Shown here: piece after piece, positions 1 to 64,000 of the stretch
Layout: each line of letters opens with the position of its first letter
Numbering within the stretch: position 1 is the stretch's first letter
NCBI GenBank assembly: GCA_028819235.1
Contig: JAPPMC010000237.1
Location: forward strand, 1-64,000
Direction of reading: 5' to 3'
From: Bryobacterales bacterium
GTDB lineage: Bacteria; Acidobacteriota; Terriglobia; Bryobacterales; UBA6623
DNA: 64,000 nt
Notes under the pieces: model-generated
The model's input: only the letters and a program-made list of their open reading frames with translations
Told to the model about the DNA's origin: nothing
The model's database searches: none
Translations under genes and position numbers: made by a program

Positions 1-1110
1 TGCCACAAGGGACCTCATCCTGTCAACCCCCAAGATCTGTGGCACGGGCAGGCCGACCCGGTCGAATCCGACTGACAGGCTGGTGACCGTGCCGCTGGCC
101 GATCCCCGGGTCCACGTGATGCGCGGCCGGTGGTTCTTGATCTCAGTGTCCGGATTCCTGCCGCGCACGAACTGAAACGCGTCAACGCTCTGGGACGTGA
201 AGACATAGCTCAGGCCCAGCTTTCCGCGAGTTGCGAGATCTCGGTCGAGACGCAGGTTCGCCGAGTCGGTGTCGACCCGCTGCGGCGCGTTCGTGTTGAG
301 GGCTCTGGGGTCGATGTCGGGCCGGTTCGGCAGCTCGGCCGGATAGGCGCCAAGCAGTTGCTCGACTATGGCCCAAGTGTCAGGGTCAGTGCGCTCCCCG
401 CTGGCCGGATCAACAAGTAGGGGGGTGCGTTCGTTCGGCAGAGGCACCAGCACGTTGCCGTTGACCTGTCCCCGAATGCGTTGCTGCGAGGCATTGACTG
501 TGAAGCGGGTCTTGCCCGTGACGGGGCCTGTGAGCCGGAACCCGTAGCGGTTCTCGTTGGCCGGCTGCACATCGCCGAACTGGAAGAAAGAGCGCGCCGA
601 GAACGCGCTGTTGCCATGCGTCCAGAACACGTTGCCGTGCGTTCCTTGGCCACGCGCCGGCGGAAGATGAAGGCCGGGTCGGGCGCGCCGGCCGTATTCG
701 GCGCCGTAGTAGTCGCGGTCGGGCTGGAAGTCTGTCACGATCGTCGCCGTGGCTCCCAGCCGAATGTTCAGTTCTTGCAGGGTGTTGGTGTCTACGAGGT
801 TGAACTGGACGTTCTCGTTGCGCCGGGCTTCGCCGGAACGGGTGTCCTCTTGGCCTAACAGGTTGAGGTTCGTGCGTTCGGCGTTGGCTCCGCCTTCCGC
901 AGCGCTGCCCGCGTCTGATTCGGGAGTGGCCTCCGGTGCCGGATCCTCTTGGTCGGCATTGGCCTTGGCGTCGCCACCCGCCGGCTGCTGCGCGAACCCG
1001 ATCGATCCCACGGCAAGCAGCAGCGCTGTCGCAGCCATAGCTGACCACCCGCGAAGCGCCACTTGGCGGACGAGAATCGGGCAGGCTGAGTTAGGCGTTT
1101 GGTTGTTCAT
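1..1110 (-). CDS. TonB-dependent/Oar-like outer-membrane receptor, N-terminal part (runs off the left edge)
   Basis: Open minus frame from ATG at 1110 to the window edge: MNNQTPNSACPILVRQVALRGWSAMAATALLLAVGSIGFAQQ (signal peptide)...NGNVFWTHGNSAFSARSFFQFGDVQPANENRYGFRLTGPV...LSYVFTSQSVDAFQFVRGRNPDTE. Missing from the ORF track because it is truncated. Confidence 0.7.
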   Translation of the reverse strand, partial: MNNQTPNSACPILVRQVALRGWSAMAATALLLAVGSIGFAQQPAGGDAKANADQEDPAPEATPESDAGSAAEGGANAERTNLNLLGQEDTRSGEARRNENVQFNLVDTNTLQELNIRLGATATIVTDFQPDRDYYGAEYGRRARPGLHLPPARGQGTHGNVFWTHGNSAFSARSFFQFGDVQPANENRYGFRLTGPVTGKTRFTVNASQQRIRGQVNGNVLVPLPNERTPLLVDPASGERTDPDTWAIVEQLLGAYPAELPNRPDIDPRALNTNAPQRVDTDSANLRLDRDLATRGKLGLSYVFTSQSVDAFQFVRGRNPDTEIKNHRPRITWTRGSASGTVTSLSVGFDRVGLPVPQILGVDRMRSLVA

Positions 1111-1764
1111 CGAAGCCGTGGGTGGCAAGGGCCGTGCGTCTAGTAGGCGAGTGGCATCTGGCCGACGTTACGCGCGTGCGCGTGGCGGGGCCAGTGGAAC
1201 CTGGCCCACGGTCACCGAGTTACGGTCATGACACTGCGCGAAACCGGCTGCACACAATCGTTTTCCCGACGCTCGCTGGTGTCCCCATCCCGGGCTGGCC
1301 GGCTAGTTAGTACATCGGCCTGAGCATTGCACCCCATTCTAGGGGCAGGGATTTCGACAGGGCTGCCCGCTCCGCTCCGAACGGTGCGGACGAGTCATAT
1401 CCGTCATTGCGAGACGGCTTGGCCCCATGGTGGACGGCCCGAACCGGGCACCCACGGAAAGAAGGAGCACGGCGCTGGGGTCACAGACACCGTGTTCGCG
1501 CCTGCCGAACGGGAGCTTCGGACGCTAGTCGCGCTGTTCTTGGCTTCGAGAGCCCACCACCGGGAATGCGCCGGCAAGGATATGGACGGCCACCGATCCG
1601 CGCCGCCACAGCAGCGCCACAGGGAGACGGCAGCGAACCCTTCGAGCACCAGACGAGATCACAGTTGGCAGAGGTTTGCGAGAGGCGAGCCGAGACTGCC
1701 TGGATTGGTGCCGCGATCACAGAAGAATCTGAAGGCGGTAGGCTCCAAGTGGCATTGCACGGCG

Positions 1765-2174
1765 ATGAATGAGCCCGTATTCGACATCATGCCGCTCGAG
1801 CGAGCGATCCAACGTTTGGAAGAAGGCCTGGAGCGGTATCGGGGCGATAACGGCGATCTTCAGATTCGTGACGGCCTGATACTCCGCTTTGGATTTACAT
1901 ATGAGCTCGGCCATAAGGCGCTTAGGCGCTACCTGAAACTCTCCTCGCCGACCCCAGCGCTATTTGATCAGATGAGGTTCCAAGACCAGATCCGTACAGC
2001 GAACGACCAGGGGCTGCTGTTGGGGGGTTGGCCCGAGTGGCGTGGGTACCGCACGATGCGAGGCATGACAAGTCATATGGCGAGGCCATAGCTGTTAGTG
2101 TCGTCAGCCACATTCCGGACTTCCTCGATGAGGTCAAGTACCTTCGTGATCGATTGCGGGACCGTCTGGCATGA
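1765..2174 (+). pseudogene. HI0074/HepT-like nucleotidyltransferase-substrate-binding (TA partner) protein, apparently frameshifted near 2070
   Basis: Frame 1 MNEPVFDIMPLERAIQRLEEGLERYRGD...RFGFTYELGHKALRRYL...GWRGYRTMRGMTSH continues in another frame as SYGEAIAVSVVSHIPDFLDEVKYLRDRLRDRLA*, ending on the start of the next gene (ATGA). Confidence 0.6.
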
Positions 2175-2521
2175 ATACGCCCACTCCCGCCATCGATCTC
2201 CGACCGGACCATTGGGCCATCGTCAGAGGCGCCCTCCGGAGGCATGTTCCGGATCGCGAGGTCCTCGTGTTCGGATCGCGGGCAACGTGGACTGCAAGGG
2301 AGTACTCTGACCTCGATCTCGCCATAATGGGTGAGGGTCCTCTGTCACTGCATACTGTGGCGGCTTTGGCTGAGGACCTTGGGGAATCCGATCTTCCGTT
2401 CAAGGTGGATCTCGTCGACTGGGCGATGGTCGACGACGGTTTCCGCGGCATCATCCGCCGCAACGCAGTGACAGTACAGACGCCGACAGACGGCCGCTCC
2501 GCGAGTGGTAGGGTGCCCTGA
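2171..2521 (+). CDS. MntA/HI0073-like minimal nucleotidyltransferase
   Basis: VLVFGSRATWTAREYSDLDLAIMGEG (GSRA...DLDL nucleotidyltransferase motif); directly after the HI0074-like gene. Confidence 0.8.
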   Translation: MNTPTPAIDLRPDHWAIVRGALRRHVPDREVLVFGSRATWTAREYSDLDLAIMGEGPLSLHTVAALAEDLGESDLPFKVDLVDWAMVDDGFRGIIRRNAVTVQTPTDGRSASGRVP

Positions 2522-2625
2522 TCGGTGCGGACATCTGGGACACTGGCTTCGACCAGCGAGTGGCTCCTGGTCCGCCGCTTGGCTCGCCGGGTCGTCTTGG
2601 GCGCGCTGGTGGCAGACTGTAGGCA

Positions 2626-3873
2626 GTGAGTGTCCTTGCATCTGCCGCCCGCCAGTTGCTGGCGCCCGTGGTCGTTCCGGCTTTGCTCGGTTGGGAGCGG
2701 CTTGAGTCCGGAGTCTCCTTCTACCCCAGATCGAAGGAGGTGAACGAGAATCCTTATCCGCTTTACGCGCGCATGCGCGAGAGAGATCCCGTGCATCGCA
2801 TGCGCTTGCTCGACGCGTGGGTCGTCACCCGCTACCGGGATGTCGACTTGATCCTTCGCGACCACGGTCGCTTCTCCAGCTCCATGCAGCAGAAGGCGGT
2901 GATCCCCGAGAGCGCCCGTTCCGTCAGCATGCTGAATCTCGACCCTCCGGCTCACACGAGGGTTCGGTCGCTGGTGTCTATGGCCTTCACGAACTCGGCA
3001 GTGCAGCGACTCAGGCCGCGCATACAGGCGATTGCGGACCGTTTGCTCGACGAAGTCGCCGGCCAGGAGCGCATCGATCTAATCTCCGCGATCGCGCACC
3101 CCTTGCCGGTCATGGTGATGGCCGAGATGCTCGGAATCGCGACCGACGACGCCAAGCAGTTCCAAGATTGGTCCGACGACCTGGCCGCTTCGATAGATCC
3201 GTTTCTGACGAGTCGCCAGGAGCGCCGGGCCAACGAGGCACGGCGGGAGCTGTCTGAGTACTTCGGGCGGATGCTGGAAGTTCGCAGGAAGGATCCCCGG
3301 GACGACATCATCAGCGCCCTCCTCGCCGCGCGCGAGGAGCGGGACAAGCTCTCGCCCGAAGAGTTGCGGGGAACTCTCAACCTGCTGCTCGTGGCGGGGA
3401 ACGAGACGACCAAGAACCTGATCGGCAATGGGATGTTGGCCCTGCTGAAGCACCCGGCTCAAATGCGCCTCCTGCGAAATGATCCCGGCCTTATGGGCGC
3501 AGCCGTGCAGGAGTTCCTGCGATTCGACGCCCCTGTACAAACCGATGCCCGAACCGCTGTACATGACGTCGAATTGGGGGGCAAGCTGATTCGGTCCGGA
3601 ACGAAGATCCTCACCGTGATCGGCGCGGCGAATCGGGATCCGGCCGTCTTCGAGAATCCCGACTCTCTGGACATTCGCCGCGAACGCCGCCCGCACCTAT
3701 CCTTCGGGCGCGGGATCCACTATTGCCTTGGCGCCTCGCTTGCGGAGCTCGAAGCCGAGATCGCATTCGCCTCGATTCTTGAGAGGTATCCTTCAATCCG
3801 GTTGGTTGCTGATCCTGCGCACGTTCGGAACACAGTGCTGCGAGGCGTAAAGGATCTGTGGGTCGGCGTCTGA
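2626..3873 (+). CDS. Cytochrome P450
   Basis: 415 aa; I-helix VAGNETTKNLIGNG, FLRFDAPVQ, heme loop HLSFGRGIHYCLGASLAELE. Confidence 0.93.
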   Translation: MSVLASAARQLLAPVVVPALLGWERLESGVSFYPRSKEVNENPYPLYARMRERDPVHRMRLLDAWVVTRYRDVDLILRDHGRFSSSMQQKAVIPESARSVSMLNLDPPAHTRVRSLVSMAFTNSAVQRLRPRIQAIADRLLDEVAGQERIDLISAIAHPLPVMVMAEMLGIATDDAKQFQDWSDDLAASIDPFLTSRQERRANEARRELSEYFGRMLEVRRKDPRDDIISALLAAREERDKLSPEELRGTLNLLLVAGNETTKNLIGNGMLALLKHPAQMRLLRNDPGLMGAAVQEFLRFDAPVQTDARTAVHDVELGGKLIRSGTKILTVIGAANRDPAVFENPDSLDIRRERRPHLSFGRGIHYCLGASLAELEAEIAFASILERYPSIRLVADPAHVRNTVLRGVKDLWVGV

Positions 3874-4103
3874 CAGCCGAGACGTGTCCCGTCAGCTACC
3901 CGTATGCGGAGTGTGGCCAGCTTCAATTCACGGGGGGACCTAGCGGATCTCCCAGAGGCCACCCTTCCGGTGGGCGCACGGTAGGGACGGACAAGGCTCG
4001 CGGGAGGAATCTCTTCTGAAGGCTTCATCTTGGGCCCATCCGGCCCAGAGGGGCATCGCCGCCTTGCGCTCGAAGCAGCCGCCCAGTCGACCCGACTCTT
4101 GAC

Positions 4104-4703
4104 CTATCTCGACCGCCCACCACGGCCCGTTCCGGGTGCAAGACCGAGACCGTAGCGGTCATCGCGATCCAGGGATCGATCGTGCGGCCATAGGTTGCGC
4201 GGAATCTTACAGGCGCGTTCGATGCTGCTCCCCTTCGGCGGGTCGTGAGGGGATACCTCGTCATGCAGGTCGAGGTCCTCCCTGCCAGAGGAGAGTCCCA
4301 AGCGCCTGACCAAGAACGCGATGTCCTCTTGATCCTTGGGCCGCGCGGCGCGCACCTTCATCGCTAGCAGGTGCTCGGCCGAGGCAGAGTTCACCACTAG
4401 GTGTCGGTCCCCGAAGACGGTCCGCGCCCGGCCGTCCGGGCCGCGGGGCATGGACGGGACCGCTTCCTCATTAAGCCACGTCTTCGGCCAGCCCCGGCGG
4501 CGACCGATCCGGCGCACTGCCTCCACCACGGGGCCGTGGCCCTCTTTGATCACGGCGTCCATCGACTGTCGGCGGCCGTCGAAGCCCAAGGCCATGGCCG
4601 CGCCGCCAACGACATAGATGTGTGCGTGCACACGGCGCGATTGCAATTCGCGGGACAGTTTGCGAAAGGCAGCCTCTAGGCTATCCGCCGAAAAGGGCTC
4701 CAT
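4104..4703 (-). CDS. DUF6036/AbiEii-like nucleotidyltransferase-fold protein, copy 1
   Basis: VHAHIYVVGGAAMALGFDGRRQSMDAVIKEG...TWLNEEAV...HLVVNSASAEHLLAMKVRAARPKDQEDIAFLVRRLGL; clear paralogue of 27496..28119. Confidence 0.7.
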   Translation of the reverse strand: MEPFSADSLEAAFRKLSRELQSRRVHAHIYVVGGAAMALGFDGRRQSMDAVIKEGHGPVVEAVRRIGRRRGWPKTWLNEEAVPSMPRGPDGRARTVFGDRHLVVNSASAEHLLAMKVRAARPKDQEDIAFLVRRLGLSSGREDLDLHDEVSPHDPPKGSSIERACKIPRNLWPHDRSLDRDDRYGLGLAPGTGRGGRSR

Positions 4704-5184
4704 AGGCGCGGTGTCCCTCTCGCTCCCCGAGTTCGTAGTCGCCGACCATGGCGCAGTGGCGCAGGAAGGCTCCGGGAGTGTCCCGGTAGACCATTCCTGG
4801 AAAGCCCTTCCCGTAGACGCGGAGCGGCTTCCAGCAGATCTTCAGCGACCGTTCCGGATCGTCGCACCAGCCCGGCACGGGATAGTCGTGGGTGATAGCG
4901 ATGTGCTCGGCCACTGCGGCCAGCAACGCGTCCCACTTCGTCCCGGTCAGGCGGGGTGCCTCGGTCAGAGCGTACTGTTGCCTGTCGCGGCTAGCCTGGT
5001 GAAATCGGCGCGGCAGGTCGGAGATGAGCATGCGATAGCGCTCGCTGTCGCTCTGGGCGCTGTCGATGGTGTCCGCGTATTGGGCGATTCTCCACCAAGG
5101 TTCGGGAGGCAGCGGCTCCTGCATGAGCCGCGCAAACTCCGCGTCCGACGGCTCAGGAGCATCGCGGCTGGCGGTCATGCCCAC
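4681..5184 (-). CDS. Conserved companion protein of the nucleotidyltransferase module, copy 1
   Basis: YRMLISDLPRRFHQASRDRQQYALTEAPRLTGTKWDALLAAVAEHIAITHDYPVPGWCDDPERSLK...PGAFLRH; paralogue of 28094..28549; overlaps the downstream nucleotidyltransferase start by 23 nt. Confidence 0.7.
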   Translation of the reverse strand: MGMTASRDAPEPSDAEFARLMQEPLPPEPWWRIAQYADTIDSAQSDSERYRMLISDLPRRFHQASRDRQQYALTEAPRLTGTKWDALLAAVAEHIAITHDYPVPGWCDDPERSLKICWKPLRVYGKGFPGMVYRDTPGAFLRHCAMVGDYELGEREGHRAYGALFGG

Positions 5185-5648
5185 CGAACAGCTTGCGGAT
5201 GCGTACCACCGCCCGGCGGCGCGCCGGCAGGTTCGATGGTTGATAGCGGCTGCTTTTCGGGCCCGGAAACTCGCGTCCGATCCGCCCGCAGAGTCGTTGC
5301 GCCCGGTCGGGACGCGCCGTCCGGGCGTCTAGGCACGCCGGAGCCAAGGACGCCCCGGCTTGGGGCGTGGCAGAGCCTTAAGCGCGAAGCTCGTCCGATC
5401 GTGCTGCATTGGGATCGGCGGCCCAGGGGGCAACAAGGCCACTACTGCAATGACTCGGGCCTTGGGGCGCAATCGTTGCGCCGCCCGCTGGATGTTGCTC
5501 ACATCCAACAAGCGCGGGATCGAGATGGCCAGATTCGCTATGGCTGCCATGGTGTGCCGAGGTCCCGTCTCGGGCTCGGGATACTTGCTGTCGCCTTGCT
5601 GGTCCGAGGCCATGGCTCCCTTACGGGGTCAACCCTCCGGCCGCGCGA

Positions 5649-7133
5649 TCAATCGCGCGCTACGCTTCGCCCCTCTCTCTGGTAACGGCGCAAGAGACGC
5701 TGCATGCTGCGCACGCGCTCGCGATTGCTCGCTGCCAAATTGGTGGTCTGGGCCGGATCGTTCCGGAGGTTGAACAGTTCGACCGGCTGGTCGTGAGCAG
5801 ACACCTGGCGCTCGGTCCGAAACCATGCAGGTTCGCGGTTTGGCCCCGCACTGTTGCTATCGCCTGTGGGATGGTCGATCAGCACCCAGTCCCCTTGGCG
5901 AATGGCGAACCAGCCCCGCGAGCCGTGATGGACGGTCGCCTCGCGAATCGGCGAGTCTGCGTCTGCAAGAAACAGGGCCTCGCTCATGTCGTAGCTGTCC
6001 TCGGCCGCGTCTTGCGGAAGCGGGAAGTCGACAATGGCCGCTACCGTCGCCATGATGTCAGTCAGGCAGAGGACCTCGTCCTGCACGCTTCCGGCCGGTA
6101 CGCGGCCCGGCCAGCGAGCTAGGAACGGGACTCGGTGGCCGCCTTCCCAGAGATCGCGCTTGACGCCTCTCAGAGGCCCCATGCTGGCATGCCTGTACTC
6201 AAGCATCCGGCGGTAGGCGTCGGTTTCGGGTCCGTTGTCGCTTGTGAAGATGACCAGAGTGTCCTCGGTCTGGCCAGCCGCATCAATCGCTGCGAGCAGT
6301 TCTCCGACGGCCCAGTCGACTTCTGCCACAAAATCCCCGTACGGGCCGGCGGAACTGCTTCCTTGGAAGTCCTTGTTCGGAACAACGGGTCGGTGCGGGG
6401 CAAGAGGCGCGAAGTAGAGGAACCAAGGCGTCCCTTCGCCTGCAGACATCGCAATGAAACCCACGGCTTCTTCAGTGAAGCGCGGGAGCATCCGCTCGAA
6501 TTCGAAACCCGGAGCTTTGGTTCCCTTGTTGTTATTTGGCCCCATGAGATACGCGGGCAGATGGGTCAGATCGAAGGGCTGGATCGGGCGGGCGAGGACG
6601 TGTCCGCCCTCCATGAAGGCCCAGCCGGGCTTGGCCAGACCGAACGAGTACGAGAATCCGTGCTGGGCGGGCCCGTCGACGAGGGGCTTCGACCAGTCGA
6701 CATTCTCGACGGTCTGCCCCTTGGAATCATCCAGCAAGGACCATTGGTAGCCGAGGTGCCACTTCCCCACGGCTCCGGTGCGGTAGCCCTTTTCTCTCAG
6801 CATGTCGGCGAGAGTTAGGCGTTCCTGGGCGATCAGCGGCGTGGAGGAGTCGTTGAGAACTCCTCGCTTCAAACGGGTCCGCCATGCGTACCGGCCCGTC
6901 AGGAGGCCGTACCTCGTCGGCGTGCAGACGCCGTCGGGCGCGTGGGCGTCGGTAAACCGGACGCCCTTGGATGCTAGGCCGTCGAGGTTCGGCGTCGCGA
7001 TCTTCGAATCAGGGTTGTAGGCCCCGATGTCACCGAATCCGAGGTCATCCGTCAGAATCACCAAGACGTTTGGTGTGGACCCAGCTGCTCCGGCGGAGAG
7101 CACGGTCAGCAGCGCGGCAAGCAGAATCGGCAC
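5649..7133 (-). CDS. Sulfatase (arylsulfatase family, Cys-type)
   Basis: PNVLVILTDDLGFGDIG; CTPTRYGLLTGR signature; FTSDNGPETDAYRR; 494 aa with signal peptide. Confidence 0.93.
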   Translation of the reverse strand: MPILLAALLTVLSAGAAGSTPNVLVILTDDLGFGDIGAYNPDSKIATPNLDGLASKGVRFTDAHAPDGVCTPTRYGLLTGRYAWRTRLKRGVLNDSSTPLIAQERLTLADMLREKGYRTGAVGKWHLGYQWSLLDDSKGQTVENVDWSKPLVDGPAQHGFSYSFGLAKPGWAFMEGGHVLARPIQPFDLTHLPAYLMGPNNNKGTKAPGFEFERMLPRFTEEAVGFIAMSAGEGTPWFLYFAPLAPHRPVVPNKDFQGSSSAGPYGDFVAEVDWAVGELLAAIDAAGQTEDTLVIFTSDNGPETDAYRRMLEYRHASMGPLRGVKRDLWEGGHRVPFLARWPGRVPAGSVQDEVLCLTDIMATVAAIVDFPLPQDAAEDSYDMSEALFLADADSPIREATVHHGSRGWFAIRQGDWVLIDHPTGDSNSAGPNREPAWFRTERQVSAHDQPVELFNLRNDPAQTTNLAASNRERVRSMQRLLRRYQREGRSVARD

Positions 7134-7521
7134 CTGCCCAGAATAGGGTATTCATGAACGATGGGGCGCCGGACGTAGTCCGACTGCAGGTTGACCTTGA
7201 AGGTCGCGGTGAGGTGCCTGAGAGCCAAGCGTTGGGAGCGGTTCTTCTCGATCGTCGCGCTGCTCTCGGCGGACGGCGTCGCTGCGTGTCTGGCGACCCT
7301 AGGATCGCCGTGGCGATTACCAGTGGCATGTAAGAGGGAATCCGAATTGGCAGCAGTCACTGAGCTAATGGTGGGTGGGTCGTGCGTCGCTATGTTTCCT
7401 CCGCCGGGCTCCCGTGCTTCGCCGTCCCGATCGCCAGTCCCAAGCCACCCAACAACGCAAGAAGCGGCCGATCTCGGCACGTGCTTCAGATTGCGCCTGA
7501 CCAGGCAGGTCGTTGGCTAGA

Positions 7522-9114
7522 TCATTTGCGCCTGCCTCCACGCTTGGGCCACAGACCGAGGGCCTTTCGAGCCGCTTCTTCGTCTTGCGTCGAGATGCGC
7601 TCTCGGGCGAGCAGGTCGAAGAAGGTGGCCCTATTGACAGAAGTGTTGAACTCCGGCTCCTTGCCGAACACGATCTCCAAGCCCGATGGCTTCACGCGAA
7701 GCTCGTAGTCGCCCTTGCCTAGGCGGATCGTTGTCTTGACACAATTCCAACCGTTTCGTTCCGCTAGGGCGACGGCGGCCTTGGTCCGGCGGGCATCCCA
7801 AACCCTAGTAGCCCCGAAAGCCTCACGCAACGGCTGGCAACGCGCCGCTGGCGCGCCCAAGTCTAGGGCGCTTCCGGCCAGGTGGTGGGACATGGCCGCC
7901 ATTCGGTCCGACACGGCGTCGGCCAGGCCCGGAAAGTCCCGCAGACTGTTAGGCAGGCCCTCCCATCCTGAAGAAGCGCCAAGAAGAATCGCCGCGGCCA
8001 GGAAGTCCACCTCGTTTAGCATCGGACGATCGGAGTCGAACAGGGCATCGCATTCGTCGCACAGGAAAAACAGACCGAGCGCCCTTGAGAATGGCTTCGG
8101 ATGGCGCTGGAACAGTTCTGATTCGGACAAATCCCCAAATCCGGAAAGCGATTCGAGGTCGTGCGCCAGCTGCTGGAGAGACTTTCTCAGGCGCTCATCC
8201 AAGGCACTGGCCGTTTCCTTGAGGTAGTCCAGAATGGAGGCCCGTGCATCGGGCCTACGCTCGACACTCCTCTGTACCACGATCCTGTCAACCACTCCCC
8301 AAAAGAGCCAGCGAGGCAAATCCGCCCGCTGGACGGGATCGGTGGGCCCCTTGGGCCGGAGGTCGCACTGTCCAGACTGGAGCCACGGGCGCAAGCCAGC
8401 GAGGATCGGGTCCTTGGGCTCGTGTCCCGAAGTCTCTTCGGGATCGAACGCCGCGACGCACGCCTCAGCGCTGAGTGCGCCTCGGTTTCCTAGCCACAAG
8501 AGCATCGCAACGACGCCTCCCACGGCTAGCGGGACTTGCAGGGGGGCACTTCGTGGGCTGGGCGCGGAATCTTGGGGAAGCGCGCCGCCTCCGTAACCGT
8601 TGAACTTTGCCTTGACCGTATGCTGGGCAAGGCCCTTGAGGGTGACGTTCGCGAAGTCCAGAGCATCGTCGTTGACCTGTTTCTTCTCGGCCACTGAGCG
8701 ATAGATCAGCCTCTTGATCCGGCTTGTCGGCAACGGAGCGGGAAGCAGGATTGCGCGGTCGGTGGCCTTGTCGGCCTGGCTTGGGAAGTCTACAGCCTCA
8801 AACCGATCGTGGCGGAGTGCGAAAGCCGAACCGGAGATCCCCTCTAGGTCGATCTCGGCAATGCACGGCTTCAGGTGGCCTACCTCGGCGACGGACTCTT
8901 CGAGCGCAGCTGCCGCCGGCTTGCCGACAAACAGCGGGATCCAGCCCGGACAGTACCGAACAGTGTCTCGGTAGTACTTCTCTCCGAAGCCTTCAGGCGG
9001 AAGGATCAGGCCGGCTGACAGCATGTACAGAAGGTTGAGATGGTTCGTGACCAGCAGTCCCGTCGTCGGTGGCTCTGCCCCGTCCGATGCGAACAGTGTT
9101 TGAGGCTGCGCCAT
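7522..9114 (-). CDS. Uncharacterised 530-aa protein, fourth gene of the kinase/DrmA/DrmB operon
   Basis: Long ORF whose ATG overlaps the upstream helicase stop (TGATG). Begins MAQPQTLFASDGAEPPTTGLLVTNHLNLLYMLSAGLILPPEGFGEKYYRDTVRYCPGWIPLF; no domain recognised by eye. Confidence 0.75.
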   Translation of the reverse strand: MAQPQTLFASDGAEPPTTGLLVTNHLNLLYMLSAGLILPPEGFGEKYYRDTVRYCPGWIPLFVGKPAAAALEESVAEVGHLKPCIAEIDLEGISGSAFALRHDRFEAVDFPSQADKATDRAILLPAPLPTSRIKRLIYRSVAEKKQVNDDALDFANVTLKGLAQHTVKAKFNGYGGGALPQDSAPSPRSAPLQVPLAVGGVVAMLLWLGNRGALSAEACVAAFDPEETSGHEPKDPILAGLRPWLQSGQCDLRPKGPTDPVQRADLPRWLFWGVVDRIVVQRSVERRPDARASILDYLKETASALDERLRKSLQQLAHDLESLSGFGDLSESELFQRHPKPFSRALGLFFLCDECDALFDSDRPMLNEVDFLAAAILLGASSGWEGLPNSLRDFPGLADAVSDRMAAMSHHLAGSALDLGAPAARCQPLREAFGATRVWDARRTKAAVALAERNGWNCVKTTIRLGKGDYELRVKPSGLEIVFGKEPEFNTSVNRATFFDLLARERISTQDEEAARKALGLWPKRGGRRK

Positions 9115-10286
9115 CAGATCTCCTTGCGCCGCAGAACCGATTCGTCAGTGGGCAGGATGCTGTCGAGTCTGCTTTCGACGCCCTTCCGCCTCAACATCAC
9201 AACCCTCTCGCGAGCGCGGGCCACCATGACATAGAATTGTTTCTTAGCCATATCCAAGTCATCTGCTGGGATGTAGTGCTCGTCAACATCTATACAAATC
9301 ACAATCTCAAATTCTTGGCCTTTGCAAGCTTGGACGTTGAGGACGATGATCCCACCCATGTCCAACTTAACGTTTGTTTGCTTACCATGACTGTATGTGC
9401 GGATCAAGGGCTGACCGTGTTGCAACGTAAGGCTGTCAGAATCTAACGTTGTTCGTAGCGCGGATAGGTATTGTTCCCTTACAGAATTGTTCGGTGCTAT
9501 GACGCCTACCAATTTGTGCGGATTCTTATCTGCAGTAAGAAGAATACGTCTTATGATTTGCTGAAATCCACCGGAAGGAAATGAATACAGTTCAGCAGTC
9601 TTCATGTCAGGATGTCTTGGAAGTAAAGGTGGAGGACTGGCAGGATCACCCGTGTAGAAGGTACGTGCAAGCTCTGCAACACTGCGACTGTTCCGGAAGT
9701 TCGTGCGGAGTTCGATCACTTCGCTTGCGTCGATCGCGAGTGCGTTCTCAATGTCTTGACGACTACTGTTCTCGTCCGTGATTTGTTGATTCTGATCTGC
9801 GACCACAAAGAAATTCTCGAAGCCCAGCCCTACCAAGCTGGAGTAAAACTCGGGTGGCATGTCTTGCCCTTCATCAATCACAATATTGAGATGCTGCTTG
9901 CCCCAATCGGTCTGGTCGATAATACCTTCAATCCGCTTCCAATCGAACGGTCGAAAGCTTCCCTCCTGCGTAGTTGGGACAAGCGGTGCGTCTTGATTCG
10001 TAATTTCCTTGAAGATTCGCCAATACCAACGCTTCCACGTCTCGCACGAGAGTTGTCCGCGAAACAAGCCATGACTGGCCTGCTTGAGCAAGTGGTTGAA
10101 CATGAGGACGACATATTTTCTGCCGCTCCTCGCCAGCCGCCTGGCCCTGAGGAGCGCAAGCACGGACTTGCCGGTGCCCGGTCCTCCGATGACCAAGTGC
10201 TGCCCGTCTAGCGGCAGCGATCGGACACGCTCCTGATCCTTGGTCAGGTCTTGGACTCGCGGGAGCCTGAAGGTACGGCGGGCCAC
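9114..10286 (-). CDS. UvrD/Rep-like superfamily 1 helicase/ATPase
   Basis: Walker A IGGPGTGKSVLALLRA; Walker B IVIDEGQDMPPEFY; VVADQNQQI; ELRTNFRNS; VNVQACKGQEFEIVICID; KKQFYVMVARARERV. GTG start overlaps the upstream stop (TAGTG). Confidence 0.88.
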   Translation of the reverse strand: MARRTFRLPRVQDLTKDQERVRSLPLDGQHLVIGGPGTGKSVLALLRARRLARSGRKYVVLMFNHLLKQASHGLFRGQLSCETWKRWYWRIFKEITNQDAPLVPTTQEGSFRPFDWKRIEGIIDQTDWGKQHLNIVIDEGQDMPPEFYSSLVGLGFENFFVVADQNQQITDENSSRQDIENALAIDASEVIELRTNFRNSRSVAELARTFYTGDPASPPPLLPRHPDMKTAELYSFPSGGFQQIIRRILLTADKNPHKLVGVIAPNNSVREQYLSALRTTLDSDSLTLQHGQPLIRTYSHGKQTNVKLDMGGIIVLNVQACKGQEFEIVICIDVDEHYIPADDLDMAKKQFYVMVARARERVVMLRRKGVESRLDSILPTDESVLRRKEI

Positions 10287-12130
10287 TATGCCTCCGGCAG
10301 GGTGAATTCGGTCAGTGGTGCCACTCCGGTTGTGGGGTCACCCTTGATGAAGGCCCTATCCAACAGAGTATTGCCGAACTCACAGCTAGTGTCGGGAATC
10401 AGGGCGCACGCGTGGCACGCCGCAAGATTGAGGAGGGCGGGCCCTTGGCCCTGATGCGATGCGCAGACAGGATCCATCGAGCACCAAGATGTCTGGTCTA
10501 GTGCCGCTTGGAGAATCCGCAGGAAAGGCCTGGGCTTGGCCATCTGCACCAGTCCGCCCAGCGACCCGAGCTTGTCCGGGACGGATACGTAGATCAGTAT
10601 GCCGGCCATTGGAGCCTCGTCCGTGCCAGCGTAGATCCGCTCTCTCAGAGAAGCGGCCGGGTACCCTGCCTCGGACTCGAGCTGTCTGATGACCGCATGT
10701 GCCAGCGTGTGGAGCATCACGAAACGGGGAGTGATCTTCAGACCCTGCATAGACCGCCGGACTGGGTGGCTAGCAAGCCGGGCGCTCAGGACCGCCGAAC
10801 GCGCCTGCAGCACTTCCTGCTGCCCCCACTTGTCGATTGCACGTCGACTGATCGTGAAGAAGATGCCCTCGCCGCGGAGGGAAAGTGCCGGAAGCCAAGA
10901 GGACGAGCCTGAGATGTCGGGTGCGACGATGCGGTCCGCTGAGAACCGGCTAAACCCCTTGAAGACTAGGATTTCCTGCAGTCGCCGGACTTCGATCAGT
11001 CGGTCCACGATGGAGGCGGTCTTGCGCAGACGGCCCTCCGTCCGGCGGCGGAGCACGCTCCAAGCGCCCGTGTGGTGCTCCGTCACGAAGTCTTCGTCCT
11101 CGCGGAGGTCGGGAATCTCGTCCAGGAATGCGTTGTACTCCAGCCAATGCAGGTTTCCCTCGGCCAGAGGCTGGCCGTAGAGAGGATAACCATTCCGCAG
11201 CTCCCGCAACGCCACCTCGATATCGGATACGGAGCAGCGCCAGTCATCGGCGGTCCGCTTCAGGATCGACCTCCGGTGCAGGCCCGTTCGCGCATTCGTG
11301 ATTCTTCGTTGCACCTCTGAGCTGGCGTACAGTCGATCGACCACCGTTCCCTTGCGGATGCGGGACTCCGGGGGAATCACCAGCGCCGTCTGCGTGGCCG
11401 GCAGGTGAATCCTGACGTCATTGACGTCCACAACCCATCCCGGCTCGGAAACTTCCTCGGGCGGAGGCTCGCGAATCCAAGGCTGCTGCCCGTGTCGGGC
11501 TGGAAACTCGATTCTCTCCGGCAGTTCGCCCGCCAAGCCGCAGTTCTCGCAGCGCACAGATGGTCGTCGGCTGCCCAGCAGAATCCTCAAATTGGGAGGG
11601 CTTTTCCAGCACGGGCCAGCCGCGCCGGCTCGCCGTTGGTCGAGCCCCGGCTGTCGGGAGCGGGCGCTGTGAGCCACGGTTTGCCACGGCACGTCGGCGA
11701 GGTACCCATCTGCGTGAACGACAATCCACGGCACTTGCTCCAGAAGCGAACCGCATTGCTCGCCCTGCCTGCCGCTGCAGCGGAATCGCACAGCCTCCGG
11801 GCTCTCGCGCCACGGCTGGCGGTGCAACAGGCCGCAGTGCGGACACCGCATCCAAGTCGGAAACCGGACAGCCGGAATCCAGTTCCCCATGACCGTCCCG
11901 GAGGTCTCCACCGTAGCCGTCGGCGGAGTGCACAGGATCTCGGAGATTCCGAGCGAGCTGCGGACCTGATCCACATACTGGATTTGGCGCGACTCCGGTG
12001 CTGTGCCTTCCGGAAACCACTTGCTGGTGTCCTGAACTGCGAGGAGGAAGTTCTGCCCCCGAACGATGGCCCCGACACCACACTGTCGGAGCAGGTGCGA
12101 TAGCCGGACCGACACGATCTCGCCGGTCAT
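10286..12130 (-). CDS. DrmB-like (DUF1998) DISARM-type protein
   Basis: Zn-binding CPHCGLLH/CENCGLAG and C-terminal LHTLAHAVIRQLESEAGY...MAGILIYVSVPDKLGSLGGLVQMA...CSMDPVC...LLNLAACHACALIPDTSCEFGNTLLDRAF, characteristic of DrmB/DUF1998. Confidence 0.82.
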   Translation of the reverse strand: MTGEIVSVRLSHLLRQCGVGAIVRGQNFLLAVQDTSKWFPEGTAPESRQIQYVDQVRSSLGISEILCTPPTATVETSGTVMGNWIPAVRFPTWMRCPHCGLLHRQPWRESPEAVRFRCSGRQGEQCGSLLEQVPWIVVHADGYLADVPWQTVAHSARSRQPGLDQRRAGAAGPCWKSPPNLRILLGSRRPSVRCENCGLAGELPERIEFPARHGQQPWIREPPPEEVSEPGWVVDVNDVRIHLPATQTALVIPPESRIRKGTVVDRLYASSEVQRRITNARTGLHRRSILKRTADDWRCSVSDIEVALRELRNGYPLYGQPLAEGNLHWLEYNAFLDEIPDLREDEDFVTEHHTGAWSVLRRRTEGRLRKTASIVDRLIEVRRLQEILVFKGFSRFSADRIVAPDISGSSSWLPALSLRGEGIFFTISRRAIDKWGQQEVLQARSAVLSARLASHPVRRSMQGLKITPRFVMLHTLAHAVIRQLESEAGYPAASLRERIYAGTDEAPMAGILIYVSVPDKLGSLGGLVQMAKPRPFLRILQAALDQTSWCSMDPVCASHQGQGPALLNLAACHACALIPDTSCEFGNTLLDRAFIKGDPTTGVAPLTEFTLPEA

Positions 12131-15100
12131 CGCGCCTTTAGGACTCCTGTCCGCTCCACTTCGCGCATCGAGTTCATCGTCGGCCAGACGCCTTTTCGGC
12201 GCATGTCGTGGCCGAACAGGAGCGAGTCCGCGGACCTGTCCCTAGCGTCGTAGTGAAGCTGGCGGCGCTGCTTGCGGCATCGGTCGGCCTCCGCGAGCCA
12301 TTCCCCGACGAGCGCGTCGATCTGGCGGCACGTTTGGGCGTCTCGGCCTCCGGCGTGGGCGGCCTCGCAGCGTTCCTTCAGGGCGTCTACCGCTCGCGAC
12401 ACGCGGGCATGCAGGGTCAGTTCGCCGGCCCGGTTGTTTTCTCGAAGCCCGGGGACGGCGTGGCGCAGGACTATGACCAGTGCCGCGTGCAGGGCCCTCG
12501 CCCGGACCGGGTATGTGAATGGGGTGACGCTTGATGGCTCCACAAAGCGATAGAAGGACTCGTGGTATGGCCTGAAGAGTTCGTAATGTGACAGGCTGCG
12601 AGCCTGATGGCGAAAGTAATTCGCAACGACCAGGCCGGGAACTGCCGCGCGGCCCACGCGACTGCTGGCCTGGATGTACTCTGCGGTCGTTAGTGGCTGA
12701 CCGTTCACAACCATGACCGCTAGGCGGGACACATCTAGGCCGACGGACACCATATTCGTTGCCAGCACAACGTCAAGATGTCCCTCTTGGGTGCGGGAGA
12801 GCTGCAATCGGCGGAATGTCTCGGCGTTCTGCGCCGCGGTGGGTGTGCTCGTGAGCTGGGCAATCTCCAATTGCAATGCCCGCGACCAGGGAGCTAGGAC
12901 GGGGTCATTTGCGAGTCTGCCCTCGTGCGTCTCGTCACCCTCCCCCGGACCGCGACGGGCGTCCTGCATCTCAATTGACAGTCTCCTCGCCCAGTCGCGG
13001 ACTTCGACAGCGTAGGCGTTGTGCGAGATCCCGACGCCGAACAATGTGCCGTGGTAGATCACTTGGGTCCACCACGCTTCCAGCAAGTCTTCCCGGTCCG
13101 CCTCGGAGGCTTGGCCGAAGATCTCCAAGGGCCCCGTGAGCAAAGCGGCCGCGAGCGGGGCGAGGCAGTGGCGCTGGTCGAGCTTGTGGGCTAGGTACCC
13201 GAGGTACAGCCGCGCTGGACGCCGCTCGTCCGATCGGGCGAAGTAGCAGTCATCGCACGACAAGCCGGGCGGCGGAAACACTGCCACGTCTCGTGCGTAC
13301 AACTGCCTGACCTGCTGGGAGGCCATCCGGATCGTCGCCGTCGAGGCGACATACTTCGGATGGACACCTCTGAGGCGCACAACCGTGTCGACGGCCGTCT
13401 CGTACGTTCCGGCCACCGACCCTAGCGGTCCGGTGATCAGGTGAACCTCATCTTGGATGATGAGCTCGGGCGGTCGCTGCGAATCCCGCCCGAAGAATGC
13501 ACCCGCTCTCGCCTCCCAAGCGAGGCGGGCAAACTTGTCGATTGTCGCGATCAGCAGGGTGGGTGGGTTTCGGTAGAGCGCCTCGTCGACCACATTGCAA
13601 GGAAGTGGCCTTGACGACTTGCCGAAGTCGCAATCTTCGTTGCGGCAATGAAACGAGAACTGTGTCCTCGACGCGCTGAAGCTGGAGTTTGTGAAGGCCT
13701 CGCTGCACCACGGACACGAGTCCAAGACGAACTGCTCCGGAACGTCTCCGGCTTCGCTCGCATCCTCCAGAACTCTCCGCGCACCGAGAAAGCTGTTCGG
13801 GCATATTTTCAGCCCGACCCAGATCCCTACCGAGATCTGCTCCGGCCCTAGCAACTTAGGGTCGCTCCTGCGCAGGATCTCCAGCGCGAAGATCATGCGC
13901 GTTGCCCGCTCAAACTGCTGCTTCGTCAGGAGTCGGAGCGTGTACCGCATCAGGACAGCTGTACCACCGCCGGAGTCCGGGTGCCGCATCCGGCGCCATG
14001 TCACCAGGAATGCCATCAAGCCGAGGTAGGCCTCAGTCTTCCCGCCCCCAGTAGGGAACCAAATCAAGTCCAGAACGTCGCGAAACTCGTCTCGCTCGCG
14101 AACGGCGGACTCCATGGCCGTCAAGAGAAATGCAAGCTGGAAAGGTCGCCACTTGTAGTGCTCGGGGGAATTCGAAGAGCCACGTATTCGATCCAGCTGT
14201 CGCATCTGGTCCAGCATGGCTTGGTTTGCGAGGCGGAACGCCGTGGCGACCAACGGGTCATTCCCCAGCAAGTCAATGCCGCCCAACATCCTTCTCACCG
14301 CGACCCTCATTCGATTCAGGATTCGCGCTGCCACCGTGCGCTCGCTCGCCCCAAGCTCCTGGACAGGTTGAGTCCGAATCCAGTTCTCGTAACCGGCGAC
14401 AAACGCCCTCAATTCCCGAATAATCGTCTCTCCAGCGGCTGTGCTCAGAAAGTGCATGCTCATGACTCGGCTCGGTCCGCCGCGCAGGACCGTTGTCACG
14501 AGCGGGACTTCTGCCCTTGGCATGAAATCGATCCACACGCGTCCCCTGCCCGTGTCATCGATGCTCCAATCCACGGCCACGCCATGCCCCACTGCGAAAA
14601 TGCGCTTGTCCTTGTACTGAAACTCGAGTTCTTGCTCCTCCTCCGTCAGCAGGCTCTTGTCAACATGCGGGAACTCGGCCAGGGATCCCGCCGTCACCTC
14701 GCACTCGAGCTCCACTTCAAAGAGCGCCCGTTGGGCACGCTGCACTGCCAACGCTCTCCCGAACTCGTCTTCCGCGATCTTCTGGCGGTTGCACAGGGTC
14801 ACGGTAACGATGTGGCCGTCGTGCGCCGGCCTGCCCTGCACATCGATTTCCAGACGGTCGGTGTTCTCAGTCTGTCCGCCCAAGTCCGCCGACTCCCAAG
14901 TGCGGGCTGTTTCCGCCAGCGGGACCCGCTTGTATCGGCCCCGGACGAATCGGCCCTCGCGCCCTCGTGCTCCCGAGTGTTTGTAGACCGTTGCGCGTGC
15001 GGTCACCTCTAGCCGTGCCGGCCCTAGGATGAAGACCGAGAAACCCGCGGATGACGGCGGCACATATCTTCTCTTGCGTGCCGGTTCGGCGACAACACCG

Positions 15101-17760
15101 GCGCCTGCCTCAACGGATTGATCTTCAGGCTCCTCGATTCCGTCCGAGACGCGGCTGGTCGAGACGTCGATGTCAACGCCAGAGGCGGGATCCATTCCAC
15201 CCAAGTCGGGCTCGATAGCGTGGAGCACACCGACGGGATAACGGTCCAGCGGAGAAGCATTGAGTTCCTCCGATTCCCGCGCTGGCCCGATCAGCTGTTT
15301 TCTCAGCCACGAGACCAAGCGGCCCCGAGCCTCGACATAGAAAGTGCCCTCGTCCCGCCGAAGCGCTCGGGCCCCAGCGGGGGCACTTGACGGACTTGCG
15401 TGCTCTTTGGCTGCGGGATCCCGAGGCGCTTCGCGTCTGGTTCTTGACTGTGACGAGGCCGCTGACCGGCCTGAAATCGGAGCCGGCGCCCCGGATTCAC
15501 TTCTTTGGCCTGATCCGGATCCGTCTGCGGCATGTCCTGGCTGTGTGTCTTGGGGCACCTGCGCGGGCTTGTCTGGCTGGTCGGCGCTGCTGCTGCTGTC
15601 GCGCAGCCGATGGAGCGCTCGCAGCGCTTCCTCGGCAGAATCGAATCGTCGGGCGCGGACAGGGTGCGTCGCTGTGTCCAAGAAGCTGGCGATTCTGGGA
15701 TGGGTAGTGCGGTCGGTCGAGTTCCAGTTGAGGCCGCGCTCCTTGGTCAAGTCGCCTTTGCGCCGGAATGGCGGTCGGCCGTGCAAGGCGTGGAAGAAGC
15801 TTGCTGCTAGGGCATAGATGTCATCGGAGGGCAAGGCTGTTGGTCCCTCCGTCCTTCTTGGCGCGGAGTACTCCACAGACCCTTGGAAGACTGGCTGTTC
15901 ACCGATCTTGGCGACGCAGTCGTAGTCCGTGAGCACCAGACACCCTTCCGAGACGATCAGATTGCCGGGGCTGACGTCCCCATGGGTCAATCCGGCGTTG
16001 TGGAGGATCCCGAGAGCCTGGCAGGCGTCCTCTAGCCAGCCAAGTGCGCGGTCCTCGCCCACTTGTCCCGCGAAGGTCTCGGACCGCAGGCCGGGCGAGG
16101 CGGCGAACTCGCCTAGCGGACGCCCCGGAATCCACCTGAGCAGAGCGACAAAGCTGTCCGCCCGCCACTCATGCGCCACTTCGAAGACGGTTGCCAGTGG
16201 ATGCCGGAGGTGGGCGTGGGCAAGTTCGTGGGACCAAATTGCCTGACGGCCGAGATCCTCAGCCGGTACCGCCTTTGCGACGTACTCGCCCATGACAGCC
16301 CCGTCTTGCTGACGGATCTTGGCAACCCGGAATGCGATGCCGACGCCTCCGCGTCCGAGGCGCTCGACGACCCTGTACGTGCTCCCACGGAAGCGGATCT
16401 CGCTGCCTTCGCCCCATCGCTCCGCTACTGGCATTGGCGTGATCGGATTCCTGAGGAGCGCGGCGAACTTTCCCTCCAAGTCTTCCAAGCGGATGCGCCG
16501 TGCCAGTTCGTCAGCCAATCCCTGCGCGAGGAGTGCTCTGGCAAGCCGGCTCGCAGCATCTTCCCGGCCCTCGAACAGCGCTGAGAGGCTGTGACACAGC
16601 GAATACGTGTCCGACCGGGGGCCAGCGACACGGAGGCTCCTTCCGCGGCGGACCTCGGGCGCAACGGACTCGTCCCAGTCCGAGTCTCCCGTCTCGGTCT
16701 TCGCGACGGTTGCATGCGAGGGGAGACGTGCCACGTCGAAGCCCGTCAGGATCGTCGAGTTGTCCTCGCAAACTCGGATAGTCTCGCCGGTGAGGTTGCG
16801 GTGGATCAGCCCAGTACCGGCCGTCGGGAGAGTGTGGAGTTCCATCACTGCACGAATCGCGGACAAAGAACATTGCATCCTCTCCTGCGTGCTCCAAAGG
16901 GGATCAGACTTCCTGTCGCCGATCGACGGAGCCGTAGGATCGACCGTCGAGAAGAACCAAAGTTCGCCCTCGTAGTTCTTGGCGCTCTGGTAGGAGTCGA
17001 CGATGCTGGGTGCCCAACTTCGCTTGCTCAGCAGGTGAAGCGTCTTCCACGCTCGGGATGCTCTGTTTGCACCATTGGATCCGACAGCGGACAGATCGTA
17101 GAGGTGCAGTTCGACGCGCTCCCTCACAAGCGTTCGCACGCCGCCGTAAACACGATGGAATCCGTCGTTGTCCGCCCGCCGGAGCTGGAGGTCCTCGTAA
17201 CCCGGAAGCCGAAGTGTGCCGTCCACTGCAAGGCCGGTCTCCGGTGCCAAGAACCTGCCGATATCGAGGATGGTCGATTCACTGAGAACGGGTGTCCCGT
17301 CGACTCCCACGGCCAGTCGCCAGTCGTCAAGCGTATGGACTTGGACTCCCCGAACGGCGATGGCCGTTTCGCTAGCGGGGCGATACGGTGGTTTCGTCAG
17401 CAGGATCGCTCCGCTGACCCTTCCGACCTTGCTGAAGCCGTGTTCCCGGAGTGTCGCCCCGACGCGCTTCGCCTTTCCCGTGAGTATTTCGGCGGCCCGC
17501 TGGAAATGGCGCTCATTCCTCAGGCGATTGCTGATGCTCCAGTGCTTGACCTCGATGAGGCGAACGCCCGGAGGTCCGACCGCAACAATATCGATTTCGT
17601 CGGACTGGCGATTGTTGTCTGAGGAGAAGTTGAGATTCGTCAGCAGAAGCCAGTAGCCCTCGCGGGATCCGGCCTTGCCGAGCCCGGTCCTGATCCTACT
17701 GGCGGCTTCGTGTTCGCTCTTTGTGACCAGCTGTCCACATCGAACCAACTTGACCCGCAT
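12127..17760 (-). CDS. NERD + pseudokinase + Ser/Thr kinase (PglW-like) fused to a DrmA-like helicase
   Basis: 1877 aa. NERD: DEIDIVAVGPPGVRLIEVKHW. Pseudokinase: GLIHRNLTGETI, LTGFDVARL. Kinase: VVERLGRGGVGIAFRV, THGDVSPGNL, LTDYDCV. Low-complexity linker ~aa 720-805. Helicase: WFPTGGGKTEAYLG, IIQDEVHLITGPLGS, VASTATI, ATNMVSVGLDVSRL...AEYIQASSRVGR, LSHYELFRPYHESFYRFVEPSSVTPFT. Confidence 0.87.
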   Translation of the reverse strand: MRVKLVRCGQLVTKSEHEAASRIRTGLGKAGSREGYWLLLTNLNFSSDNNRQSDEIDIVAVGPPGVRLIEVKHWSISNRLRNERHFQRAAEILTGKAKRVGATLREHGFSKVGRVSGAILLTKPPYRPASETAIAVRGVQVHTLDDWRLAVGVDGTPVLSESTILDIGRFLAPETGLAVDGTLRLPGYEDLQLRRADNDGFHRVYGGVRTLVRERVELHLYDLSAVGSNGANRASRAWKTLHLLSKRSWAPSIVDSYQSAKNYEGELWFFSTVDPTAPSIGDRKSDPLWSTQERMQCSLSAIRAVMELHTLPTAGTGLIHRNLTGETIRVCEDNSTILTGFDVARLPSHATVAKTETGDSDWDESVAPEVRRGRSLRVAGPRSDTYSLCHSLSALFEGREDAASRLARALLAQGLADELARRIRLEDLEGKFAALLRNPITPMPVAERWGEGSEIRFRGSTYRVVERLGRGGVGIAFRVAKIRQQDGAVMGEYVAKAVPAEDLGRQAIWSHELAHAHLRHPLATVFEVAHEWRADSFVALLRWIPGRPLGEFAASPGLRSETFAGQVGEDRALGWLEDACQALGILHNAGLTHGDVSPGNLIVSEGCLVLTDYDCVAKIGEQPVFQGSVEYSAPRRTEGPTALPSDDIYALAASFFHALHGRPPFRRKGDLTKERGLNWNSTDRTTHPRIASFLDTATHPVRARRFDSAEEALRALHRLRDSSSSADQPDKPAQVPQDTQPGHAADGSGSGQRSESGAPAPISGRSAASSQSRTRREAPRDPAAKEHASPSSAPAGARALRRDEGTFYVEARGRLVSWLRKQLIGPARESEELNASPLDRYPVGVLHAIEPDLGGMDPASGVDIDVSTSRVSDGIEEPEDQSVEAGAGVVAEPARKRRYVPPSSAGFSVFILGPARLEVTARATVYKHSGARGREGRFVRGRYKRVPLAETARTWESADLGGQTENTDRLEIDVQGRPAHDGHIVTVTLCNRQKIAEDEFGRALAVQRAQRALFEVELECEVTAGSLAEFPHVDKSLLTEEEQELEFQYKDKRIFAVGHGVAVDWSIDDTGRGRVWIDFMPRAEVPLVTTVLRGGPSRVMSMHFLSTAAGETIIRELRAFVAGYENWIRTQPVQELGASERTVAARILNRMRVAVRRMLGGIDLLGNDPLVATAFRLANQAMLDQMRQLDRIRGSSNSPEHYKWRPFQLAFLLTAMESAVRERDEFRDVLDLIWFPTGGGKTEAYLGLMAFLVTWRRMRHPDSGGGTAVLMRYTLRLLTKQQFERATRMIFALEILRRSDPKLLGPEQISVGIWVGLKICPNSFLGARRVLEDASEAGDVPEQFVLDSCPWCSEAFTNSSFSASRTQFSFHCRNEDCDFGKSSRPLPCNVVDEALYRNPPTLLIATIDKFARLAWEARAGAFFGRDSQRPPELIIQDEVHLITGPLGSVAGTYETAVDTVVRLRGVHPKYVASTATIRMASQQVRQLYARDVAVFPPPGLSCDDCYFARSDERRPARLYLGYLAHKLDQRHCLAPLAAALLTGPLEIFGQASEADREDLLEAWWTQVIYHGTLFGVGISHNAYAVEVRDWARRLSIEMQDARRGPGEGDETHEGRLANDPVLAPWSRALQLEIAQLTSTPTAAQNAETFRRLQLSRTQEGHLDVVLATNMVSVGLDVSRLAVMVVNGQPLTTAEYIQASSRVGRAAVPGLVVANYFRHQARSLSHYELFRPYHESFYRFVEPSSVTPFTYPVRARALHAALVIVLRHAVPGLRENNRAGELTLHARVSRAVDALKERCEAAHAGGRDAQTCRQIDALVGEWLAEADRCRKQRRQLHYDARDRSADSLLFGHDMRRKGVWPTMNSMREVERTGVLKAR

Positions 17761-18262
17761 GCCTGAACGAAATAGACGGGCATTATTGCATGAGCCACTT
17801 CGTCCGCCCGGAGCCGCGCCGTCGGCTGAGCACCGATGGATGGCCGGTCGGACTCTGATTGGTGCACGGGCAGCGCGCTTGTCGGGCTTGAGGCCCTAGG
17901 CAACATTCCTGCAGCGGATGCGTCCGAGCGGACCTCGATGCCTCGACCTGTCCTGACAGGCAACCTCACGGTCAATCTCCCAAGGACTTTCCTACGCTGC
18001 CCCGAAGGGCAGCCCACTTCAGCAACCAACCTCCTCGGCGAACTGCCGGTCTCCCGCCAGTGCCCGACCTTCGGCTTACGTGAGGTGGTACTTGGACCTG
18101 GGCGTTATCGAGGTTTGGCCAGCCATCTGCTAGCCCACCGGGCGCCGGATTGCGGTATCCTGAACTCGCGAGTAGGGGAGGTGCGCGAGCGCCTCCGCAA
18201 GCCTCAGGCCTTGAACAGCCGGCCCGCCCCCGCGGTCCGCATGCCGAGGTCGCAGACAGGGG

Positions 18263-19603
18263 ATGGTACACATGAGCGGTAGGCAGATCTCAAGACGGGC
18301 TGTGCTGAGGGGGGCCGGGGCCACGATCGCCCTACCGTTCCTCGAAGTCACGAATCTGGCTCGCGGCGCGACTTCTTCATCAGGCGCGACGGCGCCCGTT
18401 CGCTTGGTCACGCTCTTTCATCCCAACGGAGTCTATCCCCAGAACTGGGACCCGGTCGGCGAGGGTCACGACTACCAGCTTTCCCGCATTCTGCAGCCGC
18501 TCGCGCCGGTAAAGCAACACGTCACGGTGATCTCCAACTTGGGGACCGGCGCAAAGGGGCACGTGGGTGCTACTTCCGCATTTCTCACCGGAACGCCCCT
18601 ACACAAGAAGGCGGCTGGCCGTATCAACACGCCGCACATGGGAACCTCGCTGGACCAATTCGTGGCCGAGCGGATGGCCGGGACGACGAGCGTCCCGTCC
18701 CTGGAGGTCGGCACGGAGCCTCCACGGTCCGGCGGGGAGAACGGCCTCGCGATCTCCTTTGCCAATACAGTGTCGTGGCGCTCGGACAGCACCAAGGTTG
18801 ACCCTGAGATCGAGCCGCAGGCGGTGTTCGACCGCCTGTTCGGCGTCAGCAAGAAGTCCCGCCAGCAGCTCGAGGACGACGCAAGCGTGCTCGACTACGT
18901 GCTGGAGGACGCGCGCGCACTCCACAAGCGGGGCAGCGCTGCGGACCGCCGCAAGCTTGACGAGTTCCTCACTTCCGTTCGGGAAGTAGAGGCGCGCATT
19001 GCCCGGAACCTGAACCCGTCGTCATTGGAGGCGGACTGGAAGCCGCTTGTTGAGCCAGAGCTGTTCCGTCCCGAGGCTGGCATTCCCCCGATGCGCGACG
19101 AGCACATCCGGCAGATGCTGGAGCTGATCACGCTGGCGTTGCAGACCGACACGACCCGTGTGGCCACGTTCATGATGGCCCATGGGTTCAGCCGCCAGAA
19201 TTTCACCTTCTTGGAAGGGGTGAAGGGCGACCACCACTCGATCTCGCACCACAAAGAGGATCCGGAGTTGACCGAGCCGTACACCATCGTCAGCCAGTGG
19301 TACGTGTCCCAGTTGGTGGAGCTGATTGAGCGGATGGCAACGGTCCAAGAGGGCAACGGCAGGACTCTGCTCGACAACTCGATGATTCTCTACGGTTCGG
19401 CACTAAAGAACGGCAACGGCCATACGACCCAGAACCTGCCCATCCTTCTGGCAGGGGGCGGTGCCGGGCAGCTGAACCCAGGGCGCAGGATCGCGCTGCC
19501 GGACGAGACGCCGCTTGCGAACTTGCACCTCACGCTGGCGAGAAACATGGGCGTCGAGGCCGAGCGCTTCAACACCAGCACGGGTACGATCACGAACCTG
19601 TAG
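18263..19603 (+). CDS. DUF1552 domain-containing protein with TAT-like signal
   Basis: MSGRQISRRAVLRGAGATIALPFLE...RLVTLFHPNGVYPQNW...HVGATSAFLTGTP...SLEVGTEPP; family pattern. Start may be 18272. Confidence 0.85.
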   Translation: MVHMSGRQISRRAVLRGAGATIALPFLEVTNLARGATSSSGATAPVRLVTLFHPNGVYPQNWDPVGEGHDYQLSRILQPLAPVKQHVTVISNLGTGAKGHVGATSAFLTGTPLHKKAAGRINTPHMGTSLDQFVAERMAGTTSVPSLEVGTEPPRSGGENGLAISFANTVSWRSDSTKVDPEIEPQAVFDRLFGVSKKSRQQLEDDASVLDYVLEDARALHKRGSAADRRKLDEFLTSVREVEARIARNLNPSSLEADWKPLVEPELFRPEAGIPPMRDEHIRQMLELITLALQTDTTRVATFMMAHGFSRQNFTFLEGVKGDHHSISHHKEDPELTEPYTIVSQWYVSQLVELIERMATVQEGNGRTLLDNSMILYGSALKNGNGHTTQNLPILLAGGGAGQLNPGRRIALPDETPLANLHLTLARNMGVEAERFNTSTGTITNL

Positions 19604-19798
19604 GCGGCTTGGGCGGCGTCCGGCAGTGGGCTGGACACTTAGCCGCTAGCCGGTCTGTCACAGTCTGGGTTGGCCCGGAAGACGGGTTGGCCGAATGGAG
19701 CAGCTGAGGCGGACCGCGCGCTTCGATCGGCAGCGGTCGCGTCGACTGCGGTCCCAAGGCCCTGCGCCGGAGGCCGCCGATGTTGCGCTCGGCCCCTC

Positions 19799-20293
19799 CT
19801 AGTCCGCTCGCGCGACCGATTTGGCGCCCGCCTGCAGCAAGACTTCCCTGAGGGCATTGGTGTCGTCTAGGCCCGAAACTTCAATCACCGCTCCACCCGA
19901 AGGCACTGGCGGTGCGGGAGGCTTCCGGCGCCTGAGGAGACGTCCCTCCCAGAGCAGGGCGGCCACTATACCGAGCACGGCACCCGCCATCGTCGTCTCG
20001 AACGTGACCACTCCTGTTGCCCAGCCCGAATTGATTGGCATCCCTCCGGTCACCAGCGGGTAATCCATTTGCGCCCGGTACACCAAAGTCGTGGCCGTGC
20101 CACCAACCACCGCCGCCGACAGTACGGCCACGAGCGACATCCGGCTCTTCCGCCGAAGAAGGGAAGGGTAAGGCTCGATCGGCCGCCGGGAATACAACTC
20201 GATTGCCTCCGGCGGCACACCCCTAGCGATGACCGAGCGAACAGCGCCGACGGCGGCGTGGCGGTCCCCAAAATCAGCGCGGAGTCGCTTCAC
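19799..20293 (-). CDS. actD: DUF3341/ActD-like subunit of alternative complex III
   Basis: Two TM segments, ..MDYPLVTGGMPINSGWATGVVTFETTMAGAVLGIVAALLW; directly downstream of ActC. Confidence 0.85.
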   Translation of the reverse strand: MKRLRADFGDRHAAVGAVRSVIARGVPPEAIELYSRRPIEPYPSLLRRKSRMSLVAVLSAAVVGGTATTLVYRAQMDYPLVTGGMPINSGWATGVVTFETTMAGAVLGIVAALLWEGRLLRRRKPPAPPVPSGGAVIEVSGLDDTNALREVLLQAGAKSVARAD

Positions 20294-21596
20294 CTTCGTA
20301 CTCCCACATCGCGATTATCGGAACTGCTTTGACGAACACCAGATAAAGAAGTGCCATGGCCGCGAACGTTCCAGCCGTAATCGAGAGTTCGATCCAGCTT
20401 GGAGCATAGCCGCCCCAGATAGAGGGCAGGTGCGGAGTGGACAGCGCAGGTATGACGATCAGGAACCGCTCCAGCCACATTCCAATGAGCACGGCTATGC
20501 CGCAGACGACCGTTGTCGAGATTCGCCGAAGCTTCGAGACTCCCAACAGAAGTAGCGGGATCGCGAGGTTGCAGGTGACCATGACCCAGAACAGGGCGCC
20601 GTATACTCCGTGCTCGCGCGCTTGGAACACGTCCATTTCCATGGGCAAGTTTCCGTACCAGGTCGTCAGGTGTTCCGAGAACGTGAAGTAGCCCCAGATC
20701 AGGCTCATGAGCAGCAGCAGCTTACCGAGGTTGACGAAGTGTACCTCTCGCAGGTATTCCTGAAGTCCCATCAGCCTGCGCAGGGTGGCCATCACCACCA
20801 CCAGGGCCGCGATGCCGCTGAAGATAGCTCCGACCACGAAGTAGGGCGGGAAAATCGTGTTGTGCCAAGTCGGCGTTAGTGACATTGAGAAGTCGTAAGC
20901 GACGACCGAGTGCACCGAAACCGCGATCGCGAGGATGACGATCGCCATCAGCTTCATGGCCCGCTCCAACGCCTGCCACTGGCGGTCGGAGCCCCGCCAC
21001 CCGAGCGAGAGCCAGCGGTATGCCCTGCGCCGCGCTCCAGTGCAGCGTTCTGCCATTTCCGCGAAGTCCGGAATCAGTGGAAGGTAGAGGTAGACCACGC
21101 TGCCGGTGAGGTAGGTGAGTATGGCGGTCAGATCCCAGAACAGGGGCGACCGAAAGTTGGGCCAGAGCATTCTCTCGTTGGCGTACGGGAGTATCCAGTA
21201 GAAGATCCACGGGCGGCTGATGTGGATGATCGGGAAGAGGCCTCCGATCATCAGGCAAAACACCGTGATGGCTTCGGCTGCCCTGGTGACAGGCCGGCGC
21301 CACTCGGCCCCGGTTAGGCGAAGGATCGCCGAGATCAGGGTCCCGGCATGCGAGATGCCGATCCAGAAGACGAAGTTGACGATATACAGGCCCCAGTACA
21401 CAGGCCGACGAAGTCCCGTGCTGCCAAACCCATTCGCGATCTGGTAGCCCCATGCGAACAGGGCCCATGCCACGATTGCGCCGCAGACGGCGACTGCTCC
21501 GACGTATCGGGGACTGCTGCCGGGCATGCGGGCGACCAAGTCCTCGCACACCTGAGCATGGCCAACCGGCCCACCCCGCGTTCCAGTCGTGGCCAC
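20274..21596 (-). CDS. actC: NrfD/PsrC-like quinol-oxidising membrane subunit (ActC)
   Basis: 440 aa polytopic; WIGISHAGTLISAILRL, SVHSVVAYDFSMSLTPTWHNTIFPPYFVVGAIFSG. Confidence 0.92.
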   Translation of the reverse strand: MATTGTRGGPVGHAQVCEDLVARMPGSSPRYVGAVAVCGAIVAWALFAWGYQIANGFGSTGLRRPVYWGLYIVNFVFWIGISHAGTLISAILRLTGAEWRRPVTRAAEAITVFCLMIGGLFPIIHISRPWIFYWILPYANERMLWPNFRSPLFWDLTAILTYLTGSVVYLYLPLIPDFAEMAERCTGARRRAYRWLSLGWRGSDRQWQALERAMKLMAIVILAIAVSVHSVVAYDFSMSLTPTWHNTIFPPYFVVGAIFSGIAALVVVMATLRRLMGLQEYLREVHFVNLGKLLLLMSLIWGYFTFSEHLTTWYGNLPMEMDVFQAREHGVYGALFWVMVTCNLAIPLLLLGVSKLRRISTTVVCGIAVLIGMWLERFLIVIPALSTPHLPSIWGGYAPSWIELSITAGTFAAMALLYLVFVKAVPIIAMWEYEGEATPR

Positions 21597-21611
21597 GGCT
21601 AAGGACAGATC

Positions 21612-22349
21612 CTAGTCCGCTCTCTCTAGGTAGAAGACGCGCGGCTTCGTTCCCAGCTCTTCGAGAAGCCGCTGCGCCCTGCGGCTGTTTGCCAGGCGCG
21701 CGACGCGGCTGGACGGATCGCTCAGGTCGCCGAACACCATCGCCTCCGCCGGGCAAGACTGGACGCAGGCTGGCTGGATCTCGCCGTCCCCGACTTCTCG
21801 ACCCTCGGCAGTCGCGTTGAGCTTGGCGCGCTTGATGCGCTGCACGCAGAACGTGCACTTCTCGACTACTCCGGCCGGCCTGACGGAAACGTCCGGGTTC
21901 AGTTGCAGGCCGAGCGGCTCCGCCCACTCCGGGGGGTACCAGTTAAAGAAGCGCACGGTGTATGGGCAGTTGATTGCGCAGTAGCGCGTTCCGATGCACC
22001 GGTTGTATATCTGGACATTCAGGCCCTCCGCATTCTGATAGGTGGCGTTGACCGGACAGACCGGCTCGCAAGGGGCCTCGTCGCACTGCTGGCAAAGCAC
22101 CGGCCGATGCCGTACGCGGATGTTTGGGAAATCGCCTTCGTAGTACCGGTCGATTCGGATCCAGTGCTTGGTGCGGCCCTTCGCGGCCTGGTCCTCTCCA
22201 GCGGTGGGGACGTTGTTCTCCGAAGCGCAGGCGACCACGCAGGCCTCGCAGCCCGTGCAGCGGTCAAGATCGATCGCCATGCCCCATTGGGGAGTCCGCC
22301 GCTGCGTCCCAGTTCCTGCTTCCGTCGATCCTTCAGGCATTTGCGGCAC
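21612..22349 (-). CDS. 4Fe-4S ferredoxin subunit (ActB C-terminal/B2 part)
   Basis: GMAIDLDRCTGCEACVVACASENNVP; CQQCDEAPCEPVCPVNA; CIGTRYCAINCPYTVRFFNW; CTFCVQRI...CVQSCPAEAMVFGD. Confidence 0.92.
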   Translation of the reverse strand: MPQMPEGSTEAGTGTQRRTPQWGMAIDLDRCTGCEACVVACASENNVPTAGEDQAAKGRTKHWIRIDRYYEGDFPNIRVRHRPVLCQQCDEAPCEPVCPVNATYQNAEGLNVQIYNRCIGTRYCAINCPYTVRFFNWYPPEWAEPLGLQLNPDVSVRPAGVVEKCTFCVQRIKRAKLNATAEGREVGDGEIQPACVQSCPAEAMVFGDLSDPSSRVARLANSRRAQRLLEELGTKPRVFYLERAD

Positions 22350-22352
22350 CTC

Positions 22353-24515
22353 TCATACCCTGTGGGGTGGCACGTCCCTGTCCTGCCGCGAGAACTGGAT
22401 CAGGCCCTTGCCCTTGTCCAACCGCTCCAAGTGAACCCTAACGGGGCCCATTGCCGTCGCCCCCGTGCGGCGATCCCGCATGTCCCCGAGCAGCGACATG
22501 GGATTTGCGCCGCGTCCGGAGGCGTAGCGGCCATATTGCGAGTGGCCCTGGCCCATCGCCATCGAGATCACTCCTGGGATAGCCGCCGGATTGACGTACG
22601 CGGGCGCTTCAAGGCTGCCGTGATCGGAGCGCGCGCGAACTATGTCGCCGTTCTCGATTGCCAGCTCGGAGGCCGTGACCGGATCGATTTCCAGCGGCAG
22701 GCCCCACATTGCGCTGGAAGTAGGATCCGGGAGTTCTTGCAGCCAAGGCCTGTTCGCGCCCCCGCCAGTCCCGAACTGCAGCGACTCGTAGGCCTGGAAC
22801 ACTGCGGGGACCATTGAGTCAGCTACCTCAAACGCTCCGAGCCCGATCACTCCCGTCGTCCCGCCGCTCGCTGGCCGCCCCTGCCAACATCCCTGTTCCA
22901 GCGCCGACTCGACGAATCCCTCCGAGGACCCTGCGCCGTTCCCGGCCCCAAGTGTTGCGTGCAGCCGGGTCAGCGCTCCTTGGGCATCGAGCGGTTCGAA
23001 CGGCTTGCCGGCAGACGCAGCCAAGTCCGCCAATACGGAATCAGCCGGACGAGAGTCGTGGAGGGCGGCCACGAATCGTGCGCTGCAGGCAACGGACTCG
23101 ACCAAAGATGCAGACGGCAGCGCAACCGCCTCGCGTTCTAGTGGGTCGTGGTCCGGAAGGACTACGTCCGCGTACGCCGATGTATCGTCCACGAAACTCG
23201 ACAGGCTGATCACAGTTCCCGCATTCGCCAGGGCTTCGCGGCACGAAGGGGAACTATAGGCAGGGTTTGCGCCGTCGATGATGACCAAGTTTGCGTTCGC
23301 GAGCCGCTCTCGCCACCGGTTCGAGGAAGGGCGGGCCTCCACAAGGTCCGCCAGCACGGTGGGCGGGGGCATCACGCCGCCCGCTACACCGACCCTCCCA
23401 AGAAGGACGTTTAGTGCGCTCGCGGCAGCCACAGCATCCGCGGAGTGCTCGCGCACGATCGAGGCACCTGCGACTACGACTGGTGCCGAAGCGGCGGCCA
23501 ATTCGGTCGCGACTTCCCGGATTGTTCCTGCGGACATGCCACAGGCAGCGGATGCCTCGTCGAGATCCACTTCGGCGAATGCGGCTCTCGCGGCCTCGAC
23601 CGCCCGAGTGGGCGACGCCCCAGCTCCGAGGTCGACCAAGGCCCGGCCCAGCCCCAAGGCCAGTGCCAGTTCGCCCCCGGGCCAGACCGGCAACCATCGG
23701 TCTGCGTTCCAGGCAGTCAGCGAGAATCTGGACTCTGCGTGGATCAGGCGGCCCCGGACGCCCGGGCGCCCTCGGCGCATGTGCCCGAACTGGCGCGTGT
23801 ACAGCACGGGGGAGACCCATCCGGACAGGAAGTCCGCGCCGATCGACAGCACGAGCGTCGCGTCGCGGATGGCGTAGGCAGGGATCCCTCGCCAGCCGTA
23901 TGCCCGCTCGGCACCTTGCACCTCCGCGGCAAAGTCGCGAACACCTACGGCACAGGCCGGCGGTGCGCCGAGCGCCGACAGGAACTTGGCGATGTTCGCG
24001 GCCCGAAGATCCGCCCTCGGACGGCTCAGGAACACGACCCGCCCGGCGTCTTCCGCGACCGCCGAGTCAAGTGCCTCAGCCGCCTCCTGCATGGCGGATT
24101 CCCAAGAGACCGCCTCGAATCGCCCTGCGCCGCGGGGCCCTGCGCGCCGCATCGGCCCCCGCAGCCTGTCCGGGCCGTAGAGGGCTTGCAGCCCCGCGTG
24201 GCCACGGGCGCAGAGGCGCCCGCCGCTGGTTGGATCGTTGGGGTTCCCCTCCAGTTTCTTGACGGTGGCGATGCGCTGGCGGACCCGTTCCCCGTCCACC
24301 TCGATCTCGCGTTCGGATGCCATAACGCGGGCGAGGATCCCGCATCCGGCCGCGCATTCCCCACAGACTGCCGGATGCCACGACTCGACCCCTGGAGTGA
24401 TCCCCTCCTCTGGCACGAGCAGGGGAATGATCTCCTCCGACTTCCGCCCGCAGGCTCCTGTGATTGCTCCCCCGGACGCCGTACCAACGACCCGGAAGAA
24501 GTTGCGGCGGTCCAT
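22353..24515 (-). CDS. Molybdopterin-oxidoreductase-like subunit (ActB N-terminal/B1 part)
   Basis: MDRRNFFRVVGTASGG (TAT-like), CGECAAGCGILARV...GGRLCARGHAGLQALYGPDRLRGP. Confidence 0.92.
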   Translation of the reverse strand: MDRRNFFRVVGTASGGAITGACGRKSEEIIPLLVPEEGITPGVESWHPAVCGECAAGCGILARVMASEREIEVDGERVRQRIATVKKLEGNPNDPTSGGRLCARGHAGLQALYGPDRLRGPMRRAGPRGAGRFEAVSWESAMQEAAEALDSAVAEDAGRVVFLSRPRADLRAANIAKFLSALGAPPACAVGVRDFAAEVQGAERAYGWRGIPAYAIRDATLVLSIGADFLSGWVSPVLYTRQFGHMRRGRPGVRGRLIHAESRFSLTAWNADRWLPVWPGGELALALGLGRALVDLGAGASPTRAVEAARAAFAEVDLDEASAACGMSAGTIREVATELAAASAPVVVAGASIVREHSADAVAAASALNVLLGRVGVAGGVMPPPTVLADLVEARPSSNRWRERLANANLVIIDGANPAYSSPSCREALANAGTVISLSSFVDDTSAYADVVLPDHDPLEREAVALPSASLVESVACSARFVAALHDSRPADSVLADLAASAGKPFEPLDAQGALTRLHATLGAGNGAGSSEGFVESALEQGCWQGRPASGGTTGVIGLGAFEVADSMVPAVFQAYESLQFGTGGGANRPWLQELPDPTSSAMWGLPLEIDPVTASELAIENGDIVRARSDHGSLEAPAYVNPAAIPGVISMAMGQGHSQYGRYASGRGANPMSLLGDMRDRRTGATAMGPVRVHLERLDKGKGLIQFSRQDRDVPPHRV

Positions 24516-24548
24516 CGTGTCTCTCAGCCTTGGCCTGTGCTCGCGGAA

Positions 24549-25184
24549 CTAGTAGTGGCAGGCCAAGCAGTCATCGCTGGCCGAGTTGTCGCGGTGGCAC
24601 TGGACGCATGTGCCCATCGTGTGAATTACCGTGGGGACGGCCACGGTCATGGACGCGACATCCCCGTGGCATCGTGCGCACTCGATCTCGGCACGGGCAT
24701 GGGGCGCGTGCCGGAACTGTACCGCCGCGTCTTTGGCAAATCCGTACACGCGCAGCCATGGGACCTCGCGTTGCTTTTCCCAGTACGCGACCAAACGGCC
24801 GATTTCCGGACGGTCAGTCGCGATGAACTGGTGGCAGGCCATGCATCTGCGGATCGACGGGATTCCGGCGGCGTCTCGCGTCTTGGCGCCGGAGTGGCAA
24901 TCCGTGCACTGCATGCGCGCCTTCTCGATGTGCGCCGCATGCGAGAAGCTTAGGGGCTGGTCGGCCGCCATCAGGACGCCGGCTGCGGCCAGGAATAGGA
25001 GGAGCATCAGCGGGGGGCGCACGCCCTTGTACGGAGCATGGCCTGACTGCATAAGGATAGCCGAGAGAGCGCACTTGCCACCGACTCTGCGATTGCCGGG
25101 CCCAAGTGTCTCACCGGTCAGCGTGTGCGTGAACGCTGGCCTTGGCCACCTCCACCGAGGGCTTCTTTCAACAGGCTGGCGCAC
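24549..25184 (-). CDS. actA: Pentaheme c-type cytochrome (ActA)
   Basis: Five CxxCH motifs: CTDCH, CMACH, CARCH, CVQCH, CLACH; N-terminal TM. True start may be the internal Met (MQSGHAPYKG). Confidence 0.88.
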   Translation of the reverse strand: MRQPVERSPRWRWPRPAFTHTLTGETLGPGNRRVGGKCALSAILMQSGHAPYKGVRPPLMLLLFLAAAGVLMAADQPLSFSHAAHIEKARMQCTDCHSGAKTRDAAGIPSIRRCMACHQFIATDRPEIGRLVAYWEKQREVPWLRVYGFAKDAAVQFRHAPHARAEIECARCHGDVASMTVAVPTVIHTMGTCVQCHRDNSASDDCLACHY

Positions 25185-25735
25185 TCTGCGGAGTAATCTA
25201 TCGTCAATGCGGCGTCATGCGCGGCCGACGACATCTTCCGCCAGGTCTTGCGCAAGATCCGCACCATGTCCGGCCGCTCCTGTGTAGCGGCAAACGGCTC
25301 GAAGTAGTGGTCGAGGAACACAAGGCACGCTACGTCCTCGAGCGTCTGCGCCCAGGCGTCCGTCCGGAAGCGCTCCTTGCGGATGGTTGCCTGCACGCGT
25401 TGCACCGTCTCGGCCCCCACTCCGCACTCGCGCATGATTGCCCCGGCCGTGTCGGCATGGAACCGGCCCAGCTCACGCCGCCACCGCAGGTACCCGGTAC
25501 GTCCGCTCGGATAGGTGGTTCGCGGGATCTTCCACCTGCAAATGTGCTGCGCCCGCACAGCCAACCGCACCTCCTCAGGGGCCTGCGGGGCCAGCCGGTC
25601 GAGCCAGGCGGACATCCGGCGGGCGTATGCAAGCTCCTTGGGCGTACCGTCGGCCTCGAGATTCGGGTCTTCCGAGTTTGCCGCGTCGAATCGCCGCACG
25701 CAGCGCTCAACGATGTGCCCGTCCAAGGCCATCAT
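25118..25735 (-). CDS. DUF4202 domain-containing protein
   Basis: RFDAANSEDPNLEADGTPKELAYARRMSAWLDRL...RAQHICRWKIPRTTYPSGRTGYLRWRRELGRFHA. Confidence 0.85.
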   Translation of the reverse strand: MMALDGHIVERCVRRFDAANSEDPNLEADGTPKELAYARRMSAWLDRLAPQAPEEVRLAVRAQHICRWKIPRTTYPSGRTGYLRWRRELGRFHADTAGAIMRECGVGAETVQRVQATIRKERFRTDAWAQTLEDVACLVFLDHYFEPFAATQERPDMVRILRKTWRKMSSAAHDAALTIDYSAECASLLKEALGGGGQGQRSRTR

Positions 25736-26445
25736 TGAGCGCTCCGGAGATCATGCTGGCTAGTGATCACAGCGGCCATTGACACTGCCGCCGTTTCGCT
25801 TCGGAGGATGCTCGTGCCGAGGCAGGCAGGCCGGAAGCCGTGCTTGGTCGCCAGGTCGACTTCCGTGGACGTCCAGCCTCCCTCCGGGCCCACAAGTAAG
25901 GAAGTGCTGCCTCGTTCGCATGCGCGAGCTACCGCCTCCCCTCCCGGATCGGCCAGAATCCCCCCGCGCGTGCCCTTGCTGTGGACCGCGGCCTCGAAGG
26001 CCAAGGGTGGGTTCACCGCCGGCGCTGCAAGATGCCTTGACTGCTGGGCAGCTTCGACAGCGATTCTGGACCACCGCTCCACACGCCGTGATGCGGCCCT
26101 CACGAGCCGGCGGTCGCAGCGGCCGGCCTCCAATGGCGTCACGCTACGAACGCCAATTTCCGTGAGCTTTTCGACGGCCCAGTCAAACCGAGAGAACTTG
26201 ATGATTGCCAACGACACGTCCAGCCTGGCGGGCCTTGGAGAGGGGAGAGGTTCGCGGACTCGGAAGCGGACCTCAGCCGCGGAACAGGCTATCGTCACAG
26301 CGCGGTAAGCCGTTTGCTGGTCGGAAACCTCGACATGCTCGCCGGGCCGTAGCCGGGCCACCCTAGACAGGTGGTGGGCTGGCCGCCCCGTGACCGTAGC
26401 CTCAGAGCCATCGATGCTGTCAACGAAGACCCGCCGCAAGGCCAT
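25732..26445 (-). CDS. rsmE: 16S rRNA (uracil1498-N3)-methyltransferase
   Basis: HHLSRVARLRPGEHV...KFSRFDWAVEKLTEIGV...RWSRIAVEAAQQSRH...LLVGPEGGWTSTEVD...LGTSILRSETAAVSMAAVI. Confidence 0.93.
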   Translation of the reverse strand: MALRRVFVDSIDGSEATVTGRPAHHLSRVARLRPGEHVEVSDQQTAYRAVTIACSAAEVRFRVREPLPSPRPARLDVSLAIIKFSRFDWAVEKLTEIGVRSVTPLEAGRCDRRLVRAASRRVERWSRIAVEAAQQSRHLAAPAVNPPLAFEAAVHSKGTRGGILADPGGEAVARACERGSTSLLVGPEGGWTSTEVDLATKHGFRPACLGTSILRSETAAVSMAAVITSQHDLRSAQ

Positions 26446-27091
26446 CGATTCCTAGCGTAGCGGTTTGCTTCGTGCCCAAGGTCGCGGATCGTCCCGCATC
26501 TTCGGCGGCCAGTTGACCGGGAGAGGACTGGTTCCCGCCACTCCCCTCAATGGCACGTCTTACCTCAGTTCTTGGGCACGGCCAGGTGAGTGATACGTCG
26601 CGTGCACTCATCTGACCTCGGAGCCGACACTGTGAGACTCAATCCGCCTGCCATTCGCGGCGACAGCGCCAGCAGCAGCCCGGCAGAACGGTCTGCCAAG
26701 TCGCGCACCGGCAGGCTGCGGCTAGGTGGCGGTGTTTGGTGTTCCCAGTAAAGGGACCGTAGTGGCGCGCGTGCTTCGACCGGATCGTCCGCACATGACG
26801 CTCTCCTCCCTTTGGGACACGGTATAAGCCAATGTGTGCTGGCTCTACGAAGGAGCTGGCTGGAGCGTCGGGGGCTCGATGGGCTTCCGCCAGTTCGCCA
26901 GCTGGCTTCGAGGTCGGGGTGTCAGCAGAAGCGAGGTCGCCGGCATCGCAAGCGCCAGCATGCGCCTTGAAACCCTGCTCGAGCGCCTGACGAATGCGAT
27001 CAGGTCGATCGAGGCACAGTAGAACGTCCGGTCTGCGGTCTCTGAGGTCCGCGGCCTAGCGCCGACGGTTCAGGCGACGATCGGCCGTTCT

Positions 27092-27435
27092 TCAGCGGCC
27101 GATCCGACTCGGCGCTGGTGCGGCTTCCGGATGCACCCCCATTGGCGCGAACCGCCTGCTGAAGGCCTCGCGAAGGCACATGGTCGCATGCCACGGGTAT
27201 CGGGTGTCATTGCATAGCTGGAATACCAGCGCGTCCGCGCGTCTTAGTGTCCGGAAGTCGTATGGGTCGTCGTCGCCATGGTCGTGCACGACCAATTCCC
27301 CGTCGGCCCGAGGCTCAGCTTCCGCTCGGCTGGCCCAAGCTCGGCGATCCTGAAGGCCGAATCCTTGGAGCAGTCGCTGACGAAAACCCGGTATATCGTC
27401 GGGATCGGCTCGTATGCCCGGAGATCAGAGATCAC
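27092..27435 (-). pseudogene. Small hypothetical CDS split by an apparent frameshift at a G4 run (~27298-27301)
   Basis: MISDLRAYEPIPTIYRVFVSDCSKDSAFRIAELGPAERKLSLGPTG continues in another frame as ELVVHDHGDDDPYDFRTLRRADALVFQLCNDTRYPWHATMCLREAFSRRFAPMG; one extra G would restore a single ORF. Confidence 0.4.
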
Positions 27436-27495
27436 CGCCTTGGTTCCCTTGGTGCAGGTCTCTGATCACTGTCGCTGATGACGCAAAGATCTCGG

Positions 27496-28119
27496 TCAGC
27501 GCTCATGGCCGCCGGCGTGTCTGGAGTGTCGCCCCGAGTGCCCCTGGTGCCCGCGCTCCTCGGCCACCTCCCGGAGACAGTCTTCAACGCGCAGCTCACT
27601 GCGCAATGGAATTGCGTCGTGTGGGTATACCGCACGGTGGATCTCTCGGACCTCATCCATCGTGGTGATTTCGAGTTCGCGCACGAGCGCCTTGATATCC
27701 TCCAAGTCGCGTCCCCGCGCAGCTTGAACCTTCATCGCAAGGACATGGGCGGCTGAGGCGCCGGTCACGACGAGATGGGGCGAGTCGAAGTACACCTTCG
27801 CCCGTACGTCTGGCTGCGTAGGAAGGACCGAAATCCAGAGCACCTCGTCATTCAGCCAGTTATCGTGCAGGCCCTGCTGCTGCGCGACGCTCCGCGCAGC
27901 AGCCAGCACTGCGTCCCGATGGTCGATTAAGAGCGCGTCCACATCCATGGTGGACCGGCTCCGCCGATGGGCCAGCATGAGCGCCGCCCCTCCAACGATG
28001 TAGATGTGCGCCCTCAGTCCGCGCGTCGCAAGATGCGCCTCAAGGCCCTCGAAGGCCCGCTGAATCGCGGCGCGGTCAAGGGCCCGTCCGGACTCAGGGG
28101 AGCCAAGCATGCCGCTCAC
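27496..28119 (-). CDS. DUF6036/AbiEii-like nucleotidyltransferase-fold protein, copy 2
   Basis: LRAHIYIVGGAALMLAHRRSRSTMDVDALLIDHRD...LHDNWLNDEV...HLVVTGASAAHVLAMKVQAARGRDLEDIKALVRELEI. Confidence 0.82.
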   Translation of the reverse strand: MSGMLGSPESGRALDRAAIQRAFEGLEAHLATRGLRAHIYIVGGAALMLAHRRSRSTMDVDALLIDHRDAVLAAARSVAQQQGLHDNWLNDEVLWISVLPTQPDVRAKVYFDSPHLVVTGASAAHVLAMKVQAARGRDLEDIKALVRELEITTMDEVREIHRAVYPHDAIPLRSELRVEDCLREVAEERGHQGHSGRHSRHAGGHER

Positions 28120-28549
28120 CGCCCCTGACGTCGAGGTCGGCCGGATCAGGAAACACGCTGTGCCGGATGAAGGCTCCTGGGGCGTAGAGAACAGAATCCG
28201 CCGCCGCCACGCGATTGGTCGAGATCACCCAAGGGGTTTTGAGAAAGCGTGCGGGCTCATTGACCCACGGCGGTACCCGGTGGCCGTGCAGGCGGGCTAC
28301 ATGCTCCACGACGGCCGCCAAGAGCGCATCCCAGCGAGTCCCGGTCAATGGCGGGGGATCCAACAGGGCTTCCTCCTGCTCCGCCGCGGACAGGCAGTGG
28401 AACTGTCGGGGGAGCTGGTGCATCAGCGCACCGTAGCGGTCCATGTCATCGAGGTCCGCAACGATTGTCCGGCTGTAAGACGCCAAACTGAAGAACGCTG
28501 GGGTCGGCTCATGGCCCGGGGGGGCAGAAATCGTCCCGCAAGTTCCCAT
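28094..28549 (-). CDS. Conserved companion protein of the nucleotidyltransferase module, copy 2
   Basis: YGALMHQLPRQFHCLSAAEQEEALLDPPPLTGTRWDALLAAVVEHVARLHGHRVPPWVNEPARFLKTPW...APGAFIRH; overlaps 27496..28119 by 26 nt, as in copy 1. Confidence 0.72.
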   Translation of the reverse strand: MGTCGTISAPPGHEPTPAFFSLASYSRTIVADLDDMDRYGALMHQLPRQFHCLSAAEQEEALLDPPPLTGTRWDALLAAVVEHVARLHGHRVPPWVNEPARFLKTPWVISTNRVAAADSVLYAPGAFIRHSVFPDPADLDVRGGERHAWLP

Positions 28550-29685
28550 TCATGCGGACCCTGCCCCGGGGGTGACGATTCCCGCCGCTGCGCTCGCGGA
28601 GGCGTCGCCTGAGCGTGACGTCCTTTGGGGATTATCGCACCGCACCAGCGTCACGGGCGTGACGTAATCACTCTGTGGATCTGGCCGTCAATACGGACCG
28701 TCCCAAGTCTGCGCCATGCTACGGAAGCACTCAGATGAAGAGCTGGTTGGCGGATGCGGCTGGATCTCAGGGCTGAATCACACGGCAAGCCTGCGCTAGC
28801 GCGCCCTGATCGGGGATGCTCAGCGGCTGCTCCCGTAGCCCCTGTGTGGGCCTTGGGCCGCTCGGTGTGGCCTTCCTTCAATCCCAGTTCATATCCGCGC
28901 CAGACCGCTTCGGGGCAACCCTCGGAGCGGCTGACCAGAGCCGACGGGCCGTAGGTGTGGCCCCGACCCCGTCGGCCCTCATCCCGCGCCCCGGCCTTGC
29001 GCTCTGCAAGACCAACCCCGCGGTCCCGCGGGTGCCCCTCCGCGGTGTCGCAGGGGGATCGGTTCTCGCGCGTCCACCCTAGCGCCTGCCTTCATTCGGT
29101 GGTTGCCGCAGCAGACGTGCACGCCCGGGCTGGGTTTGATGGAGCACCCGTGGATCTTCCGGCTAAGGCGTGACAGGTGCACTCGTGTTCCGATCATCCG
29201 GCACTTCTCGTCAGTGCATCCTGATACATTCGCCGTCTCGAGCTATAGCCCCGAGAAGCCAGCGCTAGCCTGCCATGCTCGATCACCTCGAACTCCGTGA
29301 AGCCACAGTCGGAGGTCGGCCGGCGAAGCTCAACTTCGGCACCGCTCCACCTGCCCTTGAAGTTCTTGAAATCCTGATCTGCAGTCGGCCACACAAGCGA
29401 CACTGCTCGCCGACAGCTGGAAGGCGCAGCACTCCACGGAAAAGTCGTGGCGATTGGAATCCACGAAAGCGGAACGGTCGGGACCACAGCTACTATGGGG
29501 CCTACACGTGACGGGCCAAGCCCTTGGCCGCGCGCTCGTGGCCAGCGACGGCAGGCTTCTGCGGGAGAGTCAGCGATCGAGTGGCCCCGCGGGCGTCGCG
29601 TATACGTCAAGCGGAGCACGTCGCCCAACGCCAAATGGAACTGGTGCCAGTGGGCGGTCGGAATCCCGATCCCTGAGCCGATCGC

Positions 29686-31422
29686 TCAGGGCGCTTCCAC
29701 TTCGATCGTGACGATGTCCCCGTCGTGGTATTGCTGGTGGCGGACCGACGACGTGAAATGCCTAAGCAGCCGCAAGGACATGTCCCGCTCCACTCCCACT
29801 GCCGTTGGCTCACCCAGCAGCGCAATCCGGTCTTGGAGATTGCCGCCCTCCGAGGCAGCCGCGAATTCTAGAATTGCGCGCCCGTCGCGCTTGCGTGCGG
29901 TCAGCCGCAGCTGCCGGTTTGCGCGTTCGCCCTCCTCATCCTCCCGGAGCAGTGTAAGGAGCGTCTCTTCCGCCGCCGCCCCGAGCCGGTCGAGCATGGC
30001 CCCTTCCCATCGGTGACGAGCCGCAAATTGCTCAAGGAACTCCATGATCTTCGGCAGTGCCCCGACCTCCAGGTGCATCTCGATTCGTCTGCTCCGGGAC
30101 TGAGTCAGTTCGGAGAACAGGGTGAGGATCATGGCGGCCAGGCCCCCTGAGGTCATTCCGTTCTGCAGGGTCCCGCCGGCAAACTCCGAGAAGTAGTCGG
30201 GAAAGATCACGCCATTCTGGAATCCGACGCCGATCCAGAAGGATACGCCCACGATCAGCCCCTTCCGATAGTCGATCCCGTCTTCGATGACGATCTTCAT
30301 TCCGAGCACGAAGAGCATGGAAAGGAGGACAGTCACGTAGGCAGCCGCGACCGGGCCCGGAATGGCAAGTATCAGGGCGACCAGCTTCGGGACAAAAGCC
30401 ATCGCTATGAAGATGACGCCGATTGCGACCCCTACCGCGCGTGATGCGACACCGGTGAGCTCAGTAACGGAGACGCTTGTGGAGTACGTCGTGTTGGGAA
30501 CCGTGCAAAGGAGGCCTGAGAGCAGGTTTCCCGTGCCGTCCGCGTTCACTGCACCCTGGACTGCTCGATAGTCCACGGCACGCTGCTGGCGCCAAGACAC
30601 CCCTTGAATGGCGATGGCATCTCCGATCGTCTCGATCGCGCCAACCAGGGTCACGAATACGAACGCCGGCAGAAGCGACCAGAAGGTCGCGTTGAAGCTT
30701 AGGTCAAGCCCCGGCCAGTTGCCCTCCGCAATTCCGAGCCATGCGGCCTTCCTGACCAGATCGAAGTCGTACACACCGACCCATGCAGCGGCCGCGGAGC
30801 CCGCGAGGACTCCAAGAACGGGTGCCCAAAGCCGCAGCGCCCCGGTAGCCCTGAGCGCCACCGGAATGATCACCAAGAGCGTGATGGCCGCGGTGATTGC
30901 GGCGTCTGACGACGTAGCGCCGTCAGGGACGTCATCCAGCATGTCAAAGATCACGGGCATCACGGTGACCGCGATAAGCATGATCACGGTCCCCGCGATG
31001 GTCGGGGTAAGGATCCTGCGGAACAGCGAGAGGTGCGCCCCCAGCGCGTACTGGAACAGCGCAGAGACCACCACTAGGGTTCCCAGCATGGCTGGTCCAC
31101 CTTGGGCGATCGCCCCGATCGAGACGGAGATGAAAGCCGCCGACGTGCCCATCAGGAGGACATAGCCTGCTCCGACCCGGGCCTTCCCCAGAGCCTGCAA
31201 GATGGTTGTCGTGCCGCTCACGAGGACCGCCGCGAAGACGGCCCACGACACGTAGGATTCGGTTCCGCCCGCTGCGCGGATTACGATTGCCGGCGTCAGG
31301 ACGATGCCGGTGATGGTCAAGATCGCGAATTGGAAGCCGAGGCCGGTCGTGACTGCCAGCGGCGGGCTCTCGTCGGGTTCGTAACGAACCCCCGGATTCG
31401 ATTCTGATCGTTGTGTCGCCAT
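29686..31422 (-). CDS. NCS2 xanthine/uracil permease family protein with C-terminal histidine-kinase-like ATPase extension
   Basis: PPLAVTTGLGFQFAILTITGIVLTPAIV...GAIETIGDAIAIQGVSW...NLLSGLLCTVPNTTYSTSVSVTELTGVASRAVG; C-terminal ~150 aa ending VGVERDMSLRLLRHFTSSVRHQQYHDGDIVTIEVEAP. Confidence 0.88.
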   Translation of the reverse strand: MATQRSESNPGVRYEPDESPPLAVTTGLGFQFAILTITGIVLTPAIVIRAAGGTESYVSWAVFAAVLVSGTTTILQALGKARVGAGYVLLMGTSAAFISVSIGAIAQGGPAMLGTLVVVSALFQYALGAHLSLFRRILTPTIAGTVIMLIAVTVMPVIFDMLDDVPDGATSSDAAITAAITLLVIIPVALRATGALRLWAPVLGVLAGSAAAAWVGVYDFDLVRKAAWLGIAEGNWPGLDLSFNATFWSLLPAFVFVTLVGAIETIGDAIAIQGVSWRQQRAVDYRAVQGAVNADGTGNLLSGLLCTVPNTTYSTSVSVTELTGVASRAVGVAIGVIFIAMAFVPKLVALILAIPGPVAAAYVTVLLSMLFVLGMKIVIEDGIDYRKGLIVGVSFWIGVGFQNGVIFPDYFSEFAGGTLQNGMTSGGLAAMILTLFSELTQSRSRRIEMHLEVGALPKIMEFLEQFAARHRWEGAMLDRLGAAAEETLLTLLREDEEGERANRQLRLTARKRDGRAILEFAAASEGGNLQDRIALLGEPTAVGVERDMSLRLLRHFTSSVRHQQYHDGDIVTIEVEAP

Positions 31423-31582
31423 CGCGGCCTGTTCCAGATCGAGAGTTCGATCATAGTCTACGCACCGCTCCGGGCCCTATTGACGCCGCCGTTTCCGTTG
31501 GCGCTCAGTCAGGTGCAAGTCGACCGAGCAGTCTTGAAGCTGACGCGGCCTCAGGGCTGGGCCTCCGGCGATAGACTGGGCA

Positions 31583-32818
31583 ATGGAGCGAGCGTACCCA
31601 AGAGCTGCGGATACCGGAATAGGCCGGCGGAAGCCGTCGATCCGCGAGCGAGACAGGATAGTACGCGCGGGCCTCCGGCCGAGATATCAGGAATTGGCCA
31701 AGTGTCGCTCCACGGGCGAGCTGCTGGCGCATCCCACGTACACCGCCATTCGGCCGATCGCCGAGAGAGTACTCCGCTGCATCGAGCACGAGAACTTTTC
31801 CGGGACGGTCGTCGCGCCGCGAGAATTCTACCGGCTGGTGGCGTGGAACATCGAGCGCGGTATTGAGTTCGACGGGCTGTTGCGTGCCTTCCGCCGCCAT
31901 GAGTACCTGCGCTCCGCAGACGTACTGTTCCTCACCGAGACTGACGTCGGAATGGCCCGGTCGGGGAATCGCAACGTAGCTAGGGAACTCGCCCAGTCCT
32001 TGGGGCTTGAGTATGCCTTCGCGCCCTGCTACCTAAACCTGTCCAAGGGTTCTGGCGTCGAGAGTGAGGTCTCCGGAGCCAACGATCTTGGTCTGCACGG
32101 CAATGCACTGCTGAGCCGGTTTCCACTCCGCAACTGTAGGCGGATCCCGCTCGGCAACGGCCGGGACAAGATGCACGGCAGGGAAAAGCGGCTCGGCCAG
32201 CAGGCCGCCCTGGCTGCCGAAGTCGATCTTCCCGGGCTGCCACTGACTGCTTGCGCCGTCCATCTTGATGCGAAGTCCAAGCAGTCCCACCGGTGCAACC
32301 AGATGAAGGGGGTGATTGCGGGGCTGCCAAGGGGCGGGCCCGCCGCCATTGGCGGCGACTGGAACACGACCACGTTTGACTCGTCAAGCGCCTCGCGCGC
32401 CATCGCTGGCTACTGGCTGCGGGTGTTCCTTGGAGCGCACAACACGGTCAAGAACCATTTCCTGCGGCCCTACACATACTTCGAAAGGGGCCTCTTCCGG
32501 GCCTTGGAGGACAACGGTTTTGACTGGCGCGGCGCAAACGTGCTCAACGAGCGCACCACGTCGTACGACGTAGACGACACCAAAGCCCACAAGAACTTGC
32601 GCGAGTGGGTCCCGGCATGGTGCTTCGATTTCATTCGTTGGGCGCTGCGGGAGTTCGACGGGAAGTGTCCGCTCAAGATCGATTGGTTCGCCGTCCGGGG
32701 AGTCGCCCCGGAACGCCCAGTCGTCTTTCACGAGTTTCGCGAAGGGCGCGACCCGCCGCTCTCCGACCATGACGCGATCGGCCTCGATGTGCGCCCACTC
32801 GACCCGCCGGCAATATAA
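31583..32818 (+). CDS. Endonuclease/exonuclease/phosphatase (EEP) family protein
   Basis: RLVAWNIERG, DVLFLTETDVGM, GNALLSRFPL, VHLDAKS, GGDWNTTTF, IDWFAVRG, LSDHDAIGLDV. Confidence 0.88.
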   Translation: MERAYPRAADTGIGRRKPSIRERDRIVRAGLRPRYQELAKCRSTGELLAHPTYTAIRPIAERVLRCIEHENFSGTVVAPREFYRLVAWNIERGIEFDGLLRAFRRHEYLRSADVLFLTETDVGMARSGNRNVARELAQSLGLEYAFAPCYLNLSKGSGVESEVSGANDLGLHGNALLSRFPLRNCRRIPLGNGRDKMHGREKRLGQQAALAAEVDLPGLPLTACAVHLDAKSKQSHRCNQMKGVIAGLPRGGPAAIGGDWNTTTFDSSSASRAIAGYWLRVFLGAHNTVKNHFLRPYTYFERGLFRALEDNGFDWRGANVLNERTTSYDVDDTKAHKNLREWVPAWCFDFIRWALREFDGKCPLKIDWFAVRGVAPERPVVFHEFREGRDPPLSDHDAIGLDVRPLDPPAI

Positions 32819-32825
32819 TCCGGTT

Positions 32826-33449
32826 ATGGCGGCGCTTGCGGAGTTGTCCGTACCGACCGTGCCAGAACTTCTCGAACGGGAGGACCACCGCATCATTTCG
32901 TCCCTGATCGACGACGGGTCCAGCGTCCTCGACCTCGGCTGCGGGGAAGGGGACCTGCTGGCCTGGCTGGCCCGCCACAAGGCCGTCCAAGCCCGCGGTG
33001 TGGAGATTTCGTCCGACAAGGTTCGTCGGTGCGTCGAGCTCGGCCTGTCCGTCTACCAAGGGGACATCAACAAGGGGTTGGCGGACTATCCCGACGCCTG
33101 CTTCGATTACGTGATCCTGAGCCAGACGCTCCAGGTCGTGCGCGAACCGCTGCGCCTCATCCGGGAAATGCGCCGCGTTGGACGGCGGATCGTGGTTGCT
33201 TTTCCGAACTTCGGCCATTGGTCCGTGCGATTGTCGTTGCTCGCAACCGGCAGAGCCCCGCGCACCGGCCACTTGCCATACCGCTGGTTCGACTCCCCGA
33301 ATATCCGGGTCCTGACCATACTCGATTTCGAGGAACTGCTGGCGAAGGAGGGCCTCAACGCTAGGGAGGTGCGCTTTCTGCGGCGCGGCCGGCCAGTCAG
33401 GGTGTGGCCGAACCTGTGGGCCGACTCGGCGATTTATCTGTTGACCTAA
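32826..33449 (+). CDS. metW: MetW-like methyltransferase
   Basis: VLDLGCGEGDLLAWL, GVEISSDKVRRCVELGLSVYQGDINKGLADYPDACFDYVILSQTLQVV, VVAFPNFGHW, DSPNIRVLTILDFEEL; start ATG 32826. Confidence 0.88.
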   Translation: MAALAELSVPTVPELLEREDHRIISSLIDDGSSVLDLGCGEGDLLAWLARHKAVQARGVEISSDKVRRCVELGLSVYQGDINKGLADYPDACFDYVILSQTLQVVREPLRLIREMRRVGRRIVVAFPNFGHWSVRLSLLATGRAPRTGHLPYRWFDSPNIRVLTILDFEELLAKEGLNAREVRFLRRGRPVRVWPNLWADSAIYLLT

Positions 33450-34464
33450 TCGGGCGGGTCTCCTCCAGCAGTTCCGACACCGCTCGGGAGACGGCCTCGC
33501 GTTCCACGCTCAGGATGCAGCGAGGCCGATCGTACTCGTAGCAGCGGTCTCCCGGGCAGGGCTTGCAACTCCATTCAGTCTCTACGATCCGGTGGGCGGT
33601 CTTCCAGGGACCCCATACGGCCGAGGCCGACGAGCCGAAGACCACGACGCACGGCACTCCGTAGGCCGCGGCCACATGGGCCGGTCCCGAATCGTTGCCA
33701 ACGAACAATCGGGCACCAGACAGCAGCGCCATTAGTGCCGGGAGCCGGAGCCCGTGTCGAACGGCGAAATCTCCCGTACGGCCAGCTGGGTCGTCTTCGG
33801 CCGGTCCGGCCACGAAGACCGGCTCGATGCCGTGCTGATTCCGAAGCTCCAGCGCAATTCCGCGAAAGTGGTCGAACTTCCATCGCTTCGTGGCATACGC
33901 AGCTCCGGCGTGGAGCACTGCATACGGCGGTCCGGAGGGTCGCTGCGTAGGGCAAAGGCGGGCCCTTGGAACTGTGCACACCGACCCGCTGAGATGTGCC
34001 ACCGCGGCCGCATGGTGCTCGGCCGTGTGCACGCAGGCTCGCTCGGGGAGCCCCAGCACCTCTTGGGCACGCGGGATCCGCACGTTGTAGGCCCACCGCT
34101 GCCGGAAGTGGGCAAATCCGGCCCTGAATCGGGCGCTCGACAGGGCGGTCATCCACGCGGCGGTAGTGCCTCCGTGCATGTCCAGGCACAGGGCAGGCTG
34201 TTTGGACCGGATGGCCCGGACCAAGCGCAACTTGTCGCGGAAGCCGGCGGAACTCGGCAGCGTCAGCACACCGTCAATGTCCGGCTGGCCTTCGAGTACG
34301 CCAGCGAACCGTTCCTCGATCACCACCCAGATGGTTGCCTTGGGCATTGCTCTGCGCAGCAGCGAGAACGCCGGTGTCGCCAGCACGGTGTCGCCGAGCG
34401 ACCTGAGGCGCACCAAGAGCACGGACGCCTCGGCGTCCAGTGTGGAGACTACCGGCGCTCGCAC
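33397..34464 (-). CDS. Glycosyltransferase family 9 (heptosyltransferase-like)
   Basis: SVLLVRLRSLGDTVLATPAFSLLRRAMP...LCLDMHG...LFVGNDSGPAHVAAAYGVPCVVVFGSS...CYEYDRPRCI. Confidence 0.9.
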   Translation of the reverse strand: MRAPVVSTLDAEASVLLVRLRSLGDTVLATPAFSLLRRAMPKATIWVVIEERFAGVLEGQPDIDGVLTLPSSAGFRDKLRLVRAIRSKQPALCLDMHGGTTAAWMTALSSARFRAGFAHFRQRWAYNVRIPRAQEVLGLPERACVHTAEHHAAAVAHLSGSVCTVPRARLCPTQRPSGPPYAVLHAGAAYATKRWKFDHFRGIALELRNQHGIEPVFVAGPAEDDPAGRTGDFAVRHGLRLPALMALLSGARLFVGNDSGPAHVAAAYGVPCVVVFGSSASAVWGPWKTAHRIVETEWSCKPCPGDRCYEYDRPRCILSVEREAVSRAVSELLEETRPIRSTDKSPSRPTGSATP

Positions 34465-34475
34465 GCAACCGCCGG

Positions 34476-35126
34476 TCAGGCGGCCCGCGACTGGGCGATG
34501 GTATGCAGGAATCCTCTCGCGGCCATCTCAATGCGGCCAAAATCCCGCTCCATGAGCCAGCGCTTATTGACGATGTCGGATCCCACCGCCACAGCGCTCG
34601 CACCGGCCCTAAAGAACTCTCCTGCGTTGTCAATCGTGACTCCGCCTGTCGGCACTAGGTGCACGTGGGGGAGCGGAGCCTTGACGGCCTTTATGTATCT
34701 CGCCCCTCCGACCAGCCCCGCCGGGAACACCTTGACCATGGTCGCGCCCGCGTTCCACGCGGTCATGATCTCGGTCGGGGTCAGGCCCCCCGGAACGACA
34801 ACCGTGGAGTACCGGTTGCACATCTCGATCGTTGCGGTGTCAAGGGCGGGCGTCACGCAGAATTGCGCGCCGGCGAGCATCGAAGCCCGAGCCGTCATGG
34901 GATCCAGCACGGTCCCCGCTCCCAACACCATCGTGTCGCCAAAGCGGTCGCTGGCCTCTTCGAGGGTCCGGAGTGCGCCCGGGACGGTCATGGTGACCTC
35001 CAGAATGGGCAGACCGGCGTTGTAGATCGCTTCGATCGCTTGCATCGCATCGCCGGGGTCATCGGTTCGTACGATCGGGATGATCCCTACTTCCAAAATC
35101 CTGTCGAGTGTTGCCGATGCCCGCAT
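34476..35126 (-). CDS. 2-dehydro-3-deoxyphosphogluconate (KDPG) aldolase family
   Basis: GIIPIVRTDDPGDAMQAIEAIYNAGLPILEVTMT...VLGAGTVLDPMTARASMLAGAQFCVTPALD...MVKVFPAGLVGG...LVPTGGVTIDNAGEFFRAGASAVAVGS. Confidence 0.93.
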   Translation of the reverse strand: MRASATLDRILEVGIIPIVRTDDPGDAMQAIEAIYNAGLPILEVTMTVPGALRTLEEASDRFGDTMVLGAGTVLDPMTARASMLAGAQFCVTPALDTATIEMCNRYSTVVVPGGLTPTEIMTAWNAGATMVKVFPAGLVGGARYIKAVKAPLPHVHLVPTGGVTIDNAGEFFRAGASAVAVGSDIVNKRWLMERDFGRIEMAARGFLHTIAQSRAA

Positions 35127-35786
35127 AACCGCGAAGTCCTAAGCCGTTACGGTACCAGAGGGGTTGCTTGCCGGACAATTTCGGGGCTATTCGGCCGACT
35201 GTCCAGAATCCGGGCGCTGAGCCATGAGCGACAGCTAGAGCGACGCGACAGGAGTTGCCACACACGTGTCGCACCCGGCGAACCATCACGTAACTGTCGG
35301 CGGCTTGGCCTTGGGCTGCGACATCTGCTTGGAGTGGGCGGGAAGTGGACCGCATGGAAGACGCGATATCTGAACTAGAGAAAAGGACCTTTTCGACTAT
35401 TTATATATCGTAACCACAATATCTATATTATCATCTGTATTATAGACTTCATTGCATACAGCGCGTCTGCGTGTGCCCATGCTGAAGGGACTCACCACCA
35501 CAGGCGCCGACTGCGCCACAAGGCATAAGGTCGCCCAGCAAGCGGGACGCCACGTCGTGCAGCTCTGGGATGGCTGTCGCCGCCGTGGCAATCGGACACG
35601 GTGCGACGGTTGACACCTGGTCTTGGCTCGCAGGCGGTCACGTGAAAGATTCCGGCTGCGGTCACGGTTGCCGCCTCTGGAAGCCAGGCCAGTCGCAGGG
35701 CGGCTCTCGAGAGGTCCTCGGGGTCCGAATCGCTGTTCGGAGTTCCTCCACAGCTCCAAGAGGGAGTCCAACTAGACTGGGATGGC

Positions 35787-36992
35787 ATGGCGCGAACGGC
35801 CCTGGCAGTGGACGGAGGTCCCCCCCTACGCCGCAGGGCCTACCCCGACTGGCCCGAGCCCGGGCCGGACGACCTCGACCGCGTCCAGGCGGTGTTGACC
35901 TCCCAAGACTGGGGCGGAAGCGCCTCGGTCGTGGCTTCCTTTGAACAGCTATTCGCGCAGTATCACGATGCTGCCCATGGTGTGGCAGTATCCAGCGGGA
36001 CCATGGCTTTGGAGCTGGTCATGCACGCCCTCGAAATCGGGCTCGGGGATGAGGTGATCGTGCCTGCCCACAGCTTCGTCGCGACGGCCACGGCCGTTTC
36101 CCGGGTAGGTGCCACACCCGTCTTCGTCGATATCGAGGCAGACACCTACAACTTGGACCCCGTGCGGGTCGCTGAGGCAGTGTCCCCTTCCACGAAGGCA
36201 ATCCTTGCCGTGCACTTCGGCGGCGTCGTGGCTGACATGGACCGCCTGCAGGGCATTGCCGAGCAGCACGACGTAGACTTGCTCGAGGATGCGGCGCACG
36301 CACACGGCGCCGAGTGGCACGGCACGCGGGCCGGCGGGCTGGGTCTGGCTGCCGCGTTCAGCTTCCAGAACTCCAAGGCGATGACCGCCGGCGAAGGTGG
36401 AATCCTCACCACCAGCGACGAACGGCTGGCGGCGAAGGCACGCTCCATCACTAACGCCGGAAGGCTGCCCGGTCGCGGATGGTTCGAACACTTCGAACTC
36501 GGGACGAACCTCCGCATGACGGGCCTTCAGGCGGCCATCCTGGCTGGTCAGCTAGAGCGCCTTCAGGACCAGATCCTGCTCCGTCGCAGGCGGTTTCAGC
36601 GCTTCCAGCGGCGGCTGCAGAGCGTCCAGGGGATCGAGCTCCAGCGGACGCCCCGCGGCGCGTCCACTCAAACCCGCTACATCGTGCCGGGCCGGATCGA
36701 TCCTCGGATGTTCGGAACGACGCGAGACCAATTCGTGCAAGCAGTGCAGGCCGAGGGCGTTCCCGTCCGAAGTTTCTACCCCCATCCCCTGTACAGCAAC
36801 CCGGTATTTCAGGGCCGCCCGCACCGCGTCCTCACATGCGCGGTTGCGGAGGGCGCATGCCTGGACTCATTCTGGCTCCCGATGCGACTGTTCATGGGCA
36901 CCGACGAGGACGCAGCTGACGCTGCCCGCGCCATCGAGAAAGTGCACGCTTGGCACAAGCCAGCCCAAGGTCCGACTAACGGCTCCCCTTGA
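35787..36992 (+). CDS. DegT/DnrJ/EryC1/StrS aminotransferase
   Basis: GVAVSSGTMALELVMHALEIGLGDEVIVPAHSFVATATAVSRVGATPVFVDIEADTYNLDP...LLEDAAHAHGAEWHG...AFSFQNSKAMTAGEGGILTT. Confidence 0.93.
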   Translation: MARTALAVDGGPPLRRRAYPDWPEPGPDDLDRVQAVLTSQDWGGSASVVASFEQLFAQYHDAAHGVAVSSGTMALELVMHALEIGLGDEVIVPAHSFVATATAVSRVGATPVFVDIEADTYNLDPVRVAEAVSPSTKAILAVHFGGVVADMDRLQGIAEQHDVDLLEDAAHAHGAEWHGTRAGGLGLAAAFSFQNSKAMTAGEGGILTTSDERLAAKARSITNAGRLPGRGWFEHFELGTNLRMTGLQAAILAGQLERLQDQILLRRRRFQRFQRRLQSVQGIELQRTPRGASTQTRYIVPGRIDPRMFGTTRDQFVQAVQAEGVPVRSFYPHPLYSNPVFQGRPHRVLTCAVAEGACLDSFWLPMRLFMGTDEDAADAARAIEKVHAWHKPAQGPTNGSP

Positions 36993-37018
36993 GACTGATC
37001 GAGGCCGGCGGCCCCTGG

Positions 37019-38659
37019 TCAGCCGCCGGAGTGCTCCTCTCGGATCGTATGTGCTTGGCCTGCGATGAGCCCCTCGATTCCCTGGCGGACCCCGCTCGGC
37101 CAGACCACCTCGACGTCCGCTGTGCGGTCCCTGCCCAGTCCGAAGTGCAGCCGAAGTTCGTGTTGGGACAGGTAGCTCCCACCGCTCCTCACCTCGCGGC
37201 GCTGCGTCCCTCCCGCCGTCCGCACGGTCGCAATGGCCCCGATGGCACTACGATTTGAGTCGCGGCCTTCCAGCTGGAGCACCAGCCACTCGCCCGCCGA
37301 ACCGCCGACCTGAGCGAGCAAGGCGGGAGGCTCATTCTGGCTGTTGATTAGGACCTCAAGCCGACCGTCTCCGTTGACGTCGGCCAGTGCCAGGCCTCGT
37401 GCAGCCCGGGGTTCCGCGATTCCGGGACCGGCCTGCTGGGAGATGTCCTCGAACCGCCTTCCTTCCAAGTTTCGGTACAGGACAGACCGCTCGCGGTAGC
37501 TCAGGTCGCTGTCGACCAATCGCTCCACTTCCGGGAACACATGGCCATTGACCAGCAGGACGTCCTGCCAGCCGTCATTGTCCGCGTCCAGAAAGGCGCA
37601 GCCCCAGCCGACGAATCGCGTGTTCACGCCCATTCCGACGGCCACCGTGACGTCGTCGAAGTCCCCGTTCCCGCGGTTGTGGTAAAGCGTGGAACGTTCG
37701 TCGGAGAAGTTCGTCCGGAACAGGTCGGTATGCCCGTCGCGGTCGAAGTCGCCGACGGCGATCCCCATTCCAGAGAGAGCTTCGCCGTGTTCGTCAAAGG
37801 CAGCTCCTCGTAGGACGGCCTCGTCGCGGAAGGTACCGTCTCCCTGGTTGATGTACAGAATCGACGGGGTCCTGTCGCAGGCGACATATATGTCCGTCCA
37901 CCCGTCTGCGTTGAAGTCCCCGGTGACGGCGCCCAAAGAGTAGTTGCGGCTCGGGGATGCGATGCCGCTGGAGTCTGAAACGTCGGTGAACCGGCCTGTG
38001 CCCTCGTTCCATAGGAGTTCGTTGCGCGCGAAGGCGAGGCCGCGGGGCCCGCATGCAACCGGCAAGTTGCGGTAGAAGCAGTAGGGGTTCGCCCCGGGCT
38101 CGGGCGCGGAAGCGGGTTCGAAGACGAGATAGTTGGCGATGAACACTTCCAAATCGCCGTCCTTGTCGACATCCAAGAACGCACAGCCGGTGCTGTAACG
38201 GTCGCGGTCGGGAATCGGCACGCGCTCGAAGCGGGTTCCGCCGACGTTGCGGTACAGCCGATTCGGTCCCCAGTACGTGACTAGCAGGTCCGGCCAGCCG
38301 TCGTTGTCGAAATCGCCCGAGCAGACTCCCTGTCCCCAGCCCTCGCTGCTCAGTCCCGCGGATTCGGTCACGTCTTCGAAACGGCCGCCGCCGAGGTTGC
38401 GGTAGAGCCGGTTCGAGCCGCCGTCCCCCGAGACAAGGAACGCGTCAGGCAGGCCGTCAGCGTCATAGTCGAAGAAGGCCGCGCCGCTTCCTGTGGTCTC
38501 GAGGATCCAGCGCTTCTCCCCGTCGCCTCCGTTCGGCATTTGGGCAGTCAGGCCGGCCTGTGCGGCCATGTCCACGTAGCGCACGGGCTCGCCATGCATC
38601 AGGCTTGCTCCGGCCAGCGCCACAAGGGCCGGGACGCGTTTGGCGAGCAGCACCTTCAA
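37019..38659 (-). CDS. CRTAC1/ASPIC-UnbV FG-GAP repeat protein
   Basis: Repeated GDFDNDGWPDLLVT/AVTGDFNADGWTDIYVACD/FLDADNDGWQDVLLVNGH; C-terminal SNRSAIGAIATVRTAGGTQRREVRSGGSYLSQHELRLHFGLG (UnbV/ASPIC). Confidence 0.92.
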   Translation of the reverse strand: MKVLLAKRVPALVALAGASLMHGEPVRYVDMAAQAGLTAQMPNGGDGEKRWILETTGSGAAFFDYDADGLPDAFLVSGDGGSNRLYRNLGGGRFEDVTESAGLSSEGWGQGVCSGDFDNDGWPDLLVTYWGPNRLYRNVGGTRFERVPIPDRDRYSTGCAFLDVDKDGDLEVFIANYLVFEPASAPEPGANPYCFYRNLPVACGPRGLAFARNELLWNEGTGRFTDVSDSSGIASPSRNYSLGAVTGDFNADGWTDIYVACDRTPSILYINQGDGTFRDEAVLRGAAFDEHGEALSGMGIAVGDFDRDGHTDLFRTNFSDERSTLYHNRGNGDFDDVTVAVGMGVNTRFVGWGCAFLDADNDGWQDVLLVNGHVFPEVERLVDSDLSYRERSVLYRNLEGRRFEDISQQAGPGIAEPRAARGLALADVNGDGRLEVLINSQNEPPALLAQVGGSAGEWLVLQLEGRDSNRSAIGAIATVRTAGGTQRREVRSGGSYLSQHELRLHFGLGRDRTADVEVVWPSGVRQGIEGLIAGQAHTIREEHSGG

Positions 38660-39693
38660 GGGGCTTCGCCGATGCGGCGGAGAAACTCGCTGAACTCGCC
38701 TTCCTGCGGTGCTTGCAGGCGGTCCAGTGCTTCTTGCATGCGGCGCGCATCGTCCCTGCGGCCTGCGTTGCGGTACGCCAGCATCAGACTGTAGTGGGCG
38801 GGCTCACTCTCCGGGTGCAGTTCCAACGCCTTTTCGAGAAGTTCGATGGCTCTCCCGTGGCGCTGCAGGCGGGCGTTTTCCTTGCCCAAGGCGACGAGAG
38901 CCTCCGGGAATTCCCCGTCGAGCTCAACCGCGCGCTCAAGGTGAGACATCGCCTCCTCCGCCTTCCCGAGGACTTGCAGAATTTGGCCGACTTGGAACTC
39001 CGCGACCGCGTCGTGCGGATTCAGCTGGAGCTCGGCGCGAAACTGCTCCAGTGCCTCTTCGAGTGCGCTCGGTTCGTGTGACCGCATCAGGATCGCCCTT
39101 CCGAGCCTGTAACGCAGGTTGAGCGTCGCCGGTGCCTTTTCTATTGCCTTCCGGTATTCCCTAACCGCCTCGTCATAGCGCCCTTGAATTTCGAAGATCT
39201 CCGCCGAGAGCTGATTCACGCGGAAGGAAGCCGGCGCCTTCGCAAACATGGCTGCAACGGCTTCATTCCAGCCCTTGAGGTGCAGGCGGGCAATCTCATA
39301 AAGGACGTCTGGGTCTTCAGGCTGCAACTTCAGCAGTTCCGAGAGCGTTGAGAGTCCGGCGTCAAAGCGCTTCTCCGCGATTGAGCAGCGGGCGACTGCC
39401 AGCGCAGCGAGTTTCGAAACGTAAGGATCTGACGGCCCGGCTGCCCTGATTGAGAGGTCAGACAGGGCATCTTGGCACTGGCCAATCGAGGCTTTCGCGA
39501 CCGCTTCCAGCGTGTTCGCACGGGGATCCTCCGATGCTGCGAACCGTTCCGCCGCCCTGGTGTACTCACCCGCCTCGAACAGCCTCAGCCCCTCGACCAG
39601 GTCCCGATCGGCTCGCCCGGGCTGGGCCGCCAGCAGCAACAACGCGCCGATCGACGCGAGAGCGCGTCTCCTGCCGGTTCGGGGCCAAGTCAC
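38656..39693 (-). CDS. TPR-repeat protein, overlapping the CRTAC1 gene start (ATGA)
   Basis: EGLRLFEAGEYTRAAERFA, GRYDEAVREYRKAIEKAPATLNLRYRLGRAI, AEEAMSHLERAVELDGEFPEALVALGKENARLQRHGRAIELLEKALELHPESEPAHYSLML. GTG 39693 proposed as start because a signal peptide follows; the ORF extends to 39993. Confidence 0.83.
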   Translation of the reverse strand: MTWPRTGRRRALASIGALLLLAAQPGRADRDLVEGLRLFEAGEYTRAAERFAASEDPRANTLEAVAKASIGQCQDALSDLSIRAAGPSDPYVSKLAALAVARCSIAEKRFDAGLSTLSELLKLQPEDPDVLYEIARLHLKGWNEAVAAMFAKAPASFRVNQLSAEIFEIQGRYDEAVREYRKAIEKAPATLNLRYRLGRAILMRSHEPSALEEALEQFRAELQLNPHDAVAEFQVGQILQVLGKAEEAMSHLERAVELDGEFPEALVALGKENARLQRHGRAIELLEKALELHPESEPAHYSLMLAYRNAGRRDDARRMQEALDRLQAPQEGEFSEFLRRIGEAP

Positions 39694-40014
39694 GGTCTTC
39701 GGCGCCGGCCATTCGCTGGCAGCCCCGGCATGCGCCTTCGTGCTCGAGGCCCTCACTTCTGGCGTCGCCCGCTTCGCACGCGCCGCCGCCCAGCGTCTCC
39801 AGTTTGCCACGGCGGCGTTCAGCGAGTCTCTCCAATTCCTACGCCATGGCACTTGGCCGGCCAGCGGCAAACTGCGATCCCTGAGTCCGCATGTGGGAAC
39901 GCCGTCGGGTTGTTGTCGTAGGGGGCGGGGTCGTTGCGTCCCGGCCCCGATGTTGGGCTCAACGGATGCGCATGCGGTGGCAGACGGGCCCAAGCATTGC
40001 CAGTCGAAACTCGC

Positions 40015-40440
40015 CTAGTGGGTGACCGCCAACGGAGTTGGCCCGACAGCACTGGAAGGCAAGTTGGACCGCCGCGCTGGCTCGTGTTTGCTGACCGCCG
40101 CGCTTCTGCGCGGACTGTGCTGGGAGTCGATGCTGCCCTTGCCGACTTCGATGCCCGCTTCGAAGTTCGCCAACGTTCCAGCGTGCCCCGATGGTGCTCC
40201 CCTCCCCGAGGCCGACATCGGCCTGCAGGTCCGCCTCGGACCCGACGGTGACGCGCCGCCCCACCGCCAAGTACGCCCCCATCAGGACGCGCTTGCCGAC
40301 GGTCGAGTCGGGGCCGATGACAGAATGTTCCCCGATTACCGCATCCGCGGCGACCTCGGCACCCTTGCCGACAATTCCCCCAGCGTGGACCCGTGCGGCC
40401 AAGTCAAGAATCGCTCTCGCTTGGGTCAGGTCCCACCGGC
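40015..40440 (-). pseudogene. LpxD-like hexapeptide acyltransferase remnant
   Basis: VHAGGIVGKGAEVAADAVIGEHSVIGPDSTVGKRVLMGAYLAVGRRVTVGSEADLQADVGLGEGSTIGARWNVG, then frame change to ANFEAGIEVGKGSIDSQ; no recognisable remainder. Confidence 0.5.
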
Positions 40441-40952
40441 GGATGCCTATGTCCCCAAACCGATGGTGGGGGTGTCGTTTCCCGAGCGTCGATTCCGATG
40501 CGTTGCCCCCATTCAGCCGGTAGGCGTACCGGAAGATCTGTCCTGGTTTGTGCACACCGCGAGCATCGGCCGGGCTCACCGACAGACGCACAGGCAGCAG
40601 GCCAATGTGAAGATCCAAGCGGTTACGAAGCGCGCCGAGCGGCCGTCCATCAGGAGCATGGCAAAGCTCGCCAGCGACAGGGCGGCTTCCGATGCCAATG
40701 CCCATTGAACGTAGCCCGGCAGCCCCCAGTACACCGTTGCCCGGATCCTCCGCATGGCGAATGTGTCCATGCGCGCGAGTCCGGCAGTTATGCGAACGCG
40801 CAGCCGGAAGCGAGCGGTCCGGGTACGACTGTTGCGGCGAGCCGCTACGGACCGTTCGCCCCCAGCTCGAGATCCAGCATCGTGGTCGTTCCGTCTGCAG
40901 CGGTCGCGGCGCCCGGCGGGTAGTGCCTCGAGGCCGTGAGGAACTTCACGCC

Positions 40953-42194
40953 TCACCCCTTCACGCAGACGACCTGTTTGAGCGTGTGGACGACCGAGAC
41001 CAAGTCCTGCTGGGCCCTCATGACCGCTTCGATGGGCTTATACGCGCCCGGCGTCTCATCCAGCACCCCCGCGTCCTTGCGGCACTCCACGCCGGCGGTC
41101 GCCCGGGCGTGGTCCTCCTCGGTGAACGCTCGCTTGGCGGCGGTGCGGGACATGGCCCTGCCTGCTCCGTGCGAGCAGGAGTGGAACGAGTCGGGGCAGC
41201 CCTTCCCGCGGACGATGTAGGACCTGGCGCCCATGCTGCCCGGGATGATGCCCATGTCCCCCGCACGGGCCCGCACGGCCCCCTTGCGGGTCACCCACAC
41301 GTTCTTCCCGAAATGGTGCTCCCTGGCGACGTAGTTGTGGTGACAGTGGACGACGGTCGCGTCCGGCGGCTGGGACTCGCCGCGGCCGACCGTCCGGTCG
41401 AGCGCTCCCAGCACGGCCCGCATCATAACCTCCCGGTTGGCCCAGGCGTATCCTTGCGCCCACGAGACCGCGCGCACGTAGTCGTCGAAGTATGTGGAGC
41501 CCTCTGCCAAGTATGCAAGGTCCGCGTCCGGGATCTGAATGTGCCAGCGGCGCATCTCCTCCTTCGCTCTGGCGATGAAGAACTGGCCGATCGCGTTGCC
41601 GACGCCGCGGGACCCGCTGTGGAGCATCGCCCAGACGCGCTTGTCGCGGTCGAGGCACACCTCGATGAAGTGGTTGCCCCCGCCGAGCGTCCCGAGCTGC
41701 CGGGAGGCCCGGTCGCGCAGACTGCCCCTGCGATCGATTCGGGGGTGCTTCTCCAGCACCTCTGTGAGGGAGGGCAACAGGCGCTGCGCCTTGCGGACGA
41801 CGCGGGCCGGGGGGCTGCCCCACGCACCTCGGTCGCCAGGGCCGCCGTGGTTTGTGCGTCCGTGGGGGACCGCCCTCTCTATCTCGCGGCGCAGGGCCGG
41901 CAGCCTGTCGAGGTCCTCCGCGACGTACCCCGTGCGGCAGGCCATCATCCCGCACCCGAGGTCCACCCCGACGCTGGCCGGCACGATCGCACCCTGAGTC
42001 GGAATGACGGACCCGACGGTCGAGCCGAGTCCAAAGTGCGCGTCCGGCATGGCCGCGACGTACTTGTATATGAATGGGAGCCGGGCAGTGCGCTTCAGCT
42101 GGTCCAAGGTGTTGGAGTCGAATGGGACCCCTTCCATCCAGGCCTTGACGCCTCTCCCCTTACCGGCCTTGATCCACGTGAACCGGGCCATCAC
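40953..42194 (-). CDS. rtcB: RtcB-type RNA ligase
   Basis: MPDAHFGLGSTVGSVIPTQGAIVPASVGVDLGCGMMA; LGTLGGGNHFIEVCLD; MLHSGSRGVGNAIG; VHCHHNYVAREHHFGKNVWVTRKGAVRA; GKGCPDSFHSCSHGAGRAMSRTAAKR. Confidence 0.94.
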   Translation of the reverse strand: MMARFTWIKAGKGRGVKAWMEGVPFDSNTLDQLKRTARLPFIYKYVAAMPDAHFGLGSTVGSVIPTQGAIVPASVGVDLGCGMMACRTGYVAEDLDRLPALRREIERAVPHGRTNHGGPGDRGAWGSPPARVVRKAQRLLPSLTEVLEKHPRIDRRGSLRDRASRQLGTLGGGNHFIEVCLDRDKRVWAMLHSGSRGVGNAIGQFFIARAKEEMRRWHIQIPDADLAYLAEGSTYFDDYVRAVSWAQGYAWANREVMMRAVLGALDRTVGRGESQPPDATVVHCHHNYVAREHHFGKNVWVTRKGAVRARAGDMGIIPGSMGARSYIVRGKGCPDSFHSCSHGAGRAMSRTAAKRAFTEEDHARATAGVECRKDAGVLDETPGAYKPIEAVMRAQQDLVSVVHTLKQVVCVKG

Positions 42195-42879
42195 ACTCCT
42201 CCATCGTGTTCAGCAAGAACGTGGCGTCTGCATCGCTCACCGGCTCGTCTTACCCAAACCGGGCCACTTGCGCGTCGGGGACCGGATCGTAGTTCGTCCA
42301 CGGGACGTACGTGCGACCGCCCGCTGCCGGTGATTCATGCCGGACACGACTTCTTGCTTCATGCTACTCTCCACTCGATGGAGACCGACCGCAACACTTC
42401 ACGAGTGCGCTGCAGGCGGATTAGATCGCTCAGGTCGAGGGCGAGCGCGGGCGTCTAGAGCGGATTGTGCCCCGGCCGGGCGGTGAGGGCGAGATCGTAT
42501 GCCTTCGGCAAAGCCGACAGAACGCGGCCAAACCGAGTTTCAACGCTAGAGGCTGCGATCGGAACCTTCGCGAGGTCTGCATCCGCACTCTCAACATGCG
42601 CAAGTCGCGTTTGGCCTGAGGCTCAATAGCGATCTTGGCAGGTAGTGGGTGCATTGTTCTGCTTGCCCAGTGGTACGCAGCAGTGAAGTGCTCTGAGCAG
42701 ACTGAGTCTGAGGCGAGTGCCTGGCAGCTGCGCTGCGGTGTGATCTCGCATAGTGGTGTTAGGGGTTCTCCTCTCATTCGCGCACTAGCTCCGGAATGGT
42801 TCTCGTTGTGGGACAGGGCACATGCGCTTCGGAGGTGGCTCCCGAAGCTACAGCTACTCTGCGATCCTAGGGCTGAGAA

Positions 42880-43602
42880 GTGGAATCCACGCGGTTGAGG
42901 AACAGCCCCCCGACCACGACTGTCAAGAGTTTCCGAACCAGTGAGCTACTAGGACCGCTCAGTCAGTATGAGCGGAAGCACGCACCGGAGCGGCTCTTTG
43001 TTGCCGGTCGGGCGTCGCTCCTGCGCAACGGCCGACGAGTGTCGGTCATCGGATCTCGAAGTGCTGATGAGCTAGCGCTCCGGCGAGCGCGCAGACTCGC
43101 CCGGGTCCTAGCGGAACACGACATCACCGTGGTAAGCGGCTTAGCGGCTGGCGTGGACACCGCCGCCCACGAGGCCGCCATCGACGCTGGCGGACAAACG
43201 GTGGGTGTTCTTGGCACTCCCTTGGACACAGCCTACCCAAGACAAAATCAGGCACTGCAAGATATGATCGCGGCTCGCTATGCGCTGGTCTCGCAGTTCT
43301 GCCTGGGGTCACCCACCCGGCGGTGGAACTTCCCGATTCGCAATCGAACCATGGCACTGCTTTCCGCGGCGACGGTCATAGTCACAGCGGGAGACCACAG
43401 CGGCACGCTCCACCAAGGCTGGGAAGCCCTGCGGCTTGGTAGGGACTTGCTACTCATGGAGTCCTTAGCGAAGACCGACAGACCGTGGATCCGCAAGTTC
43501 AGGCACTATGGTGCGCAGGTGCTCAGCGACGGAATGCTGGAGCGCTGGCTAGAAACTCTGGACGAGCCAATGCACTCGCCCGATGGAGACGCGCCCTTCT
43601 GA
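42880..43602 (+). CDS. DprA/Smf-like DNA-processing Rossmann protein
   Basis: VSVIGSRSADELALRRARRLARVLAEHDITVVSGLAAGVDTAAHEAAIDAGGQTVGVLGTPLDTAYPRQNQ...NFPIRNRTMALLSAATVIVTAGDHSGTLHQGWEALRLGRDLLLM. Confidence 0.87.
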   Translation: MESTRLRNSPPTTTVKSFRTSELLGPLSQYERKHAPERLFVAGRASLLRNGRRVSVIGSRSADELALRRARRLARVLAEHDITVVSGLAAGVDTAAHEAAIDAGGQTVGVLGTPLDTAYPRQNQALQDMIAARYALVSQFCLGSPTRRWNFPIRNRTMALLSAATVIVTAGDHSGTLHQGWEALRLGRDLLLMESLAKTDRPWIRKFRHYGAQVLSDGMLERWLETLDEPMHSPDGDAPF

Positions 43603-43903
43603 CCGCGAGCTTCTGCTCGAGGAAGCGAACTGCTACTCACTGGCAGTCTACGTTCCCAAGAGGAGAGGCGATGACCCAGCTTCCAAGTGGTCGGGAGATC
43701 GACGTCATGCCATCAATCGTCGCGACGCTGAAGTCTCCAATCGGGCCGCTTCGTACGTCCTTCAGCAATTGGACGACCTGCCATGCACATCTGCGCCGGG
43801 GGGCCGATCCGGCAGATTGCTGGCATCAATGCCCACTACCGCTTGCGGGACAGAGTTGGCGCCAGAGCGCCAGAGCCCTTGGAGTATCCTCAGGTTGAGC
43901 TGA
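43583..43903 (+). CDS. Small hypothetical protein overlapping the DprA-like gene end
   Basis: ORF overlaps the upstream stop by 20 nt; METRPSDRELLLEEANCYSLAVYVPKRRGDDPASKWSGDRRHAINRRDAEVSNRAASYVLQQLDDLP; C-terminal half looks non-native. Confidence 0.35.
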   Translation: METRPSDRELLLEEANCYSLAVYVPKRRGDDPASKWSGDRRHAINRRDAEVSNRAASYVLQQLDDLPCTSAPGGRSGRLLASMPTTACGTELAPERQSPWSILRLS

Positions 43904-44232
43904 AGACTTCCTAAGACCCTATCGGGCGACCACCCCAGCCTGCGCCAGCCCTGCGGGTGAACAGGAAGTGGTCGTGACGGGCGACCCAGCTTGCCGAAGA
44001 TGTGCTTCACGCAGCATCTCAAGCAACCTTACCCGCACGCCGACGCTCGCTCCCGGTCCAAAGGCACGGTTGTAACCGCTGCGGCACGGAGGAAGTCGAC
44101 GGCCCTCCAGTGGGACGGTGAAGGTCCAATTGGGCACATGCCAGTTGGTATTCCAAACAGTCACGACCGAGAGCTCACAGCATTCCGGGTAGGCCTGCCT
44201 CCCCGCGTGGCGGGAGTCCGCAGAGGCCTTGC

Positions 44233-45423
44233 ATGAGTCCTCTGGACAGAGGGGAACTTGATCGGTTGCGGGTGGACATCGAGTCGGACCGGGTGGAGCG
44301 AAAGCGTTCGGCCTCCAATCTCAGGAATATTCGGAGAACGGTATGCGCCCTCGCCAACGATCTCCCCGGCCATGGATTACCAGGAGTGGTCCTCATAGGA
44401 GTCGAGGATGACGGTGGCTGCTCGGATGCGGAAATTGACGACCACCTCCTTACGAAGCTGGCCGCGATCAAGGATGACGGGAACATTCTGCCGATCCCAT
44501 CACTCGTTGTCCAGAAGCACACCCTGTCAGAGTGCGAAGTAGCCGCCATTATCGTCGAACCTTCACGGAGTCCGCCAGTGCGCTACCGCGGGCGTACTTG
44601 GGTGAGAGTTGGCCCAACCGTACGCCTCGCCACCCCCGAGGAAGAGCTTAGGCTGAGCGAGCGCCGACGTGCCGGGCAACGGCCTTTCGACAGGCGAGCG
44701 GCCGCGGAGTCGTCGCTCGAAGAACTTGATCTCGGGTACTTTGAGTCACAATACCTGCCGCAGGCGGTTGCAAAGGAGGTCTTGGACGACAATCGGCGAA
44801 CTTTGGAACAGCAACTCCGGTCGTTGCGCCTGTCCGTCGATGGCCTGCCGACTTGGGGTGCCCTGTTGGGCTTTGGAAAGGATCCGCAGGGTTGGATTCC
44901 CGGTGGATACGTTCAGTTCCTGCGCATCGACGGTGTGCAGGTCACCGATCCGATCCGGAGCCAGAAGGTGCTGACCGGGAGGCTCGAGGATGTGTTGTGC
45001 CAGATAGACGAAATCCTAGAGTTGAACATCCGCGTCCGCACTGAGGTGGCGACGGCGTCACGCGAGGTCCGTTCGCCCGACTATCCTCTGGCGGCGCTGC
45101 AGCAGTTGGCCCGGAATGCCGTGATGCATCGCAGCTACGAGGGCACTCATGCGCCCATCCAGCTCTACTGGTATGCCGACCGGATCGAGATTCGGAATCC
45201 TGGCGGACTGTTCGGACAGGTGACTCCCGAGAAGTTTGGCGACGGGACGGTAGACTACCGCAATCCGCTTGTCGCCGAGATCATGCACCACTTGGGCTTC
45301 GTGCAGCGCTTTGGCCTCGGTGTGCCACTCGCAAGGAAGGAACTCCGCCGGAACGGCAATCCGGCGCCGCGGTTCGACTTTCAGCCAACTCACGTCTCCG
45401 TTACCGTCAGGCCCGCCCGATGA
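44233..45423 (+). CDS. AlbA_2/Schlafen-type N-terminal plus HATPase-like ATP-binding protein
   Basis: IESDRVERKRSASNLRNIRRTVCALANDLPGHGLPGVVLIGVEDDGG...VRYRGRTWVRVGPTVRLATPEEELRLSERR...PLAALQQLARNAVMHRSYEGTHAPIQLYWYADRIEIRNPGGL. Confidence 0.87.
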   Translation: MSPLDRGELDRLRVDIESDRVERKRSASNLRNIRRTVCALANDLPGHGLPGVVLIGVEDDGGCSDAEIDDHLLTKLAAIKDDGNILPIPSLVVQKHTLSECEVAAIIVEPSRSPPVRYRGRTWVRVGPTVRLATPEEELRLSERRRAGQRPFDRRAAAESSLEELDLGYFESQYLPQAVAKEVLDDNRRTLEQQLRSLRLSVDGLPTWGALLGFGKDPQGWIPGGYVQFLRIDGVQVTDPIRSQKVLTGRLEDVLCQIDEILELNIRVRTEVATASREVRSPDYPLAALQQLARNAVMHRSYEGTHAPIQLYWYADRIEIRNPGGLFGQVTPEKFGDGTVDYRNPLVAEIMHHLGFVQRFGLGVPLARKELRRNGNPAPRFDFQPTHVSVTVRPAR

Positions 45424-46418
45424 AGGTAGTCGCCTTCTTCAACGCTAGGGCCAGTGCCCGGAAGACTTCCCTCGTCTACCACCTCGCCTGGATGTATGCC
45501 TATCTTGACGTGAATGTGCTGGCAGCGGATCTCGACCCGCAAGGCAACCTGACCAGCATGTTCATTGAGGATCACGAGTTGGAGCCGTTCTGGCCCCAGA
45601 GAGGTGAGCGCCGGACCGCATTCGGTGCCCTCCGTCCATTGGTGGAGGGGGCCGGGGATGTGTCCGTTCCCTACGTTGCGGAGCCGGACCTCGGTCTGGG
45701 GATGATTGTTGGGGATCCGCTGCTTGCGACCGCGGAAGAGGAGCTGTCGAGCCAGTGGCCCGCGTGCTTGGACCACAAGCCACGTGCGTTTCGACTTCTC
45801 TCGGCGCTGCCGCAAGTCCTCCGCATGGGAGCCAGACAGATTGGCGCCCAGATCATTCTGGTGGATGTCGGGCCAAGCCTGGGCGCCCTTAACCGGGCGG
45901 CGATCTTGGCGGCCGATGCGATAGTCGTTCCACTGGCTACCGACATCCATTCGCTTCAAGGACTTCACAACCTAGGGCCGACACTTCGCCGCTGGCGGAA
46001 GGAATGGAGGGCCCGTCGCGATCGCAACCCTGTCGAGGATCTCGAGACTCCGGAGGGCTCAATGCGGTCCGCCGGGTACATAGTGATGCAGCGTGCTTTC
46101 CGTCTGGACCAGCCAGCCGGGGCGTATCGGCGCTGGAGGGATGCAATCCCCGATGTGTACGCAACGGAGGTCGCGGTCGAAGACCAGCCTTCGAGACAAG
46201 CGGTGAACGACCCTGACCCGAACTGCCTTGCCACCCTCAAGCCCTACAGCAGCTTAGAGCCGCTCGCCCGAGAGGCGAGGAAGCCAATGTTCGCGCTCAA
46301 GCCGGCTGATGGCGCAACTGGGGGGCACGGCGTCGCGGTCCGGGAGTGCTATCGGGACTTCAAGGCGTTGGCCGAGACGCTGGCGCAGCGGGTGGGGATT
46401 GAAGTGGGACAGCTTTGA
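45420..46418 (+). CDS. ParA/MinD-like ATPase with degenerate Walker A
   Basis: FFNARASARKTSLVYHLAWMYAYLDVNVLAADLDPQGNLTSMF...IILVDVGPSLGALNRAAILAADAIVVPLATDIHSLQGLHNLGPTLRRWR; overlaps 44233..45423 by 4 nt (ATGA). Confidence 0.85.
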   Translation: MKVVAFFNARASARKTSLVYHLAWMYAYLDVNVLAADLDPQGNLTSMFIEDHELEPFWPQRGERRTAFGALRPLVEGAGDVSVPYVAEPDLGLGMIVGDPLLATAEEELSSQWPACLDHKPRAFRLLSALPQVLRMGARQIGAQIILVDVGPSLGALNRAAILAADAIVVPLATDIHSLQGLHNLGPTLRRWRKEWRARRDRNPVEDLETPEGSMRSAGYIVMQRAFRLDQPAGAYRRWRDAIPDVYATEVAVEDQPSRQAVNDPDPNCLATLKPYSSLEPLAREARKPMFALKPADGATGGHGVAVRECYRDFKALAETLAQRVGIEVGQL

Positions 46419-46707
46419 GGGGCAATCAGCAGAGATCTCTCGCCGACCCGTCGCTGGGAGTCGGGCGGAGTGAGGACTCGCAGACGCTATGGTCATCCGA
46501 TCAAAGCCTTCAGTGGACGCCGCGCCTGCGTCCGCAATGAAGTGGCTGCGGGAGCGTCATACAGGGCAGGACGAATAGCAGGGGTTGGCGGTCTAGAGTC
46601 CCATAAGGGCGACCGCTGGCAGGGATCGCCTCCGGGAATCAAGAGGAAGTCCGCTGTACCTGCGATCCGTTCTAGATCGGTGTTCCAAGACCAAGTCTTG
46701 CGGGCCA

Positions 46708-47043
46708 CTAGTGGCCGGCGTCATCCATCATCAGGTCGAGTTCGCCGAAGCGGTGCCGGCGCCGATCCTCCAAGTAGCGAAACGCCAGAACCGGGGGATC
46801 TCCCGGTGCAAGCGTCCCCAGCGGCCGCAGGCGCTCCTGAGATGTCACACCAAGAAGCTCCAATCGACCTCCTGAGAGGATGGCCTGCAGAAGTCGCTCC
46901 TCTTCGGTTTGGCTGCCTGCGTCCGCTGCGGCGGCTGCAAATAGGGCGACGGCTAGGATCGCGCGCCTGATCGTCATAGGAGAGTTTCCAGTCTTACCCA
47001 TGTTGTCTCCTGTCCCTCGCGCCGACGGCCGAAGGCCGTGCAC
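46708..47043 (-). CDS. Small putative secreted protein
   Basis: Internal start MTIRRAILAVALFAAAAADAGSQTEEERLLQAILSGG (signal peptide); same strand, about 9 nt after the stop of 47053..48636. Confidence 0.5.
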   Translation of the reverse strand: MHGLRPSARGTGDNMGKTGNSPMTIRRAILAVALFAAAAADAGSQTEEERLLQAILSGGRLELLGVTSQERLRPLGTLAPGDPPVLAFRYLEDRRRHRFGELDLMMDDAGH

Positions 47044-47052
47044 GCTGCAGGC

Positions 47053-48636
47053 TCACAAGGCTTGCGATGGTTCCAGGCGAAGCCATGCGGCGCATGCGCT
47101 GAAGATCTCCTCGGGACGTTTAGACGCCCCATCCTGCCCGAGAGGAAAGTCCGGCGGTGCGATCGCCAGCAGCGCGTCCATGCCCGTGCCCACGAACAGG
47201 TACGCGGTGTTTCGTCGGTACTCGGCGTATTTCTCGCACTCCTGCCAGATGTACTGGTAGTAGACCTCCAGGTCCACGTAGGATCCGAGCATGTCGGATT
47301 GTGTCGGGATCGGGTTGGACTCGTCTTGGTCTGCGTAGATCAGCAGGCTGCTGAATGGCTTGACCTTGTTCCGGATGCCGAACGATGCCAGCAGCAGCGA
47401 CGGCCGTGCGCGCCGGATCGCTTGGAGTGTCGTCCATTCCACGAACGTGTTGTTGATCAGCAGCGTCCCGTTCCCGTTCAGCAGCACGGACTGCAGGAAT
47501 TCCCTCATGACGGGATCGCGCCCGGCCGCCCGGCGTAGCGCTCCCGGATCCATCTTCTGCAGCCGCTCCCCCAGTTGCCGTGGTCCCGGGATCCTCTGCT
47601 CCGTCACTAGGTCGTTGACCTGTCGCGTTAGCGCGCTACGTAGGTCCTCCATGCGTTCGAAGCTCAGCCCAGTCCAGCCGTCGAACGATCGCGCCAGGCG
47701 CAGGATCGGGTCAGACGCCTCTACGACCCAGGTGTTGAATCGGTCCTTGGATCGCTGCGAAGCGTGGAGGTCGAAGAGTGTGGTCCGACGCGCTCTCGCC
47801 GGTCCTCCCGTCAGCAGGAGCGGCAGGTAGTCCTCCAGCGGCAGCTGAGGGTCCAGCTGCAGTTGGACCAGCCGACCCTTCTCGCGGATGCGCGTCCACA
47901 TCCGGTCCGGGCCCATCGGAATCTCCGGGGGGGAGACCACGATCGCCATCCGCGGCGTGCCCGAGCGCACGAGTTCCGCGTCGAGGATCGGATCGACCTT
48001 GGCAAAGATCGCAGCGATTGCTGATCGCCATTCCGCGAGGTGGCGGTTGCGCTGCAGGAAATCGACGTGCTCGAGCGTGAACTTCGACCCTCTCCAGATG
48101 CCTCCCTCGATCCCCATCTTGGATTCGACCGCAACAAGCGGCGCGAACAGTTCCTCCACTGCCTTGGGGTCCGATCGGTCCAGCAGGCCGAACAGCCGTT
48201 CGAAGTAGCGCTGCTCAGCGGGGAATAGGCGCTGCCAGTCCTTGATACGGTCCAGCGTGTATACGGAGAACGTGACTGGCAGGCGGTCTGCAAGTCCGCC
48301 GTCGAGGATGCGCTGAATAGCCTGGCTTTGGCTCTGCAAACCCATTCGCCGCGCGCCTGCGAGCCCACGGTCGTCCCGTCCCCATGGTAGGCGTCGGGCT
48401 GTCCGGCGCGGGGGGCCGTCCCGCTGCACCGACCGCTGGCCGAGCCGGACTGCGGTCGCCAAGGCTCTCTGAGCGGGTGCGTGCCTCGAGCACGTCTGCG
48501 GCAGTAGATGATTCCCCCCGCAAGGCTCGGGTGCGCAAGCATCGGTTGCGCTCGTCCACATCGACCACACGGCCGCCGCCAGAGGCGTTGCGGTGAAGGT
48601 CGAAGCGCGCCGGATTGCGAGAATGGGGTCAGCCAT
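47053..48636 (-). CDS. Hypothetical protein (about 400-527 aa depending on start)
   Basis: Long ORF with protein-like composition: LPVTFSVYTLDRIKDWQRLFPAEQRYFERLFGLLDRSDPKAVEELFAPLVAVESKMGIEGGIWRGSKFTLEHVDFLQ...YVDLEVYYQYIWQECEKYAEYRRNTAYLFVGTGMDALLAIAPP. No domain assigned. Confidence 0.65.
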   Translation of the reverse strand: MADPILAIRRASTFTATPLAAAVWSMWTSATDACAPEPCGGNHLLPQTCSRHAPAQRALATAVRLGQRSVQRDGPPRRTARRLPWGRDDRGLAGARRMGLQSQSQAIQRILDGGLADRLPVTFSVYTLDRIKDWQRLFPAEQRYFERLFGLLDRSDPKAVEELFAPLVAVESKMGIEGGIWRGSKFTLEHVDFLQRNRHLAEWRSAIAAIFAKVDPILDAELVRSGTPRMAIVVSPPEIPMGPDRMWTRIREKGRLVQLQLDPQLPLEDYLPLLLTGGPARARRTTLFDLHASQRSKDRFNTWVVEASDPILRLARSFDGWTGLSFERMEDLRSALTRQVNDLVTEQRIPGPRQLGERLQKMDPGALRRAAGRDPVMREFLQSVLLNGNGTLLINNTFVEWTTLQAIRRARPSLLLASFGIRNKVKPFSSLLIYADQDESNPIPTQSDMLGSYVDLEVYYQYIWQECEKYAEYRRNTAYLFVGTGMDALLAIAPPDFPLGQDGASKRPEEIFSACAAWLRLEPSQAL

Positions 48637-48940
48637 GGTTCATGTGATCGCATCGATCCTCGTCAAGCCGGGATATTTGCAAGAGTACGTTTCTCTGTTC
48701 AAGCAGAACGTTCCGAAGGTCCTTGCAGAGCAGGGGTGCGTTCAGTACACGCCCTGTGTCGATGCCGACGCCGGCTGGCCGGTCCAATCGCTCGACCCGC
48801 GCCGCTTGACCGTTGTGGAGAGGTGGGAGAGCATGGACGCGCTGCAGGCGCATTCCCGCGCGCCGCACATGGTCGATTTCCGCAAGACTGTCGGCCATCT
48901 CGTGGAGTCGGTGAATCTGCGGGTGGTCAAAGAGGCTTGA
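48593..48940 (+). CDS. Antibiotic biosynthesis monooxygenase (ABM/YgiN-like)
   Basis: MVHVIASILVKPGYLQEYVSLFKQNVPKVLAEQGCVQYTPCVDAD...LTVVERWESMDALQAHSRAPHMVDFRKTVGHLV; true start probably internal (MVHVIAS). Confidence 0.82.
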   Translation: MKVEARRIARMGSAMVHVIASILVKPGYLQEYVSLFKQNVPKVLAEQGCVQYTPCVDADAGWPVQSLDPRRLTVVERWESMDALQAHSRAPHMVDFRKTVGHLVESVNLRVVKEA

Positions 48941-48962
48941 AGGCTGCCCAGCGGCGGGTCGA

Positions 48963-49643
48963 TCAGTCCGCTTCGTGGATCAGTCCGCGCCTGCGGGACT
49001 CGTCCTGGATGTCGGAGAGCAGTGACGTGGCGACGTACATCAGTGGCGTGTCGGCGGCGGCCACCAGCAGCTTGAACACGTAGCTTGCCGCGATCACGGC
49101 GCCGATCGCGGACCAAGACCAGACGCCGTAGAACAGGATTGTCACTACGGCGCACGTGTCGATGAGCTGGCTCAGCATCGTCGATGCGTTGTTGCGCAGC
49201 CACAGGTGACGCCCCCCAGTCAGCTTGCGCCAGAAGTGGTACAGGCGGACATCGATGAGCTGCGCCATGAGGTATGCCATCACGCTTGCGATGATGGCCC
49301 GTGTGCTCTGGCCAAAGACGGCCAAGAAGTGCTCCTGGGTGGCTTCATCCTGCAAATGAGAGACGGGCACGGCCTTGCCCACCTCCAGCAGAACCAGCAT
49401 GTACGCCATGACCGCCGCTCCCGTGATCACCATCGCGTCCGCCCTCTTCTTGCCGTACAATTCGCTGATCAGGTCCGTGCACAGGAACGTGATCGGGTAG
49501 GGCAGCACCCCTAGGCTGATGGTGGCCACACCGATGATCGGCAGGGGTACGTCGATGAACTTGAACACAAATGCGTTCGCCAGAACGAGGCTGGCCACGA
49601 AGAATCCCGCGAGAATGAGAAAGACTAAGTCGTAGCGCTTCAT
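48963..49643 (-). CDS. Queuosine precursor transporter (YhhQ/VUT family)
   Basis: MKRYDLVFLILAGFFVASLVLANAFVFKFIDVPL...GVLPYPITFLCTDLISELYGKKRADAMVITG...SVMAYLMAQLIDVRLYHFWRKLTGGRHLWLRNNASTMLSQLIDT. Start taken at the internal ATG; the listed 685-aa ORF upstream is antisense shadow. Confidence 0.88.
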   Translation of the reverse strand: MKRYDLVFLILAGFFVASLVLANAFVFKFIDVPLPIIGVATISLGVLPYPITFLCTDLISELYGKKRADAMVITGAAVMAYMLVLLEVGKAVPVSHLQDEATQEHFLAVFGQSTRAIIASVMAYLMAQLIDVRLYHFWRKLTGGRHLWLRNNASTMLSQLIDTCAVVTILFYGVWSWSAIGAVIAASYVFKLLVAAADTPLMYVATSLLSDIQDESRRRGLIHEAD

Positions 49644-49676
49644 GCGGCCGCCTTTGGCGATATTATCTAGAGTGCC

Positions 49677-51044
49677 ATGGTGCGCAGCGAAGGCCCGAAT
49701 CGGCGGCACGTGATCCGTTCGCTCGCGGGAGGTGGCCTGATTCTGCCAGGCTTGCTCTCCGAAATGCTGGCGGGCGAGGGCGCCGACCCCTTGGCGCCGA
49801 AGGCGCCCCATTTCGCCCCCAAGGCCAAGCACGTCATCTTCCTTTTCATGACCGGCGGGGTGTCGCATGTCGACACCTTCGACCCCAAGCCCTACTTGCG
49901 TGAGCACCACGACCAGCCCAAGGGCAAGCGCAGCGTCTACAAGGGTTCTGACTGGGAGTTCCAACGCTACGGCGAGTGCGGCACTGAGATCAGCGACCTC
50001 TTCCCGCACATCGGAGGGGTGGCCGACGAGATCGCCCTCGTCCGCTCGATGACCAACATCAACGGCGACCACTTCGGGGCCACCCTGGGAATCCACACAG
50101 GCTCCGCCACATTCAACCGTCCCAGCATCGGATCGTGGGTCAGCTACGGATTGGGCACGTTCAACCGGAACCTGCCTTCGTTCATGGTGGTCGCGCCAGA
50201 GATTCCCTACGCAGGAGGGCAAGTCTGGGGCTCGGACTTCCTCCCCGTCCTGCACCAAGGGACGCGAATCGTTCCGGGGGACCAGCCGATCGCCCACATG
50301 GGACGGCGCACGACGGCCCACCAGCAGCGCACGGAGCTCGACCTCCTGGAGTTCTTCAACCGGCAACATCTGCAAGGCCGTGAGGGGGACTCGAACCTTG
50401 AGGCGCGGATCAAGTCGTTCGAGACCGCCTTCGGCATGCAGGTTGAGGCGCCTGAGGCCTTCGACCTGTCGGGAGAATCTGACGCCACGCTCAGGATGTA
50501 CGGCCTGGAGCGGGGCAGCACCGATGGCTTCGCCTGGCAGTGCATCGTTGCGCGCCGGCTGATCGAGCGAGGCGTCCGTTTCGTGGAGCTCATCGACGGC
50601 GGGACCAGCATTGACCGCAACTGGGACACCCACGCCAAGATGGCCACCTACAACCGGCTGGCCAAGAATGTCGACCAGCCCACGGGCGCCCTCATTCGGG
50701 ATCTGAAGAGCCGAGGCCTGCTGGACGAGACGCTGGTGGTGTGGACAACCGAGTTCGGCCGGACGCCGACATGCCCCTCGCCGGGCACGGAAGGGCGCGG
50801 CCACCACGCAAGGGTCTACAGTTCGTGGCTGGCCGGAGGCGGCGTCAAGGGCGGTATCGTGCATGGTGCCAGCGACGAGATTGGGCATTCCATCGCCGAT
50901 GCTCCCGTCACTGTCCACGACTTCCAGGCCACGATCTTGGACCGCCTCGGGCTGGACCACGAGCGCCTGACCTACCGCCACGCCGGGCGGGACTTCCGCC
51001 TCACGGACGTGCACGGGCATGTCGTGAAGGAACTCTTGGCCTGA
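49677..51044 (+). CDS. DUF1501 domain-containing protein
   Basis: NRRHVIRSLAGGGLILPGLLSEML...KHVIFLFMTGGVSHVDTFDPKPYL...NRPSIGSWVSYGLGTFNRNLPSFMVV...RGHHARVYSSWLAGGGVKGGIVHGASDEIG. Confidence 0.92.
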   Translation: MVRSEGPNRRHVIRSLAGGGLILPGLLSEMLAGEGADPLAPKAPHFAPKAKHVIFLFMTGGVSHVDTFDPKPYLREHHDQPKGKRSVYKGSDWEFQRYGECGTEISDLFPHIGGVADEIALVRSMTNINGDHFGATLGIHTGSATFNRPSIGSWVSYGLGTFNRNLPSFMVVAPEIPYAGGQVWGSDFLPVLHQGTRIVPGDQPIAHMGRRTTAHQQRTELDLLEFFNRQHLQGREGDSNLEARIKSFETAFGMQVEAPEAFDLSGESDATLRMYGLERGSTDGFAWQCIVARRLIERGVRFVELIDGGTSIDRNWDTHAKMATYNRLAKNVDQPTGALIRDLKSRGLLDETLVVWTTEFGRTPTCPSPGTEGRGHHARVYSSWLAGGGVKGGIVHGASDEIGHSIADAPVTVHDFQATILDRLGLDHERLTYRHAGRDFRLTDVHGHVVKELLA

Positions 51045-51127
51045 TCGACGTTCCAGACCTCCCTAGCCCGCGGATCCCGGTGCAGTCGGAAGGCTGGGGA
51101 ACGCGATGCGTCCCTGAAACTCGGCCC

Positions 51128-52879
51128 ATGTCCTGCGTCAAGTCCCGCCAGTCCCCACGGGCCTTGCCGCTCCGCCTCGCAATCGCCGCCATCGCTGCGA
51201 CTGCCTCGCTGTCCGCAGCGCCCGCTGCCTACGAAGACATCGGCGAGCGCGTCGGGATCTCCGCTCCGGTCACATTCGGAGGCCGGAACGCCAGTGACTA
51301 CATATTGGAGACGACCGGCACCGGGGCGGCCATCTTCGACTTCGACCGGGACGGCGACAACGATGTACTGGTCGTGAACGGAACGACGTTCGAGCTTGAA
51401 CCCCTCGGGCGCAGCCCCGGATCGATGCTCTACGTAAACGACGGGAGCGGCCGCTTCGAGGAGGCCGCTGCGCGGCTCGGCCTGACCGCAAAGGGCTGGG
51501 GCCAGGGGGTGTGCGTCGGGGACTTTGACAATGACGGGTGGGAAGACCTGCTCCTGACGCGATACGGGAAGAACGTGCTCTATCGAAACACGCGAGGCGC
51601 TTTCGAGGACGCCAGCGGGGGCCTCGACCAGTCCGGCGACGGGCCGCGCTGGGGCACCGGCTGCTCGTTCTTGGACTACGACTCGGACGGATTGCTGGAT
51701 GTTTTCGTGGCGAACTACGTCGATTTCGATCCGGCGACCACACCGGCGCCTGGATCCAGCGGCGCGTGCGAGTGGAAGGGCGTGCCGGTCATGTGCGGCC
51801 CGCGCGGGCTGCCGATGGCCCGGAACGCGCTCTACCGCAACCGGGGGTTAGGGCGCTTCGAAGACGTCTCGCAACAGGCCGGAATCCTCGCCCCTGGGGG
51901 CCGCTACGCCCTCGGTGTAGCCGCCGCCGACTTCGATCTGGACGGGAACGTCGACGTCTACGTGGCCTGCGACATGACACCCAGCCTGCTGTACCGCAAC
52001 AACGGCGACGGCACATTCACGGAGATTGGGGCCGAAGCCGGCGTCGCCTACAGCGCTGACGGTCAGCTTCAGGCAGGCATGGGGATCGCGGTCGCAGACT
52101 ATGACGGCAACGGCTTCCTCGATGTGGCCAAGACCAACTTCTCGGGCGACCTCCCGTCCCTGTACGGCAACGAGGACGGAGTGTTCTACGAGGACTTGTC
52201 CCGCGACGCCGGCCTCGGAACTCGGCAGCTGCTGGGATGGGGCGCCCTGTTTGTGGACGCAGACGAGGACGGCTGGCCCGACCTCATGCTGGCCAACGGG
52301 CACGTTTACCCAGAGGTCGACGCGGCCCCGATCGGGGAGAGCTATCGGCAGCTGACGCTGCTGTACCGGAACCTCGGCAACGGTGCATTCGCCGACGTTA
52401 CCGACTCGTCCGGGCCCGCCCTGCAGCAACCTCGCCCGGCCCGGGGGCTCGCGGCCGGAGACCTGGACGGCGACGGCCACCCCGAGATCGTGGTGGTGAA
52501 CGTCAATGCCCCCCCTGCCGTACTCAAGAACCGAGCAAGGCCGGGCAACGCGGTCGTAGTCCGGCTGCGGGGACGGCAGTCAAACCGCAGCGGCATCGGC
52601 GCGCGCGTAGAGTTGACTGCCGGCGGGCGCACCGCGCTACAAGCGGTGATTTCCGGCGGCAGCTACCTCTCGCAGAACGACCTTGCGTTGCATTTTGGGC
52701 TCGGGAGCAGCGATTCGGTCGACGAGCTGCGCGTGGTGTGGCCCAGTGGTCTGGAGCAGAGCTGGACTGGGATGGCGGGCAACCAGCGCTATGTCTTGAC
52801 TGAAGGCACGGAACGCCCCGAGGCGAGAGCTCTGGTTGGCCGAGGCGCTCCGGATTTGCCCGGGGCCGCCCGGCCGTGA
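51128..52879 (+). CDS. CRTAC1/ASPIC-UnbV FG-GAP repeat protein (second copy)
   Basis: GAAIFDFDRDGDNDVLVVNG, GDFDNDGWEDLLLT, FLDYDSDGLLDVFVANYVDFD, SNRSGIGARVELTAGGRTALQAVISGGSYLSQNDLALHFGLG. ATG 51128 followed by signal peptide chosen over the ORF start 50741. Confidence 0.9.
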   Translation: MSCVKSRQSPRALPLRLAIAAIAATASLSAAPAAYEDIGERVGISAPVTFGGRNASDYILETTGTGAAIFDFDRDGDNDVLVVNGTTFELEPLGRSPGSMLYVNDGSGRFEEAAARLGLTAKGWGQGVCVGDFDNDGWEDLLLTRYGKNVLYRNTRGAFEDASGGLDQSGDGPRWGTGCSFLDYDSDGLLDVFVANYVDFDPATTPAPGSSGACEWKGVPVMCGPRGLPMARNALYRNRGLGRFEDVSQQAGILAPGGRYALGVAAADFDLDGNVDVYVACDMTPSLLYRNNGDGTFTEIGAEAGVAYSADGQLQAGMGIAVADYDGNGFLDVAKTNFSGDLPSLYGNEDGVFYEDLSRDAGLGTRQLLGWGALFVDADEDGWPDLMLANGHVYPEVDAAPIGESYRQLTLLYRNLGNGAFADVTDSSGPALQQPRPARGLAAGDLDGDGHPEIVVVNVNAPPAVLKNRARPGNAVVVRLRGRQSNRSGIGARVELTAGGRTALQAVISGGSYLSQNDLALHFGLGSSDSVDELRVVWPSGLEQSWTGMAGNQRYVLTEGTERPEARALVGRGAPDLPGAARP

Positions 52880-52889
52880 TGCCGCAAGT

Positions 52890-54233
52890 TCACTGGCTCC
52901 GACGCGGCCTTCGTATACGAGGGGCCGTCCCGGCTTCCCAAGCCCTATACGCCTTGAGCAGCTCTGCGGCCACCTGTGGGTGGGCTTTGGCCAAGTCGCG
53001 CTCCTCCGAAATGTCCGCTTCAAGATCGTAGAGCTCCGGTTCGCCCTTGTCCGCCAGCAGCTTCCACCGGCCCTGGCGAATCGCCCATCCGACTGGCGAT
53101 CCCTTGTCCACCCAGTTCCAGTGCAGGGCGCCGTGCAGCGGCGCCTCCAACGGGCGGCCTTGGGCGGCCGGGAGGAAGTCGCGGCTGTCGAGCGGCACTC
53201 CCTCGGGCACGTCCACTCCGGCGGCGGCCAAGATGGTTGCGAAGGCGTCGATCGAGATCACGGGCTCGTCCGAGACCAGGCCTGCTGGGATGCGCCTCGG
53301 CCAGCGGGCCAAGAACGGCACGCGGATGCCTCCCTCGAACACGCTGTGCTTGAAGCCGCGCAGCCGTCCGTTGTCCGCTGTCGTGCCTCGGGCGCCGCCG
53401 TTGTCGGAGAAGTACACGACAAGTGTGTCTTCGGCGAGTTCGAGGCGGTCGAGGGCGTCGAGAATCTGGCCCACGCCTTCGTCGAGGATCGTCAGCATCG
53501 CCAGATAGGTGTTCCTTCTCGGATCAGGCTCGCTGAAGCGGCGCACGTAGTCCGGCGGTGCCTGCAGCGGGTTGTGCACGGCGCTGTAGGGGATATAGGC
53601 GAAGAACGGCCGATTGCGGTGCCGCTCTATGAAACGCACCGCTTCGCGGGTGATGTTGCGGGTCAGGTAGCCGCTGTCCGCAACGGGCTCGGCGTCGCGG
53701 TAGATGGATGTCGCCTCATCGCTGATCGAGAGGTCGAAGTAGTCATGGCCCCCGTGTCCGAGGAAGCCGTAGAACGTGTCGAACCCGCGTCGCACCGGTC
53801 GGTGCTCGGGCGTGTAGCCGAGGTGCCACTTGCCGAACACTCCTGTCGCGAAGCCGGCGTCTTGGAGCAGGTTCGCAAGCGTCACCTCGTCCGTGGGGAG
53901 GCCGGCGCGTGAGTCGGACGCCTCGTAGAAGCCGAACCGCTGCTGGTAGCGGCCGGTCAGCAGGCCCGCCCGGGTGGGCGCGCACACCGGGCAGCTCGCG
54001 TACCCGTTCGTGAACCGCACTCCCTCGGCGGCCAGACGATCAATGTTCGGCGTCCGCGCCTCGTCGGCCCCGGGGTAACAGCTGATGTCCGCGTATCCCT
54101 GGTCGTCGGAGACGATCAGGACGGCGTTGGCCGCTCTGGCGGAGGTGGCAGCGCCGATGGCCAGGGCGGCGATCGCGGCTAGTGCCGGGCCCCTCAGGTG
54201 TGGCCGCATGCAGGTCATTGGCGTCCGCCTCAA
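52890..54233 (-). CDS. Sulfatase (Cys-type)
   Basis: NAVLIVSDDQGYADISCYP, CAPTRAGLLTGRYQQRFGFYE, GVFGKWHLGY, YFSDNGGARG; overlaps the PQQ gene end by 4 nt. Confidence 0.94.
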   Translation of the reverse strand: MRRTPMTCMRPHLRGPALAAIAALAIGAATSARAANAVLIVSDDQGYADISCYPGADEARTPNIDRLAAEGVRFTNGYASCPVCAPTRAGLLTGRYQQRFGFYEASDSRAGLPTDEVTLANLLQDAGFATGVFGKWHLGYTPEHRPVRRGFDTFYGFLGHGGHDYFDLSISDEATSIYRDAEPVADSGYLTRNITREAVRFIERHRNRPFFAYIPYSAVHNPLQAPPDYVRRFSEPDPRRNTYLAMLTILDEGVGQILDALDRLELAEDTLVVYFSDNGGARGTTADNGRLRGFKHSVFEGGIRVPFLARWPRRIPAGLVSDEPVISIDAFATILAAAGVDVPEGVPLDSRDFLPAAQGRPLEAPLHGALHWNWVDKGSPVGWAIRQGRWKLLADKGEPELYDLEADISEERDLAKAHPQVAAELLKAYRAWEAGTAPRIRRPRRSQ

Positions 54234-55549
54234 CCCTCACTGATGCAGAAGAGTTCGTCCTCGCTTCGCAGGTACATCTTGCCGTCCACCACGACGGGCG
54301 ATGCGATGAAGATCTCTTCCCCCATCTTGTTGACCGCCAGCACCTCGAACTCCTTGCCAAGCTTCAGGACGACGACATCCCCCTGCTCGGTTGCGATGTA
54401 GAGCTTCCCACCCGCCGCAACGGGCGATGCCTTCAGCGAATAAGACTCCGGAAGCCGCTGCTGATGGTAGTGCTTCTCCCCGGTCTCTGCGTCGAAAGCG
54501 CTGGCAATTGCACGGTCGGTGACCCAGTACAGGATGCCGTCGTGCAGCACTGGGGAGGCACTGTATGCGTTGGCCACTTGATTCGTCCATTTCACGAATC
54601 TGTCGTTGCCCGTCAGGTCACCCGTGCCGCCCAGCTGGACGGCCAGCAGGTTTGGGTTGCGGTATCCCGTCATTGCGATCACCATGTCGTTTCCGACGTC
54701 AATGACCGCAGGAATCGCGTTGGGGCCCAGCCCGCCTGCTTCCCAAATCAGCTCCCCGGTCTCGAGGTCGTAGGTGCGAAGTCTCTCCGAGCTGGTCACC
54801 AGCTGTTTGCGGCCGTCATGCTCGACCACCGCCGGCTGGGCCCAGCTGCTGCGCTCGTCTCGGGCGGCGCGCCAGAGTTCCTCCCCGGTTGCCTTGTCGA
54901 GCGCAACAACATAAGAGTCGCCCTCGTGGTCGTTCTGCAGGATCAGCTTGTCCTCGTGCAGGACGGGGGCGGCTCCCTCCCCGAAGGCATTGCGCATGTA
55001 CAGCGGCCCCAGATCCTTCTGCCAGAGCAGATTGCCGTCCATGTCGTAGGCGTAGAAGCCGCGGGACCCGAAACTGGCGATGAGGATCTCCCCATCTGTG
55101 ACGGGCGAGTTCGACGCGAAGCTGCCGTACCTGCGGTGGTAGCCCTCGTGCGGCTTCTTGCTGGTGGCCGTCTTGCGCCAGATCTCTTCGCCGGTGTCCT
55201 TGTCGAAGGCCATGACTAGGAAGTCGTACAGCGGAAGCGCGCCCGCCCCGTCGTCCTTCTCGGAGACCACGGCCGTGGTCAGGAACAGCTTCCCGCCCGA
55301 GATTACCGGCGTCGAGTGCCCTTTTCCGGGAATCGGTATGCGCCACGTCACATTCTCGGAATCCGAGAAGCGGAGGGCAGCGTCGCTCTCGGCCACGCCA
55401 TTGTTGTGCGGCCCGCGCCACTGCAGCCAGGCCTGCGCTGCGTCACCATCGGCCGAATGGGTCAGGACAGGCGCCAAGAGCGCGATAGAGCCCACTGCTA
55501 GGGCCGAGAGGAGGTGCGGGCATTTGGACTGTTGAGGGAGTTGTCTCAT
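54230..55549 (-). CDS. PQQ-binding-like beta-propeller repeat protein
   Basis: WLQWRGPHNNGVAESDAALRFSDSENVTWRIPIPGKGHSTPVISGGKLFLTTAV...YAYDMDGNLLWQKDLG...VVALDKATGEELWRAARDE. Confidence 0.92.
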   Translation of the reverse strand: MRQLPQQSKCPHLLSALAVGSIALLAPVLTHSADGDAAQAWLQWRGPHNNGVAESDAALRFSDSENVTWRIPIPGKGHSTPVISGGKLFLTTAVVSEKDDGAGALPLYDFLVMAFDKDTGEEIWRKTATSKKPHEGYHRRYGSFASNSPVTDGEILIASFGSRGFYAYDMDGNLLWQKDLGPLYMRNAFGEGAAPVLHEDKLILQNDHEGDSYVVALDKATGEELWRAARDERSSWAQPAVVEHDGRKQLVTSSERLRTYDLETGELIWEAGGLGPNAIPAVIDVGNDMVIAMTGYRNPNLLAVQLGGTGDLTGNDRFVKWTNQVANAYSASPVLHDGILYWVTDRAIASAFDAETGEKHYHQQRLPESYSLKASPVAAGGKLYIATEQGDVVVLKLGKEFEVLAVNKMGEEIFIASPVVVDGKMYLRSEDELFCISEG

Positions 55550-55634
55550 GGGTTTTCTGCCTTGGTCAGGGGGTCCCGGGCGGGTCGCCCGGGCCTTAGG
55601 TTAGCGGTCCGGGGCCGCATGGGCCCCAATATCG

Positions 55635-57146
55635 TTAGGCGCTTGAGGGCGGTCCAAGGTTGCTCCGGGATGCGGACCTGCGGGACCGGATCCAAGGCCA
55701 GGCAATCGAGAGCACGGCGGCTGCCAGGAAGACCGCCACGATCGGCCTCGCTACGAGCGCCAGCCAGTCCCCACCGCTCAGGATGAGCGCCCGCCTGAGG
55801 TTGGATTCCATCATGGGGCCGAGGATCAGCCCGAGCACGAGCGGGCCCAACGGAATCCTGGCCCTGCGGAACACGAAGCCCACAAGTCCGGCGGCGTACA
55901 TGGCCCACACGTCTGCCACGGCGTTGTTGAGGGCGTAGGATCCGACCGTTCCGAAAACGATGATCCCTGCCCACAGTAGTGGCGGCGGGACGCTGAGGAC
56001 CTTGGCCAACGGTCTGGCTCCCAGCAGGCCGACCGCCATGATCATCAGGCACGCGAACACCAGCAGAAAGACGATCGAGAACACGAACGCCTGATTGTTC
56101 GCGAACAGCAGCGGGCCCGGTTGGATGCCGTGGATCAGCAGCGCCCCGATGAGGATTGCCGACACAGCGTCTCCGGGTATCCCCAAGGTCAGCATCGTTG
56201 TCATGGCCCCGCCGATGGCGGCGTTGCACGCGGAGCAGCTCGCGGCCAGCCCTCGCAAGGAGCCCTTCCCGAACTGCCCCTTGTCCTTAGACGTGCGCCG
56301 CGCCTGTTCCCAAGCGATGACCGATCCGATATCGCCACCGGCTGCGGGGATCGCGCCGACCATCGTTCCCACTCCCGCGCCGCTCAGCGTCGAGCCAAGT
56401 AGCGACTTGGCATCGGCCGCCTTGGGCACGACCCGACCGATCTCGATCCTTGCCGCTTTCGCGCGGGCCCGCCGTTCGGAGACTTGCGAGAGCACCTCGC
56501 CGAGCCCGAACAGGCCGATCATCACAGGCACGAACGAGATCCCGTCCAGGAATTCCGAGAGCCCGAACGTGTACCGGGGATAGGCCGTCATCGGATCGAG
56601 GCCCACCAGAGCGAGTGCTAGGCCCAAGCTGCCGGCCAGCATTCCCTGAAGGACGCGGTCGCCCGACACGCCAGCCATAAGGCTGATTCCCAGCAGGGCG
56701 AGCCCAAAGTACTCAGCAGGACCGAACCGCAAGGCAAAGCTGGCGATCGGAAAGGCCAGGAACGCTAGGAAAGCGATGCTGGTGAGCTGGCCGGCCGCGG
56801 AGGCGAGGGCATTGATGCCCAGCGCGAGTCCTGCCTTGCCCTTTCGCGTCAGTGCGTACCCGTCCCACGATGTCGCAATCGATGCTGGCGTTCCGGGAAC
56901 GTTGATCAGGATTGCTGGGATGCCGCCGGCTGGGATTGCGCCGCAGTAGATTCCCAGCAGCATCGCCAGCCCTTGCTCCGGAGACACCCAGAACGTCAGC
57001 GGTGTCAGGACCGCGACGCCCATGGTGGCCGTAAGGCCCGGAAGTGCCCCGAAAACCGCACCTAGGCAAACCCCGGCCCCTAGGAATGCCAGCACTTGCC
57101 AGTCGAGGACCGCGGCAAGGCCCGCCAGGAGTTCGGCTGTCACCAC
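55635..57146 (-). CDS. tctA: Tripartite tricarboxylate transporter large permease (TctA)
   Basis: GVCLGAVFGALPGLTATMGVAVLTPLTFWVSPEQGLAMLLGIYCGAIPAGGIPAILINVPGTPASIATSWDGYALTRKGKAGLALGI. Confidence 0.93.
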   Translation of the reverse strand: MVTAELLAGLAAVLDWQVLAFLGAGVCLGAVFGALPGLTATMGVAVLTPLTFWVSPEQGLAMLLGIYCGAIPAGGIPAILINVPGTPASIATSWDGYALTRKGKAGLALGINALASAAGQLTSIAFLAFLAFPIASFALRFGPAEYFGLALLGISLMAGVSGDRVLQGMLAGSLGLALALVGLDPMTAYPRYTFGLSEFLDGISFVPVMIGLFGLGEVLSQVSERRARAKAARIEIGRVVPKAADAKSLLGSTLSGAGVGTMVGAIPAAGGDIGSVIAWEQARRTSKDKGQFGKGSLRGLAASCSACNAAIGGAMTTMLTLGIPGDAVSAILIGALLIHGIQPGPLLFANNQAFVFSIVFLLVFACLMIMAVGLLGARPLAKVLSVPPPLLWAGIIVFGTVGSYALNNAVADVWAMYAAGLVGFVFRRARIPLGPLVLGLILGPMMESNLRRALILSGGDWLALVARPIVAVFLAAAVLSIAWPWIRSRRSASRSNLGPPSSA

Positions 57147-57192
57147 CCTGGCTCCGCGGGGGCCATGGCTTGCGCCGTCGCGTCCCCGCCAC

Positions 57193-57615
57193 TCATTGCA
57201 GGCTCACGTTCAGGCCGGCATCGAAGGCGATGTGCACGAACGCCACCAGTGCGGCCGAGAATGCCAGCGAGGGCAGCCACCGCCGTCCCAGGAACCGGAG
57301 CGCCAGCAGGATGAACACGGCCGTCCGCACGAGGAAAAACCCAGTGCCCCACAGAGCAAGGTAGGCGAACAGCAGCGCCGCGATCACGGCCACAGCGCGG
57401 AGATCTCCACCGTTCGTGTCCGAGGTCGCCGAGTGGCGGATTCCCCGGATTGCCAGACTTGCGGCCAAGGCCGCCATCAGCACCCCGACCGCTTGGGGAA
57501 AGAAACCCGCTCCGGGCAGGCCCCCCACGCCAGCGGGGAGCATGGTCCCGGAAGCCAGCAGTCCCGCACCCAAGACCAGGAAGGCCCCGCCTGTTGCCAC
57601 GTCCTCGCGGACCAT
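57193..57615 (-). CDS. tctB: Tripartite tricarboxylate transporter small permease (TctB)
   Basis: 140 aa, four predicted TM segments, ...GGLPGAGFFPQAVGVLMAALAASLAIRG; between TctC and TctA. Confidence 0.85.
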   Translation of the reverse strand: MVREDVATGGAFLVLGAGLLASGTMLPAGVGGLPGAGFFPQAVGVLMAALAASLAIRGIRHSATSDTNGGDLRAVAVIAALLFAYLALWGTGFFLVRTAVFILLALRFLGRRWLPSLAFSAALVAFVHIAFDAGLNVSLQ

Positions 57616-58578
57616 TCAGGGAGCTCCCAGACGAACTAGCTTCGGAACCTGCTCTTCGAAGAACTGCTGCTGCTGCAGCGCGAACGATTCGAAGTCCTCC
57701 CGCCCCAGGAAGAGCGGCTGCATTCCGCGCTCGCGGCAAAGCTTGGCCCATTCGGGGCTCCCGAAGGCCACCTCGAACGCGTCCGCCAGCTGAGCGACGC
57801 GTTCTTCATCGATCCCTGCCGGCCCGAAGAAACCGCTCCATGCGGGCGTACCGATCGGATACCCGAGCTCGTGGGTGGTCGGCACATCCGGCAGCACGGA
57901 AGAGCGCTCGGCATCGAACACCGCGAGCGCACGAAGCGTGCCCGACTGCACGTGGGACACCACCTCTCCCACGCCCGCCACCGCTCCGTCCGAGTGTCCG
58001 CCAATCACGGACACCAGCGCCGGCGTCGAGCCTCCGTACGGCAGGTGAGTGAAGCGCGCGCCTGTACCCTGCTCCATCAGCAGGATGTTGAAGTGCCAGA
58101 TGGACCCGATGCCGGAGTTTGCCATCACGACGCCCCCTGAACCGCCCTTCGCCTCGGTGATGAATTCCTCGAAGGTTAGCCATGGGGCGTCCGCTTGGAC
58201 TACCAGCGCGGGCGCGGTCTTGGAGACGAGGCAGATCAGGGACACGTCCGATGGGCCTATGTCCGCGTACCCAAGGGAGCGGACGATGGCGATCTCGACG
58301 GGCGCGTGGCCGATCGTGTAGCCGTCGGGGGACCGCCGTGCGACGAAGGAAAAGGCCAGTGCTCCACTGGCGCCGGGGCGGTTCTCGCAAACGATCGGAA
58401 CACCCAGACGGCTCTCAGCGAGGGAGGCCATCACTCGGGAGACCGTGTCCGATGTCCCTCCGGGGGCGGCCTGCACGATGAGCTTGATCTCTCTGGCCGG
58501 GTATGGTCCTTGGGGCGCGGAACACGCAGCTAGCAGAATGCCTGCCGATAGGACTCCGACGCTCCTCCCGGCCCGCAT
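57616..58578 (-). CDS. tctC: Tripartite tricarboxylate transporter substrate-binding protein (TctC), lipoprotein-like
   Basis: LLAACSAPQGPYPAREIKLIVQAAPGGTSDTVSRVMASLAESRLGVPIVCENRPGASGALAFSFVARRSPDGYTIG. Confidence 0.92.
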   Translation of the reverse strand: MRAGRSVGVLSAGILLAACSAPQGPYPAREIKLIVQAAPGGTSDTVSRVMASLAESRLGVPIVCENRPGASGALAFSFVARRSPDGYTIGHAPVEIAIVRSLGYADIGPSDVSLICLVSKTAPALVVQADAPWLTFEEFITEAKGGSGGVVMANSGIGSIWHFNILLMEQGTGARFTHLPYGGSTPALVSVIGGHSDGAVAGVGEVVSHVQSGTLRALAVFDAERSSVLPDVPTTHELGYPIGTPAWSGFFGPAGIDEERVAQLADAFEVAFGSPEWAKLCRERGMQPLFLGREDFESFALQQQQFFEEQVPKLVRLGAP

Positions 58579-58701
58579 CAGCCCGGTAGATTGTACCCGA
58601 CGACGGGTGCCGCCCCCGGCGTGCCGAAGTTGACGCGGGGGCTCTCACGAGCCCGTTGAGGCTCCGAGGCAGGGCTCGCGGGCAGGCTGAGGGCAAACCG
58701 A

Positions 58702-61002
58702 GTGGGGATGCCCGATACTGAATCTATGATGGCGCTGCGCAGCACTTCATGGACCGTCGCACTGACCTTGGCAGGTCTTGCGGCCAGCTTACCCGGGCAG
58801 ACCGTGGAGGCCGTTCCGATCTCCGAAGGCACGGACCAGGTTGCCGGTGTGGCGAGCGTGCCTTTGGTTACCGTGGTTAACGGACGGTCCGAGTTGTGGG
58901 ATCTGGTGTTCTCGAGAGTCCGATTCGATGCCCGGCTTCCGGAAGACTTCGCCCTGTCGATCCTTGATGCCCTCGTCGCGAACTCGGCGAACGGGAGTTT
59001 TGGCGCCGTGCGTTCTCGTGCCTCCTCCGGTACGCCCGGCCAGATGGGGCCCGGAGGTGCTCAGCCAGAGGTCGTCAGCCGGGCGATCTTTGCCCCGAGT
59101 CCGGGGGCCTTGGCCATGAATCCAGCCGATGATCCGCTGGTGTGGTCTGGCCGGGTGTTCGCCGTACCGAGCTCTTCGGGCGATTCGGGTGAACTTCCAA
59201 TCGTCGGCGATGTCACCGTTCAAGTTGTCGGTGGGGCTGATCCCACGGTGAACGTTTCCTTCACCAACCTCGTGAGCCTCGCCGACGGAAGCACGCGAGA
59301 GTCCTTTTCTTGGAGTGACTTGGCGTTGCAGGATGGAACGTTTGGGGAGGGAGGGCCTGAGTCTGGAATCCGCGGGCTGTTCCTTGGAGATGGTCAGGGG
59401 GAGGCTGGAGGCATGTTCCAGTGGCAGGGGCTGTCGGGGGCCTTCAGCGCCAGCCGTGGTGGAGTCCCCGGACAGGGTCTTGGCGAGGGACCGGAGTTCA
59501 GAGGTGGAGAAATCGCAGCCCTGCTCGACTTCGTCCTGTCCGGCCCGAACCTCGGGCTGGCCACCGGATTCGTCGCAGGCGAACCACCCGGGATGGAAAT
59601 GGATGGCGCGGCGATCTCCGGCGAGTCGCGCCCAGTCGTCGACCGGGATTCTCCTCTTCCCGACATGGTGACGACGCTGCAGTTTGTGGGCTACACAGAC
59701 GGCATGGGCAGGCAGTCGGGGCGCTTCACTTCTACCGTATCGACCGGATTCGGCGAGGTAGGCGACGCCAACGTGCTGGGACTCGGGGGGCTCGGTGAAA
59801 CGCGCGGGTTCGCGGCTGGCGACGGTTACGGGGCCTTCGGCTCCAACTCGACATCGATCGCCCTTCCGATCTCGTCCCTCATTCCCGGTGCTGAGGACGC
59901 GTTGCCCCAAGACCCTCTGCTCGAAACTGGCGTCCTATCGAGCTGGGGCTTCAGCACGGTCACCCAACCTTCGCGTGGCTTGGCGACATGGCGGGGCGAA
60001 ATGGTGGCGACCGACACAAGCGACTCGGCTACCAGGGGGAACCAGGTCGAGGGTGCTGCACTCGTTCAGATCGACCTTGACGCCGAACCGATGGTTGACG
60101 TGGAGTTCACGAGAGTTCGCGACGTCGATGCCGGGCTTGCGCGCGGAGACATCGCATGGAGCGGGATACCACTTGTCGCAGGCGTCTTCGGCACAGACGA
60201 GGGAGGCTTCTTGCGCGGATCCTTTGTTGGCGAGCGTTACGAAGGCGTCTCAGGAATCTTCGAGCGAGACGATCTCTCGGGAGGCTTCAACGCCACCAGA
60301 GTCCCAATCGGCCCGCAGGCAAGGCCGGAAGGCCGCGATAGGGTCGTTCACATCGTCGCGGCGGCCTCCACGAGTGCGGTCAGCACGATGGGAGAACTGG
60401 GGCTCGTGGCCGCGGTCGAAGAGTTGATAGCCTCCGTGTCCACCCCGGAATCGGCTGTCGGACAGGTGAGCGAGCACAGCTTCTCGTCGGTAAGCATCGG
60501 GCACTCGCTCACGGACATCCATGCCTATGCCGGCTGGCTGGACAGCGGGTTCTTTTCGGTCGCATCCATTTACCCGGAGGGCGGCGGGGAGCAACCGCGT
60601 GACGCGCCGATCGCATCTGTGGCGCTCCTGAGCGGGCTGGCAAGCCATTCGACGCCCTCGGACCTCAGCGCGAGTTGGGTCGGAACAGTGCTTGCAACGG
60701 ATGGTCGAGAGGGTCCGGCCGGGGGAGGGATCTTGCGCGGCGAGGCGGTAATCGCGCTCGAGCAGGCGGCGTATGTCGTGGCGAACGTCCGATTCAGCCA
60801 GATCACCGATTCGGCTGGCGGCGATCCGCGGTCTGACATGACCTGGCTCGGGATTCCGGTAATCGACGGTCTCTTTCACTCCTCAACGGGCCAAGACTGG
60901 CTTCTGGGGCACTTTCTTGGTGCAGACCATTCCGGGGTGGGTGGCTCCTTTGACTGGCTGGGCCTGCGCGGAGTGTTTGGGGCCAGCAAGACATTGCCCT
61001 GA
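58702..61002 (+). CDS. Large secreted protein with three internal repeats, TbpB-barrel-like (transferrin-binding-protein-like) pattern
   Basis: Repeated pattern WxGxVxA...G...V...xxVxFxxI...W...PLxxGxF...GxFxGxxxxGxGGxFxxxxLxGxFxAxR at ~aa 150-255, ~430-545 and ~665-766; signal peptide near N-terminus. Confidence 0.6.
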   Translation: MGMPDTESMMALRSTSWTVALTLAGLAASLPGQTVEAVPISEGTDQVAGVASVPLVTVVNGRSELWDLVFSRVRFDARLPEDFALSILDALVANSANGSFGAVRSRASSGTPGQMGPGGAQPEVVSRAIFAPSPGALAMNPADDPLVWSGRVFAVPSSSGDSGELPIVGDVTVQVVGGADPTVNVSFTNLVSLADGSTRESFSWSDLALQDGTFGEGGPESGIRGLFLGDGQGEAGGMFQWQGLSGAFSASRGGVPGQGLGEGPEFRGGEIAALLDFVLSGPNLGLATGFVAGEPPGMEMDGAAISGESRPVVDRDSPLPDMVTTLQFVGYTDGMGRQSGRFTSTVSTGFGEVGDANVLGLGGLGETRGFAAGDGYGAFGSNSTSIALPISSLIPGAEDALPQDPLLETGVLSSWGFSTVTQPSRGLATWRGEMVATDTSDSATRGNQVEGAALVQIDLDAEPMVDVEFTRVRDVDAGLARGDIAWSGIPLVAGVFGTDEGGFLRGSFVGERYEGVSGIFERDDLSGGFNATRVPIGPQARPEGRDRVVHIVAAASTSAVSTMGELGLVAAVEELIASVSTPESAVGQVSEHSFSSVSIGHSLTDIHAYAGWLDSGFFSVASIYPEGGGEQPRDAPIASVALLSGLASHSTPSDLSASWVGTVLATDGREGPAGGGILRGEAVIALEQAAYVVANVRFSQITDSAGGDPRSDMTWLGIPVIDGLFHSSTGQDWLLGHFLGADHSGVGGSFDWLGLRGVFGASKTLP

Positions 61003-61401
61003 TTGCCTGCACAGGAGGACTTCAGCGAGCACGGACAGGCCTGTTGGGACGGCAGCCCCACCCCTCAACTCCTCAATCGGCGAGCCGCCGGGGATCAGTG
61101 CCGCCGCAAGAGGATCACCGCACGCTGGCGTATCGCTATTGCGGTCGCCGTCGGAGTGTCGTCCAGTGGCCGTGCCCCAGTCCTGCGCCGGCGAACTCCG
61201 CTCTGCGAGAACGTTGTCGCGTATGAACTGCGCAACCTAGGTCACGAGGGCTAGGTTGGTGGCGTGAAGCCGCAGTTTCGACCAGCGCGTCACCTAGGGT
61301 GATCGTGACAGTTCGATCATCCGGCTTTGTCGGGATGACTGCAGGTGTTCGGCGCGCTAGATGCCCGAGCGTGGTCGCACGAGTCACTTGCCAGCGGCAG
61401 C

Positions 61402-62214
61402 CTAGAAGTACCAAACAAGGCTGGCGCCCAGGCTGATTGAGTCCGGCTGCAGGGTGATTGGCACGGTGACGAACACGTCTTCGAATCGACTGATCCTCTC
61501 GGCCGCGGAGAAATCAGTCACCCGCACCTCACCGCGAAGCGCGAGGCTTCCGAATCTCTTTTCCAAACCGCCACCGAACACCAATCCCCTAGAGCTCTCT
61601 GAAAAGTCCTCTGAGCCCGCCACCAACTGGTTGGGGCTTGTGCACGGGGTCGCCTCGAAGCAACCCGTGAACCCTGACTTGAACGTCGCGTTCAGCCTTC
61701 GCAAGCCCACAAGCGCATATATGCTAGGTCCAAACCACGTTCCAAAGAATGGAATTCCAGCCCCCAGCCGAGCAGTGACTCCGTAGCTTCGATCCTGTCC
61801 GACGGACCAGTTCTCAGGCCAGACCTCGCCGAGTTGGTTTCGACCGTCGGACGTGCCAACGCCTGCAAGACGCCCAGAGGCAGCGCCACCGTGACGGAGC
61901 ATCTCTCCCTCGACAGCCACATATATGCCCGTGACGCTCAGCGGCATCCTGTACCCGCCCAAGAACCCGTAGCTATGACCGAATCCCGCGCCGGAGGCCG
62001 CGTCGCGGAAAGTCTGACCTTGGTTGAGGGAGAAGTTCTGCGGATTCGTGTTGTCGACAATCTTCTGGTAGCCGACACTCAGCCGGTCAGCGGCGGCGGA
62101 CACGCCCACATACAATTCGCCCCCGATCGCCGGAGCGGAACTCACCGCAAGTGCGACGACCAGCACTAGGAGAGACGTCGGAAAACTCGTGTTCTCTTGC
62201 TTCGGCAAACTCAT
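61402..62214 (-). CDS. Outer-membrane beta-barrel protein
   Basis: MSLPKQENTSFPTSLLVLVVALAVSSAPAIGGELYVGVSAAADRLSVGYQ...GFLGGYRMPLSVTGIYVAVEGEML...C-terminal ...SISLGASLVWYF (terminal aromatic). Confidence 0.8.
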   Translation of the reverse strand: MSLPKQENTSFPTSLLVLVVALAVSSAPAIGGELYVGVSAAADRLSVGYQKIVDNTNPQNFSLNQGQTFRDAASGAGFGHSYGFLGGYRMPLSVTGIYVAVEGEMLRHGGAASGRLAGVGTSDGRNQLGEVWPENWSVGQDRSYGVTARLGAGIPFFGTWFGPSIYALVGLRRLNATFKSGFTGCFEATPCTSPNQLVAGSEDFSESSRGLVFGGGLEKRFGSLALRGEVRVTDFSAAERISRFEDVFVTVPITLQPDSISLGASLVWYF

Positions 62215-62508
62215 TTCCTCTCGCCTTGGCAGCAGGGCGCCTGCGACCTGCCAACGCGAGTCGAGCATACCAATATGCGTCGCCGCTCGTTGATCGAGGC
62301 GTTGCACCGGCGTGCTTTCTTGGCCGGGAGACGCCTAGCGACGGCCGTGAGCACAAGTTCACACACGCATCTGCGAACCTTGGCCGGGTGGGCAGCCAGA
62401 TCAGGGTGACCTCCGCTGTCGAGTCGCCCGATCTGCGGCTTCACTGTTCGTTACTTCAGCTAACATGCGCTGTCCCGGTTTTCTGGCCGACAGGCCAGCT
62501 TCGGTGGT

Positions 62509-62595
62509 GGAGGGACCGATCGGCGGGAGAGGCCAAGTGTGATTCTCCGTCTCGCCTTTCTGGCCCCAAATGCCGAAGCGCAGTGGATGGACTGG
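62509..62595. repeat. Diverged repeat B, copy 1
   Basis: GGAGGGACCGATCGGCGGGAGAGGCCAAGTGTGATTCTC...GCGCAGTGGATGG resembles 63914-64000. Confidence 0.55.
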
Positions 62596-62917
62596 GTACC
62601 GACAGCGCGCCGACGAGAGTTGGCTGCGGCACCGCCCGACAGCGTGTTGTTGTCAACACAGGCCAAGTCAGTCCTCGGGTCTCGGTGGGAGTTCTGCTGA
62701 GGCTTGGCGGGCGCAGATCAAGGAGCACGTGGGCTCTGTTGGTCGGGAAACGGAACCACCCGCAAGCTCAATCCCCCCTGGGGTTATGACTTGGCGCGGG
62801 AAGCGGCCGCGCAGCGCCTGGCGTGGAGTCTCACTCATCTTGATCCAAGCGCGGTGCGCCATCGAACCGCCAGTCACGCTGCCCGAAACGCTCTCCGACT
62901 GGAGTTCAATCTCGAAG

Positions 62918-62982
62918 GGATTGCCAGATCCTCCCCGAAAGGGTCGTCCCCAACTGGCCCACTACCTCTAGGCGGTCCCCAT
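62918..62982. repeat. Near-identical direct repeat A, copy 1
   Basis: GGATTGCCAGATCCTCCCCGAAAGGGTCGTCCCCAACTGGCCCACTACCTCTAGGCGGTCCCCAT; contains 22-nt perfect match TCGTCCCCAACTGGCCCACTAC to copy 2. Confidence 0.8.
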
Positions 62983-63075
62983 GAGTTGGCGCCTATGGGC
63001 CAAGGCAGGTCGGGAACTTGAGTCCAGCTTGAATGTTCCCGCTAGAGTTCGTTGGCAGTTTCCCACGAACCTGAC

Positions 63076-63474
63076 CTAGGCCACCGTGCCGACCAGCCCA
63101 GCCCCGATTATCCTGCGGTCCCGTGTCAACAGCGTTGCGCCAAGCACGCGCGCTGTTGCCACGAGGATTCGGTCCGCTGGATCGCGGTGAAAGGAGTCAG
63201 GCAGCGTTGCCAGCTCCGCGGCAATCGCGGGGGAGATGCCGTGCCTCCGCACCAGAGGCGGAGCCACTGCCTTCTCGAGCCAGGTCCGCAGGGGAGTCGT
63301 GACGTGAATCCGGCCCAGACTGTGCAATGTTGCCACCTCCCAAAGGGAAATGTCAGACACGAGAAGCGGAGCCTCCGCGTTGGCTTGGCCGATAATCTCC
63401 CGCTGGGCCGGCGACAGCCGGTCGCTGCCGTTCAGCCACCAGATCAGGACATGGGTATCGAGAAGCGCCGTCAT
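63076..63474 (-). CDS. PIN-domain toxin (VapC family)
   Basis: ALLDTHVLIWWLNGSDRLS...LVSDISLWEVATLHSLGRI...PDSFHRDPADRILVATARVLGATLLTRDRRI. Confidence 0.93.
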   Translation of the reverse strand: MTALLDTHVLIWWLNGSDRLSPAQREIIGQANAEAPLLVSDISLWEVATLHSLGRIHVTTPLRTWLEKAVAPPLVRRHGISPAIAAELATLPDSFHRDPADRILVATARVLGATLLTRDRRIIGAGLVGTVA

Positions 63475-63710
63475 CGCGCCAGACTGTCCCAGTGCTCCTC
63501 CGGTACCGCCGGCTCAACTATGTCGCCGGCGACGATCACCGTGCCTTTGAGCTCCATCTGTGCATACTTTGCGTGCGTTCGACTGGCCGGCACGAGTTCC
63601 GCAACTGGCTGCCCGCGCTTCAGGATGACCAACCGCTCCCCTGTCGCCTGCACTCGATCGAGGATGGCTAGGCACTTGGCCTTGAAGTCGGATGCGTTGA
63701 TGGTCTCCAC
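63471..63710 (-). CDS. Phd/YefM-like antitoxin (VapB)
   Basis: METINASDFKAKCLAILDRVQATGERLVILKRGQPVAELVPAS; overlaps the toxin by 4 nt. GTG start at 63710 chosen; the ORF track extends to 63845. Confidence 0.88.
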   Translation of the reverse strand: METINASDFKAKCLAILDRVQATGERLVILKRGQPVAELVPASRTHAKYAQMELKGTVIVAGDIVEPAVPEEHWDSLAR

Positions 63711-63835
63711 ATGACCAGTATCCAAGACCAGGCAGATCGAGTCAAGCGATGGAAGGAGCTTGCGCTGCGCTGGCTCACGAGCGGTCCGATGTGTGCTTTC
63801 GTGGCCGGCGCGCTCTTCCCGTCTCGTCGGGAGCA

Positions 63836-63899
63836 GGATTGGCAACCCTCCCCGAAGGCGTCGTCCCCAACTGGCCCACTACTTCTAGGCGGTCGCCAT
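63836..63899. repeat. Near-identical direct repeat A, copy 2
   Basis: GGATTGGCAACCCTCCCCGAAGGCGTCGTCCCCAACTGGCCCACTACTTCTAGGCGGTCGCCAT, same orientation as 62918-62982; the pair flanks vapBC. Confidence 0.8.
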
Positions 63900-63913
63900 T
63901 AATAAGCGCTCAT

Positions 63914-64000
63914 GGAGACCAACCGGCGGGAGCGACCAAGTGTAACCCTGCTTCTCCCATTGCACGATCCAAGCGCAGAATCGCAGTGGATGGCCGGCGT
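63914..64000. repeat. Diverged repeat B, copy 2 (runs to the window edge)
   Basis: GGAGACCAACCGGCGGGAGCGACCAAGTGTAACCCTG...ATCGCAGTGGATGG; aligns to 62509-62595. Confidence 0.55.

Follow-up and report, generated by a model that had tools for sequence, protein, structure and literature searches.

The drmA, drmB, sf1 and X genes of the window (the whole 64,000-nucleotide stretch of Bryobacterales DNA analysed here) form a translationally coupled unit that is inherited together, recurs in the same order in other genomes and, as a rule, has no methyltransferase gene linked to it. As the sequence-only reading of this DNA had suspected, this unit matches none of the catalogued systems tested. We see about an even chance that the operon is a DNA-targeting defence system, related to DISARM and devoid of a linked methyltransferase, in which DrmAB and the SF1 ATPase would expose single-stranded DNA for the DarT-like protein X and for a NERD nuclease.

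The positions and lengths previously proposed for the four open reading frames were all confirmed (see the table), and so were the junctions ATGA (drmA/drmB), TAGTG (drmB/sf1) and TGATG (sf1/X), which correspond to overlaps of 1-4 bases between consecutive genes. Domain calls were also upheld, by Pfam for NERD, Pkinase and helicase, by PADLOC for DrmA and DrmB (DrmB also by NCBIfam), and by both Pfam and PADLOC for the UvrD_C_2/GajB-like SF1 protein. The fusion protein encoded by the first gene scored as DrmA with 612 bits in PADLOC and with 792 bits in NCBIfam, the latter under the equivalog cut-off of 950. In agreement with the earlier description, Pfam searches of the flanks found no DNA methyltransferase, PLD nuclease (DrmC), PglX or PglZ. 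The flanks carry P450, sulfatase, DUF1552, NrfD/molybdopterin oxidoreductase and RNA methyltransferase genes; the window copy thus sits among metabolic genes and not in a defence island. Close to its left end (1327-2091), the window encodes a nucleotidyltransferase substrate-binding (HEPN/MNT-like) protein, possibly one partner of a toxin-antitoxin pair. The G+C content of sf1 is 0.52, against 0.62-0.64 in its operon neighbours. Promoter and terminator predictions in the window showed no excess over shuffled sequence, and Rfam gave no match there.

Table. Genes and protein regions of the operon, with the only methyltransferase gene of the flanks (positions in the window)
Feature	Position	Strand	Description
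drmA fusion gene	12127..17760	-	1877 aa; NERD nuclease, pseudokinase, Ser/Thr kinase and DrmA helicase in a single open frame
NERD domain, aa 16-130	17371..17715	-	Pfam NERD, E=1.3e-7; PD-(D/E)XK motif SDEIDIV...LIEVK intact
Pseudokinase, aa ~186-440	16441..17205	-	HRN and GFD in place of HRD and DFG
Ser/Thr protein kinase, aa 457-730	15571..16392	-	Pfam Pkinase, E=1.4e-15; PADLOC PD-T4-6/MkoA/mad6 kinases
Ser/Pro/Gln-rich linker, aa 731-806	15343..15570	-	From alignment; junction is the start point of the relatives' standalone DrmAs
DrmA helicase portion, aa 807-1877	12127..15342	-	Walker A TGGGKT, DEVH box; ~50-56% identity to relatives' standalone DrmA
drmB	10286..12130	-	614 aa; DrmB (DUF1998/MZB); NCBIfam DrmB_fam 316 bits, cut-off 240
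sf1	9114..10286	-	390 aa; SF1 UvrD/GajB-like ATPase without nuclease domain; Pfam UvrD_C_2
X	7522..9114	-	530 aa; signature protein of the system; homologues in 44 loci
X N-terminal domain, aa 14-175	8590..9075	-	Predicted DarT-like ADP-ribosyltransferase fold (Foldseek, 2CompART, hhalign)
X central all-helical domain, aa 188-434	7813..8553	-	Predicted ARH/DraG-like fold; AF2 pLDDT 91
X C-terminal small domain, aa 438-525	7540..7803	-	Predicted helix, four strands, two helices (AF2); W456/C458 conserved
RNA methyltransferase	25732-26445		Sole methyltransferase in the flanks (flank annotation)

The phylum yielded seven further X loci, six of which share the gene order of the window, the seventh being truncated at a contig end. 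When an alignment of the eight X proteins was used as query against 84,980 species genomes, 44 X loci were recovered in seven bacterial phyla, partly overlapping the former seven. They come from Acidobacteriota (with Vicinamibacterales, Thermoanaerobaculia and Aminicenantes), Alpha- and Gammaproteobacteria and Azoarcus, Verrucomicrobiota, Gemmatimonadota, Desulfobacterota, Planctomycetota and Rhodothermota, and the carriers include the cultured strains Lamprocystis purpurea DSM 4197, Rhodanobacter thiooxydans LCS2 and Desulfobacter latus AcRS2. The drmA-drmB-sf1-X genes were colinear on one strand in all 41 loci that reach drmA (tblastn), a few of which carry frameshifts in one gene; in the three loci outside this count (L032, L048 and L049), a contig end interrupts the locus. 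The predicted recurrence of the gene order is thus borne out in every locus long enough to show it, and chance is excluded. Because X served to find the loci, their synteny does not represent DrmAB loci at large, but it does test fairly whether X accompanies the other three genes. Moreover, pairwise distances of the four proteins in the 29 complete loci correlate with r 0.89-0.96, a value reached by none of 1000 permutations, and this strong correlation indicates that drmA, drmB, sf1 and X travel as one unit. The synteny is well supported, and the four genes are co-inherited. The SF1 motifs GGPGTGK and DEGQD were invariant in seven homologues. Among the 71 large neighbours of the relatives' operons, PADLOC matched MADS, type I-IV restriction, Gabija, PbeA and other systems, which supports the view that these neighbourhoods are defence islands and that the family has a role in defence.

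Several of these loci have features of their own. Two genomes each carry two copies of the system (L050/L056 and L023/L028), L056 being apparently broken by frameshifts, and one Rhodothermales genome encodes DrmA and DrmB as a single fused protein of 1654 aa (L058:3871-8835). A Schlafen AlbA_2 protein with a HATPase_c_4 domain adjoins the system at L037:12382-13782, and a relative of it does so at L063:1495-2913. A scan of the genome contigs with the single X sequence gave no result, nor did X homologue searches of plasmids, phages and viral contigs. A single plasmid copy was found, on plasmid P4 of Deinococcus gobiensis I-0 (L099:8379-17954), in the order NERD-SF1, DrmA, DrmB, SF1 and a divergent X. 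This X-like protein matched the X profile with an hhalign probability of 97.2, and the P4 DrmA falls outside the X clade, so that the association with X may predate the clade or have been rearranged.

A fifth gene, whose product (about 520-565 aa) joins a NERD nuclease with an SF1 helicase, is present in 26 of the 44 loci, either after X or, in L042, L044 and L045, before DrmA. Its product has RTasNERD-Hel as best PADLOC match, and the E-x-D...E-x-K and Walker motifs are intact in the members checked. The window operon is devoid of this gene and has a NERD domain instead at the N-terminus of the kinase-DrmA fusion, where it may functionally replace the fifth gene. A NERD-SF1 gene on another contig of the same genome (C189, 36% identity) was not counted as part of the system, because it lies apart from any such operon. 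Three alphaproteobacterial plasmid loci (L102, L107 and L110) combine a UvrD helicase, DrmA, DUF1998 and a NERD-helicase without methyltransferase, and one of them, in Azospirillum ramasamyi, is followed by a true DarT. This adjacency was rejected as proof of a link with DarT: the closest relatives, in Rhizobium TA1 and C5.7, have no DarT, so that it may be a coincidence, and the four DarT relatives that were examined are all located elsewhere.

The kinase module deserves a separate comment, as the sequence-only reading had taken the combination of a BREX kinase with the DISARM core as the defining character of the locus. This does not hold, since none of the 44 relatives has the module; a junction search in 99 Acidobacteriota found the kinase-DrmA junction covered in this genome only, and the fusion was therefore discarded as a defining feature of the system. 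Nor is the module specifically of BREX type: with NCBIfam models it scored 121 bits for MAD6 (cut-off 460) and 36 bits for PglW (cut-off 990), both far below cut-off, and the NERD-inactive kinase-active kinase layout has been described in PglW and also in DndF (PMC12839542). The description as a tandem kinase was correct, the first copy being a pseudokinase and the second retaining its catalytic motifs (HGD..N, DYD and the Gly-rich loop). No DrmA model was among the best 25 PADLOC matches of the N-terminal 800 aa. In PglW and DndF, this module has been proposed to act as a co-effector or as a back-up suicide module (PMC12839542; PMC10853773). The same type of module occurs on contig C113 of this genome as part of another fusion (37% identity). 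There (L020:4606-15764), a NERD-kinase protein of 1365 aa with an SspF/DndF-like C-terminal part is followed by a mad7-like gene and then by a gene for a HerA/DndH/mad8-like protein of 1749 aa; together they are a candidate for a defence operon of hybrid MADS/DndFGH type.

Protein X had been described as unknown, and this stands in that it has no match in PADLOC or NCBIfam and no significant one in Pfam; its DarT-like and ARH-like nature, and the usual fifth gene, had been overlooked. AlphaFold2 models were built with the eight X proteins (pLDDT 81) and, for the rest of X, with 36 homologues (pLDDT 91). According to these models, the N-terminal domain likely adopts an ADP-ribosyltransferase (ART) fold: the top seven PDB matches in Foldseek were all DarT (probability 1.00, best E 8e-5, TM 0.54 on target), the next one being a tRNA 2'-phosphotransferase with E 0.13. 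The Pfam family 2CompART (PF22546) was matched by 13 of the 36 homologues (best E 8e-4), and around the last ART motif the X profile aligned with the DarT profile with an hhalign score of 28, whereas 100 block-shuffled profiles reached 18 at most. X gave no significant direct sequence match to DarT, and the DarT profile PF14487 was not among the families matched by any of the 36 members at E <= 1. Comparison by eye relates the first motif of X, T-N-x-x-N-L-x-x-M-L-x-x-G, to T-x-x-x-N-L-x-x-I-L-x-x-G of DarT, and aligns N27 with the DarT Asn. The T-N-x-x-N-L motif, which resembles an NAD pocket, and K46 are near-invariant, and conservation is strongest at N24, N27, F43, D50, G57 and W384. At the position of the catalytic Glu of DarT, X has D119; the residue is acidic in 26 of the 36 homologues, and five have no acid in the neighbouring stretch. 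Since the acid is not universal, catalysis may have been lost. For the helical part, the top 32 PDB matches were all ADP-ribosylhydrolases (ARH/DraG), but with E >= 0.07 and TM 0.2-0.47, and none of the metal-binding Asp pairs of ARH is conserved in the 36 homologues; the predicted resemblance to ARH is weak, if suggestive. A search of the X profile against PDB sequences gave no result, the BFVD fold search with X gave no match below E 0.001, and a PF22546 search in 199 genomes gave no match, its controls being equally silent.

As in DISARM, the DrmA SF2 helicase and the DrmB DUF1998 protein are encoded separately, side by side and in the same order. In contrast to DISARM, the system has no DrmMI/DrmMII, DrmC, DrmD or DrmE, and it has an SF1 ATPase, X and usually a NERD-SF1 protein; SF1 and X follow DrmAB in 41 of 41 loci, with no PLD in either protein. 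In a tree of 53 DrmA sequences, the clade of the X loci (support 0.996) is separate from that of class 1 DISARM (0.989), the tree holding sampled class 1 sequences and no verified class 2 (DrmE) sequence. The closest survey (PMC12458937), in which ARMADA, BRIGADE and TALON are defined, counts DrmA and DrmB in split form as DISARM; members of the present gene set may be listed there under that name. These YprA-family systems and Druantia (PMC12458937) share a YprA-like helicase core with the window system, ARMADA II likewise has a GajB-like SF1 helicase and TALON a NERD nuclease; the window system differs in that DUF1998 is a separate gene and not fused to the helicase, and in that PglX-like methyltransferase, BrxHII-like helicase, 7-deazaguanine genes and TOTE proteins are missing. 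The N-terminal NERD-pseudokinase-kinase module of the fusion is shared with PglW of type 2 BREX, DndF and MAD6 of MADS, but here it is joined to DrmA, is absent from the system's relatives and has no linked PglX, PglZ, BrxC, DndGH or other MAD proteins. Membership in BREX was rejected on the PglW score and on the missing PglX, PglZ and BrxC in the flanks; as for MADS, the MAD6-like module occurs alone, without the MAD1-MAD8 set and the methyltransferase that belongs to it. X shares the DarT-like ART fold with DarTG, from which it differs by its 530 aa with an ARH-like helical region and its place in a DrmAB operon, where no DarG macrodomain antitoxin was seen. Nhi, RT-associated NERD helicases and GajB of Gabija resemble the SF1 and NERD-SF1 proteins, with other partners and, except for RTasNERD-Hel, with low scores. 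The titles and passages covered, which treat DISARM or DrmA together with a NERD or kinase domain, an ADP-ribosyltransferase, DarT or a missing methyltransferase, gave no description of the gene set.

In DISARM, a trigger loop keeps DrmAB inactive and DNA with a 5' single-stranded overhang switches it on, so that DrmAB discriminates by DNA structure; DISARM also restricts phages without its methylation motif, and DrmC is dispensable (PMC9142583). The window system fits a version relying solely on structure. By analogy with DISARM, DrmAB might recognise invading or replicating DNA by its 5' single-stranded overhang, without a methylation mark, and translocate on it, and together with the SF1 ATPase it would make single strands accessible, and these are what DarT acts on. 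DarT ADP-ribosylates nucleic acid, and DarTG is reported to protect against phages (PMC11543638). X might attach ADP-ribose to the exposed strands as DarT does, which would block phage replication, with its ARH-like region serving as a regulatory or ADP-ribose-binding part, and the NERD nuclease would cut the DNA. In the window, the NERD-pseudokinase-kinase region fused to DrmA could supply both the nuclease and a phosphorylation-based control, and a kinase module so placed could be triggered directly by the sensor. In its boldest form, the proposal is that ADP-ribosylation, and not methylation, is coupled to the DISARM helicase core: X would be a DarT-like writer, with a regulatory half resembling ADP-ribosylhydrolases, that marks or poisons the invader's single strands exposed by DrmAB and SF1, NERD nucleases would deliver a second blow, and here the nuclease arm would be replaced by the kinase-regulated NERD fused to DrmA. 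We hold this tentatively, as a rather unlikely possibility.

Other explanations for X were considered. It might be a catalytically dead, ADP-ribosyltransferase/hydrolase-like scaffold that senses DNA or nucleotides by binding, while DrmAB, SF1 and the NERD nuclease would account for the whole of the defence. The patchy acid at the DarT catalytic position and the missing ARH metal ligands speak for this, and the most conserved residues are compatible with binding; however, the near-invariance of T-N-x-x-N-L and K46 would be unusual for a ligand-free domain, and we regard this explanation as unlikely, while giving it serious weight. In many defence systems, a sensor works together with an effector that degrades NAD+. 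On that pattern, and with an ART-fold domain adjoining a DNA-sensing module, X could be an NAD+-consuming abortive-infection effector that DrmAB, on sensing phage DNA, activates to deplete NAD+ or modify a host target. This is improbable in our view, as the unit has no separate antitoxin gene and the YprA-family relatives (ARMADA) that have been characterised act directly and non-abortively (PMC12458937).

It might also be argued that the locus is an ordinary DISARM with its methyltransferase gene at another place in the genome, given that the composition of DISARM is flexible, as the dispensable DrmC illustrates (PMC9142583). However, the window and its relatives together have 275 neighbouring genes that code for 200 aa or more, and a convincing [DNS]PP[YFW] methyltransferase motif was found in only one of these genes, in Desulfobacter latus. 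With this one exception among 44 diverse loci, with DrmA in a clade of its own, and with class 1 DISARM on plasmids of Paracoccus, Trichormus, Nostoc, Sinorhizobium, Microvirga and Nocardioides keeping the methyltransferase inside the operon, a distant methyltransferase appears quite improbable. Finally, the fusion comes from one draft genome (318 contigs) and is seen in no relative, as might be expected if assembly or annotation had joined two unrelated genes. Such an artefact is nevertheless very improbable, considering the uninterrupted frame of 1877 codons with its typical disordered linker, the uniform G+C content (0.635 and 0.628) and the recurrence of this module type on contig C113 as another fusion.

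If the reading of the operon as a methyltransferase-free relative of DISARM is true, the recognition core of DISARM can do without a methyltransferase for self-marking and can be wired to another chemistry, and this would support the structural claim that DrmAB tells invaders apart by DNA structure. The fusion would illustrate that NERD-kinase modules move between defence systems. A widespread set of four to five genes, found in Acidobacteriota, Pseudomonadota, Gemmatimonadota, Desulfobacterota and others, is now named, whereas current catalogues would probably list it only as stray DrmA/DrmB genes, and the unannotated X family gains a function that can be tested.
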